Part shown: one piece after another, positions 1-41,527 of the stretch | How the letters are laid out: each line of letters starts with the position of its first letter | Numbering within the stretch: the first letter of the stretch is position 1 | IMG/VR virus record: IMGVR_UViG_3300019776_000736 | Coordinates: 1 to 41,527 of that record | Reading direction: 5' to 3' (one strand) | Source of the DNA: a virus | Length of the DNA: 41,527 nt | Made by a program: the position numbers and the translations under genes | The notes under the pieces: model-generated | The model's input: only the letters and a program-made list of their open reading frames with translations | The model's database searches: none | What the model was told of the DNA's origin: nothing

Positions 1-51
1 ACGAGATGGCGTTACGGTCTCGGCATTCCTGCTGAACCGCTCTTCCGATCT
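1..51. other. Untrimmed Illumina paired-end adapter
   Basis: This stretch is not phage DNA. It reads as the end of the P7 flow-cell sequence (ACGAGAT), a 7-base stretch that looks like a barcode, then the Illumina paired-end read-2 primer ending in GCTCTTCCGATCT. The match is from memory of the adapter sequence. The junction to phage DNA is therefore at 51/52 and marks a physical DNA end that received an adapter. Confidence 0.95.
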
Positions 52-60
52 GGTTATTCG
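52..60 (+). other. Left genome end, candidate cos overhang
   Basis: GGTTATTCG follows the adapter directly and recurs at the far end (41514-41522), where it is followed by the start of an adapter. A 9-base terminal identity flanked by adapters is what end-repair fill-in of 5' cohesive ends would produce. It fits the lambda-type Nu1/GpA terminase encoded next to it. A very short terminal repeat is the alternative. Confidence 0.75.
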
Positions 61-182
61 CGCCGTGCAAAAAATGCTCTGCGAGAAAAATGGAACTGTT
101 CCATTTGGTTCGGGTAGAATCCCAACTGTAAAAACGCAACAGTTCACCAAACCCCCGTAAACATTAGGTACCGCGGTTCCAT
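61..182 (+). promoter_or_regulatory. Leader between cos and terminase with inverted repeats (candidate cosB/late promoter)
   Basis: No convincing gene lies here. It holds a perfect inverted repeat GGAACTGTTCC (92-102), an AACTGT/ACAGTT pair (124-129 and 139-144) and a near-palindrome GGTACCGCGGTTCC (167-180). TAGAAT at 115-120 is a reasonable -10 hexamer without a good -35. In lambda the equivalent position holds cosB, where Nu1 and IHF bind. I infer terminase-binding sites and possibly a late promoter; neither is proven by sequence alone. Confidence 0.4.
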
Positions 183-857
183 ATGGCTGAAATTTCTCTC
201 GCTGAATACGCCAGAATTCGGGACCTATCCCGTAACGCGATCGTCCGGGCAATTGAAAACGGAAGGCTCGCTAATTCCGTTCGGATCGAAAAGCGTAAAG
301 GTGTCCGCGATAAAATTTGGATCACGGATATCGCATTGGCGAATCGTGAATGGGAAATGAACACCTCGGCCAAACATAAACCAAAGTCCTTGGGGGAGGA
401 CGCCATAGCATTGGCCGCCACCCTAACCCCGCAGCCCGCAAGGCCTGCAGCTAAAAAATCGTCTTCTTCCCGGCCACCCACCGTGGATACTTCAACATGG
501 ATAAATCCGAACGCCGGTCCCGACTTAGAAGACCCCAACGCCATTGATCCCGCCACGGGCGTTTTGCGGACCAACGTCAGCCGGGCACGCCGGGAATACT
601 TCGACGCAGTGCACGCCCAAGCCAAGGCCGAGCAATTATCCGGGACGTTGATCAATCGTGAAGAGGTGACGCGGTCGGCGTTCAACGTGGCGCGGGAAGT
701 GCGCGACGCCCTGTTTCTGATCAAGGATCGCTTGGCCGACGAGCTGGCGACCATGACGGACCCTAACGCCGTCAGCGCCTATCTCGATACCGAGTTCCGC
801 AACGCCTTGACGAAACTGGCCGGGGAGATCGTGCTTGAACGCCCTGACGTCGGCTGA
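183..857 (+). CDS. Terminase small subunit, Nu1-like
   Basis: A 224-residue protein that should recognise the cos/packaging site and recruit the large subunit. The first 60 residues (LAEYARIRDLSRNAIVRAIE and the following IWITDIALANREWE) look like the winged-helix DNA-binding domain of Nu1/gp1-type small terminases. A Pro/Ala/Ser-rich linker follows (about 80-115), then a helical region ending in VREVRDALFLIKDRLADELA-like sequence usual for this group. The gene is longer than lambda Nu1 (181 residues). It lies directly after cos and overlaps the large subunit gene by 23 bases. The ATG at 183 has no strong Shine-Dalgarno, but no better start exists downstream of the HTH. Confidence 0.85.
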   Translation: MAEISLAEYARIRDLSRNAIVRAIENGRLANSVRIEKRKGVRDKIWITDIALANREWEMNTSAKHKPKSLGEDAIALAATLTPQPARPAAKKSSSSRPPTVDTSTWINPNAGPDLEDPNAIDPATGVLRTNVSRARREYFDAVHAQAKAEQLSGTLINREEVTRSAFNVAREVRDALFLIKDRLADELATMTDPNAVSAYLDTEFRNALTKLAGEIVLERPDVG

Positions 858-2772
858 CCTGACCAACCCGCTGAGCGCAAACGCCGAGTACCGTCAGGCG
901 TTCGCCGCCGGCTTGATGCCTGATCCGCAGTTGACGATGGGCGAGTGGGCGGACGAACATCGGATGCTTGATAGCCGCGGCTCGCCGGAGCCCGGCAAAT
1001 GGCGGACGGCGCGTACCCCCTACCTGCGCGAGATCATGGAAAACCTCTCGATCGTCTCACCGGTGATTGAGACAGTGGTGATGAAAGGCGCACAGCTCGG
1101 GTTCACCGAAGTGGCCAACAACCTGGTTGGCTACGTCATCCACCACGCGCCCGGGCCCGGCCTGTTCCTCGAGCCGTCGCAGGACTTGGCCAATCGGAAC
1201 GTTCGACAGAAGATCAACCCGATGTTGCTCTCGACTCCGTCGCTGGCGTCGCGTGTTCCGGCGGCCAGGTCCAAAGAGGGCGGCAACACGCTCGAAGAGA
1301 AAGAATTCCCCGGCGGTATCTGGTTGTTCAAGTGGGCCAGCTCCACCGCCGGCTTGCGATCGGCATCCATCCGCTTCCTGGTGCTGGACGAGATTGACGA
1401 GTACCAGACGGAAGTAGGCCAACAGGGTGACCCGGAAGCGTTGGCGCGTAAGCGAACCAACGCCTATGGCCGGCGCAAAAAGATATTCATTCCGTCGACG
1501 CCCACCGTTGAGGGGTTGAGCCGGATTGCTGACTTGTTCGAGAACAGCGACCAGCGCTATTACCGTATGCCGTGCCCGCACTGTTCGGCGCGCATACGGT
1601 TCGAGTTCAAACAACTGAAATGGCCCGCGGGGCAGCCGGAGACGGCGCACTACATTTGCCCGGAATGCGAAGGGACAATCGAACATTGGCAAAAAGCCGG
1701 AATGCTCAGGGCAGGAGAGTGGGTTCCGGAAAAACCCGGGCATGCCCGCCGAGGCTACCACCTGTCGTCGCTCTACAGTCCGATCGGCTGGCAGTCATGG
1801 GGCGAGATCGCTGACGAGTGGGAGACAGCGCAGGGCAACCCGGAGAAACTGAAAGTGTTCGTCAACACGGTGCTGGGCGAGACGTGGAAGGATCGAGGCG
1901 AGGCGCCTGACTGGCAGCGACTTTACAACCGTCGTGACCGGTCACTAAAACTTGGAACCGTGCCAAAGGGCGGCTTGATCATCACCGCCGCGGCCGACGT
2001 GCAACGGGGCACCAACGGCGCCGGCTGGATCGAAGTAGTTGCGTATGCGTGGGGGCGGAACCTGGAACGCTGGGTTATCGACCACCAAATATTCGAGGGG
2101 GACACCAGCAAGCTGGACGGCCCGGCATGGATTGCCCTCGGAAAATGGAAAGACCAGATGTTCCCGCACGAGCACGCAGGCGTGGCCATGCCTGTCCGCA
2201 TGCTGGCGGTGGACTCTTCTGACCAGACGCAGACGGTGTACCAATGGTGCGCCGACCAGAGCACACCAGTGATGGCGGTCAAAGGCCTGCATACTGGTGA
2301 CATGCTGGTTCAATCCGCGCAACCCATCCAGATCAAGTCCGATGGCAAAAAGCGGATGCGGTCAACCAAGCTCTGGCGGGTGTCGTTGAACATCGCCAAG
2401 CCGGAACTGTACGCCCAGCTACGCTACGAACTGGATCCGAACCAGCCAGTGCAGCGTGGGTACATCCACTTCCCGGAGCTGGGGCAGGAGTTCTTCGAAC
2501 AGCTCACTGGCGAAGAGGCGGTAACCCGCAAGGACAAGAAAGGCCGGACATCGGTCACCTGGGAGAAGAAACGCGCCCGTGTCGAGGTGCTGGACTGCAC
2601 GGTGTACGCCCGCGCCGCCGCCTACCGGCTCAGATTGGACGAGTTCAAGGAGGAACAGTGGCAGGATCTAGAGAAACAACTGGGTATCGGCGAGCCGGAA
2701 AAACCGGTTACAATCGAAAATAACCGTCCTAAACCGGCGCCCAAACGCGAATCTTTTTGGAAGAACCGATAA
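835..2772 (+). CDS. Terminase large subunit, GpA family
   Basis: A 645-residue packaging ATPase and nuclease of the lambda GpA family, close to the usual length of about 640. The Walker A-like segment MKGAQLGFT lies at 83-91 and Walker B FLVLDEID at 181-188. Paired cysteines at 247/250 (CPHC) and 275/278 (CPEC) form the zinc knuckle common in this family. The C-terminal half holds the nuclease domain. The start is a TTG at 835 with GGGGAG seven bases upstream, so translation overlaps the end of the small subunit; an ATG at 916 would remove conserved N-terminal sequence. The family supports cos cutting with 5' overhangs, in line with the terminal 9-base identity. Confidence 0.95.
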   Translation: MNALTSADLTNPLSANAEYRQAFAAGLMPDPQLTMGEWADEHRMLDSRGSPEPGKWRTARTPYLREIMENLSIVSPVIETVVMKGAQLGFTEVANNLVGYVIHHAPGPGLFLEPSQDLANRNVRQKINPMLLSTPSLASRVPAARSKEGGNTLEEKEFPGGIWLFKWASSTAGLRSASIRFLVLDEIDEYQTEVGQQGDPEALARKRTNAYGRRKKIFIPSTPTVEGLSRIADLFENSDQRYYRMPCPHCSARIRFEFKQLKWPAGQPETAHYICPECEGTIEHWQKAGMLRAGEWVPEKPGHARRGYHLSSLYSPIGWQSWGEIADEWETAQGNPEKLKVFVNTVLGETWKDRGEAPDWQRLYNRRDRSLKLGTVPKGGLIITAAADVQRGTNGAGWIEVVAYAWGRNLERWVIDHQIFEGDTSKLDGPAWIALGKWKDQMFPHEHAGVAMPVRMLAVDSSDQTQTVYQWCADQSTPVMAVKGLHTGDMLVQSAQPIQIKSDGKKRMRSTKLWRVSLNIAKPELYAQLRYELDPNQPVQRGYIHFPELGQEFFEQLTGEEAVTRKDKKGRTSVTWEKKRARVEVLDCTVYARAAAYRLRLDEFKEEQWQDLEKQLGIGEPEKPVTIENNRPKPAPKRESFWKNR

Positions 2773-3060
2773 ATGGCCGACGAATTTATTCCCTCAACAA
2801 TGCAGCAATACAACGAGTTGCGGGCGGCCATTTACAGCGGCGCGCAGTCCGTCAGTTACACCCACCCGGGTGGCGCGAAAAACGTTTCATACCGAAGCAT
2901 CGACGAGATGCTGAGGATCCTTCGACTGCTCGCCGCCGAGCTGGGTCTCTCATCCAAAACGCCCCGCCAGTCATACGCCCAATTCAGCAAGGGCACCCGC
3001 CCTGCTGGCTCGAGTGCTGTCGACTGCCACTTCAATCGTGACTGCCGAGACTGTCCTTGA
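2773..3060 (+). CDS. gpW-like head-tail joining protein
   Basis: A 95-residue protein matching the small gpW family of lambda, which plugs the portal after packaging. The recognisable features are the N-terminal helix (QQYNELRAAIYSGAQSV), the beta hairpin with GGAKNVSYRSIDEMLRI, and the position between terminase and portal. The last 25 residues (Cys-rich, ending DCHFNRDCRDCP) extend beyond the 68 residues of lambda gpW. It abuts the terminase stop codon and its TGA overlaps the portal ATG, so it is translationally coupled. Confidence 0.85.
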   Translation: MADEFIPSTMQQYNELRAAIYSGAQSVSYTHPGGAKNVSYRSIDEMLRILRLLAAELGLSSKTPRQSYAQFSKGTRPAGSSAVDCHFNRDCRDCP

Positions 3061-4556
3061 TGAAGAACCCCATTGACTGGCTGGTCGCCATGGTCAACCC
3101 GCGGGCGGGTGTTGCGCGCGCAGCGGCTCGTAAAATGTTGCGTGGCTTCGAGGCCGCCGACCGAGGCCGCCGTACTGCCGGCTGGCGGACGCATTCAACG
3201 GACGCCGACAGCGAGATCCGCCAAGGCCAACGGCTGCTCCGTGACCGGGCCCGATCTATGCGTCGAGACAATCCCTACGCAGAGCGCGGCATTTCCGCCA
3301 TCAGTACCAACGTGGTGGGCTACGGCATCGTGCCGGACCCACGAGGACGGGCGCGCCAGAAAAAGAAAGCGCTTGAACTCTGGCAGAAGTGGGCCGAGAC
3401 GACCGCCTGCGACACGGAAGCGATGAGTAATTTCTACGGCGTCCAGTTGCTGGCCATGCAAACCGTCGTCGAGTCCGGCGAGGTACTGATCCGCCGTAAG
3501 TGGACACCCGGTAAAAACGTTTTGAATTTTCAATTGCAGATATTCGAACCAGACTTTCTGGATAACTCCCGAGACTATGTGAACGCTGACGGCGGGTATA
3601 TTCAGGACGGCATCGAGTTCAATGCCGCCGGCGAGAAGACGGGCTATTGGTTGTTCCCCCACCACCCGGGCCAGGCCCGAGTGCCGCTCATGCAGCACGT
3701 CAGCAAATTCGTCCCAGCCGAAGACGTCATTCATATGTTCTTCCGCAAACGCCCGGGGCAAATGCGCGGGTACACCTGGCTCGCGCCGGTCATGCTCCGC
3801 ATGCGCAACTTCGACGAGATGGAAGACGCGGTCATTGAACAGGCTAAAATCGCGGCCTGCTTCGCGGCGTTCATTCACGCGGATGATGATACGTCATTGC
3901 CAGGTACGCCGAATGCGACTGAACGGGAGTGGGAGCATATCGAGCCGGGCGCCATCAATCGCTTGTCGGGTAACGAGAACATCACGTTCGGCACGCCCCC
4001 AACGTTTAATGGGTACGACGCGTACAGTCGCCAGTCGTTGCGCGCGACCGCCGTCGGCCTCGGCATCCCCTATGAAGTCCTCACGGGCGACTTGAGCGGC
4101 GTCAGCTTCACAAGCGGCCGAATGGGGTGGCTTGAATTTGGCCGCAATATTGACGTGTGGCGTTGGCAGATGATCATCCCGCAATTGTGCGACCGCGTTT
4201 GGCATTGGTTCAATGAGGCGGCAATGCTGTCCGCGGGCGGCTTCCCCGAGCCGATCGCCTGCGGCTGGGTAGCCCCGCGTCGCGATCTGATTGATCCAAC
4301 CAAGGAACTGCAAGCATTGTCTACGGAAATGCGGATCGGGGCATTGAGCTATACCGGTATGCTGAAAGAACGTGGGATTAATGATACTGCCGCGCACGTT
4401 CAGCAAATCGTTGAGGACAATAAATTGATTGATGATTCCGGTTTGGTACTCGACTCCGATCCACGGAAAGTTTCCAACGCCGGTTTGACTCAGGCGCGGC
4501 CGAGCGGGACGGAGTTGCCATCGACTGATATTGCACCATCTTCTGCAGTAGAATAG
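3060..4556 (+). CDS. Portal protein, lambda family
   Basis: A 498-residue portal protein that forms the dodecameric ring for DNA passage and nucleates head assembly. The N-terminus (basic region with DRGRRTAGW and NPYAERGISAISTNVVGYG) and the segment VSFTSGRMGWLEFGRN near residues 345-360 are typical of lambda gpB-type portals. The ATG at 3060 overlaps the upstream TGA; a TTG one codon earlier would add a single residue. A 50-base gap separates it from the protease-capsid gene. Confidence 0.95.
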   Translation: MKNPIDWLVAMVNPRAGVARAAARKMLRGFEAADRGRRTAGWRTHSTDADSEIRQGQRLLRDRARSMRRDNPYAERGISAISTNVVGYGIVPDPRGRARQKKKALELWQKWAETTACDTEAMSNFYGVQLLAMQTVVESGEVLIRRKWTPGKNVLNFQLQIFEPDFLDNSRDYVNADGGYIQDGIEFNAAGEKTGYWLFPHHPGQARVPLMQHVSKFVPAEDVIHMFFRKRPGQMRGYTWLAPVMLRMRNFDEMEDAVIEQAKIAACFAAFIHADDDTSLPGTPNATEREWEHIEPGAINRLSGNENITFGTPPTFNGYDAYSRQSLRATAVGLGIPYEVLTGDLSGVSFTSGRMGWLEFGRNIDVWRWQMIIPQLCDRVWHWFNEAAMLSAGGFPEPIACGWVAPRRDLIDPTKELQALSTEMRIGALSYTGMLKERGINDTAAHVQQIVEDNKLIDDSGLVLDSDPRKVSNAGLTQARPSGTELPSTDIAPSSAVE

Positions 4557-4606
4557 ACTCCGACCCAATACGCCCGGTACGCCGGGCATAATTAGAGAGC
4601 AGCCGA

Positions 4607-6727
4607 ATGCCGCGACCAGTCAAAAAGCGCACCTCCCCGCAGCTCGCAACCCGGGCCGCGTTCGTGCCGGCGTCGGTGAACGAAGAACTTCGTACGGTCG
4701 ACATTATCTGGACGACTGGCGCCGAAGGCGAACGCTGCGAGTGGGATGGTGAAGTTTATCTGGAGTCGTTGCGTGTCGACGACGCCAGCGTTCGCATGGA
4801 ACGCCTCAACGCAGGGGCACCTGTCCTCAATGCGCACCAGCAATGGAACGGCCTGTCCGATCAAATCGGCGTCGTCGAACGGGCCTGGATCGAGAACGGC
4901 ATTGGCCATGCGACGGTTAAGTTCAGTTCCCGTGCCGAGGTCGAACCGTTTTGGCTCGACGTGAAAAACGGCGTGATCCGTAATATCTCCGTGGGCTATG
5001 TGGTTTACCGCTATGAAGTGATTGAGGCGTCGTCCGACGGCGAGCCCAAGCGCATGGTGGCGGTCGACTGGGAGCCAATGGAACTCAGCTTTGTTCCCGT
5101 GCCGTTTGACATGGGTGCACAAGTCCGCGGCGGCGCGTCGCCCCGCACGTTCACCGCAGAAGTTATTAACCGCTCGAAGGGGTCAAAAAGAATGAAACGT
5201 AAACTTTCCGTTATCCGCGCTGACCTGGCGAAAGCTCGGGCCGCGGTCACCAAAGCCCGTGAGATCGCGGACGAAGCCCAGGCCACCGAAGCCCAGGCCA
5301 AGCTCGAAGAAATTGAAGCCGAGCTGGAAGAGGCCCTCGACGAACTGGACGAAGGTCTGGGCGCGCCAGACCCGGCAACCACCGACGCGCCAGCAGTTCC
5401 AGCTACTGCGGCTACTGATGACGCGACCATCGAAGAGCGCGGCCGGGTTGCTGAGCGTACGCGCCAAGCCGGTATTCGTGCCCTGGCCACTCGCTTCACC
5501 GCAATCAAACCTGAAGACATCGAAGGCCTGATTGCACGCGGCGTTACGGTAGAACAGGCTGGCATGTCGATCATGTACACCCTGGCTGAACGTCAGGCGG
5601 CAATCAATCCACAAGCAGGCGGCAATCAAGTGGCCGATCATTCGAAGACCCGTTCCGCGATGCAAGCGGCGATTCTCAACCGCGCGGCACCGACCAAGCA
5701 CAAGGCCACCGACGAGACTCGTCAGTACCGCGGCTTCACGCTGTACGACATGGCGCGTCGCTGCATCGAAATGGCCGGCGGCCGTACCGACGGCTTGAGC
5801 CGTCGCGAAGTGGCATCCCTGGCTTTGAACATCGGCGATACCCGTGTACAGCGCGCGGCGGGCATGATGTCCACCAGTGATTTCCCGCTGATCCTGGGCA
5901 ACACCATCGACCGCGCGTTGCGCACTGCGTATGACGAGACCGCGCAAACCTGGCAGCCACTCGGCCAGCAACGCAACGTAAACGATTTCCGCGTGCGCAC
6001 CACCGTCGCCCTGGGTGACGCTGCTGCCCTGGAAAAAGTGCTGGAAGGTGGCGAGTACAAGTACGGTTCCCTGCCTGAAGAGGGCAGCACCCTGCAGGTC
6101 GCCAAGTACGGTAAGATCATCCCGTTCACCTGGGAAGCTTTGATCAACGATGACCTGGGCGCCTTCGACCGCGTACCGGCGGCACTGGCTCAGGCGGCCC
6201 GTCAGACCGAGAGCAACCTGGTATGGGGCATGATCCTCGGCAACCCGCTGTGGATCGATGGCTTTGCGATCATGTCGACCCAGCACGGCAACATTGCCGC
6301 GTCCGGTGGCGCGATCAACGTCACCACCCTGGCCGCTGCTCGCGCCGCAATGCGCAAACAGAAAGGCCTGAACGGTCAGAACTACATCAACATCACCCCG
6401 AAATTCCTCGTTGTGGGCCCGGACAAGGAACTCGAAGCGTACCAGTACACCAGCCCGAACTACGTGCCAGTCACTAATGGTACGATCAACCCAGTGCAGA
6501 ACACCACGCTTCAGGTGATCGTCGAACCCCGCATCGTCGGTAACGAGTGGTATCTGGTGGGCGACGGCGCTGATACCTTCGAGTACGCTTACCTCGATGG
6601 CGAGAATGGCATGTTCACTGAAACCCGCGAAGGTTTCGAAGTGGACGGTCTGGAAGTCAAGGCACGACTGGTATTCGGCACGGCGTTTGTCGACTACCGT
6701 TCGATGTACAAAAACCCAGGCGCGTAA
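4607..6727 (+). CDS. Prohead protease-scaffold-major capsid fusion
   Basis: A 706-residue protein combining functions that are usually separate. Residues 1-175 match the S78-type prohead serine protease: catalytic candidates His77 (VLNAHQQW) and Ser128 (RNISVGY), followed by WEPMELSFVPVPFD (155-168), the usual third motif. Residues 196-260 are a charged, Ala/Glu-rich coiled coil resembling an HK97 delta/scaffold domain. From about 340 to the end is an HK97-fold major capsid protein (for example GEYKYGSLPEEG and the IIPFTWEALINDD region). The fusion implies autocatalytic processing in the procapsid. An internal ATG at 5192 with a good ribosome-binding site may also give a separate scaffold-capsid product. 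Confidence 0.93.
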   Translation: MPRPVKKRTSPQLATRAAFVPASVNEELRTVDIIWTTGAEGERCEWDGEVYLESLRVDDASVRMERLNAGAPVLNAHQQWNGLSDQIGVVERAWIENGIGHATVKFSSRAEVEPFWLDVKNGVIRNISVGYVVYRYEVIEASSDGEPKRMVAVDWEPMELSFVPVPFDMGAQVRGGASPRTFTAEVINRSKGSKRMKRKLSVIRADLAKARAAVTKAREIADEAQATEAQAKLEEIEAELEEALDELDEGLGAPDPATTDAPAVPATAATDDATIEERGRVAERTRQAGIRALATRFTAIKPEDIEGLIARGVTVEQAGMSIMYTLAERQAAINPQAGGNQVADHSKTRSAMQAAILNRAAPTKHKATDETRQYRGFTLYDMARRCIEMAGGRTDGLSRREVASLALNIGDTRVQRAAGMMSTSDFPLILGNTIDRALRTAYDETAQTWQPLGQQRNVNDFRVRTTVALGDAAALEKVLEGGEYKYGSLPEEGSTLQVAKYGKIIPFTWEALINDDLGAFDRVPAALAQAARQTESNLVWGMILGNPLWIDGFAIMSTQHGNIAASGGAINVTTLAAARAAMRKQKGLNGQNYINITPKFLVVGPDKELEAYQYTSPNYVPVTNGTINPVQNTTLQVIVEPRIVGNEWYLVGDGADTFEYAYLDGENGMFTETREGFEVDGLEVKARLVFGTAFVDYRSMYKNPGA
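5177..5194 (+). promoter_or_regulatory. Internal ribosome-binding site and ATG in protease-capsid gene
   Basis: AAGGGG at 5177-5182 lies nine bases before an in-frame ATG at 5192 (Met196 of the fusion), exactly between the protease domain and the coiled-coil scaffold. Initiation here would give a 511-residue scaffold-capsid protein in excess of the protease fusion. This is inferred from position and spacing only. Confidence 0.5.
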
Positions 6728-6781
6728 CCCGGTTCGGACTGCCGCACGGATGCGGCCCTTTTCTCTTGTGGAGATTTCAGC

Positions 6782-7132
6782 ATGCGCAATTACATTCAAC
6801 CGGGCAGCATCATCGACCTTACTGCACCGGCGGGCGGGTTCACTTCGGGCGTGCCCGTTCGTCTCGGTTCCTTCTATGGCGTACCCCAGTGCACTGTTGC
6901 GGTCGGCATCAAAGGCGCGGTAAAACTCGACGGTGTCTTCGAGCTGCCGAAGGTCAGCGCCCAGGCGTGGACCGAAGGTCAGATCATCTATTCGCCTGCA
7001 GCCGGCGGCCTGGTCACCAACGTGAGCGCCACGGGCCTGTACCCGATCGGCGTAGCCACCGAAGCGGCCGCTAACCCGTCGGCGGTGGGCCGTGTGCGGC
7101 TCAATGGTACCGCCACCGTACCGGTGCCGTAA
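6782..7132 (+). CDS. Capsid decoration protein, DUF2190 family
   Basis: A 116-residue small beta-rich protein that matches the DUF2190 group: N-terminal NYIQPGSIIDLTAPAGG, central VAVGIKGAVKLDGVFELPK, and C-terminal GLYPIGVATEAA. Members are capsid cement or decoration proteins encoded just after the major capsid gene, as here. A GTGGAG Shine-Dalgarno precedes the ATG. Its TAA overlaps the ATG of the next gene. Confidence 0.85.
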   Translation: MRNYIQPGSIIDLTAPAGGFTSGVPVRLGSFYGVPQCTVAVGIKGAVKLDGVFELPKVSAQAWTEGQIIYSPAAGGLVTNVSATGLYPIGVATEAAANPSAVGRVRLNGTATVPVP

Positions 7133-7473
7133 TGGGTTGGAACGCACTGGCGGGCATGGTGCACCGCACGTCGGTGCGTACGTTTCGCCAAGACCTGGGC
7201 GCACTTTACGTGCGCCAGGGTTTCCCCGATCACCCAATTGCTGACGTCGTTTTTGACGACACCTATTTTTCCGTCAATCTCGAGACGGGCGTAGAGCAAT
7301 CCAGCAAGCGGCCGATCATGGGCGTCAACACTGCGGATCTTCCAACCCCGCGTGACGCGCAGAAAGATCGGATCATTCTGAACGGTATCACCTTTTCTAT
7401 TACTGACGTCCAGCCGGACGGCGAAGCGGGCACCACGTTGTTCCTCAGTCAGACCATCAACAGGACGCCGTGA
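7132..7473 (+). CDS. Head-tail joining protein, gpFII-like
   Basis: A 113-residue protein in the position of lambda FII between capsid and tail genes. The pattern (short N-terminal helix, then strands with VVFDDTYFSVNLETGVEQSSKRP, ILNGITFSITDVQPDGEAGTTLFL) is that of the phage head-tail attachment family. It would sit under the portal and receive the preassembled tail. The ATG overlaps the upstream stop (TAATG). Confidence 0.75.
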   Translation: MGWNALAGMVHRTSVRTFRQDLGALYVRQGFPDHPIADVVFDDTYFSVNLETGVEQSSKRPIMGVNTADLPTPRDAQKDRIILNGITFSITDVQPDGEAGTTLFLSQTINRTP

Positions 7474-7474
7474 C

Positions 7475-8005
7475 ATGCACCCTCGCATTTTTATTCGAAA
7501 CAAATTCGTAGAGCTATTGCTCAACAACACCGATTGCGGCGAGAAGGTTTTCAAGAACCGAGCCAAGCCGTTCATCAACATGGACGGATGGGTTTCGCAG
7601 TTGCCGGCCATGGTGGTGTTCACCAATGATGAATCGAGCGTACAGGTAGATGTCGCGCCCGCACGTTGGGAACGTAAGGCTGTGATCTCGGTGGAGATTC
7701 ATGCCGGCGCCGATGAAGACACAGACGACCTGTTGGACCATATTTCCGAACAAGTTGAAACGCTGATCGGCCGGTACGATTGGGAGCCACACGAAATGCG
7801 CTTCAACCTGGCCGGCACCCAGATGCTAGTTCGGGATGTTGGCGAGCAACGCATAACGGGCGCATGTTCCATTTCGTTTGAAATCACGTACTATAGCTAC
7901 TTGCCGGACGCCGGGAAATCCGACGGACTGGATGATTTTATAACGGCCCAAAACACCTACCGGATCGGTACGGCGGACAACTCCCAAACGGTGACTTTCC
8001 CATGA
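7475..8005 (+). CDS. Tail terminator/completion protein
   Basis: A 176-residue protein with a conserved N-terminal helix followed by VFKNRAKPF and PAMVVFTNDE, and EVTYYSYLPD-like sequence near the end. This arrangement resembles gpU/gpZ-like tail terminators that cap the tail tube and join it to the head. Position between the head joiner and the DUF2635/sheath genes supports this. The last four bases overlap the next gene. The exact family is not certain. Confidence 0.65.
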   Translation: MHPRIFIRNKFVELLLNNTDCGEKVFKNRAKPFINMDGWVSQLPAMVVFTNDESSVQVDVAPARWERKAVISVEIHAGADEDTDDLLDHISEQVETLIGRYDWEPHEMRFNLAGTQMLVRDVGEQRITGACSISFEITYYSYLPDAGKSDGLDDFITAQNTYRIGTADNSQTVTFP

Positions 8006-8205
8006 GCGGCACCATCAAGATCAAACCTGCGGGCCACAACATGGTCCGCAATCCCGATGCCGCGATGCGGCACCTGGACCCGGCGGGGGAAACCGTGGAG
8101 CTTAACACCTACTGGCTTCGTCGGCTCGCCGCTGAAGAGGTGGTGGAGGTGAAAGCTGAGCTGGTTGCCGCCGAAGAAAACAAACCTTCCAAGGGGAAAG
8201 AATAA
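8002..8205 (+). CDS. DUF2635 family protein (Mu gp38-like)
   Basis: A 67-residue protein with the DUF2635 pattern: IKIKPA at the start, RNPD, LDPAGETVELNTYWLRRLAAEEVVEV, then a Lys/Glu-rich tail. In Mu-like tails a gene of this type sits immediately before the sheath gene, as here. Its role is unknown. ATGA and TAATG overlaps couple it to both neighbours. Confidence 0.8.
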   Translation: MSGTIKIKPAGHNMVRNPDAAMRHLDPAGETVELNTYWLRRLAAEEVVEVKAELVAAEENKPSKGKE

Positions 8206-9674
8206 TGCCAATTCCATTCGCGCGAATCCCTGCGGGCATTCGGGTCCCAGGTATCTATTCGGAAATCAGTAACGCCAACGCTACCAGCGGTGCGCAGTTA
8301 CTGGCCTATCGCCGACTGCTCATCGGCACCAAACTCGCCGCGGGTACGGCCGCCGCCAACGTTCCGGTGCAGGTGACCACTACCGCGCAGGCGGAAGGGT
8401 TGGGCGGCGCAGGCTCCGTGATCGCAGGCATGGCGGCGGCCGCCCTTACGCAAGACAGCTTCACGCCGCTGTTCATTCTGCCGATTGCGGATCCCGGCGC
8501 GGGCGCTCTCGCTACCGCTACCCTGACCCTGACGGGCAACGCCACGGCGGCAGGCACTCTCGCGTTGTACGTTGCCGGGCGCTCTGTGCAAGTAGGCGTG
8601 GCGTTGGCGGACACCCCTACGTTGATTGCCGGTAAAGTGGTTACCGCCATCACCGCAAATACCGCGCTTCCGGTTACCGCCGCGGCTGCCGCTGGCGTGG
8701 TCACCTTCTCTGCCAAGAACAAGGGCGAGACCGGCAACTCCCTGGACGTGCGTGCCGGATACTACGGCGAAGTGCTGCCCGCCGGGGTGACGGTGGCGTT
8801 CACGGCGTTCACGGGCGGCACCGGCAACCCTGATATTTCTTCAGCACTGGCGGCCCTCGGGGACCAGTGGTTCCAGGTGTGGGCCACTGCGTACACCGAC
8901 ACCGCTAACCTGGTGTTGCTTGAAAATGAACAGACCAGCCGTTGGGGCCCGCTGCGTGAAGTTGAAGGTCATGTGTTTGGTGCACTCAAAGGAACGCTAT
9001 CGGCTATCGGTACGATCGGTCTGGGCCGCAACAGTGAACACCTTACCTTGGTTCAGGCCGCCAACGAGCCCATGGCTGCGTACGAGAAGGCTGCCGAGTC
9101 GGCGTCGATCGCCGCGTTCTCCGCAGCCAACGACCCGGCGCGTCCGATTCAAAACCTGTCTTACGTATTCTGCCTGCCACCGATCGAGACCCAGCGCTTC
9201 ACGGTACAAGAACGTGACACCCTGTTGCACGATGGCATTGCCACTACCAAAGTCACTGCCGGCGGGGTGATGCAGGCGGAGCGCTTTATCACCACCTACC
9301 AGAAGAACAGCGCAGGCGGTGCCGATGTTTCGTACCTGGACTGCGAGACGCTGTTCACGTTGCTGTATCTGCGCCACGATTGGAAAGATTTGTTGCTGCG
9401 CAAATACCCGCGTTCGAAACTGGCCGATGACGGTAATCGTTTTGGCGCGGGCCAGACCACGGTCATCGTGACACCGAAGTCGATGAAAGCCGAAATGGTG
9501 GCGTGGGCGGTGCAGATGGAAACCATCGGCCTGATCGAGAATATCGACGCCTTTAAGGCGGCCAGTATTGCCGAGCGCAACGTATCGGACCGCAACCGCA
9601 TGGACAACTTGCTGGTGCCGGATCTCGTGAATCAGCTCCGGATTATCGGTAACCAAATCCTGTTCATTTTGTAA
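8205..9674 (+). CDS. Contractile tail sheath protein, Mu gpL-like
   Basis: A 489-residue sheath protein, the main evidence that this phage is a myovirus. The N-terminus (FARIPAGIRVPGIYSEI) and the C-terminal region (YLDCETLFTLLYLRHDWKD, RFGAGQTTVIVTPKSMKAEM, NRMDNLLVPDLVNQLRIIG) match Mu-type sheaths. Residues about 100-200 form an Ala/Thr-rich inserted beta domain likely exposed on the outside. It is followed after 11 bases by the tube gene, the usual order. Confidence 0.95.
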   Translation: MPIPFARIPAGIRVPGIYSEISNANATSGAQLLAYRRLLIGTKLAAGTAAANVPVQVTTTAQAEGLGGAGSVIAGMAAAALTQDSFTPLFILPIADPGAGALATATLTLTGNATAAGTLALYVAGRSVQVGVALADTPTLIAGKVVTAITANTALPVTAAAAAGVVTFSAKNKGETGNSLDVRAGYYGEVLPAGVTVAFTAFTGGTGNPDISSALAALGDQWFQVWATAYTDTANLVLLENEQTSRWGPLREVEGHVFGALKGTLSAIGTIGLGRNSEHLTLVQAANEPMAAYEKAAESASIAAFSAANDPARPIQNLSYVFCLPPIETQRFTVQERDTLLHDGIATTKVTAGGVMQAERFITTYQKNSAGGADVSYLDCETLFTLLYLRHDWKDLLLRKYPRSKLADDGNRFGAGQTTVIVTPKSMKAEMVAWAVQMETIGLIENIDAFKAASIAERNVSDRNRMDNLLVPDLVNQLRIIGNQILFIL

Positions 9675-9685
9675 GGAGTGCCAAC

Positions 9686-10051
9686 ATGGCCAACAAAGTA
9701 ATCGGCGGCTTGCTCTCCTTCAAAGTGGACGGGCAAGTCTACCAAGCGATCGGCAGTTTCACCTACAACCAGGGTCTTCCGTTGCGCGCCACGCTGATTG
9801 GCGCAACGGGGGTGGACGGCTACAGCCAGACCCCTCAACCAGCTTTCATCGAAGGCGAGGTCCGGGACGGTTCGGAGATTGATCTCCAAGCCCTGGTGGT
9901 GGCTGAGGACGTGACCTGCGCCCTTGAACTGGCGAACGGTAAAACGTTCGTTCTTTCTGCCGCACGGTTCATCGGCGAGGGTACTGGCAACACTGCGGAA
10001 AGTAATTTCGCAGTCCGTTTCGAAAGCTCCCAACAAGGCGAATTCGTATGA
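9686..10051 (+). CDS. Tail tube protein, Mu gpM-like
   Basis: A 121-residue inner tube protein. The sequence begins ANKVIGGLLSFKVDGQVYQA and continues with GSFTYNQGLPLRATLIGATG and VDGYSQTPQPAFIEGEV, as in the Mu-like tail tube family. AAGGAG with a suitable gap precedes the ATG. The stop overlaps the start of the chaperone gene (ATGA). Confidence 0.92.
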   Translation: MANKVIGGLLSFKVDGQVYQAIGSFTYNQGLPLRATLIGATGVDGYSQTPQPAFIEGEVRDGSEIDLQALVVAEDVTCALELANGKTFVLSAARFIGEGTGNTAESNFAVRFESSQQGEFV

Positions 10052-10314
10052 CCGAAAAAACCGTAACGATCAAACTCCAAACCCCCTTTGAAGTGGGTGG
10101 GGAATACATCGAAGAAATCACCCTGCGTCGGCCCAAAGGAAAGGACATGAAGACGCTGACCGCTAACGCCGGCACTGGCGACTTGATGAAATTGGCCGCA
10201 CGCCTGTCCGGTCACTTGCCAGTGGTGTTCGACGAAATGGACGGTTTCGATGTTGCCGAGGTCTTGCAACAAGTGGGAAACTTTCTAACGACTGGCCCTT
10301 CGACTGGCGAATAG
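10048..10314 (+). CDS. Tail assembly chaperone, short form (Mu gp41-like)
   Basis: An 88-residue protein that matches the Mu gp41-type tail assembly chaperone: VTIKLQTPFEVGGEYIEEITLRRPKGKDMK, then LAARLSG and a helical C-terminus. It should coat the tape measure before tube polymerisation. A slippery heptamer at codons 77-78 permits a longer -1 product. Normal termination occurs at the TAG ending at 10314. Confidence 0.85.
   Translation: MTEKTVTIKLQTPFEVGGEYIEEITLRRPKGKDMKTLTANAGTGDLMKLAARLSGHLPVVFDEMDGFDVAEVLQQVGNFLTTGPSTGE
10275..10281 (+). promoter_or_regulatory. -1 ribosomal frameshift slippery site GGGAAAC
   Basis: G GGA AAC has the X XXY YYZ form in the reading frame of the chaperone gene (GGA is codon 77, AAC codon 78). 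It is closely similar to the GGGAAAG site of lambda G-T. It lies 11 codons before the zero-frame stop, and the -1 frame is open from here to 10451. Confidence 0.85.
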
Positions 10315-10451
10315 CTTTCGCCCACCTGGCTGGGCGCATGCAAATTGCGCCCAGTGAGTTAATGGAATTTGACGCTGACGATTTGGCTTTCTGGCTGAAA
10401 CGGCTTGAGGAGTTCGCAGAATGGCAACAGCGTCAAAATCCTACAATTTAA
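10281..10451 (+). CDS. -1 frame extension of tail assembly chaperone (gpT/E'-like)
   Basis: After the slip at GGGAAAC the -1 frame reads 56 more codons to a TAA at 10449-10451, giving a fusion of 134 residues. The extension starts LSNDWPFDWRIAFAHLAGRM and continues with PSELMEFDADDLAFWLKRLE, the pattern of GpE/E'-type extensions (a P-S-E-L segment, acidic middle, W near the end). It overlaps the start of the tape measure gene, as in other phages. ATGs at 10338 or 10362 could start a free version, but neither has a good ribosome-binding site. Confidence 0.8.
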   Translation, partial: LSNDWPFDWRIAFAHLAGRMQIAPSELMEFDADDLAFWLKRLEEFAEWQQRQNPTI

Positions 10452-12064
10452 GCGTGGTCGTCGAGGCCATCGACAAGATCACTGGGCCTTTGAAAAAGGT
10501 AACATCGGCGGTCGGTGCGGTCGGTTCACGTTTCAAAGGCCTGGGCGCTGGTCTGCAAAACTTGGGCGATCAAGCTGGCCTACCTGTTTTCATCAATGCG
10601 CTATCCAAAGTGGTCGATGCCGGGTCAGGTGTTTTCAGCGCACTCGCTGCAGTGGCCAAAGGGGCGGCTGCGGCTGCGGCTGCGGTAGGACTTTCAACGG
10701 CCGCAGTGTTGTCTTTGGTCAAAGCCTACGCCGACGCCACCGGTGCGATCGGTGACGCCGCAGAGCGCACCGGCGCGAGTCGCGAGCGGATCCAGGAACT
10801 GGGGTTTGCTGCCAAGCTTTCCGGCTCGTCTGCTGAAACGCTGGAAGGCGCATTGCTTAAAATGAACATCGCGGTGGGTAACGCCACCAAAGGCTCGAAA
10901 GAACTGAAAGATATGTTCTCGGGTCTTCAGATTAGTTTGAAAAATACCGACGGCTCGCTCAAGTCGACGGATCAACTTTTCGATCTGTTCGTCAATAGAA
11001 TTTCTCGAATCAAAGATCCCGCTTTGCAGGCCAAAGCTGCCGTGACAATTTTTGGCAAGTCCGCCACTGAGTTGTTGCCACTGATCCGGAGTGGCAACAA
11101 GGGTATAGCAGAGATGGCCGCGGAGGCGCGGCGCCTGGGGGTTGTCCTGTCCGACGACGCGGTACATGCGGGCGAAGACTTTGGCGACACCCTGGACAAA
11201 ATCCAGTTCGCCATAACCGGCGCCTCGAATACCATCCTTAAGGCCTTGGTCCCGTCGTTGGATAAATTGGGTAACCAGTTGATTGAAACGATCGTGAAGT
11301 ATCGCCCTCAGATCGAGGCGTTCGCTGCTGCCTTCGCGGAAAACCTTCCTCGTTATATCGAGGAAGCCACGCAAATGTTCTTTGAACTTAAAGACTCTTT
11401 AAAGTTTCTGGGGGATTTTATCCTGTGGGTGTCCGACAATCTCGGGGTTTTTAAAACCGGTCTTGCCGTCGTGACCGGCGTGGTTATCGCCACAGTGCTG
11501 CCTGCGATCATAGAGTTGACGACAGCCGTTTGGGCCCTAGGCACCGCCATCCTCGCGACACCGGTAGGGTGGATACTGCTCGCTGCGGCAGCACTGGTAG
11601 CGGCTGCGGTACTGATCTATAAAAACTGGGATCAGTTCGCCAGCTTCTTCATCGACAAATTCGAAGCGGTCAAGAAAGCGTTCGGCGAGGGTTTCGTCAA
11701 AGGGTTGTGGAAAGTTTGGGAAGAATTCAATCCGGTTAACTTGATCCTGGACGCGCTCAACAGTTTAGTTAAATTTGCCACGGGCATCGACATTGGTGGG
11801 ATCCTCAAAGAGAAACTTGGGATTGCCACTGAAGTTAGTGTCGAGGCCAAAGGCGGCGCGAACCCCGCAGCGGGAGGAGGCAACCCGAACTACACGGCAG
11901 TGCCGGAGGGAGGACCGATCGCCGCAGGTTTGGCCAACGCCAAAGCCAACATTACTTTAGACTTTAAAAATATGCCGACAGGTGTCGCGGTCGACACCAC
12001 TGCGGGTCAGGGGGTTAAAGTGCAGACGAACCAAGGCTACTCGATGATGCCGGTGGGGCCATGA
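10421..12064 (+). CDS. Tail tape measure protein
   Basis: A 547-residue tape measure protein. The N-terminus (SYNLSVVVEAIDKITGPLKKVTSAV) is typical of Mu-like tape measures. It has long Ala-rich helices, hydrophobic segments near residues 350-400 (GLAVVTGVVIATVLPAIIEL and GWILLAAAALVAAAVLIYKN), and a low-complexity C-terminus. GAGGAG nine bases upstream supports the ATG at 10421, inside the frameshift extension. The short length implies a short tail. The stop overlaps the next ATG. Confidence 0.92.
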   Translation: MATASKSYNLSVVVEAIDKITGPLKKVTSAVGAVGSRFKGLGAGLQNLGDQAGLPVFINALSKVVDAGSGVFSALAAVAKGAAAAAAAVGLSTAAVLSLVKAYADATGAIGDAAERTGASRERIQELGFAAKLSGSSAETLEGALLKMNIAVGNATKGSKELKDMFSGLQISLKNTDGSLKSTDQLFDLFVNRISRIKDPALQAKAAVTIFGKSATELLPLIRSGNKGIAEMAAEARRLGVVLSDDAVHAGEDFGDTLDKIQFAITGASNTILKALVPSLDKLGNQLIETIVKYRPQIEAFAAAFAENLPRYIEEATQMFFELKDSLKFLGDFILWVSDNLGVFKTGLAVVTGVVIATVLPAIIELTTAVWALGTAILATPVGWILLAAAALVAAAVLIYKNWDQFASFFIDKFEAVKKAFGEGFVKGLWKVWEEFNPVNLILDALNSLVKFATGIDIGGILKEKLGIATEVSVEAKGGANPAAGGGNPNYTAVPEGGPIAAGLANAKANITLDFKNMPTGVAVDTTAGQGVKVQTNQGYSMMPVGP

Positions 12065-13365
12065 GCTGGCGTGACCGCCTGCGCCCAGCGTCGTTCCGGG
12101 GCGTCCCCTTCTCGGTCGTCACGATCGAAAGTGAATTCGGGCGCAGGCAGGTTACGCACCAGGCCGCGCTGATAGATGTCCCGACCGCGGAGGATTTGGG
12201 GCGCGCGGCGGATAGTTTTCAAGTCGAAGGGTTTATTGTCGGCGAAGACTACGACCAGGCTCGCGATCAACTGATCACCGCGATCCGGGATACTGCAGGT
12301 CCGGGGCGATTGGTGCACCCCTATCAAGGAGAAAAGTCCGTAATCGCCTCCGGCTTCCGCATCCGCGAGGATTTGGCGGAACAGCGCATGTGCCGCTTCA
12401 CGGTTACCTTCGGCGAAGCCGGTGAACTGAGCCAACCCACTGAAGTGGTCGATGGGCCTAACGTATTGGCCGCCCGGTCTGACGAAATCACCGAAGTGGC
12501 TGAACAGAATTTTGTTGATAAATTTGTCACGAGCGGGTTCCCGCAATTTGTCAGGGACTCGGCCGTCGATACCTTTCAAAGTTTTAGCGATTACCTGTCG
12601 ACACCCACCGCGTTTTTGTCCGAGGCGTATACCGAAGCAACAGGTATTTTCAACTCAGTCAGCGGCATTGCCGGCGGGGCTCTGACTTTTGTCGCGGATA
12701 ACGTGGCGGACTTTCAATCGAAGGTGGCGGAATTTGCCGACGACCTTGGTAACTTGGTGGGCTCGCCGGGCGATCTGGCAAGCCAAGTAACGGACCTGAT
12801 TCGCAGCATCTCTTTCACGTTTGACGATAGCGCAGGCTCTATCCTCTCTGGGCTGCTATCCCGTTTCGACCGTGGCGGTTCCTCGCCGGATCGGCCGGAT
12901 AGCCCAGTGCTGCCGCCCATTCCGACCGGCACCGTCCAGACCCCGAGCCGTGTCCAGCTCACCGCCAACAACGCCGCCACCGTGACCTTGATCCGCCAGG
13001 TTGCTGCCGCGGAGCTGGCAACTGTGGCTGTGTCCGGTACATACGACACGGTGGACACCGCAATCCAAGTCCGTGACGTCGTTGCCGACATCATCGACGA
13101 AGAAGCCGAAGCGACCCCGGATGATGACGCCTATACCCAACTGACCCAGGCGCGCGCGGAAGTGGTTCAGTCACTACCCGCCGCGAACCAGAGTCCCGCG
13201 CAAGTGGTCGCCTATACTCCGGCCGCGACCTTGCCGGCGCTTGTTGTTGCGCAGACCTTGTACAACAACGCTGCGGTGGAGTCCCAAATTGTCACCCGCA
13301 ACAAGCCGCGTCACCCGGGGTTTCTCACGGGCGGCCAACCGCTGCAGGTGCTGAGCGATGTCTGA
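12061..13365 (+). CDS. DNA circularisation/tail protein, Mu gpN-like
   Basis: A 434-residue protein of the gpN/DNA-circulation N-terminal family, recognised from SWRDRLRPASFRGVPFSVVTIESEFGRR at the start. In Mu this is part of the tail and baseplate assembly hub and ejects with DNA in some phages. The middle has a Pro-rich linker (about 275-300). It overlaps genes on both sides. Confidence 0.88.
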   Translation: MSWRDRLRPASFRGVPFSVVTIESEFGRRQVTHQAALIDVPTAEDLGRAADSFQVEGFIVGEDYDQARDQLITAIRDTAGPGRLVHPYQGEKSVIASGFRIREDLAEQRMCRFTVTFGEAGELSQPTEVVDGPNVLAARSDEITEVAEQNFVDKFVTSGFPQFVRDSAVDTFQSFSDYLSTPTAFLSEAYTEATGIFNSVSGIAGGALTFVADNVADFQSKVAEFADDLGNLVGSPGDLASQVTDLIRSISFTFDDSAGSILSGLLSRFDRGGSSPDRPDSPVLPPIPTGTVQTPSRVQLTANNAATVTLIRQVAAAELATVAVSGTYDTVDTAIQVRDVVADIIDEEAEATPDDDAYTQLTQARAEVVQSLPAANQSPAQVVAYTPAATLPALVVAQTLYNNAAVESQIVTRNKPRHPGFLTGGQPLQVLSDV

Positions 13366-14467
13366 CGACCTTGAGCTGTTCGTAAACGGCCGAGTCTACC
13401 GGGGATGGACCGAGATCGGGTTGACCCGAGCAATGGACGCCATCGCCGGCGCGTTTGCCATTTCACTGACTGAACGGTGGGCAGGTGACGGCAAAGTGTC
13501 GGCGCAGCAAGAACCGTGGCCAATCCTCAATGGTGATCGATGCCGTATCGAACTGGGTGGCGAGCCGATCATAGACGGCTACGTGGACCAATTCCGGCCG
13601 TCGTTCAGCTCAGCGGATCACACCATCGAGATTCAAGGCCGGGATAAAACCGGGGACCTGGTCGACTGTTCCGCGTTCCACAAACCGGACCAGTGGAAAA
13701 ATCTCAACCTATTGCAGATCGCTAAAATTCTCTGTGCCCCATTCGGAGTCTCGGTAAGGGCAGATGTCGATGTGGGTGAAGCGTTCCCCACCATTAAGTT
13801 ACAGCAGGGCGAAACGGTCTTCGCGGCGCTGGATCGCTTGGCCCGATTCCGTAAACTATTGCTTGCACCCGACGTCGCGGGCGGGGTGATCATCACACGC
13901 GTCGGCACTTCCCGTGCATCGGTCTCGCTCGTTCAGGGCGTTAATATTCTAAGCGCGAGCGGCGTGTTGGATACCTCTCAGCGTTTCAGCGAGTACATCG
14001 TAAAGGGGCAGACCACCAAGTCGATCACTGTAGACGGCGTAGCAGAAAGCCACCAGGAGGCGACCATTGGCGATTCAGGCATCCCCCGTTACCGCCCTCT
14101 GGTGATCATGGCGGAATCTGGGGCGAACCCGCGGGACCGGGCAATCTGGGAAGCCAACGTGCGGTTGGGTCGGTCCGCCACTGCCAAAGTTACATTGGCC
14201 GGCTGGAGGCAAACACCCGGCGGTAAGCTGTGGGCGCCCAACCAATTGGTTGGGGTGCGCGCCTCATGGTTACGCATGAATGGTGACATGCTCATTCGTC
14301 AGGTAACATATCGTCGCAGTGGCACCGAAGGGACCCAGGTAGATTTAGATTTGGTCAGTCCCCAGGCTTTCAGCCCCGAGCCGCCCGACAAGACGGGTAA
14401 AGTTGAAAAGCAGAAGGGCAAGAACATTTGGCGCGAGGCATTGGGTAAAGATGAGCCGAATTCTTAA
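13358..14467 (+). CDS. Baseplate hub protein, Mu gp44/gpP-like
   Basis: A 369-residue protein with the fold signature of gp27-type hubs: DDLELFVNGRVYRGWTEIGLTRAMDAIAG at the start, then RCRIELGGEPIIDGYVD and IEIQGRDKTGDLVDCSA. In Mu, gp44 forms the trimeric hub under the tube. Order between gpN-like and spike genes agrees. It overlaps both neighbours by 8-17 bases. Confidence 0.9.
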   Translation: MSDDLELFVNGRVYRGWTEIGLTRAMDAIAGAFAISLTERWAGDGKVSAQQEPWPILNGDRCRIELGGEPIIDGYVDQFRPSFSSADHTIEIQGRDKTGDLVDCSAFHKPDQWKNLNLLQIAKILCAPFGVSVRADVDVGEAFPTIKLQQGETVFAALDRLARFRKLLLAPDVAGGVIITRVGTSRASVSLVQGVNILSASGVLDTSQRFSEYIVKGQTTKSITVDGVAESHQEATIGDSGIPRYRPLVIMAESGANPRDRAIWEANVRLGRSATAKVTLAGWRQTPGGKLWAPNQLVGVRASWLRMNGDMLIRQVTYRRSGTEGTQVDLDLVSPQAFSPEPPDKTGKVEKQKGKNIWREALGKDEPNS

Positions 14468-14990
14468 CATGGTTGGCCGCGCCATCGTCCGCATGCTGGG
14501 CGACAGTGGCGGCCGACAGACCGCCCAAATCGAAGTTACGAAAGACGAATTGTTGGATGACGTTCCCCGGATGCAAAACTATGGGTTCACCGGGGTTCCG
14601 CCTGCGGCCGGCACGGACTGTGTGGTCGTTTTCCTGGGCGGTGACCGTAACGAGCCAGTAGTCGTGGCCATGGAAAACCAGAAATTCAGATTGAAAGGGT
14701 TGGCGTATGGCGAAGTGGCGATATACGACGACCTCGGAAACGTAATCAAACTGGGCCGCAATCAAGTCGAGGTAACAGCCGTGACGAAATTGGTAGGCAC
14801 TGCGCCCACGGTGCAGGTTTCCGCGACCAGTTCCGCGACCATTAGTTCCGGCGGCTCGTCGATGGTGCTGACGCCTTCAGCAATTGCGCTGACCTCTCCC
14901 GTACTCACGCACAACGGCAAGAACATTGGCGCAACTCACGCGCATTCAGGTGTCACGACCGGTGCGGGCAATACGGGTGCGCCGGTATGA
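14451..14990 (+). CDS. Baseplate spike protein, Mu gp45/gpV-like
   Basis: A 179-residue membrane-piercing spike. The N-terminal OB-like domain is followed by beta-helical Thr/Ser/Ala-rich repeats, ending in ATHAHSGVTTGAGNTGAPV. The H-A-H pair near the end matches the HxH iron-binding tip seen in P2 gpV and related spikes. An upstream in-frame ATG (14403) lies deep in the hub gene; I prefer 14451, just before the hub stop. An ATG at 14469 is also possible. Confidence 0.88.
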   Translation: MSRILNMVGRAIVRMLGDSGGRQTAQIEVTKDELLDDVPRMQNYGFTGVPPAAGTDCVVVFLGGDRNEPVVVAMENQKFRLKGLAYGEVAIYDDLGNVIKLGRNQVEVTAVTKLVGTAPTVQVSATSSATISSGGSSMVLTPSAIALTSPVLTHNGKNIGATHAHSGVTTGAGNTGAPV

Positions 14991-15460
14991 CCGACTATGC
15001 GCTGATTCTCGACGATGATGGGCGGATCGATATCGAGTTCCTTGATGGAGATGTTGTCCCAGACAACGGCCTCGAGACCGCGGTCCTCATCAGCTTGTTT
15101 TCGGACTCCCGCGCCACCGAGGATATGATCCCCGCAATCGACCGGGATGGTGATTTGCGGGGATATTGGGGGGACGTCCGGCCGGACGTGCAGGGCGACC
15201 AAACCGGCTCATTGCTGTGGGTCATCAAGCGTGCGAAACAATTGAACCGGACCCTGGCCGACGCTCGCGAGTATGCCCAGCGTTCATTGAAATGGCTGAT
15301 CGATGACGGCGTGGCCGAGTCAGTCACGGTCAACACCAGCTACCCACAGCGGGGGTGGATGCTGCTCGAGGTGATCATCTATCGACCGCAGTCAGCGAAC
15401 CCGGTAACATTCCGCTATGCCTATGCCTGGGCGAATCAACTCATTAAGGTAGCGACCTAA
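14987..15460 (+). CDS. Baseplate wedge protein, Mu gp46-like
   Basis: A 157-residue protein with the GP46 family pattern: DYALILDDDGRIDIEFLDGDVVPDNGLETAVLISLFSD, then GYWGDVRPD and the WLIDDGVAESV region. It corresponds to the gpW/gp25-type wedge component that links the hub to the sheath. ATGA and TAATG junctions couple it to the spike and wedge genes. Confidence 0.9.
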   Translation: MTDYALILDDDGRIDIEFLDGDVVPDNGLETAVLISLFSDSRATEDMIPAIDRDGDLRGYWGDVRPDVQGDQTGSLLWVIKRAKQLNRTLADAREYAQRSLKWLIDDGVAESVTVNTSYPQRGWMLLEVIIYRPQSANPVTFRYAYAWANQLIKVAT

Positions 15461-16533
15461 TGCCCTTTGTCCGCCCAACGCTTACGGAGATCATCGACCG
15501 CCTCGTCACGGACGTCGCCAGTCGTTTGCCGGGCACCGGCACGACGCTGTTGCGCCGTTCGTTGGCGGGGATCTTGGCGCGGGCAGAAGCCGGCGGCGTT
15601 CACTCGCTCTATGGGTACTTGGATTTTATCGCGCGCCAGGCATTGCCGGACACTGCGGAAGACGAGTACCTCTTGCGTTGGGCAGCAATCTGGCTCCCCG
15701 AAGGACGTAAGCCCGCCACTTTCGCAACGGGGACGAACGCCGTTCAAGTAACCGGTGCGGTCGGCTCAACCATGCTGACCGGGACTTTGTTCGTGCGGTC
15801 CGACCAAGTGGTTTTCCGCACTACCGCCGACCTCACGTTGACCGGCGCGACCGGTACTGTAAGCGTCACGGCTCAGGTGGCGGGCGTATCGGGTAATACG
15901 CAAGCCGGCATCGGGCTTACTTTGCAACAGCCCGTGTCGGGTTTCAGTTCGACTGCAGTGGTGGTCGCGCCGGGTATCGCTGGCGGGGTCGATCAGGAGT
16001 CGCTGGAAGCTTTGCAGGCCCGGCTCATCAAACGGATTCAGCAGCCGCCGCAAGGCGGTAGTGTAGCGGACTACGAGACGTGGGCGCTGGCGGTGCCGGG
16101 GGTCACCAAAGTGTGGGTGTCGCCGCTGGAGCTGGGCGCCGGGACCGTAACGGTACGCATCGGTAACAATGACGTGGCCGCGAATTACATCCCGAGTCCC
16201 GCAATCGTCGCGGCGGCCCAAGCCTACATAAACGAGCGCCGGCCAGTCACTGCGCAGGTAACAGTGCTGGCGCCCGTGGCGGATCCACGCCCGCACTCGA
16301 TCGGCCTTTCGCCAAATAATGCCAATACTCAGGCCGCTGTGCTCGCGGAACTGCGAGACATGTACGCCCGCGAGGCAGTGCCCGGGGGCATCATCCTGCT
16401 GAGTAAAGTCCGCGAAGCGGTCAGTGTAGCCAACGGCGTCAATAACAGTGCCGTCACGGTTCCTGCCGCAGACTACGATGCGCCAACGGGTTATCTACCA
16501 GTGGTTGGCACCATTACGTGGAGCTCGTTGTAA
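15460..16533 (+). CDS. Baseplate J-like wedge protein, Mu gp47-like
   Basis: A 357-residue baseplate J family protein. It begins FVRPTLTEIIDRLVTDVASRLPG and includes RRSLAGILARAEAGG, YLRWAAIWLPEGRKPATFATG and the segment GGVDQESLEALQARLIKRIQQPPQGG typical of the family. It is the main structural part of the baseplate wedge. Its TAA overlaps the ATG of the following gene. Confidence 0.93.
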   Translation: MPFVRPTLTEIIDRLVTDVASRLPGTGTTLLRRSLAGILARAEAGGVHSLYGYLDFIARQALPDTAEDEYLLRWAAIWLPEGRKPATFATGTNAVQVTGAVGSTMLTGTLFVRSDQVVFRTTADLTLTGATGTVSVTAQVAGVSGNTQAGIGLTLQQPVSGFSSTAVVVAPGIAGGVDQESLEALQARLIKRIQQPPQGGSVADYETWALAVPGVTKVWVSPLELGAGTVTVRIGNNDVAANYIPSPAIVAAAQAYINERRPVTAQVTVLAPVADPRPHSIGLSPNNANTQAAVLAELRDMYAREAVPGGIILLSKVREAVSVANGVNNSAVTVPAADYDAPTGYLPVVGTITWSSL

Positions 16534-17126
16534 TGGCCCATACCCCGGAGGAGTACGCGCAGCTTTTAAAAAACCTGCTGCCCTCCGGCGCTGCGTTCAT
16601 TCGCGAACCCGGCACAAATCTCGAGCAACTGCTGCTGGGATTGGCCGTGGAGTTTAGCCGCGTCGAGGCTCGGGCCGATGTCTTGGCGCTTGAGGTCAAC
16701 CCATTTAACTCGGTTGAGCTGCTGCCGGACTGGGAGCGCGCGACCGGACTGCCGGATAAATGTTCAGGCGAATTGGAGAGTACCACTCAAGGTCGACGCA
16801 ACGCGGTGATTGCCAAACTGTCCAGTACGGGCGGCCAGAGTATCGCGTATTTTATTGAGATAGCCGCCGCGCTCGGGTACACCATAACCATTACCGAGTT
16901 TTTGCCGTTTCAAGTAGGCCGCTCGACGGTAGGGCAAGCGCTCACCAACGGCCCTTGGCAATTTGCCTGGCAGATCCACGCCCCCGAAACTACCGTGATT
17001 TCTTTCCGGGTTGGTCTTTCCGGAGTAGGAGAAGCGTTGCGAACTTGGGGCAATGGCACGCTGGAATGTAAGCTCCGCCAGCTAGCGCCGGCCCACACCG
17101 TCCCTATTTTCTCGTACGGAGATTGA
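16533..17126 (+). CDS. Baseplate/tail protein, Mu gp48-like (DUF2313)
   Basis: A 197-residue protein of the YmfQ/DUF2313 family: HTPEEYAQLLKNLLPSGAAF, then LLLGLAVEFSRVEARA, LLPDWERATGLPDKC and GQSIAYFIEIAAALGY. It matches the P2 gpI position linking wedge and fibre. A start five codons upstream would overlap the J-like gene; the TAATG junction at 16533 is more natural. Confidence 0.9.
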   Translation: MAHTPEEYAQLLKNLLPSGAAFIREPGTNLEQLLLGLAVEFSRVEARADVLALEVNPFNSVELLPDWERATGLPDKCSGELESTTQGRRNAVIAKLSSTGGQSIAYFIEIAAALGYTITITEFLPFQVGRSTVGQALTNGPWQFAWQIHAPETTVISFRVGLSGVGEALRTWGNGTLECKLRQLAPAHTVPIFSYGD

Positions 17127-17130
17127 CCCC

Positions 17131-17970
17131 ATGTACAAAATTGACGGTCCGGGCGCCACGCCCGATGGCCATTTTACCGAAGGGGACCCGATCGGTGGCG
17201 TGCCCGCAACGGTCGTTACTGATGATTTCATGAACGACGTGCAGGACGAACTGCTCAATATCCTGGCAGCCGCGTCTATCACACCCGCGGTGAATACCCG
17301 CAACCAGGTGTTGTTGGCCCTGCAAGCTATGTTCGCCACGCGAGCCGGGCTGCCTTTCCGCAACTTCCAAGTCGTAAGCACCACGTCGACATGGACGCGC
17401 CCAGCTGGGGTTAGCAAAGCGCTGGTGGCGATCGCAGGTGGCGGTGGCGGTGGCGGTGGCGCAACGTCCAGTACGGGCGCTGCCGGCGGCGGCGGCGGCG
17501 GCGGCTGCACCGGGATCCGGCTTTGCGACGTTTCGGCTACCCCCACTGTTTCGGTTACGATCGGGACTGGCGGGGCCGGCGGCATTGCCAACAACGCAGG
17601 TACGGCGGGCAACACCTCTTCATTCGGGTCGTTCATTACGGCAGGCGGGGGCCTCGGCGGTTCTCAATCGACTGGTGGTTCTGCCATCAGTGGCGGGGGC
17701 GGGACTGCGTCCACGGGCGCCGACTTCGCGATCCCCGGCAGTGCGGGGCGCTACTCACTGGTGGTTGCCGGAACAGTGACCGCGGGCGGTGTTGGCGGCG
17801 ATTCTGGTTTGGGCAAAGGGGCCGGCGCGCCAAACATTAGCGGCACCCCGACGAGCCAATTTACAGGCACCGCGGGCACTAATGGCGCCGGTGGTTCTGG
17901 CGGCGTTGCGTATAACGCAAGTGCCACGGGTGGCGCGGGTGGCGCCGGCGTCGCAATTATTCTTACTTGA
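17131..17970 (+). CDS. Glycine-rich tail fibre/adhesin
   Basis: A 279-residue putative receptor-binding protein. Residues 1-85 look like a short fibre attachment region (DDFMNDVQDELLNILAAASI). From about residue 90 the sequence has runs of 7-8 glycines and many GG, TGG and GAGG motifs with alternating hydrophobic strands, which resembles glycine-rich tip domains with polyglycine-II packing. It sits after the last baseplate gene and before the fibre chaperone. At 279 residues it is short for a full fibre, so it may be an adhesin tip attached directly to the baseplate. Confidence 0.8.
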   Translation: MYKIDGPGATPDGHFTEGDPIGGVPATVVTDDFMNDVQDELLNILAAASITPAVNTRNQVLLALQAMFATRAGLPFRNFQVVSTTSTWTRPAGVSKALVAIAGGGGGGGGATSSTGAAGGGGGGGCTGIRLCDVSATPTVSVTIGTGGAGGIANNAGTAGNTSSFGSFITAGGGLGGSQSTGGSAISGGGGTASTGADFAIPGSAGRYSLVVAGTVTAGGVGGDSGLGKGAGAPNISGTPTSQFTGTAGTNGAGGSGGVAYNASATGGAGGAGVAIILT

Positions 17971-17981
17971 AGGGAACGAAC

Positions 17982-18377
17982 ATGGGCGCTTTGTGGGTTC
18001 ATACTGAAAATGGCACAGTGGTCGAGACGATCGACTTCTCCCCCGTGGACCGGTACCACCCGGACTATGAATGGATCGATGTTTCTGAACTCGATCCGCA
18101 GCCGGCTTACGGCTGGTCGTACGCGGATGGGGTCTTTTCACCACCCGTCGTACATGTCCCGACCCCAGAAGATATTTACGCCCGCAACATGGTGGTGCGT
18201 AACGAACTGCTGGACATCGCCACGCGGGAAATTAACCCGCTGCAAGATGCGGTCGACCTCGACGAAGCGACCGCTGCAGAGACGGCGCTGCTCAAAAAGT
18301 GGAAGCAGTATCGCGTAGCGGTGAACCGGATCAATCTTTACGACGAGTCACCCGCGTGGCCCGATCGCCCGGCTTGA
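17982..18377 (+). CDS. Tail fibre assembly chaperone
   Basis: A 131-residue protein of the caudovirus fibre assembly family (lambda Tfa type). The C-terminal segment LLKKWKQYRVAVNRINLYDESPAWPDRP is the characteristic ending, and DLDEATAAE precedes it. It should help fold the adhesin encoded upstream. GAAGGGA ahead of the ATG at 17982 selects this start over one five codons earlier. Confidence 0.9.
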   Translation: MGALWVHTENGTVVETIDFSPVDRYHPDYEWIDVSELDPQPAYGWSYADGVFSPPVVHVPTPEDIYARNMVVRNELLDIATREINPLQDAVDLDEATAAETALLKKWKQYRVAVNRINLYDESPAWPDRPA

Positions 18378-18432
18378 GACGTTGTTGCGGGACTGGTAGC
18401 ATAACGCTATTCATTTTGACGGGGCGGGGCGC

Positions 18433-18834
18433 ATGACACCAGATCCGAACGCGGTAGCATGGCCCGCCATCATCGCACTCTACGCGTGGAGCGTGGTCGA
18501 ACAACTACACCCGGGGGCGGCCAGTGGCGCGTCATTCGGGTGTTTCTTTTTGCTCGCGTTGCCCGATCCGGTTAAGACTCATTGGCTCGAGGTTCTTACC
18601 CGTAAAATCTGCCTGCTCATTTTTTCGTGGGGAGTCGGCTACGGAGCGGCCAAGGGGCACTTTGACAGCGGCGGCCACTACGCAATCTTGATCGGTTGCG
18701 GATGCTCGGCTCTCGCCGCTGCCGTTTTTGGCGCCATAAACTTGATGGTCCGCAACGATGGCCCTTTGCCTGTTTGGCTCAAAGCTATCATGGACCGAAT
18801 TCCAGTCCTCAAGAGGGGCGACGATGGACCATGA
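18433..18834 (+). CDS. Putative holin with several membrane segments
   Basis: A 133-residue hydrophobic protein with probable transmembrane segments around 8-22, 33-45, 57-73 and 80-105 and a charged C-terminus (DRIPVLKRGDDGP). It resembles larger phage holins found near lysis genes. A GGGGCGGGG run precedes the ATG. The next membrane protein begins within its last 11 bases. The lysis assignment rests on topology and on the neighbouring Rz/Rz1 and lysozyme-like genes. Confidence 0.6.
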   Translation: MTPDPNAVAWPAIIALYAWSVVEQLHPGAASGASFGCFFLLALPDPVKTHWLEVLTRKICLLIFSWGVGYGAAKGHFDSGGHYAILIGCGCSALAAAVFGAINLMVRNDGPLPVWLKAIMDRIPVLKRGDDGP

Positions 18835-19129
18835 TCCGGCAACGTTAGGCGCGGCGATCTTGTCGCTTCGCCTCTTACTGCACATCATCACGGCCATTAC
18901 GCTGGTTTGCTACTTGAGCGAGCATCGCTCGCGCTTTATGCCGACCCTGGCTGCCTGGCTCGGCGGCGGCGGATCAATGGCCGCATTCTTCCAGGGAGTT
19001 TCCGAGTTCTCGACCCGCGCACCCAGTACCCAGCCATGGGTCATGTGCGTGGTTCTGGCGTTCGCAATGGTGTGCGTGTACAGCCGCGGCAACCTGGCCC
19101 GCCCCTTCAAACGTTTGACGCGGAGGTAA
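18824..19129 (+). CDS. Second small membrane protein, holin/antiholin candidate
   Basis: A 101-residue protein with about three membrane segments: AILSLRLLLHIITAITLVCY, the MPTLAAWLGGGGSMAAFFQG region, and WVMCVVLAFAMVCVYS, and a basic C-terminus (RPFKRLTRR). This matches phage holin families with three segments. AAGAGGGG precedes the ATG at 18824, inside the upstream gene. Which of the two membrane proteins forms the lethal hole cannot be told from sequence. Confidence 0.65.
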   Translation: MDHDPATLGAAILSLRLLLHIITAITLVCYLSEHRSRFMPTLAAWLGGGGSMAAFFQGVSEFSTRAPSTQPWVMCVVLAFAMVCVYSRGNLARPFKRLTRR

Positions 19130-19134
19130 CCGCC

Positions 19135-19599
19135 ATGACCTACCCAAAGGCCGCCGTCGAAGCGGCGTTCCAACTCCTGCCGGCAACTCTCGACTCACGG
19201 GAAGCGCGGGTAGTCCTCGCCGCCATCGGGTTTCAGGAAACGTCCTACGCCACCCGCATTCAGTACAACAACGGCCCGGCCCGTAGCTATTGGCAGTTCG
19301 AGAACGGACGCTTGGCGGGGATCAATGGCGTGCTGACGCATCGCGCTTCGGCCGAAATGGCCAAGCAAGTGTGCAAGGCCCGCGGCGTGGCGCCCGAACG
19401 CATGGCCGTGTGGAAAGCGATGGAGACCGATGACACCTTGGGCGCGGCATTCGCTCGACTCTTGATGTACACCGACCCATTCCCGCTGCCGTTCACCGCT
19501 GCCGAAGCGTGGGAAATGTATGCCAACCGCCTGTGGCGCCCGGGTAAGCCGCACCCAGAAAAGTGGCCGCAGTCGTGGGCGTTCGGGTTGGACGTATGA
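19135..19599 (+). CDS. Lysozyme-like protein, probable endolysin
   Basis: A 154-residue protein with the pattern of small phage muramidase/transglycosylase-like enzymes: VLAAIGFQETSYATR (candidate catalytic Glu35) followed by NNGPARSYWQFE. No signal peptide or membrane segment is visible, so export would depend on the holin. GGAGG eight bases before the ATG at 19135 sets the start; upstream in-frame codons overlap the membrane protein. The lysis context supports the call, but the family is recognised only in outline. Confidence 0.7.
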   Translation: MTYPKAAVEAAFQLLPATLDSREARVVLAAIGFQETSYATRIQYNNGPARSYWQFENGRLAGINGVLTHRASAEMAKQVCKARGVAPERMAVWKAMETDDTLGAAFARLLMYTDPFPLPFTAAEAWEMYANRLWRPGKPHPEKWPQSWAFGLDV

Positions 19600-20129
19600 C
19601 GGCCCTCGCGCTGGCAGTGCTCAAGCGGGTGTGGTTCCCGTGCCTGCTCATTCTCGCACTTACCTACACGGGTCTCGCCCTCTACGGGAAGGGGATCAAA
19701 CGGGGCGACGAGCGGACCGATGCCAAGTGGGAGCATCTCTGGGCGGAGCGTGATGCCCTCGAAGCGCAGGCCCTGGCCGAAGCGGTTCAGGCCGCGCGAA
19801 CTGAAGAACAGCGCCGCCTCGCCGCGGCCAACAAGGTGGCCGAAGATGCACGCACTCAAACGAGCGTTATTGATTTTGGGGTCAGTCAGTTGGCTGTCGA
19901 TGCTGGCGGCTTGCGGTTCGACGCCGACCAACTATCCAAGTCCGCAGGTTCAGCCGGCTGCAATCCCGCCGCTCCCGATCGAGGCCAGACAGCCGCCCGC
20001 GCTGCCATGGTGCTCTCCGACTTGCTCGGCCGGTGTAGCGCAACGCTTGAAGAGCTGGCGCCAGCTTATGACCGGGCCCGGAATGCCGGCTACGCTTGTG
20101 AACGAACGTACCAATCCTTGAGCCAGTGA
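19596..20129 (+). CDS. i-spanin, Rz-like (DUF2514 type)
   Basis: A 177-residue protein with one N-terminal transmembrane anchor (VWFPCLLILALTYTGLALYG) followed by a long Ala/Glu/Gln/Arg-rich coiled coil in the periplasm and a C-terminal helical region with four Cys. This is the layout of Rz-type inner membrane spanins of the DUF2514 group. The ATG at 19596 overlaps the endolysin stop. A second reading frame inside it encodes the partner lipoprotein. Confidence 0.85.
   Translation: MTALALAVLKRVWFPCLLILALTYTGLALYGKGIKRGDERTDAKWEHLWAERDALEAQALAEAVQAARTEEQRRLAAANKVAEDARTQTSVIDFGVSQLAVDAGGLRFDADQLSKSAGSAGCNPAAPDRGQTAARAAMVLSDLLGRCSATLEELAPAYDRARNAGYACERTYQSLSQ
19846..20121 (+). CDS. o-spanin, Rz1-like lipoprotein nested in Rz
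   Basis: A 91-residue protein entirely inside the Rz gene in the +1 frame. The N-terminus HALKRALLILGSVSWLSM followed by LAAC is a lipoprotein signal with the lipobox Cys at position 23. The mature part is Pro-rich at first (TPTNYPSPQVQPAAIPPLP), as in known Rz1 proteins, then has two more Cys. It would be lipid-anchored in the outer membrane and pair with the Rz C-terminus to fuse the membranes at lysis. The ribosome-binding site is weak. Confidence 0.85.
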   Translation: MHALKRALLILGSVSWLSMLAACGSTPTNYPSPQVQPAAIPPLPIEARQPPALPWCSPTCSAGVAQRLKSWRQLMTGPGMPATLVNERTNP

Positions 20130-20130
20130 A

Positions 20131-20991
20131 ATGAACCGAGCCAGCTTTGCAATACCTCTTGTAAACGGAACTTTCGATCAAGTATTGCCAGGGTTCGAAC
20201 CGGGCTACCATCAAATCGTTTTCATCTATGCGACCCGGCCAACCGCCGGGCGAATGGCCGTCTTCACGCGAACAGGTGTTGACGACGATTGGCTACCGCT
20301 GGCCGAGGCGCAGAACCTCGACATGACCTCGGGCCGCATCGCCATCGCCTTCGGGGCGATCAGCGCTTACCGGTTCGTCATCTCCGGCCTAGTAGGCGGA
20401 ACGGGACTCACTGCGTGGATCTCGTCGGCGCTCGAATGGCCAGGACCTGGCATGCCTGATGGACTATTTTCTGGCTTGCGTGCGATGGCCGTTCAGACAT
20501 TCATTGAAGCGAACGTCAAAAACGGGGTGCAATACGAGGTATCCTCGGATACTCCGGCACTGGCCGTGGGCGGGAACATCGACACCTTATTCACGACCGG
20601 GCCGAATCCCGTACTGATAAAAAGCCGGATAGTCAAGTTTAACGGCGTGAGTCTGGCCACGCGGGTGTATCGCGGCCCAACCTTCACGGGCGGGACCGTA
20701 GCCCCTTACTTCAATATGAACGATCGAAACCCAATCGCCGGCGGGGTAGTGATCAGAACGGGCGCCACAGTTACGGCGCCCGGCACAGAGTTTGGCGCAC
20801 CTACCTTCGACATAGGTTCAAACGGTCAGGGTAATTCGAGCTTGAGCACCTATGCGGTTCAAGGGATTGAACGTCTACTGGCGCCTAACACGACCTACCT
20901 GCAGCGAATAACCAACGACTCCCCGGCCGTCCAGCGGGTGGCGTCTTACCTTACCTGGTATGAAGGCGGGACGGATTTACCATTGAACTGA
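20131..20991 (+). CDS. Unknown protein, possibly virion-associated
   Basis: A 286-residue protein I do not recognise. It looks beta-rich, with alternating Gly/Thr/Val/Ala strands, many Asn and Tyr, no Cys, no signal peptide and no membrane segments. The first half (FDQVLPGFEPGYHQIVFIYATRP, AFGAISAYRFVISGL) resembles a jelly-roll or lectin-like domain. It is the last gene of the rightward late block, directly before a strong terminator, so a structural or adhesin role is plausible but not shown. Confidence 0.6.
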   Translation: MNRASFAIPLVNGTFDQVLPGFEPGYHQIVFIYATRPTAGRMAVFTRTGVDDDWLPLAEAQNLDMTSGRIAIAFGAISAYRFVISGLVGGTGLTAWISSALEWPGPGMPDGLFSGLRAMAVQTFIEANVKNGVQYEVSSDTPALAVGGNIDTLFTTGPNPVLIKSRIVKFNGVSLATRVYRGPTFTGGTVAPYFNMNDRNPIAGGVVIRTGATVTAPGTEFGAPTFDIGSNGQGNSSLSTYAVQGIERLLAPNTTYLQRITNDSPAVQRVASYLTWYEGGTDLPLN

Positions 20992-20999
20992 TGGACAAG

Positions 21000-21027
21000 A
21001 AAAAGCCCGGTACGTACCGGGCTTTTT
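21000..21027. terminator. Bidirectional terminator between convergent blocks
   Basis: A perfect 28-base inverted repeat: AAAAA-GCCCGGTAC followed by GTACCGGGC-TTTTT. It gives a GC-rich hairpin with a U-run on both strands. It lies 9 bases after the last rightward late gene and 19 bases beyond the stop of the last leftward gene. Confidence 0.95.
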
Positions 21028-21045
21028 GCATCGTGACGCTTCGTG

Positions 21046-21303
21046 TTATTCGTCTTTGACTTCGAGGCCATCGCCGCCGAGCTGGTAGAAGTGCCAGCAA
21101 TGGGCAACCTTGGGGTTGTTGTAACTGCCGTTCATCAAGCGCAGGCCGGCCACTTGGTCCGGCGTGGTGCCCGCCCAGTCTGCGTAGACGGTCTCGAAGT
21201 CGGATTGACAATCGCTGATCGGGTCCATCTCGACGGCATCCAGGTCCGGCGTGGTGGCGCTCTCGGCTTCGTCGGTCGGGGTAGGTTTAGGCGCTTTACT
21301 CAT
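21046..21303 (-). CDS. Unknown acidic small protein
   Basis: An 85-residue acidic protein (Asp/Glu-rich, Thr/Pro-rich N-terminus, single Trp-rich patch HCWHFYQ near the end). I do not recognise it. It is the last gene of the leftward block, followed by the bidirectional terminator. AGAGAG upstream of the ATG is a fair ribosome-binding site. Confidence 0.6.
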   Translation of the reverse strand: MSKAPKPTPTDEAESATTPDLDAVEMDPISDCQSDFETVYADWAGTTPDQVAGLRLMNGSYNNPKVAHCWHFYQLGGDGLEVKDE

Positions 21304-21339
21304 GGTGGTAACTCTCTTGGGTGGTTTGGGGACAACGGT

Positions 21340-21606
21340 TTAATTCCAGTCCAGAGGCTGGAAGTGTACAACGTCCGGGTTGAAAGGAGACAATGGTGGG
21401 TAGTCCTCCGAAGGGCCGGACCACATCGTAGCCTGCTCGACCTCGGTAATCCGCCCATCGTTCATGTAGGGGCCCCGCTCATGCGCGCCGCAGTTACCGC
21501 ACTCGCCGCCCATGACCTGCACGTAGCCGACGCCTACGCCAACAAACTCTGCGTAGGTAAGCATGCCGCACCAACGGCAAGGTGGGCCATTCATCGTCCG
21601 GATCAT
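21340..21606 (-). CDS. Unknown Cys-containing small protein
   Basis: An 88-residue protein with paired cysteines (CRWC near residue 10 and CGNC near 37), suggestive of a small zinc-binding fold, and a C-terminus rich in Pro and Asp. The reading frame is open for 73 codons upstream, but a GAGGTGA site eight bases before the ATG at 21606 marks the start. That site lies in the last codons of the frame described at 21609-21764. Confidence 0.65.
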   Translation of the reverse strand: MIRTMNGPPCRWCGMLTYAEFVGVGVGYVQVMGGECGNCGAHERGPYMNDGRITEVEQATMWSGPSEDYPPLSPFNPDVVHFQPLDWN

Positions 21607-21608
21607 TT

Positions 21609-21764
21609 TCAGTTCACCTCGGCCAGTGGCCATTTGGATCGTGCGGTTTCGGTTGCTTCGGTTCGGGACATGGGCGCGCCGATCATTGAGAACGGTGCAC
21701 GCCCGGGCAGTGTCACGAACCAATGGACTTTGGGACCCGGGCGGATACGAACAGCCGTACCGAC
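21609..21764 (-). CDS. Small gene with no normal start codon (possible frameshift)
   Basis: This frame encodes about 51 residues starting GTAVRIRPGPKVHWFVTLPG and ending ATETARSKWPLAEVN, which looks like real protein: it reads like a phage small-protein family with an RPG-strand and a T-AR-WP-AEV ending. It fills the gap between the neighbours and stops just ahead of the next gene. Yet no ATG, GTG or TTG fits; an ATG at 21766 is one frame off. Either initiation is non-standard, a base is missing, or it fuses to the upstream gene by frameshift. The RPG-x-x-V-x-W-V-TLP pattern also occurs in that upstream protein. Confidence 0.45.
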   Translation of the reverse strand, partial: VGTAVRIRPGPKVHWFVTLPGRAPFSMIGAPMSRTEATETARSKWPLAEVN

Positions 21765-21919
21765 ATGCCAGTGCAGCCGTCTTCGAGCGCCACCTCCTCG
21801 TCGGGCAAGGTGACCCACACGACACGCGTCCCCGGACGGAGGTGAACGCCGACAGCAGCGCACACTTCCAACGCTTCGGCCAGGTTCAACAGTGCTTCAG
21901 CTTGTGCTCGGGTAATCAC
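21713..21919 (-). CDS. Unknown 68-residue protein
   Basis: A 68-residue protein with an N-terminal helix (TRAQAEALLNLAEALEVCAA) and a strand region HLRPGTRVVWVTLPDEE. Start is GTG at 21919, overlapping the upstream TGA, with AAGGTG eight bases before it. The last third overlaps the frame at 21609-21764. Function unknown. Confidence 0.6.
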   Translation of the reverse strand: MITRAQAEALLNLAEALEVCAAVGVHLRPGTRVVWVTLPDEEVALEDGCTGMSVRLFVSARVPKSIGS

Positions 21920-22104
21920 GGCTGCATCACCTTGCGGATAATTTCGTTGGTTTCCATGACGGCGGTAGTCATGTCCCGCGACTCATGACACTTGGTCGTA
22001 CCGACCCGCAGGTCGGAAGGGGTCAAAGCGTAACCGGACATGGTGATCCAGTGAGGCGGCTGCCAGGGTTGGCGTTCAGATGGGACGCCGATCAAAGTTT
22101 TCAT
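21916..22104 (-). CDS. Unknown 62-residue protein
   Basis: A 62-residue protein with TPSDLRVGTTKCHESRDM and a C-terminal helix (METNEIIRKVMQP). I do not recognise it. A strong AAGGAG lies eight bases before the ATG, which overlaps the upstream stop (ATGA). Its tight coupling to both neighbours supports it as a real gene. Confidence 0.6.
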   Translation of the reverse strand: MKTLIGVPSERQPWQPPHWITMSGYALTPSDLRVGTTKCHESRDMTTAVMETNEIIRKVMQP

Positions 22105-22370
22105 TGGGCAAACTCCTTGACCTGGGCGGCCAGTAGGGTGTCGAGGTGGTGACCGAGTTTGGCCCGGAGCATTTTGTCGTGCGTGCTGCCAAGGGCCGAG
22201 ACGGTGTTGCGGATAGCGTCGTTCAGGTTCTCCGCGGGTGCGGGCAGTGTGGCCAATGGATGTGCCCCGGAGCGACTGGCGAAACGCTCCCAGAAGCTGA
22301 GCGGGCGTGGTAGAGATTTGTCACACGTACAGGGCAAACGCCCCTGATTGCAATCGCAGATGCTGGACAT
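22101..22370 (-). CDS. Unknown Cys-rich small protein
   Basis: An 89-residue protein beginning SSICDCNQGRLPCTCDKSLP, a Cys cluster that may bind metal, then a helical C-terminal part (LNDAIRNTVSALGSTHDKMLRAKLGHHLDTLLAAQ). The frame is open further upstream only by reading through the promoter at 22405-22433, so the ATG at 22370, with GGAG before it, is the start. It is the first gene of a five- or six-gene leftward operon. Confidence 0.65.
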   Translation of the reverse strand: MSSICDCNQGRLPCTCDKSLPRPLSFWERFASRSGAHPLATLPAPAENLNDAIRNTVSALGSTHDKMLRAKLGHHLDTLLAAQVKEFAQ

Positions 22371-22404
22371 GCCGGTCACTCCGTTGCGTCTTGTTGGTAA
22401 ACAG

Positions 22405-22433
22405 AGATTAGGTCTAACTGACGAAGCCGTCAA
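22405..22433 (-). promoter_or_regulatory. Promoter with TGACGA-type operator (leftward small-gene operon)
   Basis: On the minus strand TTGACG (22433-22428), a 17-base spacer and TAATCT (22410-22405) form a good sigma70-like promoter. The palindromic element TGACGAAGCCGTCA (22419-22432) covers the -35 region. It lies between the DNA polymerase stop and the gene starting at 22370. It shares TTGACG-N3-TCGTCAGTTAG with other sites in the genome. Confidence 0.8.
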
Positions 22434-22441
22434 GTAGTTAT

Positions 22442-24763
22442 TTAATCCTTGCGATACCGTTTAGCGCGCCAGCCGCCAGCCGCCCGAATTGGCCAGTCTT
22501 TGCACCAGTCGGGAAGAGTGGCCATGATCCGCTCGAACTCTTCAATCGAGCCGAACCCTTCCGGCACTTCCCCCACCACTTCGTCGTGGATGCGCAGCAC
22601 CACCGGGTAGCCTGCGGCTTCCAGGTTGGGCACGGCGAACTTCATAACGTCGGCGGCGGTGCCTTGGATGACGTTTTCCGCCAGCGATCCGCCGTAGGTT
22701 TTCATCCGGATCCAACCGCGCGGGCCTTTCTTGGGGTTGGTGTTCCATCCCTCGAACGTGATCTCCATCGTCTCGACCCAGCCGTCTCGACGGCTGACCG
22801 GGTTGAGCCGCGGCTTGTGGTAAGTGAGCAATTTGCCGGACAGCAGACGGCAATACAGGACGTCGTCCTTCACGGCGTAGGTGATCCCGCGGTAAGCAAA
22901 CGCTTTGCCTGGTTGCTGAATGGCCGCGACAGCACAGCCCTCAAGGCCATAGAGTTCCATCTGGGTCGGCGCCCACGGCGTGCCCCTGAACTGGCCGCCC
23001 CAGAACTCGACAATGGCCGGCGACGCTTCACGCCAGGCAATGATGTTGGCCTTTACCTGTTCGTCGTCGAACGTGTCGGAGCTGTCGAACTGACGCCAGG
23101 CCCCGATCCAACCGCCGAAACCCAGACCCAGCTCGGCGGGCTTGCCGATCTTCTGGCGGTCGGGGTGTTTCTTGCCGCCATTGGCCATATACCACTCAAG
23201 CGATTTGCCGGTGATGCGGGCGGCCGAGGTCAGGTAGATGTCATCCTTGCGGGCGAACGCATCGAGGCGCCATTGCTCGCCGGCCAGTGCTGCGGTTACC
23301 ACGGCTTCGATCGAGGAGTAGTCCGAGCAGATGAGGTCTTTGCCCGGGGCCGAAACAAACATACCCCGCACACAGCCGGAGATGGTCAACAGCGCATCAC
23401 CAAAGAACCACTCGACCAGTTCAAGGGATCGAGTGTGGATCACGTCGAGGGCAAATTGCACAGACCGCCATGTCCAGCCGCCATCCTCGCCATCGGCATA
23501 GCGCTCCCGACTGAACGCCGAGCTGCAGCCGCACCACGGGCACGTATCGAGATGGTAGGCGTATGGTCGGTCGCAGCCAGCATCTTCGCACCAGCGCACC
23601 GAAGGGCCAGCCTTGGGCAAGTTACCCGACTGAACATCTTGATGCGCGTCACGGCCCGTACGTGGGCCGTGGTAGACGTGCAAGTCGCACAGCCGATGCG
23701 ACCGGGTAGCCATGCGGGCCATGCTGTAAATCTTCTTCACACTGGCCGAGCCGACGAGCTGACGGATCTCGAGCGCTCGGCGGACAACTGGCGGCAGATC
23801 CGTACGCTTTAGTGCTTCCTCGACATGCTCGCCGTCGACCGTGTCCTTTTCCTTTTTTGTTTTTGGGTCAACCTTGGTAATTGGGTAGCCTTGTTCACGG
23901 AGCCACGAACTAAGTTGTTTGGTCTTCGAGCCGCCGGGCACTTGTTGGTTAGTTATCCTGTACAACTCTTTGTCGTACTTGCGCTGGGCCTGGTGCAGAA
24001 TGTCAATGCAGGCATTGACCGAATCAAGATCGACCCCGACCCCCCGGTAGTTGATCGCCTGGTCAGCCAGCCAGTAACGTAACTCGGACGGGGGCAGATC
24101 AGGGCACAATACCGATACCTCGGATTCGGCCACGATGTCCCGTTTGTTGTAGGTGTAGAGCTTCGCGCCGTCAACAGGTTGCTCGTCAGGCAAGATACGA
24201 CGCCGCTTGTCCTTGGCGGTTGGCTTGCGTGGTATCGAGAACAGGTTGAGCAGACGCGTGCCCTCACTGTCCTTTTTATTGGCGATGTTCAGAACTTGGC
24301 CTATGTCCTCCAATGCGCCGGGTAATGCGTGCTGGCGGGCCTTGGCCATCGAGCAACGCAGCTGTCGCTGATCAATAGGAGGCCAGCCGTACCGGCAAAC
24401 GCACACGTCCATCCATACCCGGTATTCGAACATGCTGTTGTGCGCTTCGATCAGGCCGCCCCGGGCCAGGTAGTCGAACAGGCGTTGCGGATTGGGCATG
24501 CCGGGGCGCCAGAACTCCGAGCCCTGCCCGTCCTTTAAATCGAACTGAAACGACAGCACTTCGCAGCTCGGATCCTGCGTGTAGACCGCAGCGCCCACGG
24601 CAAAAATGCCGCGCTTGGTTGCGCCGATTGGCTTGTCGAACTTTTGGGTCTGTTCGTTCCACGGGAACCCCGCCTCGCTGTATGTCTCGAAGTCCATGTC
24701 GGGAAGGACGGTGGCGAACGCGGGGCCCGCGGGGACTTGTTGGCCTGCGAGAAAGGCGGTCAT
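22442..24763 (-). CDS. DNA polymerase, family A with 3'-5' exonuclease
   Basis: A 773-residue replicative polymerase. The exonuclease I motif is DFETYSEAG with Asp24 and Glu26; HNSMFEYRVW is a likely exonuclease II motif. Polymerase motif A is SDYSSIEAVV (near residue 480), motif B KIGKPAELGLGFGG (near 540) and motif C RIHDEVVGEV (near 724). A Cys cluster around CPWCGC lies between the exonuclease and polymerase parts and is unusual. The start at 24763 has GAGGTGG upstream and overlaps the preceding gene (ATGA); the open frame further upstream is antisense-like low complexity. It works with the SSB-like protein, helicase and primase encoded nearby. Confidence 0.95.
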   Translation of the reverse strand: MTAFLAGQQVPAGPAFATVLPDMDFETYSEAGFPWNEQTQKFDKPIGATKRGIFAVGAAVYTQDPSCEVLSFQFDLKDGQGSEFWRPGMPNPQRLFDYLARGGLIEAHNSMFEYRVWMDVCVCRYGWPPIDQRQLRCSMAKARQHALPGALEDIGQVLNIANKKDSEGTRLLNLFSIPRKPTAKDKRRRILPDEQPVDGAKLYTYNKRDIVAESEVSVLCPDLPPSELRYWLADQAINYRGVGVDLDSVNACIDILHQAQRKYDKELYRITNQQVPGGSKTKQLSSWLREQGYPITKVDPKTKKEKDTVDGEHVEEALKRTDLPPVVRRALEIRQLVGSASVKKIYSMARMATRSHRLCDLHVYHGPRTGRDAHQDVQSGNLPKAGPSVRWCEDAGCDRPYAYHLDTCPWCGCSSAFSRERYADGEDGGWTWRSVQFALDVIHTRSLELVEWFFGDALLTISGCVRGMFVSAPGKDLICSDYSSIEAVVTAALAGEQWRLDAFARKDDIYLTSAARITGKSLEWYMANGGKKHPDRQKIGKPAELGLGFGGWIGAWRQFDSSDTFDDEQVKANIIAWREASPAIVEFWGGQFRGTPWAPTQMELYGLEGCAVAAIQQPGKAFAYRGITYAVKDDVLYCRLLSGKLLTYHKPRLNPVSRRDGWVETMEITFEGWNTNPKKGPRGWIRMKTYGGSLAENVIQGTAADVMKFAVPNLEAAGYPVVLRIHDEVVGEVPEGFGSIEEFERIMATLPDWCKDWPIRAAGGWRAKRYRKD

Positions 24764-24942
24764 TGGCCACCTCGAGCAATCCAGCCCAGTAGGAACCCCA
24801 GCGCCAACACGGCAGCAATGCTCAGCACTCGATAGCCAGGCTCTAGCCACGTCGGGGTATGGTGCGGGTTGCGCGGCGGCGGCGGCGTCGGTGGTGGGCC
24901 ACATCTGCCGCACTTGCAGCCGAACGGATGTATTGTGCTCAT
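24760..24942 (-). CDS. Small membrane protein with Cys and Pro motifs
   Basis: A 60-residue protein: an N-terminal CKCGRC cluster, a Pro-rich linker (PPPTPPPP) and one C-terminal transmembrane segment (VLSIAAVLALGFLLGWIARG). AGAGG eight bases before the ATG supports it, and its stop overlaps the polymerase ATG. Function unknown; it might tether something to the inner membrane. Confidence 0.7.
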   Translation of the reverse strand: MSTIHPFGCKCGRCGPPPTPPPPRNPHHTPTWLEPGYRVLSIAAVLALGFLLGWIARGGQ

Positions 24943-24954
24943 GACATAACCTCT

Positions 24955-24981
24955 AAAAGAAACGGCCCGGTCAAGGGCCGT
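24955..24981 (-). terminator. Leftward terminator after SSB-like gene
   Basis: On the minus strand CGGCCC-TTGACC-GGGCCG is followed by TTTCTTTT. The hairpin (24963-24980) lies between the SSB-like gene and the small membrane protein gene, so expression of the polymerase pair would be by readthrough or a further promoter. Confidence 0.8.
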
Positions 24982-24998
24982 AAGTGGGTGGGATTAAA

Positions 24999-25988
24999 TC
25001 AGGGCGTCACATAGCCTTCTTTGATCAGCAGTTCCAGGCTCCAACCCTCGGCGGCCAGCATGCCCTCGATTGTCGTCCACGCCTTGGCCGTCGGCTGCGG
25101 GCCCGCTGGTGCTGCGGGAGCGGACGGTGCCGCCAGGAAGTCGGGCGCAGGCGTAACGACCGTACCGGCCGGAGCGCTTGGTGCCGGTGCAGCGACTGGC
25201 GCGGGCGTCACATAGCCTTCTTTGATCAGCAGTTCCAGGCTCCAACCCTCGGCGGCCAGCATGCCCTCGATTGTCGTCCACGCCTTGGCCGTCGGCTGTG
25301 GGCCTGTAGGTGCTGATGGCGCTGGCGCACTTGGAGCAGGTGCCGAGGGTGCCGACGCAGGTGCATTGGTCATGCCCCCGACCGGTGCAGCAGAGGCACC
25401 AGCGGGCGCTGCACTTTGACCGAAGCCGACCGCGGCGGCGTCCGGACCATCGCCCAGTTCGATCTCGGGACCGTATGCGTTGAATGCCACCATTGAATAG
25501 TTGGCGTACATGCCGGGACTATCCTCGGAAGAATTGAACGCTGTGCTGCCGAACACCTGGATGAAATAGCCCGGCTTGACTGCACCTTCTTCGACGATCG
25601 GTGCGGTGCCGTCCTTGTTGAAAATCTTCGGTAAGTACGAGCCGTTGAACCAGAGTACCCAGTGGCCGGGGAAACCCTCACGGTCGCATGGTTTTTTGCC
25701 CTTCTTGTTCGGGGTCGCGCTGTCACCGTCGGTTACCTTCCATGCAAACGTTGGGGTTTGGTGGATGGTCGGGGCGGCAGCGACAGCCTCGGCGAGGATG
25801 ACTTTACCCCACTCCGTGGCCTTCCAGTCTTGACCCGGGACCTTGGCAAAGGCTACGCCGAAGGACCATTCGGTGCGCGGCGAGCCGTCTTTGAAAGTGA
25901 ACGCCACGCCTTTGGAATTCTTCGTCTGACCCTTGTAAAGCGAGCCGCCGACGAGGCGGCCGACCGGGAACAAAATTTCTTTACTCAT
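24999..25988 (-). CDS. Single-stranded DNA-binding-like protein with duplicated C-terminal tail
   Basis: A 329-residue protein. The first 190 residues (beginning KEILFPVGRLVGGSLYKGQ, with WVLWFNGSYLPKIF and PGYFIQVFGS) look like the phage SSB group related to DUF2815 / T7 gp2.5. A Pro/Ala/Ser-rich linker follows, then a 34-residue module (GPQPTAKAWTTIEGMLAAEG to GYVTP) at 229-262, another linker, and an almost identical copy at 296-329, the exact C-terminus. The module resembles the A-x-G-W-x-x-x-x-L-I-x-x-G-Y tail of such SSBs, likely a contact site for polymerase or helicase. Its start overlaps the upstream nuclease stop. Confidence 0.8.
   Translation of the reverse strand: MSKEILFPVGRLVGGSLYKGQTKNSKGVAFTFKDGSPRTEWSFGVAFAKVPGQDWKATEWGKVILAEAVAAAPTIHQTPTFAWKVTDGDSATPNKKGKKPCDREGFPGHWVLWFNGSYLPKIFNKDGTAPIVEEGAVKPGYFIQVFGSTAFNSSEDSPGMYANYSMVAFNAYGPEIELGDGPDAAAVGFGQSAAPAGASAAPVGGMTNAPASAPSAPAPSAPAPSAPTGPQPTAKAWTTIEGMLAAEGWSLELLIKEGYVTPAPVAAPAPSAPAGTVVTPAPDFLAAPSAPAAPAGPQPTAKAWTTIEGMLAAEGWSLELLIKEGYVTP
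25002..25103. repeat. 102-bp direct repeat, copy A
   Basis: This is the second (C-terminal) coding copy of the SSB tail module. It matches 25203-25304 at an offset of 201 bases with one mismatch by my alignment (position 25098 versus 25299), which is synonymous (both Pro codons). Confidence 0.95.
25203..25304. repeat. 102-bp direct repeat, copy B
   Basis: This is the upstream coding copy of the SSB tail module, 34 codons long. Near-identity at DNA level, including third positions, points to a recent duplication or continuing gene conversion. Confidence 0.95.
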
Positions 25989-27121
25989 TGTGAGAACACC
26001 TGTTTAGCGAGACTTTCAGAAGTCCGGACCAGCTTGGCCGCTCCGGGTGTGTGGGAAGCGTATGCAGAAATGACGGACTCGTCAATTAGTTTTTTGGCCT
26101 GGGTCGGAGTGACCGCTTTCACCTCTTTACGCAGGTCGACACCCATCGCGTCGCCCATCATGACGACCTGTTCTACGGGTTTGATCCAGTCGGTGCTACC
26201 GCGACCGTGTTCGACCCCATAACCCGGCAAACTACCGCCACGTCGCAATTCGTAAAACCCCTGCTCCTGCAGACCAGAGAGCCGCGCTTTGATGGCCGCC
26301 AGTGCGTCCTCGAGGGTCTGCAGCTCGAGCGCTAGGGCTGGCCCCTTCAACTCGACAGCGGTCGCACGGTTGACGTACTCGGCCGCCGCGTAGCCCTTTG
26401 CCTGGAACGCCAGGCAGGCGTGTCGTCCGCGGCAGTGCTTGCAGCCCGGACCGGTCACGACTTCCGGATCGGCTTCGAGCGCTTTGATCGCCTGACTGGC
26501 GAGCTGCGCAATGATCGGATGCAGGTCGATGGCGGCGCACGTCCAAGATCGTGTGGTCCCGAGGACATGGTAGGCCCGGGGCTGGACGATCGTGATGACC
26601 ACCGTGATCTCTTCACGGCGCAACGTCGGGTCGGCTGCGAGCAGTTCAACAATGCGCCCCTCGACGTACTCGACGCACTGGATGTGCCGATATGCTTCGT
26701 GAAGGCCAAAGCCGAACTTGAAGTCGACCACGTGCAGCGTCTTGGCCCAAGGCACCCAGATGTCCGTGTCCGGTGTGCCGAAGCACAGTTCGTGCACCGA
26801 CGGGATGGCGACTCGACGTTCGACGTTGAGCACCGCGGCGGTTCCGGCATCGGCCAAGATGGCCTCGACCGCCTTGATCCATTCGTCCGCACCGTCGGCC
26901 ATACCCTGCGAGATGATCACACCGTTGGGTGCCGTGGCCCCGACCGGTGGGCGGGTGCCTTCGTCGGCCAAGTGTTCAGCACCCCACCAGTGGGCGGCCG
27001 TGCCTTCCTTGGACTCGACCGAGTCGCCTTCATCTGGGAACTGTGCCTGCATCAGCACCGACCCGGCACAGTGAATCAATTGCTCGCCGCTGGAAGGGGC
27101 GAAAATTGAATGGTCAGTCAT
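25985..27121 (-). CDS. Cas4/RecB-like nuclease, DUF2800 type, with probable Fe-S cluster
   Basis: A 378-residue protein with the PD-(D/E)XK layout: EGTAAH (residues 39-44), GTPDTDIW (115-122) and VVDFKFG (131-137, giving D133-x-K135). Cys18 in the N-terminal segment LIHCAGS plus Cys227, Cys230 and Cys236 in GCKHCRGRHAC form the one-plus-three pattern of Fe-S nucleases such as Cas4 and AddB. A role as 5'-3' exonuclease in recombination next to SSB is likely. AAGGTGG precedes the ATG, which overlaps the upstream stop. It also carries an internal promoter-like element at 26057-26085. Confidence 0.88.
   Translation of the reverse strand: MTDHSIFAPSSGEQLIHCAGSVLMQAQFPDEGDSVESKEGTAAHWWGAEHLADEGTRPPVGATAPNGVIISQGMADGADEWIKAVEAILADAGTAAVLNVERRVAIPSVHELCFGTPDTDIWVPWAKTLHVVDFKFGFGLHEAYRHIQCVEYVEGRIVELLAADPTLRREEITVVITIVQPRAYHVLGTTRSWTCAAIDLHPIIAQLASQAIKALEADPEVVTGPGCKHCRGRHACLAFQAKGYAAAEYVNRATAVELKGPALALELQTLEDALAAIKARLSGLQEQGFYELRRGGSLPGYGVEHGRGSTDWIKPVEQVVMMGDAMGVDLRKEVKAVTPTQAKKLIDESVISAYASHTPGAAKLVRTSESLAKQVFSQ
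26057..26085 (-). promoter_or_regulatory. Possible internal promoter with TGACGA-type operator (upstream of SSB gene)
   Basis: On the minus strand TTGACG, a 17-base spacer and TACGCT lie inside the nuclease gene, about 60 bases before the SSB-like start codon. The palindrome (26071-26084, TGACGGACTCGTCA on the plus strand) differs from the consensus in one arm position, and the GTTAG element is not kept. It may boost SSB expression; chance within coding sequence is not excluded. Confidence 0.45.
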
Positions 27122-27662
27122 TGGGCACCACCTTGCGGTAGCCGGCGTCGCAGAGTCGTTCAGCCATTACCAAATAATGCGATGCCTCGAAGGGCGCATA
27201 ATTGATTTCGCTGAGCATCTGAGCAACTACGGTTTCCCGCTCTTCCGCCGCTATCTGCTTGGGCGTGCGGATTGGGCGATATTTGAAGCCGTACTTATCG
27301 AATGCGCGGCGGCTCATATGGCATTCGCCTATCGGCCCTTGGAATACCACGTGCTCTTCACTGAAATACTTCAGCGTGAACGGCAGCCAGTCAGGGTTAG
27401 TATCTGTGTGAAAATAAGCTTCCACTGCAACATCAACCGGCGGCAGGCCTTCGCCGTTCCAGGTTGGTTGAACCTCAGTAACGGGCTTGCAAGGCTTCTC
27501 ACATTTTTTCCATACGCCACGCGGCTCCGTCATTTCGGGCCAGTAAAACCAATAACCCCGCTCGAATTTGTAGTACTGCACGCCGCCGGTCGAAACAGCG
27601 TAGCGGTCTTCACACTGGTGAGTTGCGCCCGCAGGTACCTTACCCCGTTCGTCTTTACCCAT
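27114..27662 (-). CDS. Unknown 182-residue phage protein
   Basis: A protein with KVPAGATHQCEDRYAVSTGG and an aromatic-rich YYKFERGYWFYWPEM region, then WNGEGLPPVDVAVEAYFH and a domain ending in two helices. The W-x-G-E-G-L-P-P-V pattern is frequent in phage hypothetical proteins. Function unknown. The ATG at 27662 overlaps the upstream TGA and has GGAGGTGT before it; a GTG one codon earlier is less likely. Confidence 0.75.
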   Translation of the reverse strand: MGKDERGKVPAGATHQCEDRYAVSTGGVQYYKFERGYWFYWPEMTEPRGVWKKCEKPCKPVTEVQPTWNGEGLPPVDVAVEAYFHTDTNPDWLPFTLKYFSEEHVVFQGPIGECHMSRRAFDKYGFKYRPIRTPKQIAAEERETVVAQMLSEINYAPFEASHYLVMAERLCDAGYRKVVPND

Positions 27663-28681
27663 CACACACCTCCGAGTTTCGCGTAAACCACCGGCACCAG
27701 ATCCGGACGCGCGCCGAGCAGCGGCAGGGCTGCCAGTCCGGCTTCAACAGCCGCGGCGCGGACCGCATCGAGCGAAGCGATCTTCCCGGCGGCGATTTGG
27801 GCCTGCGCCCAGATCATCAACTCGCCCAGGTTCTTAGGAGTAGTCGAGGCCGGTGCCGAAGCAGTGGGTGCAGCGGGCGCCGTCGGAGCTTGTGGAGCGA
27901 CCGGCGCAGGGTCGGCAGTAACTGAAGGGGTGGGGTCGGGCTTTGGGGCATCGGTCACCGGTGCGGCCGGTGCTGGGATCTGCATTGCCGCCAGCAGTTC
28001 CGCCTCGATACGCTTGGCTTCGATCTCGTCGCGGCCGCGCTTGGCGCGCCACAGACCGTCGCCTTTGTTGATGGACGGCGGAGTGGAGTGGATGCGCTTG
28101 TCGTGCGGCAGGCCGGCCTTATCGGTAACGATCCCCGAACTCGGGTTGGGTGCTGCGGGAGTGGTGGACGCGGGCGCAGTAGGTGCAACGGGCGCATCCG
28201 GTGACGGCGCTTGCGGAGCGACAGGTGCGACACCGTCCGTCGCGCCAGGCTTTGGGTCAGTGGTGATCCGGCCGCCGGATGCAGTGACCCGGGTGACGGG
28301 GGTCGAATCCCCGCCAGCGCCGCCGAACACCGTCGCGGCATTCAGTGGGCCGGTGGTGTCGCCGCCTGCGCTGGCCACGTTGCCATGCAAACGGAATTGT
28401 TTTTCTTCCGGCGTTTCGACGCGGTACGTCTTATCGAGCGTGCCGTCTTCTACACGGGTGAGGGTACAAGTCGCTTCGGTGCGCTGAACGACGGAGGCCG
28501 CAGCGTCGGCGTAGATATCAGTGGCACCTTCCCGGTTAGGCAGCCCGGCATAGAACGGATTCATGTCAGTGAGTTCGGCGTAAATCGTTTCGGTCTGGTC
28601 GGCCAGTTGAGTAAGGAACGCCGCGCCCAGTCGCAGGGCGGTGGCAGACAGGGGGAGGGTAAGTTGCACGGGATTGGACAT
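27662..28681 (-). CDS. Unknown Ala/Pro-rich protein
   Basis: A 339-residue protein with a short N-terminal domain (VQLTLPLSATALRLGAAFLTQLADQ), long Ala/Pro/Thr-rich linkers, a conserved central stretch GLPHDKRIHSTPPSINKGDG followed by LWRAKRGRDE, and a helical C-terminus. The central stretch with H-D-x-R-I-H and W-R-x-K-R-G recurs in phage hypothetical proteins located beside SSB and nuclease genes. It is the first gene of the leftward replication operon, downstream of the operator at 28734-28747. Function unknown. Confidence 0.75.
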   Translation of the reverse strand: MSNPVQLTLPLSATALRLGAAFLTQLADQTETIYAELTDMNPFYAGLPNREGATDIYADAAASVVQRTEATCTLTRVEDGTLDKTYRVETPEEKQFRLHGNVASAGGDTTGPLNAATVFGGAGGDSTPVTRVTASGGRITTDPKPGATDGVAPVAPQAPSPDAPVAPTAPASTTPAAPNPSSGIVTDKAGLPHDKRIHSTPPSINKGDGLWRAKRGRDEIEAKRIEAELLAAMQIPAPAAPVTDAPKPDPTPSVTADPAPVAPQAPTAPAAPTASAPASTTPKNLGELMIWAQAQIAAGKIASLDAVRAAAVEAGLAALPLLGARPDLVPVVYAKLGGV

Positions 28682-28719
28682 CGTTAAATTCTCGCTTGGG
28701 TTGGTTGACTTCGAGGCGA

Positions 28720-28748
28720 ATGGTGGGGCTAAATGACGACATCGTCAA
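28720..28748 (-). promoter_or_regulatory. Promoter/operator at the divergent junction (leftward replication operon)
   Basis: The minus strand reads TTGACGATGTCGTCATTTAG. The perfect palindrome TGACGACATCGTCA (plus strand, 28734-28747) overlaps the -35 TTGACG. The -10 at 17 bases is poor (CACCAT). It lies between the divergent genes at 28681 and 28766, so a bound regulator could affect both. Confidence 0.7.
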
Positions 28749-28765
28749 TAGGGAGTTTAGAAATT

Positions 28766-29083
28766 ATGAAGTTCATCAATTGGGAAAAACGCTGGATCAC
28801 CTTGATGGCTGCTTGCGTGTTGTTCGCACTGGCAATTGATGCCCGCGCTTACGATTTGCAGAAATGCGAATGGTTGGCGAACCAATCGTACAGTCAGGCT
28901 TGGCAACGTGATGCTGGTGTAAGCTTGGTTCAATTGAAAATTCTGATCCGTCGCAGTGACGAGCGCCCGGAGGTGCAAACTGGTTTGGTCGCTCTGGCCC
29001 GCTATGTCTATCTGCATTCGGAAATGTCCCCCGATCAATTGGCCGATGACTTGTTGCGCACCTGCCGGAGTTATGACCAGTGA
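28766..29083 (+). CDS. Secreted small protein of unknown function
   Basis: A 105-residue protein with a clear Sec signal peptide: KFINWEKRW, the hydrophobic core ITLMAACVLFALAI and the cleavage-like DARA before YDLQ. The mature part (about 77 residues) has two Cys and is mostly helical. I do not recognise it. A periplasmic protein at the start of an early rightward operon could act in superinfection exclusion, but this is inference. GGGAG ahead of the ATG at 28766 selects this start; the longer frame would start inside the operator. Confidence 0.75.
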   Translation: MKFINWEKRWITLMAACVLFALAIDARAYDLQKCEWLANQSYSQAWQRDAGVSLVQLKILIRRSDERPEVQTGLVALARYVYLHSEMSPDQLADDLLRTCRSYDQ

Positions 29084-30879
29084 CGTCGATGCCCAGTGTT
29101 GCCAGTTTACTGACCGGCGCTATCCGGCAGGCCACCGGAATAACCCTGCGGCCATATCAAGCGGACTTGCGGCGCCGGATCGATGCCTACTGGGCGGAAC
29201 ATCCGGACCACAATATCTGCATGGTGTTGCCGACCGGCGGCGGCAAGACGGCGATCGTGTCCGACGTCGTGTTGCACCACCGCGGTGGCTCACTCTGCAT
29301 CGCCCACCGTAACGAGCTGGTCAGCCAACTGTCGATGGCACTCGCCCGGTCCGGCATCCGACACCGGATTCTCGCCGACGAGAAAGTGGTACGGGCGATC
29401 ATCAAACAGCAGATCGAAAAGTTCGGCACCCACTTCCACTACGCTGCCGCCGACGCGGGCGTAGCCGGTGTGATGACCATGCTGGGTAAACGCGTTTTAA
29501 AGGAACACGGCGCTTGGCTGGCTGAAGTGACGCTGGCAGTCCCCGATGAATCGCACCATGTTCTACGCGACAATACCTGGGGGCGTGCATTGGCTCTCAC
29601 GCCAAAGGCTCGGGTGCTGGGCCCGACGGCGTGGCCGGGGCGTACGGATGGGAAGGGTATCGGCCGCCATGCTCACGGCGTGTTCGATGTGATCATCGCC
29701 GGGCCTTCCATGCCGGACTTGATTCGCATGGGCTACCTGACTCCCTTCCGGGTATTCTGCCCGCCGGGTGACTTTCACCGAGAGAACCTGGACGTCAGCA
29801 AAGGGACGCAGGAATTTACCGAAGCCAGTGTCAAGCGGGAGATCGGCAAGTCCTCGATCACTGGCGATGTGGTCACGCACTATCAACGGATCGTGCCCGG
29901 CAAGACGGCCTTCGTGTTCACGACTGACGTGGCTAACGCCACTGTCGTGTCCGACAAGTTCAACGCTGCGGGCGTGCGCGCCGCGGTACTGGATGGGAAG
30001 ACCGAAGTGGGTTTGCGGATCAAGACCATGGCCGCGTTCGAACGTCGGGAATACCGGGTGATCGCGAACGTCGCATTGTTTGGTGAGGGGACCGACATCC
30101 CCAACCTGGACGCCTCGATCATGGCCGACCCCACGCAGAGCTACTGCAAGTATTTGCAGGAGGCCGGGCGCGCAGCTCGTCTGTCGATCGAGTCGTCCAT
30201 CTTCGTGCACTGGGAGACCTATACCGACGAGCAGCGCCGGGCGTTCATTGCCGCCAGTGACAAACCGTTCGGCTATCTGATCGACCACGTGGGCAACGTC
30301 AAACAGCACGGGCTACCCGGCGCCCGCACGGACTACAGTCTCGATGACCGGGAACGGGGCGGCAAGAACAAGCCGGCCGACGTCATGCCCACCAAGACGT
30401 GCGCCAAGTGCACGGCCGAGTACGAAGCGGTACACCGGGCTTGTCCGTTCTGCAGCGAGGTCGCCATACCGGCTCAACGCAGCAGTCCGAAGTTCGTCGA
30501 CGGCGACCTGTTCGAACTGGACTTGTCCGCCTTGCAAGGTCTGCGTGATGCAGTGGCTCACGCCAATGACGCGCCTGGCGTTCCGTACGGTGCGACGCCG
30601 GCCATGGTGCAGAACGCCAGCAATAAACACTTTGAGAAGTTGCGGGCCCGGGCAGCATTGAACGAGTTGCGCGACGTGTGGGCGGGCTGGCGGCAGGCCG
30701 AGGGGGATACTTCGTCGATGGCGATGCGCCGGTTCTACCACACGTTCGGCGTTGACGTGTTGACTGCGCAGACCTTGAACCGTGCCGACAGCCAGGCGCT
30801 CACGGAAAAGATTCGCACGGTCTTGACGAAGTCGTCAGTTAGGTCTAGTGTTCCGCTTGTCCACAATGAGGAACTGTGA
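29080..30879 (+). CDS. DEAD/DEAH-type SF2 helicase
   Basis: A 599-residue helicase of the SSL2/RecQ-like phage type. Walker A is LPTGGGKT (50-57, Lys56); motif II is PDESHH (155-160), a DESH variant of DEAH; motif III-like TAWPGRTDGKGIG at 183-195 has Trp where TATP is usual; motif VI is QEAGRAAR near 360. A CAKC/CPFC zinc element lies near 440. The C-terminal region is helical. It starts at a GTG overlapping the upstream TGA with CGGAG before it; ATG 29089 is an alternative. Likely an origin or recombination helicase that partners the VRR-NUC nuclease downstream. Confidence 0.92.
   Translation: MTSMPSVASLLTGAIRQATGITLRPYQADLRRRIDAYWAEHPDHNICMVLPTGGGKTAIVSDVVLHHRGGSLCIAHRNELVSQLSMALARSGIRHRILADEKVVRAIIKQQIEKFGTHFHYAAADAGVAGVMTMLGKRVLKEHGAWLAEVTLAVPDESHHVLRDNTWGRALALTPKARVLGPTAWPGRTDGKGIGRHAHGVFDVIIAGPSMPDLIRMGYLTPFRVFCPPGDFHRENLDVSKGTQEFTEASVKREIGKSSITGDVVTHYQRIVPGKTAFVFTTDVANATVVSDKFNAAGVRAAVLDGKTEVGLRIKTMAAFERREYRVIANVALFGEGTDIPNLDASIMADPTQSYCKYLQEAGRAARLSIESSIFVHWETYTDEQRRAFIAASDKPFGYLIDHVGNVKQHGLPGARTDYSLDDRERGGKNKPADVMPTKTCAKCTAEYEAVHRACPFCSEVAIPAQRSSPKFVDGDLFELDLSALQGLRDAVAHANDAPGVPYGATPAMVQNASNKHFEKLRARAALNELRDVWAGWRQAEGDTSSMAMRRFYHTFGVDVLTAQTLNRADSQALTEKIRTVLTKSSVRSSVPLVHNEEL
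30823..30851 (+). promoter_or_regulatory. Promoter with TGACGA-type operator (ahead of nuclease operon)
   Basis: TTGACG (30823-30828), a 17-base spacer and TAGTGT (30846-30851). The perfect palindrome TGACGAAGTCGTCA (30824-30837) covers the -35. It lies in the last codons of the helicase gene, 28 bases before the next ATG, so it would give separate control of the genes from 30879 on. Confidence 0.8.
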
Positions 30880-31139
30880 TGAAACTCATCGACCTGATCG
30901 AACTGCTGTTCAAACGGGCGCCCGTTCAATTCGAGCCGGTGCCTTGGCGCGGGCCACTGTCCGAGCCCCTCCCGGTTGCCGAGTACTATTTTCCAACAAC
31001 TGAACCCGGCTATCCGCTAGCGGGCTGGCACATCCACTACGCCGGCCGTGACCGCTACGAGTGGGTCAGTCGCCCCCGGGTGGTGACAGGCCGTCGATCG
31101 GGCTTAGTGCTGGCACCCGGCGGGGGTCTTTTCCGGTGA
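30879..31139 (+). CDS. Unknown 86-residue protein
   Basis: A protein with an N-terminal helix (KLIDLIELLFKRAP), a Pro-rich middle and a C-terminal WHIHYAGRDRYEWVSRPRVV strand region. GAGGA six bases before the ATG supports the start. The stop overlaps the next gene (GTGA). Function unknown. Confidence 0.65.
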   Translation: MKLIDLIELLFKRAPVQFEPVPWRGPLSEPLPVAEYYFPTTEPGYPLAGWHIHYAGRDRYEWVSRPRVVTGRRSGLVLAPGGGLFR

Positions 31140-31609
31140 ACTTCATGGACTGGGCGGTCGAAGCGGGCCTGACCATGGAACAAATCCGAAGCTACCAAAT
31201 GCACGTCGGCACCTACGACGAGCGGCTTACCGATGGCGTCGGCGGGAGTGAGTCGGCAGTGGTCAAGCGTTGCCAGGTGCAGGCATCCAAGATGGGCGGC
31301 CGGCTGTGGCGCAACCACAAGGGCGCGGCGGTGCTGCAAGACGGGACGTTCATGCGCTACGGCATCCTCAACGAGTCGAAGCGGATCAGTGACGAGATCA
31401 AGTCGAGTGACCTGATCGGCGAGTACCCGCTGCTCATCACGCCCGAGATGGTCGGCACCACCATCGCCCAGTTGTGGCTCGTCGAGGTCAAGGAACCCGG
31501 CTGGCATTTCACTGGCGATGCGCACGAAATGGCGCAACTTAAATTTCTGGAGTTCGGGTTGGCCGCTGGCGCCCGGGCTTGTTTCGCAACGTCCGAGGAG
31601 GACATATGA
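31136..31609 (+). CDS. VRR-NUC domain nuclease
   Basis: A 157-residue protein of the VRR-NUC (PD-(D/E)XK) group: ESAVVKRCQVQASKMGGRLW with Glu39, RNHKGA, SSDLIG with Asp92, LWLVEVKEPGW with Glu117 and Lys119, and QLKFLEF with Gln134. Stand-alone VRR-NUC proteins in phages are thought to resolve branched DNA. Located downstream of the SF2 helicase, it probably acts in recombination-dependent replication. It starts at GTG 31136 overlapping the previous stop; an ATG at 31145 is an alternative. Confidence 0.9.
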   Translation: MNFMDWAVEAGLTMEQIRSYQMHVGTYDERLTDGVGGSESAVVKRCQVQASKMGGRLWRNHKGAAVLQDGTFMRYGILNESKRISDEIKSSDLIGEYPLLITPEMVGTTIAQLWLVEVKEPGWHFTGDAHEMAQLKFLEFGLAAGARACFATSEEDI

Positions 31610-32400
31610 CTATTGAACAAACACTGGCCGAGCGTGGCGAACGTTACGGTAGTTTCGAGGAACACGCCGAGATTGCGCAGGGTCTTCAGGAATTGATGCG
31701 AGGCACTGGAGGCTGGAAGAGGCTGGCAGCTGACCAACGTCAGGCACTGACCGTCATCGCCGACAAGATCGCCCGCATGCTGAACGGGCAGCCGGCATAT
31801 CGCGACAACTGGCATGACATTGTCGGGTACGCAAAACTGGTTGATGACCGGATGGCGCGGGACGAACCGAAAGCGCCGGTGGTGCCAGTGCGCCCCGCGG
31901 CTACACCCAGTGTCCCGACGCTTGAGGTTGACTGGGGTTCTCAACCGTGGGCGACCCACCTGCTTTCGTCTCGAGGCCGACAGGTGTTTGCCGAACTGGA
32001 GGATGGCGAGTATTTCGGGCCTCCGTCATCTGACGTAGGGTACGGTCGGTTGCAGTATGTGGTCAGTCTTGCCCCGATGGCGTTTAAGGTCATCGCTACC
32101 CGGCCAGGTTACGCGGGGCCTAAGACACGCAAGGTTGACTTATCAGCAATCGCCATTCCCGAACCTGAAGCAGGGCAAGTGGACTTCGCGGCCCGAGACT
32201 GCGCAGAACCCGCCCCCGTTTACCCAAGCCGCCCAGATGGCGGCCGCTGGCGCGACAACCGCTCGGCTGGCGCACCGCTTGACATGTCTGAGGAAATTGA
32301 AGCGGTGCTGATGAACGGCGACCGGGTATCCCAGCCGGCCCACTCGCTGCACTGGGGACAAGACGTATCCGTCGGCGTAGCCTGGTGGCGGTTCGCATGA
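31606..32400 (+). CDS. DUF6378-like protein with C-terminal extension
   Basis: A 264-residue protein. Residues 1-95 (LAERGERYGSFEEHAEIAQG, then LAADQRQALTVIADKIARML, NGQPAYRDNWHDIVGYAKLV) match a small all-helical family often seen in phages (DUF6378). Residues 105-264 form an unrelated C-terminal region with Trp-rich ends and no family I recognise, so the protein may be a fusion. GAGGAGGAC before the ATG at 31606 is a strong site. The stop overlaps the next start. Confidence 0.8.
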   Translation: MTIEQTLAERGERYGSFEEHAEIAQGLQELMRGTGGWKRLAADQRQALTVIADKIARMLNGQPAYRDNWHDIVGYAKLVDDRMARDEPKAPVVPVRPAATPSVPTLEVDWGSQPWATHLLSSRGRQVFAELEDGEYFGPPSSDVGYGRLQYVVSLAPMAFKVIATRPGYAGPKTRKVDLSAIAIPEPEAGQVDFAARDCAEPAPVYPSRPDGGRWRDNRSAGAPLDMSEEIEAVLMNGDRVSQPAHSLHWGQDVSVGVAWWRFA

Positions 32401-32612
32401 TCTGGGTAACGGCGTACGATCCAGTCACCCGCGAGGCAACAGCCGACTCGACCGACTCGGGGTTCGATAGCCTGGCCACGGTCGAGGCAGTCATGGGGCC
32501 GCCACTGGCTGCGGGCAAGCGTTGGGTGACCTACCCAGACGGCGTGGCGTTCAGCGACTTTCCGTTTCGATTGACGAAGCCGTCAGATAGTGGCTACCAT
32601 GCGGGCAATTGA
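32397..32612 (+). CDS. Unknown 71-residue protein
   Basis: A small protein (IWVTAYDPVTREATADSTDS and ending TKPSDSGYHAGN) with a Trp/Tyr pattern but no clear family. The ATG at 32397 overlaps the upstream stop. The 3' end of the gene contains the promoter for the regulator, so its last codons are constrained by the operator. Confidence 0.6.
   Translation: MIWVTAYDPVTREATADSTDSGFDSLATVEAVMGPPLAAGKRWVTYPDGVAFSDFPFRLTKPSDSGYHAGN
32571..32600 (+). promoter_or_regulatory. Promoter with TGACGA-type operator before the TetR-like gene
   Basis: TTGACG (32571-32576) followed after 17-18 bases by CTACCA/TACCAT. The operator TGACGAAGCCGTCA (32572-32585) matches the consensus with one imperfect position. 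Transcription would start near 32606, ahead of the ATG at 32632. An operator at the regulator's own promoter suggests autoregulation. Confidence 0.75.
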
Positions 32613-32631
32613 ATCGGATCGGAATATCGCC

Positions 32632-32958
32632 ATGGCCACTATCGCCACCAAGTTCAACAAGCCGGGCGCCGAGGTGCGTCGGGAACAGATCCTCGAAGCG
32701 GCTTTGGTGCTGGCGCTGAATGACGGCTACACCCGGATCACACGTGACGGTGTGGCAGATAAGGCCGGGGTCTCTCAAGGGTTGGTCAATATGTACTTCG
32801 GGAATATGGAAGGGCTGCGTACGGAACTGATGCGTTACGCCGTGGCCCGGAAGAATTTGCAGGTGGTCGCCCAAGGTTTACTCGGCCGTCACCCCGAAGC
32901 ACTGAAGGCTCCACAGTCCCTGCGCTCTCTCGCCGCCGGACAAGTGTTCGACGCTTAA
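32632..32958 (+). CDS. Mini TetR-type transcriptional regulator
   Basis: A 108-residue DNA-binding protein with only the N-terminal domain of TetR regulators: REQILEAALVLALNDGYTRI (17-36), then the helix-turn-helix VADKAGVSQGLVNMYF (41-56) and a short helical tail ending APQSLRSLAAGQVFDA. It lacks the usual 100-plus-residue ligand domain, so it is not likely to be a small-molecule sensor of the classic kind. Similar short regulators occur in other lytic phages. The upstream ATGs (32599) lie at the expected transcription start, so 32632 is preferred. It is the best candidate protein for the TGACGA-NN-TCGTCA operators found in this genome. Confidence 0.85.
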   Translation: MATIATKFNKPGAEVRREQILEAALVLALNDGYTRITRDGVADKAGVSQGLVNMYFGNMEGLRTELMRYAVARKNLQVVAQGLLGRHPEALKAPQSLRSLAAGQVFDA

Positions 32959-32963
32959 ATACC

Positions 32964-32986
32964 GCCCGTCGCATGACGGGCTTTTT
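32964..32986 (+). terminator. Terminator after the TetR-like gene
   Basis: GCCCGTC-GCAT-GACGGGC followed by TTTTT. It ends the regulator transcript 6 bases after the stop codon and just before the promoter at 32999. Confidence 0.93.
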
Positions 32987-32998
32987 ATTGTCTGCTAG

Positions 32999-33028
32999 TT
33001 GACGAGTTCGTCAGTTAGGATCTATAGT
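32999..33028 (+). promoter_or_regulatory. Promoter with TGACGA-type operator (small membrane gene operon)
   Basis: TTGACG (32999-33004), an 18-base spacer and TATAGT (33023-33028). The perfect palindrome TGACGAGTTCGTCA lies at 33000-33013. It sits just after a terminator and 40 bases before the first gene of an operon, the cleanest example of this promoter type. An 11-A tract (33039-33049) follows in the leader. Confidence 0.88.
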
Positions 33029-33067
33029 TCGGGAACTGAAAAAAAAAAACAACGAGGCACCGCTGCG

Positions 33068-33217
33068 ATGAAACTCCAAATCCTAACTCCCGTTCTGTTG
33101 GCGCTCGGTTATATCGACTGGGTGAATCAGTGGCGCGCGGCGGAGGGCCAGCCGGTGCACTTGTTTGGCGAAGACTTCGATAGTCCGTATTGCCCCATCA
33201 ATATCAAGGAGCTGTGA
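33068..33217 (+). CDS. Small protein with N-terminal hydrophobic segment
   Basis: A 49-residue protein beginning KLQILTPVLLALGYIDWV, a possible membrane segment or signal anchor, followed by a hydrophilic tail. GAGG nine bases before the ATG supports it, and it follows the promoter at 32999-33028. Its TGA overlaps the next ATG. Function unknown. Confidence 0.6.
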   Translation: MKLQILTPVLLALGYIDWVNQWRAAEGQPVHLFGEDFDSPYCPINIKEL

Positions 33218-33366
33218 TGAAATTTTCCGATATGACCTGTGTGTTCCTGCTGCTGGTCATCTGGGCGCAGAATTTCCAGATGCTGCAACAGGTCAACACC
33301 ACCATGCAAAGGTTGCCGCGGGTGTCCTGTGCGCGTCCGGCAGCAGCCCGGAATGAAACCAAATGA
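33217..33366 (+). CDS. Small membrane protein
   Basis: A 49-residue protein I read directly from the sequence: ATG at 33217 (overlapping the previous TGA), a hydrophobic segment TCVFLLLVIWAQNF, and a basic, Cys-containing tail ending in NETK. One transmembrane helix is likely. It is coupled to both neighbours by overlapping codons. Confidence 0.6.
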   Translation: MKFSDMTCVFLLLVIWAQNFQMLQQVNTTMQRLPRVSCARPAAARNETK

Positions 33367-33569
33367 CCCGGTTCAGTGAGGCGCGGAAGGTGGCTTGGGC
33401 GATGGTGATGCTGTCGCCATTCTCTCGGCACGAAGACCGCTTGAGCCGCGAATCAAAGTTGTTGCGCGGCCATGTACGCTGCACCCTGGTTGGCAGTTAC
33501 CGACGGTGGGCTTTCGCGGACGGTAGCTGCCTCGAGCTGGCCGACGGAAAATATCGGGTGGTGTCATGA
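33363..33569 (+). CDS. Unknown 68-residue basic protein
   Basis: A basic protein (RKVAWAMVMLSPFSRHEDRL, then KLLRGHVRCTLVGSYRRWAF and a short strand at the end) coupled by ATGA overlaps to both sides. The final YRRWAFADGSCLELADGKYR region suggests a small beta fold. Function unknown. Confidence 0.6.
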   Translation: MTRFSEARKVAWAMVMLSPFSRHEDRLSRESKLLRGHVRCTLVGSYRRWAFADGSCLELADGKYRVVS

Positions 33570-33706
33570 CCGCCCTCTACGCCATCCTAACCTGGCTGGC
33601 AATCATCACCGTAGCCATCTACGGCATCAGCCTTTACGGCGCACACCTGGCCAAGCTTCGCGATCAGCGGGCGAAGGACGGGGTTAATTGGAGTATTGAG
33701 GCGTGA
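33566..33706 (+). CDS. Small membrane protein
   Basis: A 46-residue protein read directly: ATG at 33566, hydrophobic segment LYAILTWLAIIT and VAIYGISLYGA, followed by a charged tail. One membrane helix is likely. The stop overlaps the GTG start of the methyltransferase gene. Confidence 0.6.
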   Translation: MTALYAILTWLAIITVAIYGISLYGAHLAKLRDQRAKDGVNWSIEA

Positions 33707-34791
33707 CGGCCTACTACAACGAGTTCGACCCATACGCTGCCCAGTGGCTGCGAAACCTAATCGAAGCGGGCCACATCGCCCCAGGTGTTGTTGATGAACG
33801 ATCTATCGAAGATGTCTTGCCTGATGACCTGCGAGGCTTTACCCAATGCCATTTCTTCGCCGGAATCGGCGTTTGGTCACTGGCCTTGCGCCGCGCTGGG
33901 TGGCCTGACGATCGCCCGGTTTGGACAGGATCTTGCCCCTGTCAACCTTTCAGCGCGGCAGGCGCGGGAACTGGGTTTGCTGACGAGCGGCATTTGTGGC
34001 CCGCATTTTTCCACCTCATCACCCAGTGCACACCTTCAATTATCTTTGGAGAACAGGTTGCGGGCAAGGCTGTTGAACCTTGGGTCGACCTTGTACACGC
34101 TGACCTGGAAGCCATGGGTTACGCCTTCGGGGCCGTCCCGTTTCCGTCTGCGGGCGTCGGTGCGCCGCATATCCGAGACCGCCTGTTCTGGGTGGCCGAC
34201 AGTGACCGCAGCGGACGCGAACCGGGGCGCGAAGGACGCAAGGCCGTGGGATACGGGGCGACCACTCAACCAAATCGTGGCGCTGGCTGGTTGGCCAACG
34301 CCAATGGCCGGAACGCCGGCGCAGAACGGGAACAACGCGGCGGGCAACAACGACAGCAGCCGCAAGACAGTGGAGGTCGTGAACTGGTCGGGCTGGGCAA
34401 CACCGAAGGCGTGCGACGGAAAGGGGAATGCCTACGAACCAGAGCCGGACTGCCGCAGGGTGGAGTTGCGCAAGCAGGTGTCATTGACGGGCTGGCCGAG
34501 TCCGATAGCGAACGACTCCACGGGTTCGACCCATTGCTACAGTGGGAAAAATCCCGACGGATCGCCGGGACTAGCTTGGAAACTTCCGGGCGCGGTCCGG
34601 TTAATGGCTTCTGGGGAGGTGCTGACTGGATCGGCTGCAGGGATGATCGGTTCCGGCCAGTTGAACCCGGCACATCCCCGCTGGCTAATGGGGCTTCCTC
34701 CCGAGTGGGACGACTGCGCGCCTACGGAAACGCTATCAACGCTGAAGCGGCGCACGTCTTTATCGAAGCTGTGATGGAGTGCCGTGCATGA
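33703..34791 (+). CDS. DNA cytosine-5 methyltransferase
   Basis: A 362-residue C5-methyltransferase. Motif I is [17 protein letters not shown] (51-67), motif [10 protein letters not shown] with catalytic Cys80, motif VI GEQV (116-119, for ENV), motif [12 protein letters not shown] (156-163), and motif X YGNAIN with AAHVFIEA near the end. Residues 165-330, where the target recognition domain lies, are unusually low in complexity (Gly, Arg, Gln, Glu) with a spaced repeat (VADSDR, LANANG, LGNTEG, LAESDS). The same DNA is open in another frame (see 33794-34774). Modification of phage DNA against host restriction is the likely role. It starts at GTG 33703. Confidence 0.92.
33794..34774 (+). CDS. 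GWPTP-repeat phage protein encoded out of frame inside the methyltransferase gene
   Basis: The +1 frame is open for about 327 codons, stopping 17 bases before the methyltransferase stop. It reads as a real protein I recall from phages carrying cytosine methyltransferases: [59 protein letters not shown], then GWPT, GWPTP, GWATP and GWPSP repeats at 34190, 34289, 34391 and 34490, and [20 protein letters not shown] near the end. The start is uncertain (GTG 33785, ATG 33794, 33812 or 33824). Function unknown. Family recognition is from memory, not from a search. Confidence 0.75.
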
Positions 34792-34877
34792 CCACCTACG
34801 CCTACTGCCTTATCGCCCTGGCCTGCAACGGCCTTCCGCAACTTATTCAATGGGGTATTGAAAAATGGATGATGTGA
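34788..34877 (+). CDS. Very short hydrophobic ORF
   Basis: A 29-residue frame from ATG 34788, overlapping the methyltransferase stop, to TGA 34875-34877: [20 protein letters not shown] then WGIEKWMM. It could be a small membrane peptide or only a coupling leader for the next gene, whose ATG (34865) lies inside it. Support is limited to the overlap pattern. Confidence 0.35.
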   Translation: MTTYAYCLIALACNGLPQLIQWGIEKWMM

Positions 34878-35464
34878 AGCGGTACCGCGCAACCATCGGC
34901 AATGGCTCAACAAGTCGTCGCGAATGGGTATATCTGTGCCGGGATATTAAAAGCCCAAAGCATGAGCAGCTTTTCAAAAACGTCTCGGCCCAATCGGTTT
35001 ATCAGCTTTCTGAATTGCAGCAGGAGCTCGACGCCCAACGCCTGCGCGCCGATACGGCTGAGGCTGAGCTTGCCGAAATGACGGACAATTTTAATATTGT
35101 TGTTCGCCAGAAAATTGAGCTTGCCAAACAGAATGGCGAATTCTCAAAGCTCATGCAGGAGTTTTGCCGACGCGTTGAGGCGGGCGAGGTCAGAAGTAAG
35201 ACAACCTATACAAAATTCAAAGCCGCCCTCAACCCCAAACCAGATTGCTGCCAGGTATCGGCGGAGGATCAAGCGCTGCTGAACGACGGTGAATATACAC
35301 CTGAAGAACTTTTCGGTGCTGGCGGTAAGCCGTCGTGCCCGAAGTGTTTCAACCCCAAACCCGAGGCAATAAAATCAGTCTGTGATATCTGCAAAGGTAC
35401 TGGCGGCGTTCCTGCCATCCCATGTCCGAGAGGGTGCAAACCCGAGGCAGGAAGTCATGAGTAG
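34865..35464 (+). CDS. Unknown coiled-coil protein with Cys motifs
   Basis: A 199-residue protein. Residues 50-105 are a likely coiled coil (ELQQELDAQRLRADTAEAEL). The C-terminal third has CPKC and CDICKGTGG followed by PCPRGC, a DnaJ-like zinc-finger pattern. The middle includes a Lys/Arg-rich stretch. I do not recognise the whole protein. A TGGGG site precedes the ATG, and the stop overlaps the next gene. Confidence 0.7.
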   Translation: MDDVKRYRATIGNGSTSRREWVYLCRDIKSPKHEQLFKNVSAQSVYQLSELQQELDAQRLRADTAEAELAEMTDNFNIVVRQKIELAKQNGEFSKLMQEFCRRVEAGEVRSKTTYTKFKAALNPKPDCCQVSAEDQALLNDGEYTPEELFGAGGKPSCPKCFNPKPEAIKSVCDICKGTGGVPAIPCPRGCKPEAGSHE

Positions 35465-35603
35465 CTGCTGGCCGTACATTCGTCTCAAGTGGGACGGCAG
35501 CTGCTGGCAGGCCACCGCCAGAAACTGCAATACGTTCGCCTCTGGCAAAACACCAAAAGAGGCTTACGACAATTGGCAGTATTTCTACCGGCTCGACATC
35601 TAG
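35457..35603 (+). CDS. Unknown 48-residue protein
   Basis: A small protein (SSCWPYIRLKWDGSCWQATA, then GKTPKEAYDNWQYFYRLD) with a compact, Trp-rich composition. GAGG and AGGAAG precede the ATG at 35457, within the last codons of the upstream gene. The longer frame from 35382 is not needed. Function unknown. Confidence 0.6.
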   Translation: MSSCWPYIRLKWDGSCWQATARNCNTFASGKTPKEAYDNWQYFYRLDI

Positions 35604-35613
35604 GAGTTTGACC

Positions 35614-36081
35614 ATGACCAATAACCCAACGATTGACGGCGTGTCGCCGCCGGTAAATTGCCGCCAGCGCATGGCCGCAGAAGGAAAGCCATATCCACGC
35701 TCATCTTGCGAGGCTTGCGGGCAGTTTTCGCCAAAGTGGAAAGAGTGCGATGCAGCGCTGGGCGCGCATGTCGTCGAGCGCCAGCCGGTCGCTGTGGTGG
35801 AAAAATACGACGATGTTCTGCTGCCCTTCCTGTCGCTGATGCGCGCTGAGCTTCACGCCAATGCTCACAAGGGCGACAGGCCCGGCTGGCTCCAGATGGA
35901 CCGCAAGACCGCAGTGCTGGAAGTGTTCTACCACCTGGGCAAGCTACATCAGGCCGTGCATCGTGACGAAGCGGCAGCGATCAAGGAGTACGCCGCCGAC
36001 GTGGCCAACATGTGCATGATGCTGCTCGATATCTGCGCCTGCCTCGACGCCACCGCTGCGTTGAATGAGGTGCGGAAATGA
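35614..36081 (+). CDS. MazG-like helical protein with N-terminal Cys motif
   Basis: A 155-residue protein. The N-terminus has CRQRM and CEACGQF, possibly metal-binding. The C-terminal part (LQMDRKTAVLEVFYHLGKLH and IKEYAADVANMCMMLLDICA) resembles the all-alpha MazG/dUTPase-like phosphohydrolase helices with E-x-x-x-x-x-K and E-x-x-x-D elements; this is a suggestion only. AGGAG seven bases before the ATG at 35614 is better than the TTG at 35608. Confidence 0.65.
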   Translation: MTNNPTIDGVSPPVNCRQRMAAEGKPYPRSSCEACGQFSPKWKECDAALGAHVVERQPVAVVEKYDDVLLPFLSLMRAELHANAHKGDRPGWLQMDRKTAVLEVFYHLGKLHQAVHRDEAAAIKEYAADVANMCMMLLDICACLDATAALNEVRK

Positions 36082-37223
36082 CCGACGTAGCCAGCCTGGG
36101 CATAACGATCAGCAACCCTAATAACTCCCCGGCGTTGCAAGCGGGACTGGACGCCGGGGTTCGATACTTCGAGTTCAATGAGATCGGAACCTACACATTC
36201 CTCGATACGGTTACGATCCCTCAGGGCGTACGGATCCTGCTCAAAGGGATCGGCTATGGCATGATCTGGCTTAAGCTGGTCGCCGCTACCGGCCGCTCAC
36301 TGTTCAACTACTTCCGGCCCGCCGGTGCGCCAATGGCCATGGTGACATTCAAGAACTTCGTGTTCCACTGGGGTGGGGCGCTTGCCCAAGCCGGCTCGAA
36401 CGCTGTGAGTTTCATCGGAGCGAACGAGGCAAACTCCGATTCGTTGCTGAACATCAAGGACTGCATGTTCTACAACTTCGATGCCGACGTAAAAGTCGCC
36501 TTTGCGTCGCTGAATAAGTTCACCCGCAATTGGCATGCGTTCGGCAACTTCGCTTATATCCTCGGCCGTGGCGCGTCGTTCACCGATTTCACTCAAGTCA
36601 TGTCGTTCAACAAGACGGCGATCTATGCCCGGGACGACATCGACGATGCGTTCTCCAATGGCCTGACGCTCGATCGTTGCAACTTCATCACAGCACAGGG
36701 CATGAACGTCTTCGTCCAGGGGTGGCAAGCGGTATTTGCCGATATGTGCGGGTTTGATTTGGGTTCTGCTGGACTGGCGGCCTTGCACTTCCGGCGCTGT
36801 CAGGACGTGCACCTGTCGAAAAGCTTCATCAGCGGCAACGGTCGGGCCGTTCGTGACGGCGTGCTGTTCGACGAGACGCACTCGTTCTCCCTCGCAGGGG
36901 GCGCGGTGGTCAACAGCTACGTGGGTGTGCGCGTGATAGCCCCGGTCAACGGCATGATCCCGAACGGAACGATCCGCGATGTCAAGTTCGATGGCAACCT
37001 GAAAAACGATGTGCTGCTGATGGACAACTGCAAAGGTGTCAATGTCCTCGACAACTACCACCGCAAACAAATGGCACGTACCGGGACGGACTTCGAGATT
37101 TATGCCAACTTGCCTGGCGTGAACAAGTGCCAGATACGCGGCAACAATTTGGCCGGGGTATCCTACGATATCGTCGCCGGCCCGAACAGCATCGTTCGAG
37201 ATAACCTTTTCGGGGTAGCGTGA
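36078..37223 (+). CDS. Beta-helix protein, tailspike-like but outside the tail module
   Basis: A 381-residue protein with a parallel beta-helix pattern of the pectate lyase superfamily: GVRYFEFNEIGTYTFLDTV and IPQGVRILLKGIG at the start, then repeated short strands with Asn/Asp turns (FKNFVFHWGG, LDRCNFITAQGMNVF, IRDVKFDGNLKNDV, CQIRGNNLAGVS). No signal peptide and no attachment domain like those of fibres is visible. It lies among early small genes, far from the baseplate, coupled by ATGA to the upstream gene. It may be a capsule depolymerase or virion adhesin acquired as a cassette. Catalytic residues cannot be assigned. Confidence 0.7.
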   Translation: MTDVASLGITISNPNNSPALQAGLDAGVRYFEFNEIGTYTFLDTVTIPQGVRILLKGIGYGMIWLKLVAATGRSLFNYFRPAGAPMAMVTFKNFVFHWGGALAQAGSNAVSFIGANEANSDSLLNIKDCMFYNFDADVKVAFASLNKFTRNWHAFGNFAYILGRGASFTDFTQVMSFNKTAIYARDDIDDAFSNGLTLDRCNFITAQGMNVFVQGWQAVFADMCGFDLGSAGLAALHFRRCQDVHLSKSFISGNGRAVRDGVLFDETHSFSLAGGAVVNSYVGVRVIAPVNGMIPNGTIRDVKFDGNLKNDVLLMDNCKGVNVLDNYHRKQMARTGTDFEIYANLPGVNKCQIRGNNLAGVSYDIVAGPNSIVRDNLFGVA

Positions 37224-37483
37224 TGGCCAAGACAGACAAACAGCGCAAGGCCGATTCGCGCAAAGCCAACGCTGACAAGGGGCGCAAGGAGTTCCCCATG
37301 CCACCGGCGATTGCAAATGCACTTCAGCGCATTTGTGACCGGTCACAGTGTGAGGACTGGCGCGAAGCGTTGTCGCTCGCGGTGCTCAACCTGGACGCCA
37401 TGGACGACGAGTTGTTCGCGCGGTGCATGGCGATCCCGCGGCATGATCTGACAGAGTTAATCGCGAAGTACATGCCTGAGTAA
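37223..37483 (+). CDS. Small basic protein, possibly DNA-binding
   Basis: An 86-residue protein with a very basic N-terminus (KTDKQRKADSRKANADKGRK), then EFPMPPAIANALQRICDRSQ and EDWREALSLAVLNLDAMDDE. The F-P-M-P/helix arrangement is reminiscent of small ribbon-helix-helix or similar regulators, but I cannot place it. ATG 37223 overlaps the upstream TGA; a GTG one codon earlier is an alternative. A terminator follows. Confidence 0.65.
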   Translation: MAKTDKQRKADSRKANADKGRKEFPMPPAIANALQRICDRSQCEDWREALSLAVLNLDAMDDELFARCMAIPRHDLTELIAKYMPE

Positions 37484-37487
37484 CACT

Positions 37488-37512
37488 GCCCGCCTTGTGC
37501 GGGCTTTTCTTT
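37488..37512 (+). terminator. Terminator ending the methyltransferase/beta-helix operon
   Basis: GCCCGC-CTTGT-GCGGGC followed by TTTTCTTTT, five bases after the stop of the preceding gene. Confidence 0.9.
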
Positions 37513-37521
37513 TGCCGTACA

Positions 37522-37550
37522 TTGACCGCCTATACCTTAGGGTACCGTAT
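37522..37550 (+). promoter_or_regulatory. Possible promoter/operator for the HTH gene and primase
   Basis: TTGACC (37522-37527) after a terminator and before the HTH gene. The -10 at 17 bases is weak. TACC-TTAG-GGTA is an imperfect dyad just downstream. It lacks the TGACGA palindrome of the other promoters. A promoter is expected here from the terminator upstream, but its exact place is uncertain. Confidence 0.35.
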
Positions 37551-37563
37551 TGGAGCTAACATT

Positions 37564-37743
37564 ATGGAACAACTCGCAACCTCAGATGACGTGGCCAAGG
37601 CGCTCAACGTCACGGTGACAACCGTCCAGCGCATGACACGCGACAAGAAATTGCCCTTCATTAAAGTCGGGTCCATTATCCGGTACCGACTCTCCGAGGT
37701 GATGGCGCAATTGGAATCGAGCAGACAAGAAAAAGCCCGCTGA
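37564..37743 (+). CDS. Small HTH protein, excisionase/MerR-like
   Basis: A 59-residue protein: ATSDDVAKALNVTVTTVQRM followed by TRDKKLPFIKVGSIIRYRLS. This is the HTH_17/excisionase-type winged helix, with the I-R-Y/F-R-L ending typical of the family. GGAG nine bases before the ATG at 37564 supports the start. It may regulate its own region or help at the origin; there is no integrase, so an excisionase role is improbable. Confidence 0.8.
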   Translation: MEQLATSDDVAKALNVTVTTVQRMTRDKKLPFIKVGSIIRYRLSEVMAQLESSRQEKAR

Positions 37744-37798
37744 TGGGCGGGCTGCAATTCAAAAACATTTCACGCGCGATACTCGCAAAGGATTTCCA

Positions 37799-40360
37799 AT
37801 GAGTCAAGACTACTTGACAGTTTTGAGCGCGGCAGCTTCGGTGCTGACCACAAAGCGCTGGAAAGCTGACGGTTCAATGGCCCCCGCGGCCGACGCCAAA
37901 AACTTCGACCTTGCCTACCATCCCGTTTCAAATATCCACGAATTATCCTACGAACTTGAAGACCTCGAAAGCCGTACGAACTCCGGCGTTATTCGTGAGT
38001 TCTTCAAAAACAACGTATTCGAGTTATGCCAGGCCATGGGTGACCCGGCCTACGCATTTGGTAAAGTCATGCGGCGACAGGCCGTGCTGGACGTGGTCGC
38101 GCATCACTGGGTAATGCTGGACGTCGACGGGCACCGTGTGGAAGGGTTTGATCCCAATCAATTCCCCACGCTGGCTATCGAAGACTTTATTTTAAAATGC
38201 CTTCCATCTTCTTTTCATAACGCCTCCTACCACTGGAAGCTGTCCAGTTCGGCGGGTCACCCATCCATCCCACCTGGCACCCTTAAAGCCCACGTTTGGT
38301 TCTGGTTGGCCACACCGCTGACCAGCGCGCAGCTTGACGCATGGGCCCTTAAGAACGCCCCAGCGATCGACCGTTCCGTGTTTCGCACTGCGCAGTGGCA
38401 TTTTACGGCGCTGCCCGTATTTGATGCTGGGGTGGCGGACCCGATCGCGGTGCGTAGCGGTTTGGAATGCAAAACCGTCGACATGGTACCCATCGAGTTA
38501 AGTGATGACGAATTGGCCGCACTGCCCAAAGCCAAAAAGACGATCGATGCGGCCAGCGCTGACCCAGTCGTCCAGATCCTGAGCGATGGCGGGTACATCC
38601 TGAGCGAGCGCCAAGACGGTGGATTCAACATCACCTGCCCACGCGAGGACCAACACACCAGCGAGTCGGCCGAGTCATCCACCATCTACTACCCTGCCCA
38701 CACCCGCGGGTATGTTCGCGGGCATTTCAAATGCCTGCACGCGCATTGCTCGGAAGTGGACGACAGTGAGTTCCACGCGGCGATCGGCTACGTGCCTTCA
38801 GTGCTGGACGCGGCGGCCGTATTTGCGGGAGCGGGCAGCCCAATTGCTACCGGCGCGCCATGGACTGCTCACTGCGTGCCCAATTATCGTGGTCCAACTG
38901 AGCCAAGCCAGGTGCTGCAAAACCTGCTTAAAAATCCCGAGGCGCCTTCGTTCAAGGCCTGGGATGCCGGCGACATGACCCGGATCATTTCCGATCTGGC
39001 CTGGCGCACCGGTGGCAACTGCGAATTACTCAAAGCGGTTCTGGCCCTGCGCCCAGACTATCAGGCCAGTGACGCATTGGATGCTGCGATCGCCGGCGCC
39101 ATTGCCAGCCAGACCAGTTTCCAGAACGTGCGAGAAAACACCGGCCACGACCTCAATTTGCCGCTGGCTGACCCGCTGGCAGTTTTCCACCCGGAACAGG
39201 TCAAAACGAAACTGGCCAAGAAATCCGAGGTGGAATATCTGGACGCTGCTGAAGGGACCGCGGAGAACCTGACTCGACTGGTCAAAGCCTACGACGTGAG
39301 GATCCGCTACAACGAACTGAGCCACGACCTTGAAGTCTGGATGGGGAATAGCAAGGTGTCTGGGGACTTGGCCCGTAATGCCCAAATCTCAGTGCTTGAA
39401 GACCTGGCTCGCATCAACAAATACCCCCACACGGCAGTGGCCAACCATATGCAGAAAATTGCCATGGCGGACCCGTACAATCCGGCGCTTGAGTGGGTGC
39501 AGAGCAAGGTATGGGACGGCGTGGAACGGATGGACGATCTGTTCGCTTGTCTGGAACTGGTCAGCCCGGCCCATGCCCCCAAGGCGCGTAGCCTGTTTCA
39601 AAAATGGTTTGTGGGGGCGGTGGCGCTACTGGCGGGCATCACGGACGAATTCTCGCATGCGCTGGTATTTGTGGACGAAACAGGTGGACAAGGTAAAACG
39701 CGATTTTTTCGGAGCTGGTGCCCAAAGGAATTTCGCATCGACGGCCAGTTGCTTGAGCCACGTGATAAAGACTCGGTGATGTTGGTGACCAGTCATTGGC
39801 TAGTAGAGCTGGGGGAGCTGGACGCGACGTTTAAAAAGTCTGAGATCGCCCAGCTCAAGGCGTTTTTGTCCAAGAATCAGGATGATCTTCGGCCCCCTTA
39901 TGCCCGGGCGACAAATACCTATCAACGCCGCACCGCGTTCATGGGCACGGTCAACCAACTGGACTTTCTGGTCGATGACACCAACAACCGACGGTTCTGG
40001 CCCATTCACGTGGAGTCGGTCCGCTACGACCACTCCATAGACATGCAACAGGTGTGGGCGGAATGCCTGGTTCGTGCGCAACAGGGCGAACGCTACTGGC
40101 TGTCACGTGAAGAGAACCAAGCCATCGGCACCTACACAGACGATTTCCGTGTACAGAACGCATTGGAAGAGCGCCTGCTATTGGCGTACGACCATACCAT
40201 CCAAGCTACCCGATGGATTACCGCCACCGAGGTTTTAATGGAATTGGGAATTTTAAATGCCAATCGGTCCGATCAAACCCGTGTGGGAATTTTACTGAGG
40301 AAACGCTTTAAATTTAACAAGGGGAAATTGTCGACTTATAATTTGCCGGAGCGTCGTTAA
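37799..40360 (+). CDS. Primase-helicase, VirE/VapE type
   Basis: An 853-residue replication protein. The N-terminal part resembles a primase-polymerase domain (WVMLDVDGHR near residue 108 and HWKLSSSAGHP); a Cys/His region (CPRED and CLHAHC, about 280-320) may bind zinc. The C-terminal part is a VirE-type SF3-like helicase: VDETGGQGKTRFF (Walker A near 628), VELGELDATFKKSEIAQLKA and TNNRRFWPI. This domain order is common in phages that replace DnaB/DnaG. AAGGA before the ATG gives a good start. A terminator follows, and the iteron-rich region next to it may be its target. Confidence 0.92.
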   Translation: MSQDYLTVLSAAASVLTTKRWKADGSMAPAADAKNFDLAYHPVSNIHELSYELEDLESRTNSGVIREFFKNNVFELCQAMGDPAYAFGKVMRRQAVLDVVAHHWVMLDVDGHRVEGFDPNQFPTLAIEDFILKCLPSSFHNASYHWKLSSSAGHPSIPPGTLKAHVWFWLATPLTSAQLDAWALKNAPAIDRSVFRTAQWHFTALPVFDAGVADPIAVRSGLECKTVDMVPIELSDDELAALPKAKKTIDAASADPVVQILSDGGYILSERQDGGFNITCPREDQHTSESAESSTIYYPAHTRGYVRGHFKCLHAHCSEVDDSEFHAAIGYVPSVLDAAAVFAGAGSPIATGAPWTAHCVPNYRGPTEPSQVLQNLLKNPEAPSFKAWDAGDMTRIISDLAWRTGGNCELLKAVLALRPDYQASDALDAAIAGAIASQTSFQNVRENTGHDLNLPLADPLAVFHPEQVKTKLAKKSEVEYLDAAEGTAENLTRLVKAYDVRIRYNELSHDLEVWMGNSKVSGDLARNAQISVLEDLARINKYPHTAVANHMQKIAMADPYNPALEWVQSKVWDGVERMDDLFACLELVSPAHAPKARSLFQKWFVGAVALLAGITDEFSHALVFVDETGGQGKTRFFRSWCPKEFRIDGQLLEPRDKDSVMLVTSHWLVELGELDATFKKSEIAQLKAFLSKNQDDLRPPYARATNTYQRRTAFMGTVNQLDFLVDDTNNRRFWPIHVESVRYDHSIDMQQVWAECLVRAQQGERYWLSREENQAIGTYTDDFRVQNALEERLLLAYDHTIQATRWITATEVLMELGILNANRSDQTRVGILLRKRFKFNKGKLSTYNLPERR

Positions 40361-40377
40361 ATTCCCAGTAAATTACT

Positions 40378-40402
40378 AAACCCGCCGAAGCGGGTTTTTT
40401 TT
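40378..40402 (+). terminator. Terminator after the primase-helicase gene
   Basis: AAACCCGC-CGAA-GCGGGTTT followed by a further T-run to 40402. The loop and U-tract are typical. Confidence 0.95.
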
Positions 40403-40406
40403 ATCA

Positions 40407-40651
40407 GGTCCGCCAAAGGTCCACCAAAGGTCCGCACCCGCTCTAGGGCGCACATTAGCGGACCTACCGGACCTATCCTCTATAGAGAGTAATTGTATTT
40501 ATACATAATAAAGAGGAACGTATGAAAACGTGCGAATTGCGCTATAGGGTTTGGGAAACACGCTTTGAACGTCCGAACGTCCGCAAAGGCCCGCGCTAGA
40601 GCGGCTGCGCACCTATTCCGGACCTTTTAAGGTCCCCCGAGGTCCACCAAA
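40407..40651. repeat. GGTCC iteron-like region, candidate origin or regulatory region
   Basis: This noncoding stretch of about 250 bases has three GGTCC elements exactly 11 bases apart (40407, 40418, 40429; GGTCCGCCAAA, GGTCCACCAAA), two GGACC at 40460 and 40469, a tandem AACGTCCG (40568-40583), a 16-base palindrome GGACCTT-TT-AAGGTCC (40620-40635) and a last GGTCCACCAAA at 40641. CCGCTCTAG (40438-40446) and CTAGAGCGG (40596-40604) are inverted copies. An AT-rich segment with TATACATAATAAAG lies between. Iterons plus an AT-rich stretch beside a primase gene suggest an origin. Confidence 0.6.
40522..40599 (+). CDS. Possible 25-residue peptide
   Basis: AGAGGAACGT sits just before an ATG that opens a 25-codon frame (KTCELRYRVWETRFERPNVR then KGPR), strongly basic. 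The ribosome-binding site is excellent and an AT-rich promoter-like sequence precedes it. The frame runs through the AACGTCCG repeats, so coding is uncertain. Confidence 0.35.
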   Translation: MKTCELRYRVWETRFERPNVRKGPR

Positions 40652-41400
40652 TGATCGAAGTTAAAGTCACCAGCAATTTCCAGGAGTTGAATCGGGCCTT
40701 CCGCCTACTGGGCGAGAAAGGGGTGCCGTACGCTTTGGCCGCCGCATCCACCAAGGTCGCCGTGGTCGTGCGCAAAACCCTGCTCGAGCAATTGGGCAAG
40801 AGCATTGACAACCCAACCCCGCAGACGATGAAGTCGCTGTATCTCAAGGCGGGCAACAAGACCCGGCCTGCTGCTCGCGTCTGGTTCAAGGATGCTTTCA
40901 ACTCGGGGATTCCAGCGGATAAATACCTGCGGCCCCAGGTATCCGGCGGCGTTCGTTCGCCCAAGCGCCTCGAGGTCGCCCTGCGCAAGCGGGGGATATT
41001 AGGTCAGGACGAGTGGGCGATCCCGGCAAAGGACATCCTGAATCAGTTCGGTAACATGCCTGGCGCTTTGGCCGTTCGGGTGCTGTCGGCGGTAGGCGCA
41101 GCCGAAACAGTCGCCGGCGTGACCGCCAACGCCAGCAACTCGGCCAGGTCCCGCAAGAAAGGGAACGCTCGCAAATACTTCATCGCCAAGATAAAAAATA
41201 CCCGGGCCATCTGGGAGGTGAAGAACTCAGCATTTGGGCGGGGGATACGTCCTGTCGTGCTGTTCGTTAAAAAGACCCCCCGGTTTACCGAGCGCTTCGC
41301 ATTCTTCGAGATTGCTGAGCAAGTGGTCGCGGAGAACTACCTTCCTGAATTTATCGCAGCGATCGACCGTCAGGTTGTCACCTGGGCGCCCCGCAAATGA
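40651..41400 (+). CDS. Minor tail protein Z-like
   Basis: A 249-residue protein resembling the prophage minor tail protein Z (gpZ) family: EVKVTSNFQELNRAFRLLGE at the start, ALAAASTKVAVVVRKTLLEQ, and a C-terminal region ending YLPEFIAAIDRQVVTWAPRK. In the circular map it lies just upstream of cos and the terminase, so it belongs with the head-tail genes although it is at the right end of the linear sequence. The last GGTCCACCAAA element overlaps its ATG, and no good Shine-Dalgarno is visible. Confidence 0.75.
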   Translation: MIEVKVTSNFQELNRAFRLLGEKGVPYALAAASTKVAVVVRKTLLEQLGKSIDNPTPQTMKSLYLKAGNKTRPAARVWFKDAFNSGIPADKYLRPQVSGGVRSPKRLEVALRKRGILGQDEWAIPAKDILNQFGNMPGALAVRVLSAVGAAETVAGVTANASNSARSRKKGNARKYFIAKIKNTRAIWEVKNSAFGRGIRPVVLFVKKTPRFTERFAFFEIAEQVVAENYLPEFIAAIDRQVVTWAPRK

Positions 41401-41513
41401 CGCAGGAGACGCGATCGGCCCTGAGGGCGTGTCTAGATGCTTTTTTGGCGGTACGGGGGCGCCAGCGGGCTCACAGGGGCTTTGGGTCCTTCCAGGGGGT
41501 GGGCCCGGCCGCG
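41401..41513 (+). other. Noncoding G-rich right end next to cos
   Basis: No gene is seen. The stretch is rich in G runs (GGGGGCGCCAGCGGG, CCAGGGGGTGGGCCC) and ends in CGGCCGCG before the terminal 9 bases. In lambda the corresponding side holds cosQ and the terminase nicking context. Function here is inferred from position. Confidence 0.4.
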
Positions 41514-41522
41514 GGTTATTCG
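41514..41522 (+). other. Right genome end, candidate cos overhang
   Basis: GGTTATTCG, identical to 52-60. The adapter begins at 41523. If it is a filled-in 5' overhang, joining 41522 to 61 restores the intact cos with CGCG on each side of the 9 bases. Confidence 0.75.
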
Positions 41523-41527
41523 AGATC
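41523..41527. other. Start of read-through Illumina adapter
   Basis: AGATC is the beginning of the standard read-through adapter (AGATCGGAAGAGC). Alone it would be weak evidence, but with the left-end adapter and the repeated 9 bases it marks the true DNA end at 41522. Confidence 0.8.

Follow-up and report, generated by a model that had tools for sequence, protein, structure and literature searches.

Does the 1 kb of DNA at 33703–34791 encode one protein or two and, if two, what might the second one do? The window (the whole stretch of DNA analysed) is a 41.5 kb IMG/VR virus record, and an earlier note had proposed that this part of it carries two proteins in two frames of the same strand, a cytosine methyltransferase and, in a +1 frame open for more than 320 codons, a GWPTP-repeat protein. 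Both frames are open and, as detailed below, both are selected, which bears out the basic proposal. The two products are referred to here as alpha and beta.

33703–34791, plus strand: alpha, C5 cytosine methyltransferase catalytic subunit (frame 0, GTG start, 362 aa)
33794–34774, plus strand: beta (+1 frame; assigned from the open frame, conservation, synonymous constraint and omega)

ORF analysis of the locus places the open +1 frame at 33761–34774 (337 codons), with GTG33785, ATG33794, ATG33812 and ATG33824 as possible starts for beta; the +2 frame of 33703–34791 contains 19 stops. Synonymous shuffling of the alpha codons, with amino acids and codon usage kept, gave a mean of 3.0 stops in the +1 frame at this locus, and 1% of the shuffles were stop-free. 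For 62 distinct relatives, a set in which the loci were mostly picked through +1 similarity, shuffling predicts 2.9 +1 stops per locus and none was observed. Elsewhere in the window, 4607–6727 encodes a match (E 6.6e-215) to phrog_4523, in which a head maturation protease and a major head protein are fused, and is overlain by an antisense frame of 684 codons (5183–7237, minus strand); an antisense ORF of 349 codons (36297–37346, minus strand) lies over a 381-aa ORF (36078–37223, plus strand) for which no PHROG match was found.

Homologues of the +1 protein, on whose existence in phages the earlier note had made its proposal depend, were detected by tblastn in 199 phage records. The phage records listed mostly bear one annotation, DNA methyltransferase, and both frames are annotated in K1ind2 and PhiXhv-28. 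Eighty IMG/VR loci were chosen on the alpha protein alone to avoid selecting on the +1 frame: the +1 core was stop-free in 80/80, and the +2 frame held 5–22 stops. All 80 loci found in bacterial genomes by the +1 profile overlap alpha at +1. Stops in close relatives had also been named as telling against a second protein; across the phage-record, genome and IMG/VR sets examined the frame stays open, with single stops in some loci. The overlap is also present in N15, a Vequintavirus and a Seunavirus, and the nested +1 arrangement recurs at 44% G+C in Paenibacillus phage Bloom; in a set chosen with the Bloom alpha, motif IX (see below) lies in an overlapping +1 ORF in 59/80 loci, at 38–61% G+C. 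The dcm gene of a methanogen (Methanomethylovorans) plasmid contains the same +1 LIPTP and LNPVWTEWLMGLPTNW segment (L526 1327–2118). ORFs with the beta motifs lie in the +1 frame of an alpha gene in 72/75 cases, and no stand-alone beta gene was found among these 75, the search pattern being coupled to the alpha C-terminus and hence biased. The arrangement spans hundreds of phages and one archaeal plasmid, and annotation usually shows one protein. A related gene occurs in 68 complete E. coli genomes; the ten E. coli rows listed have a single methyltransferase annotated, several of them next to a VRR-NUC gene.

Selection on the two frames was compared by a codon test, which counts the excess of identical codons over the codon-usage expectation where alphas share an amino acid, and by an overlapping-frame substitution count, from which omega was taken as N/S ratios against the doubly synonymous class; ratios were used instead of p-values because the counted pairs are not independent of one another. 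The synonymous-codon excess is 0.18 before beta and 0.05–0.07 at its start, 0.30 and then 0.61 over the catalytic part, 0.37 in the modules and 0.77 at the beta C-terminus; beyond beta it is 0.17, and in the tail 0.00. In the module region omega is 0.5–0.9 for frame 0 and 0.18–0.26 for +1; the corresponding values are 0.11–0.25 and 0.31–0.57 in the N-terminal (catalytic) part, and both frames lie at about 0.27–0.35 in the C-terminal part. In the control region upstream of beta, omega for the +1 frame is 1.6–3.8, as expected if no protein is read there. Stops in frame 0 of the modules were seen in 1/450, against about 250 expected from shuffling the synonymous codons of beta; alpha must therefore be read through the modules, even though its sequence there hardly matters. 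An HMM control on the +2 frame also scored above shuffles, a result that is not decisive alone, since the scores of other frames also rise when third bases are frozen. The two overlapping same-strand frames are both real and both under purifying selection. The earlier note had suggested per-frame omega and synonymous-site constraint as measures, and together they place both frames under selection, +1 the more strongly in the modules. Its view that the other frame is under stronger selection in the recognition region holds; its description of the methyltransferase as degraded there is slightly off, because frame 0 is still kept stop-free.

Alpha matches PF00145 (E 2.8e-11) and phrog_363 (E 1.2e-91), and aligns to M.HhaI (70–165) through motif VIII. 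Its C5 methyltransferase motif set I, IV (PCQ), VI, VIII and X is complete:

near 33853, plus strand: alpha motif I
33937–33954, plus strand: alpha PCQPFS (motif IV, PCQ)
34048–34059, plus strand: alpha GEQV (motif VI, aligned to ENV)
34177–34197, plus strand: alpha motif VIII, DRLFWVA
about 34723–34737, plus strand: alpha motif X, YGNAI

Among the alpha-selected loci no motif IX was found in frame 0, and a strict pattern locates it in the +1 frame of 69/80. Alpha also has no selected recognition domain, as the omega of its module region indicates. Beta is organized as follows:

33794–34189, plus strand: beta N-terminal domain (conserved in A1/A2; includes LENRLRARL and LRASVRR)
34190–34288, plus strand: beta module 1 (GWPTV...; module census)
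34289–34390, plus strand: beta module 2 (module census)
34391–34489, plus strand: beta module 3 (module census)
34490–34594, plus strand: beta module 4 (module census)
34658–34717, plus strand: beta motif IX (hhalign to single-chain enzymes and canonical motif IX alignment)

The coherent motifs that the earlier note quoted for the +1 frame are all present, including the four GW-P/A-T/S-P repeats, which begin at 34190, 34289, 34391 and 34490. Betas are mostly 250–370 aa long and carry 1–5 modules that open with (G)W[PAQN]TPxAxD. A census counted 480 modules in 151 distinct arrays, with recurring types at many positions; the module 2 type recurs in 32 loci, at array positions 1–3 counted from 0. 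From their position and from the single-chain relatives described below, the tandem modules appear to be recognition units, each of which may read a different site. Motif IX shares its DNA with the alpha segment immediately before motif X, and synonymous constraint over it is mostly 0.6–1.0. The N-terminal domain (about 130 aa) matches nothing known and is missing from single-chain enzymes such as Rita gp76; it is probably a docking domain onto alpha. Beta gave zero matches to Pfam and NCBIfam, nothing relevant in a PDB sequence search, and no HNH match in PHROGs, Pfam or NCBIfam. AF2 modeling of beta alone gave a pLDDT of 52, with a helix and a beta hairpin at residues 80–126. In one viral contig (L060 2435–5743) the beta ORF continues in frame, with no stop, into a DNA polymerase I-like protein.

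The single-chain relatives suggest what beta contributes. Actinophage enzymes of this type contain LPTPxAxD modules and EWMMGxPxGW (equivalent to motif IX) in the catalytic frame. The single frame of Mycobacterium phage Rita gp76 matches both phrog_363 (4e-79) and phrog_1008 (2e-61), the families to which alpha and beta, respectively, are assigned by PHROG matches at the present locus, and its order is motifs I–VIII, three LPTPxAxD modules, EWMMGWPAGW (FSEWMMGWPAGW) and motif X (GNGVVPQQ). Comparison of beta with the single-chain family in hhalign gave an E value of 2.4e-7, at motif IX, and the alignment of PRLTTRMTARIQGFPDDW with PRLAPAFSEWMMGWPAGW through canonical NgoMIV-type enzymes identifies this segment as motif IX; similarity at the level of the modules is modest (best about 4e-7, versus 1e-4 for reversed controls), with one wrongly divided module left out of account. 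The AF2 model of a single-chain relative matches M.HhaI and M.HaeIII, with a pLDDT of about 78–93 for most of the catalytic core and the IX–X segment and below 50 for the modules. As the modules of the single-chain enzyme lack structure to the same extent as those of beta, the disorder is, as modeled, a property of the family and not of the overlap. In Gordonia phage Upyo the halves are two adjacent genes. In Mycobacterium phage Jarcob the counterpart of Rita gp76 is split by a frame change into two overlapping ORFs, gp69/gp70 (L446 1621–2791, L442 1609–2778); this broken gene may represent a first step towards the split form.

By sequence comparison, the modules and motif IX of beta have counterparts within the one reading frame of single-chain phage methyltransferases; alpha lacks exactly the parts that beta carries. 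Beta is best read as the recognition and motif IX subunit because the actinophage enzymes hold the same parts in one frame, and very probably it is the missing DNA-recognition subunit of alpha. The GWPTP-repeat protein of the earlier note is thus present; rather than being unrelated to the methyltransferase, it is probably the half of that enzyme that carries target recognition and motif IX. Taken as a whole, the locus is in all likelihood a two-polypeptide cytosine-5 DNA methyltransferase, encoded on one stretch of DNA, that would protect the phage DNA. Frame 0 would give alpha, which would provide AdoMet binding and catalysis through motifs I–VIII and X, and an internal Shine–Dalgarno sequence and start codon would give beta from the +1 frame, comprising the N-terminal domain that probably docks on alpha, four recognition modules, and the motif IX that would anchor the recognition domain to the catalytic core. 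Alpha and beta are predicted to bind each other to form the complete enzyme, which would methylate the DNA of the phage itself at sites read by the modules, probably protecting it from host restriction.

Separate initiation of beta is visible in the relatives, most of which have AAGGAG before a conserved ATG equivalent to 33812. Their codons for the alpha segment DERSIEDV mostly spell AAGGAG or a variant of it, followed after 8–9 bases by the +1 ATG; the strongest form is GAA AGG AGY ATY GAR GAT GTN. The AGG Arg codon of this embedded signal is used in 23/57 cases, versus 8.8% of all Arg codons (p 1e-10), the start ATG is created by GAT in 46/55, versus 38% (p 3e-12), and the Shine–Dalgarno energy is better than background (p 1e-13). 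The present locus has lost the common sequence and has a weaker one at ATG33794 instead:

33783–33787, plus strand: AGGTG, probable Shine–Dalgarno sequence of beta, 6 nt before ATG33794

These starts bear on a different account of the two frames, in which programmed +1 ribosomal frameshifting after motif VIII fuses the +1 frame to alpha, to give motifs I–VIII, modules and motif IX in one chain. Such a fusion would restore the single-chain domain order up to motif IX, but it would be without motif X, which frame 0 keeps; moreover, the +1 frame is selected and stop-free far upstream of motif VIII (the N-terminal omega above), and the embedded Shine–Dalgarno sequence and ATG are conserved near alpha codon 37. 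We consider frameshifting improbable. We give equally little weight to the idea that beta is real but has another job (for example in anti-restriction, in inhibiting nucleases or in regulation), and that its likeness to pieces of a methyltransferase is no more than a resemblance: this would suit its empty Pfam and NCBIfam searches and unmatched N-terminal domain, but not the presence of modules and motif IX in frame in single-chain enzymes, the absence of precisely those parts from alpha, or the near-universal overlap with an alpha gene (72/75). That beta is a mere shadow, in which G+C-rich LADA-type repeat codons of the methyltransferase happen to read GWPTP, has a negligible chance of being correct and was rejected, in agreement with the earlier note, for although CTG-GCC-GAC-GCC does read GWPTP one base off, and frozen third bases would raise the +2 control as seen, the module region is near neutral in frame 0 and strongly constrained in +1, synonymous codons are frozen, the arrangement persists at 38–61% G+C and in the archaeal plasmid, and the modules are read in frame in other enzymes.

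The two-polypeptide methyltransferase is best compared, as its closest apparent precedent, with M.EcoHK31I, in which the gene for the small polypeptide lies inside that for the large one in a different frame. M.EcoHK31I (YGGCCR) needs both polypeptides, the large one containing motifs I–VIII and X and the small one motif IX (PMC3404938), the same division as here; prediction assigns the recognition domain of M.EcoHK31I to the large subunit (PMC3404938), whereas here selection points to a recognition domain in beta, which carries 1–5 modules. The modules themselves recall the multispecific C5 enzymes of Bacillus phages (SPR, phi3T, rho11s and H2), which have tandem target-recognition units (PMC8936443), likewise between motifs VIII and IX; those enzymes are single chains, whereas here an overlapping frame encodes the array on a polypeptide of its own. 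Rita gp76 and its relatives share the kind of modules, motif IX and catalytic family, but hold all parts in one frame and lack the beta N-terminal domain. In M.AquI and Upyo gp54/gp53 a catalytic half and a recognition half are also on two polypeptides, but the second polypeptide has motif X too and the genes are not nested, whereas motif X stays in alpha here. The ShiLan element (PMC11855218) likewise conceals a protein in another frame of a phage methylase gene, in that case an HNH endonuclease, but is a homing insertion, whereas the present second frame covers the native gene and would encode part of the methyltransferase. No restriction gene was recognised beside alpha and beta within the 41.5 kb record. 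The open papers searched contained no description of the phage-wide overlapping class, the beta module arrays or the neutral alpha linker.

To our knowledge, well-supported cases of dual coding on one strand over such a length (about 330 codons) are rare in bacteria and phages. The present case comes with a testable function and occurs in phages whose hosts are Proteobacteria and Firmicutes and in one archaeal plasmid. There is perhaps an even chance that, in a very large group of phage methyltransferases, specificity is stored as exchangeable second-frame cassettes, one DNA site each, that are shuffled between phages. If so, each cassette would be a recognition module in +1 and a neutral linker in frame 0 and, being readable in both frames, would allow the gene to be re-targeted without breaking the catalytic subunit. 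Because annotation usually keeps one frame (PHROGs labels both families simply 'DNA methyltransferase'), databases and methylation predictions lack either the catalytic or the specificity half of many phage methyltransferases. Through the module repertoire, the sites that phages protect against restriction could be approached directly.
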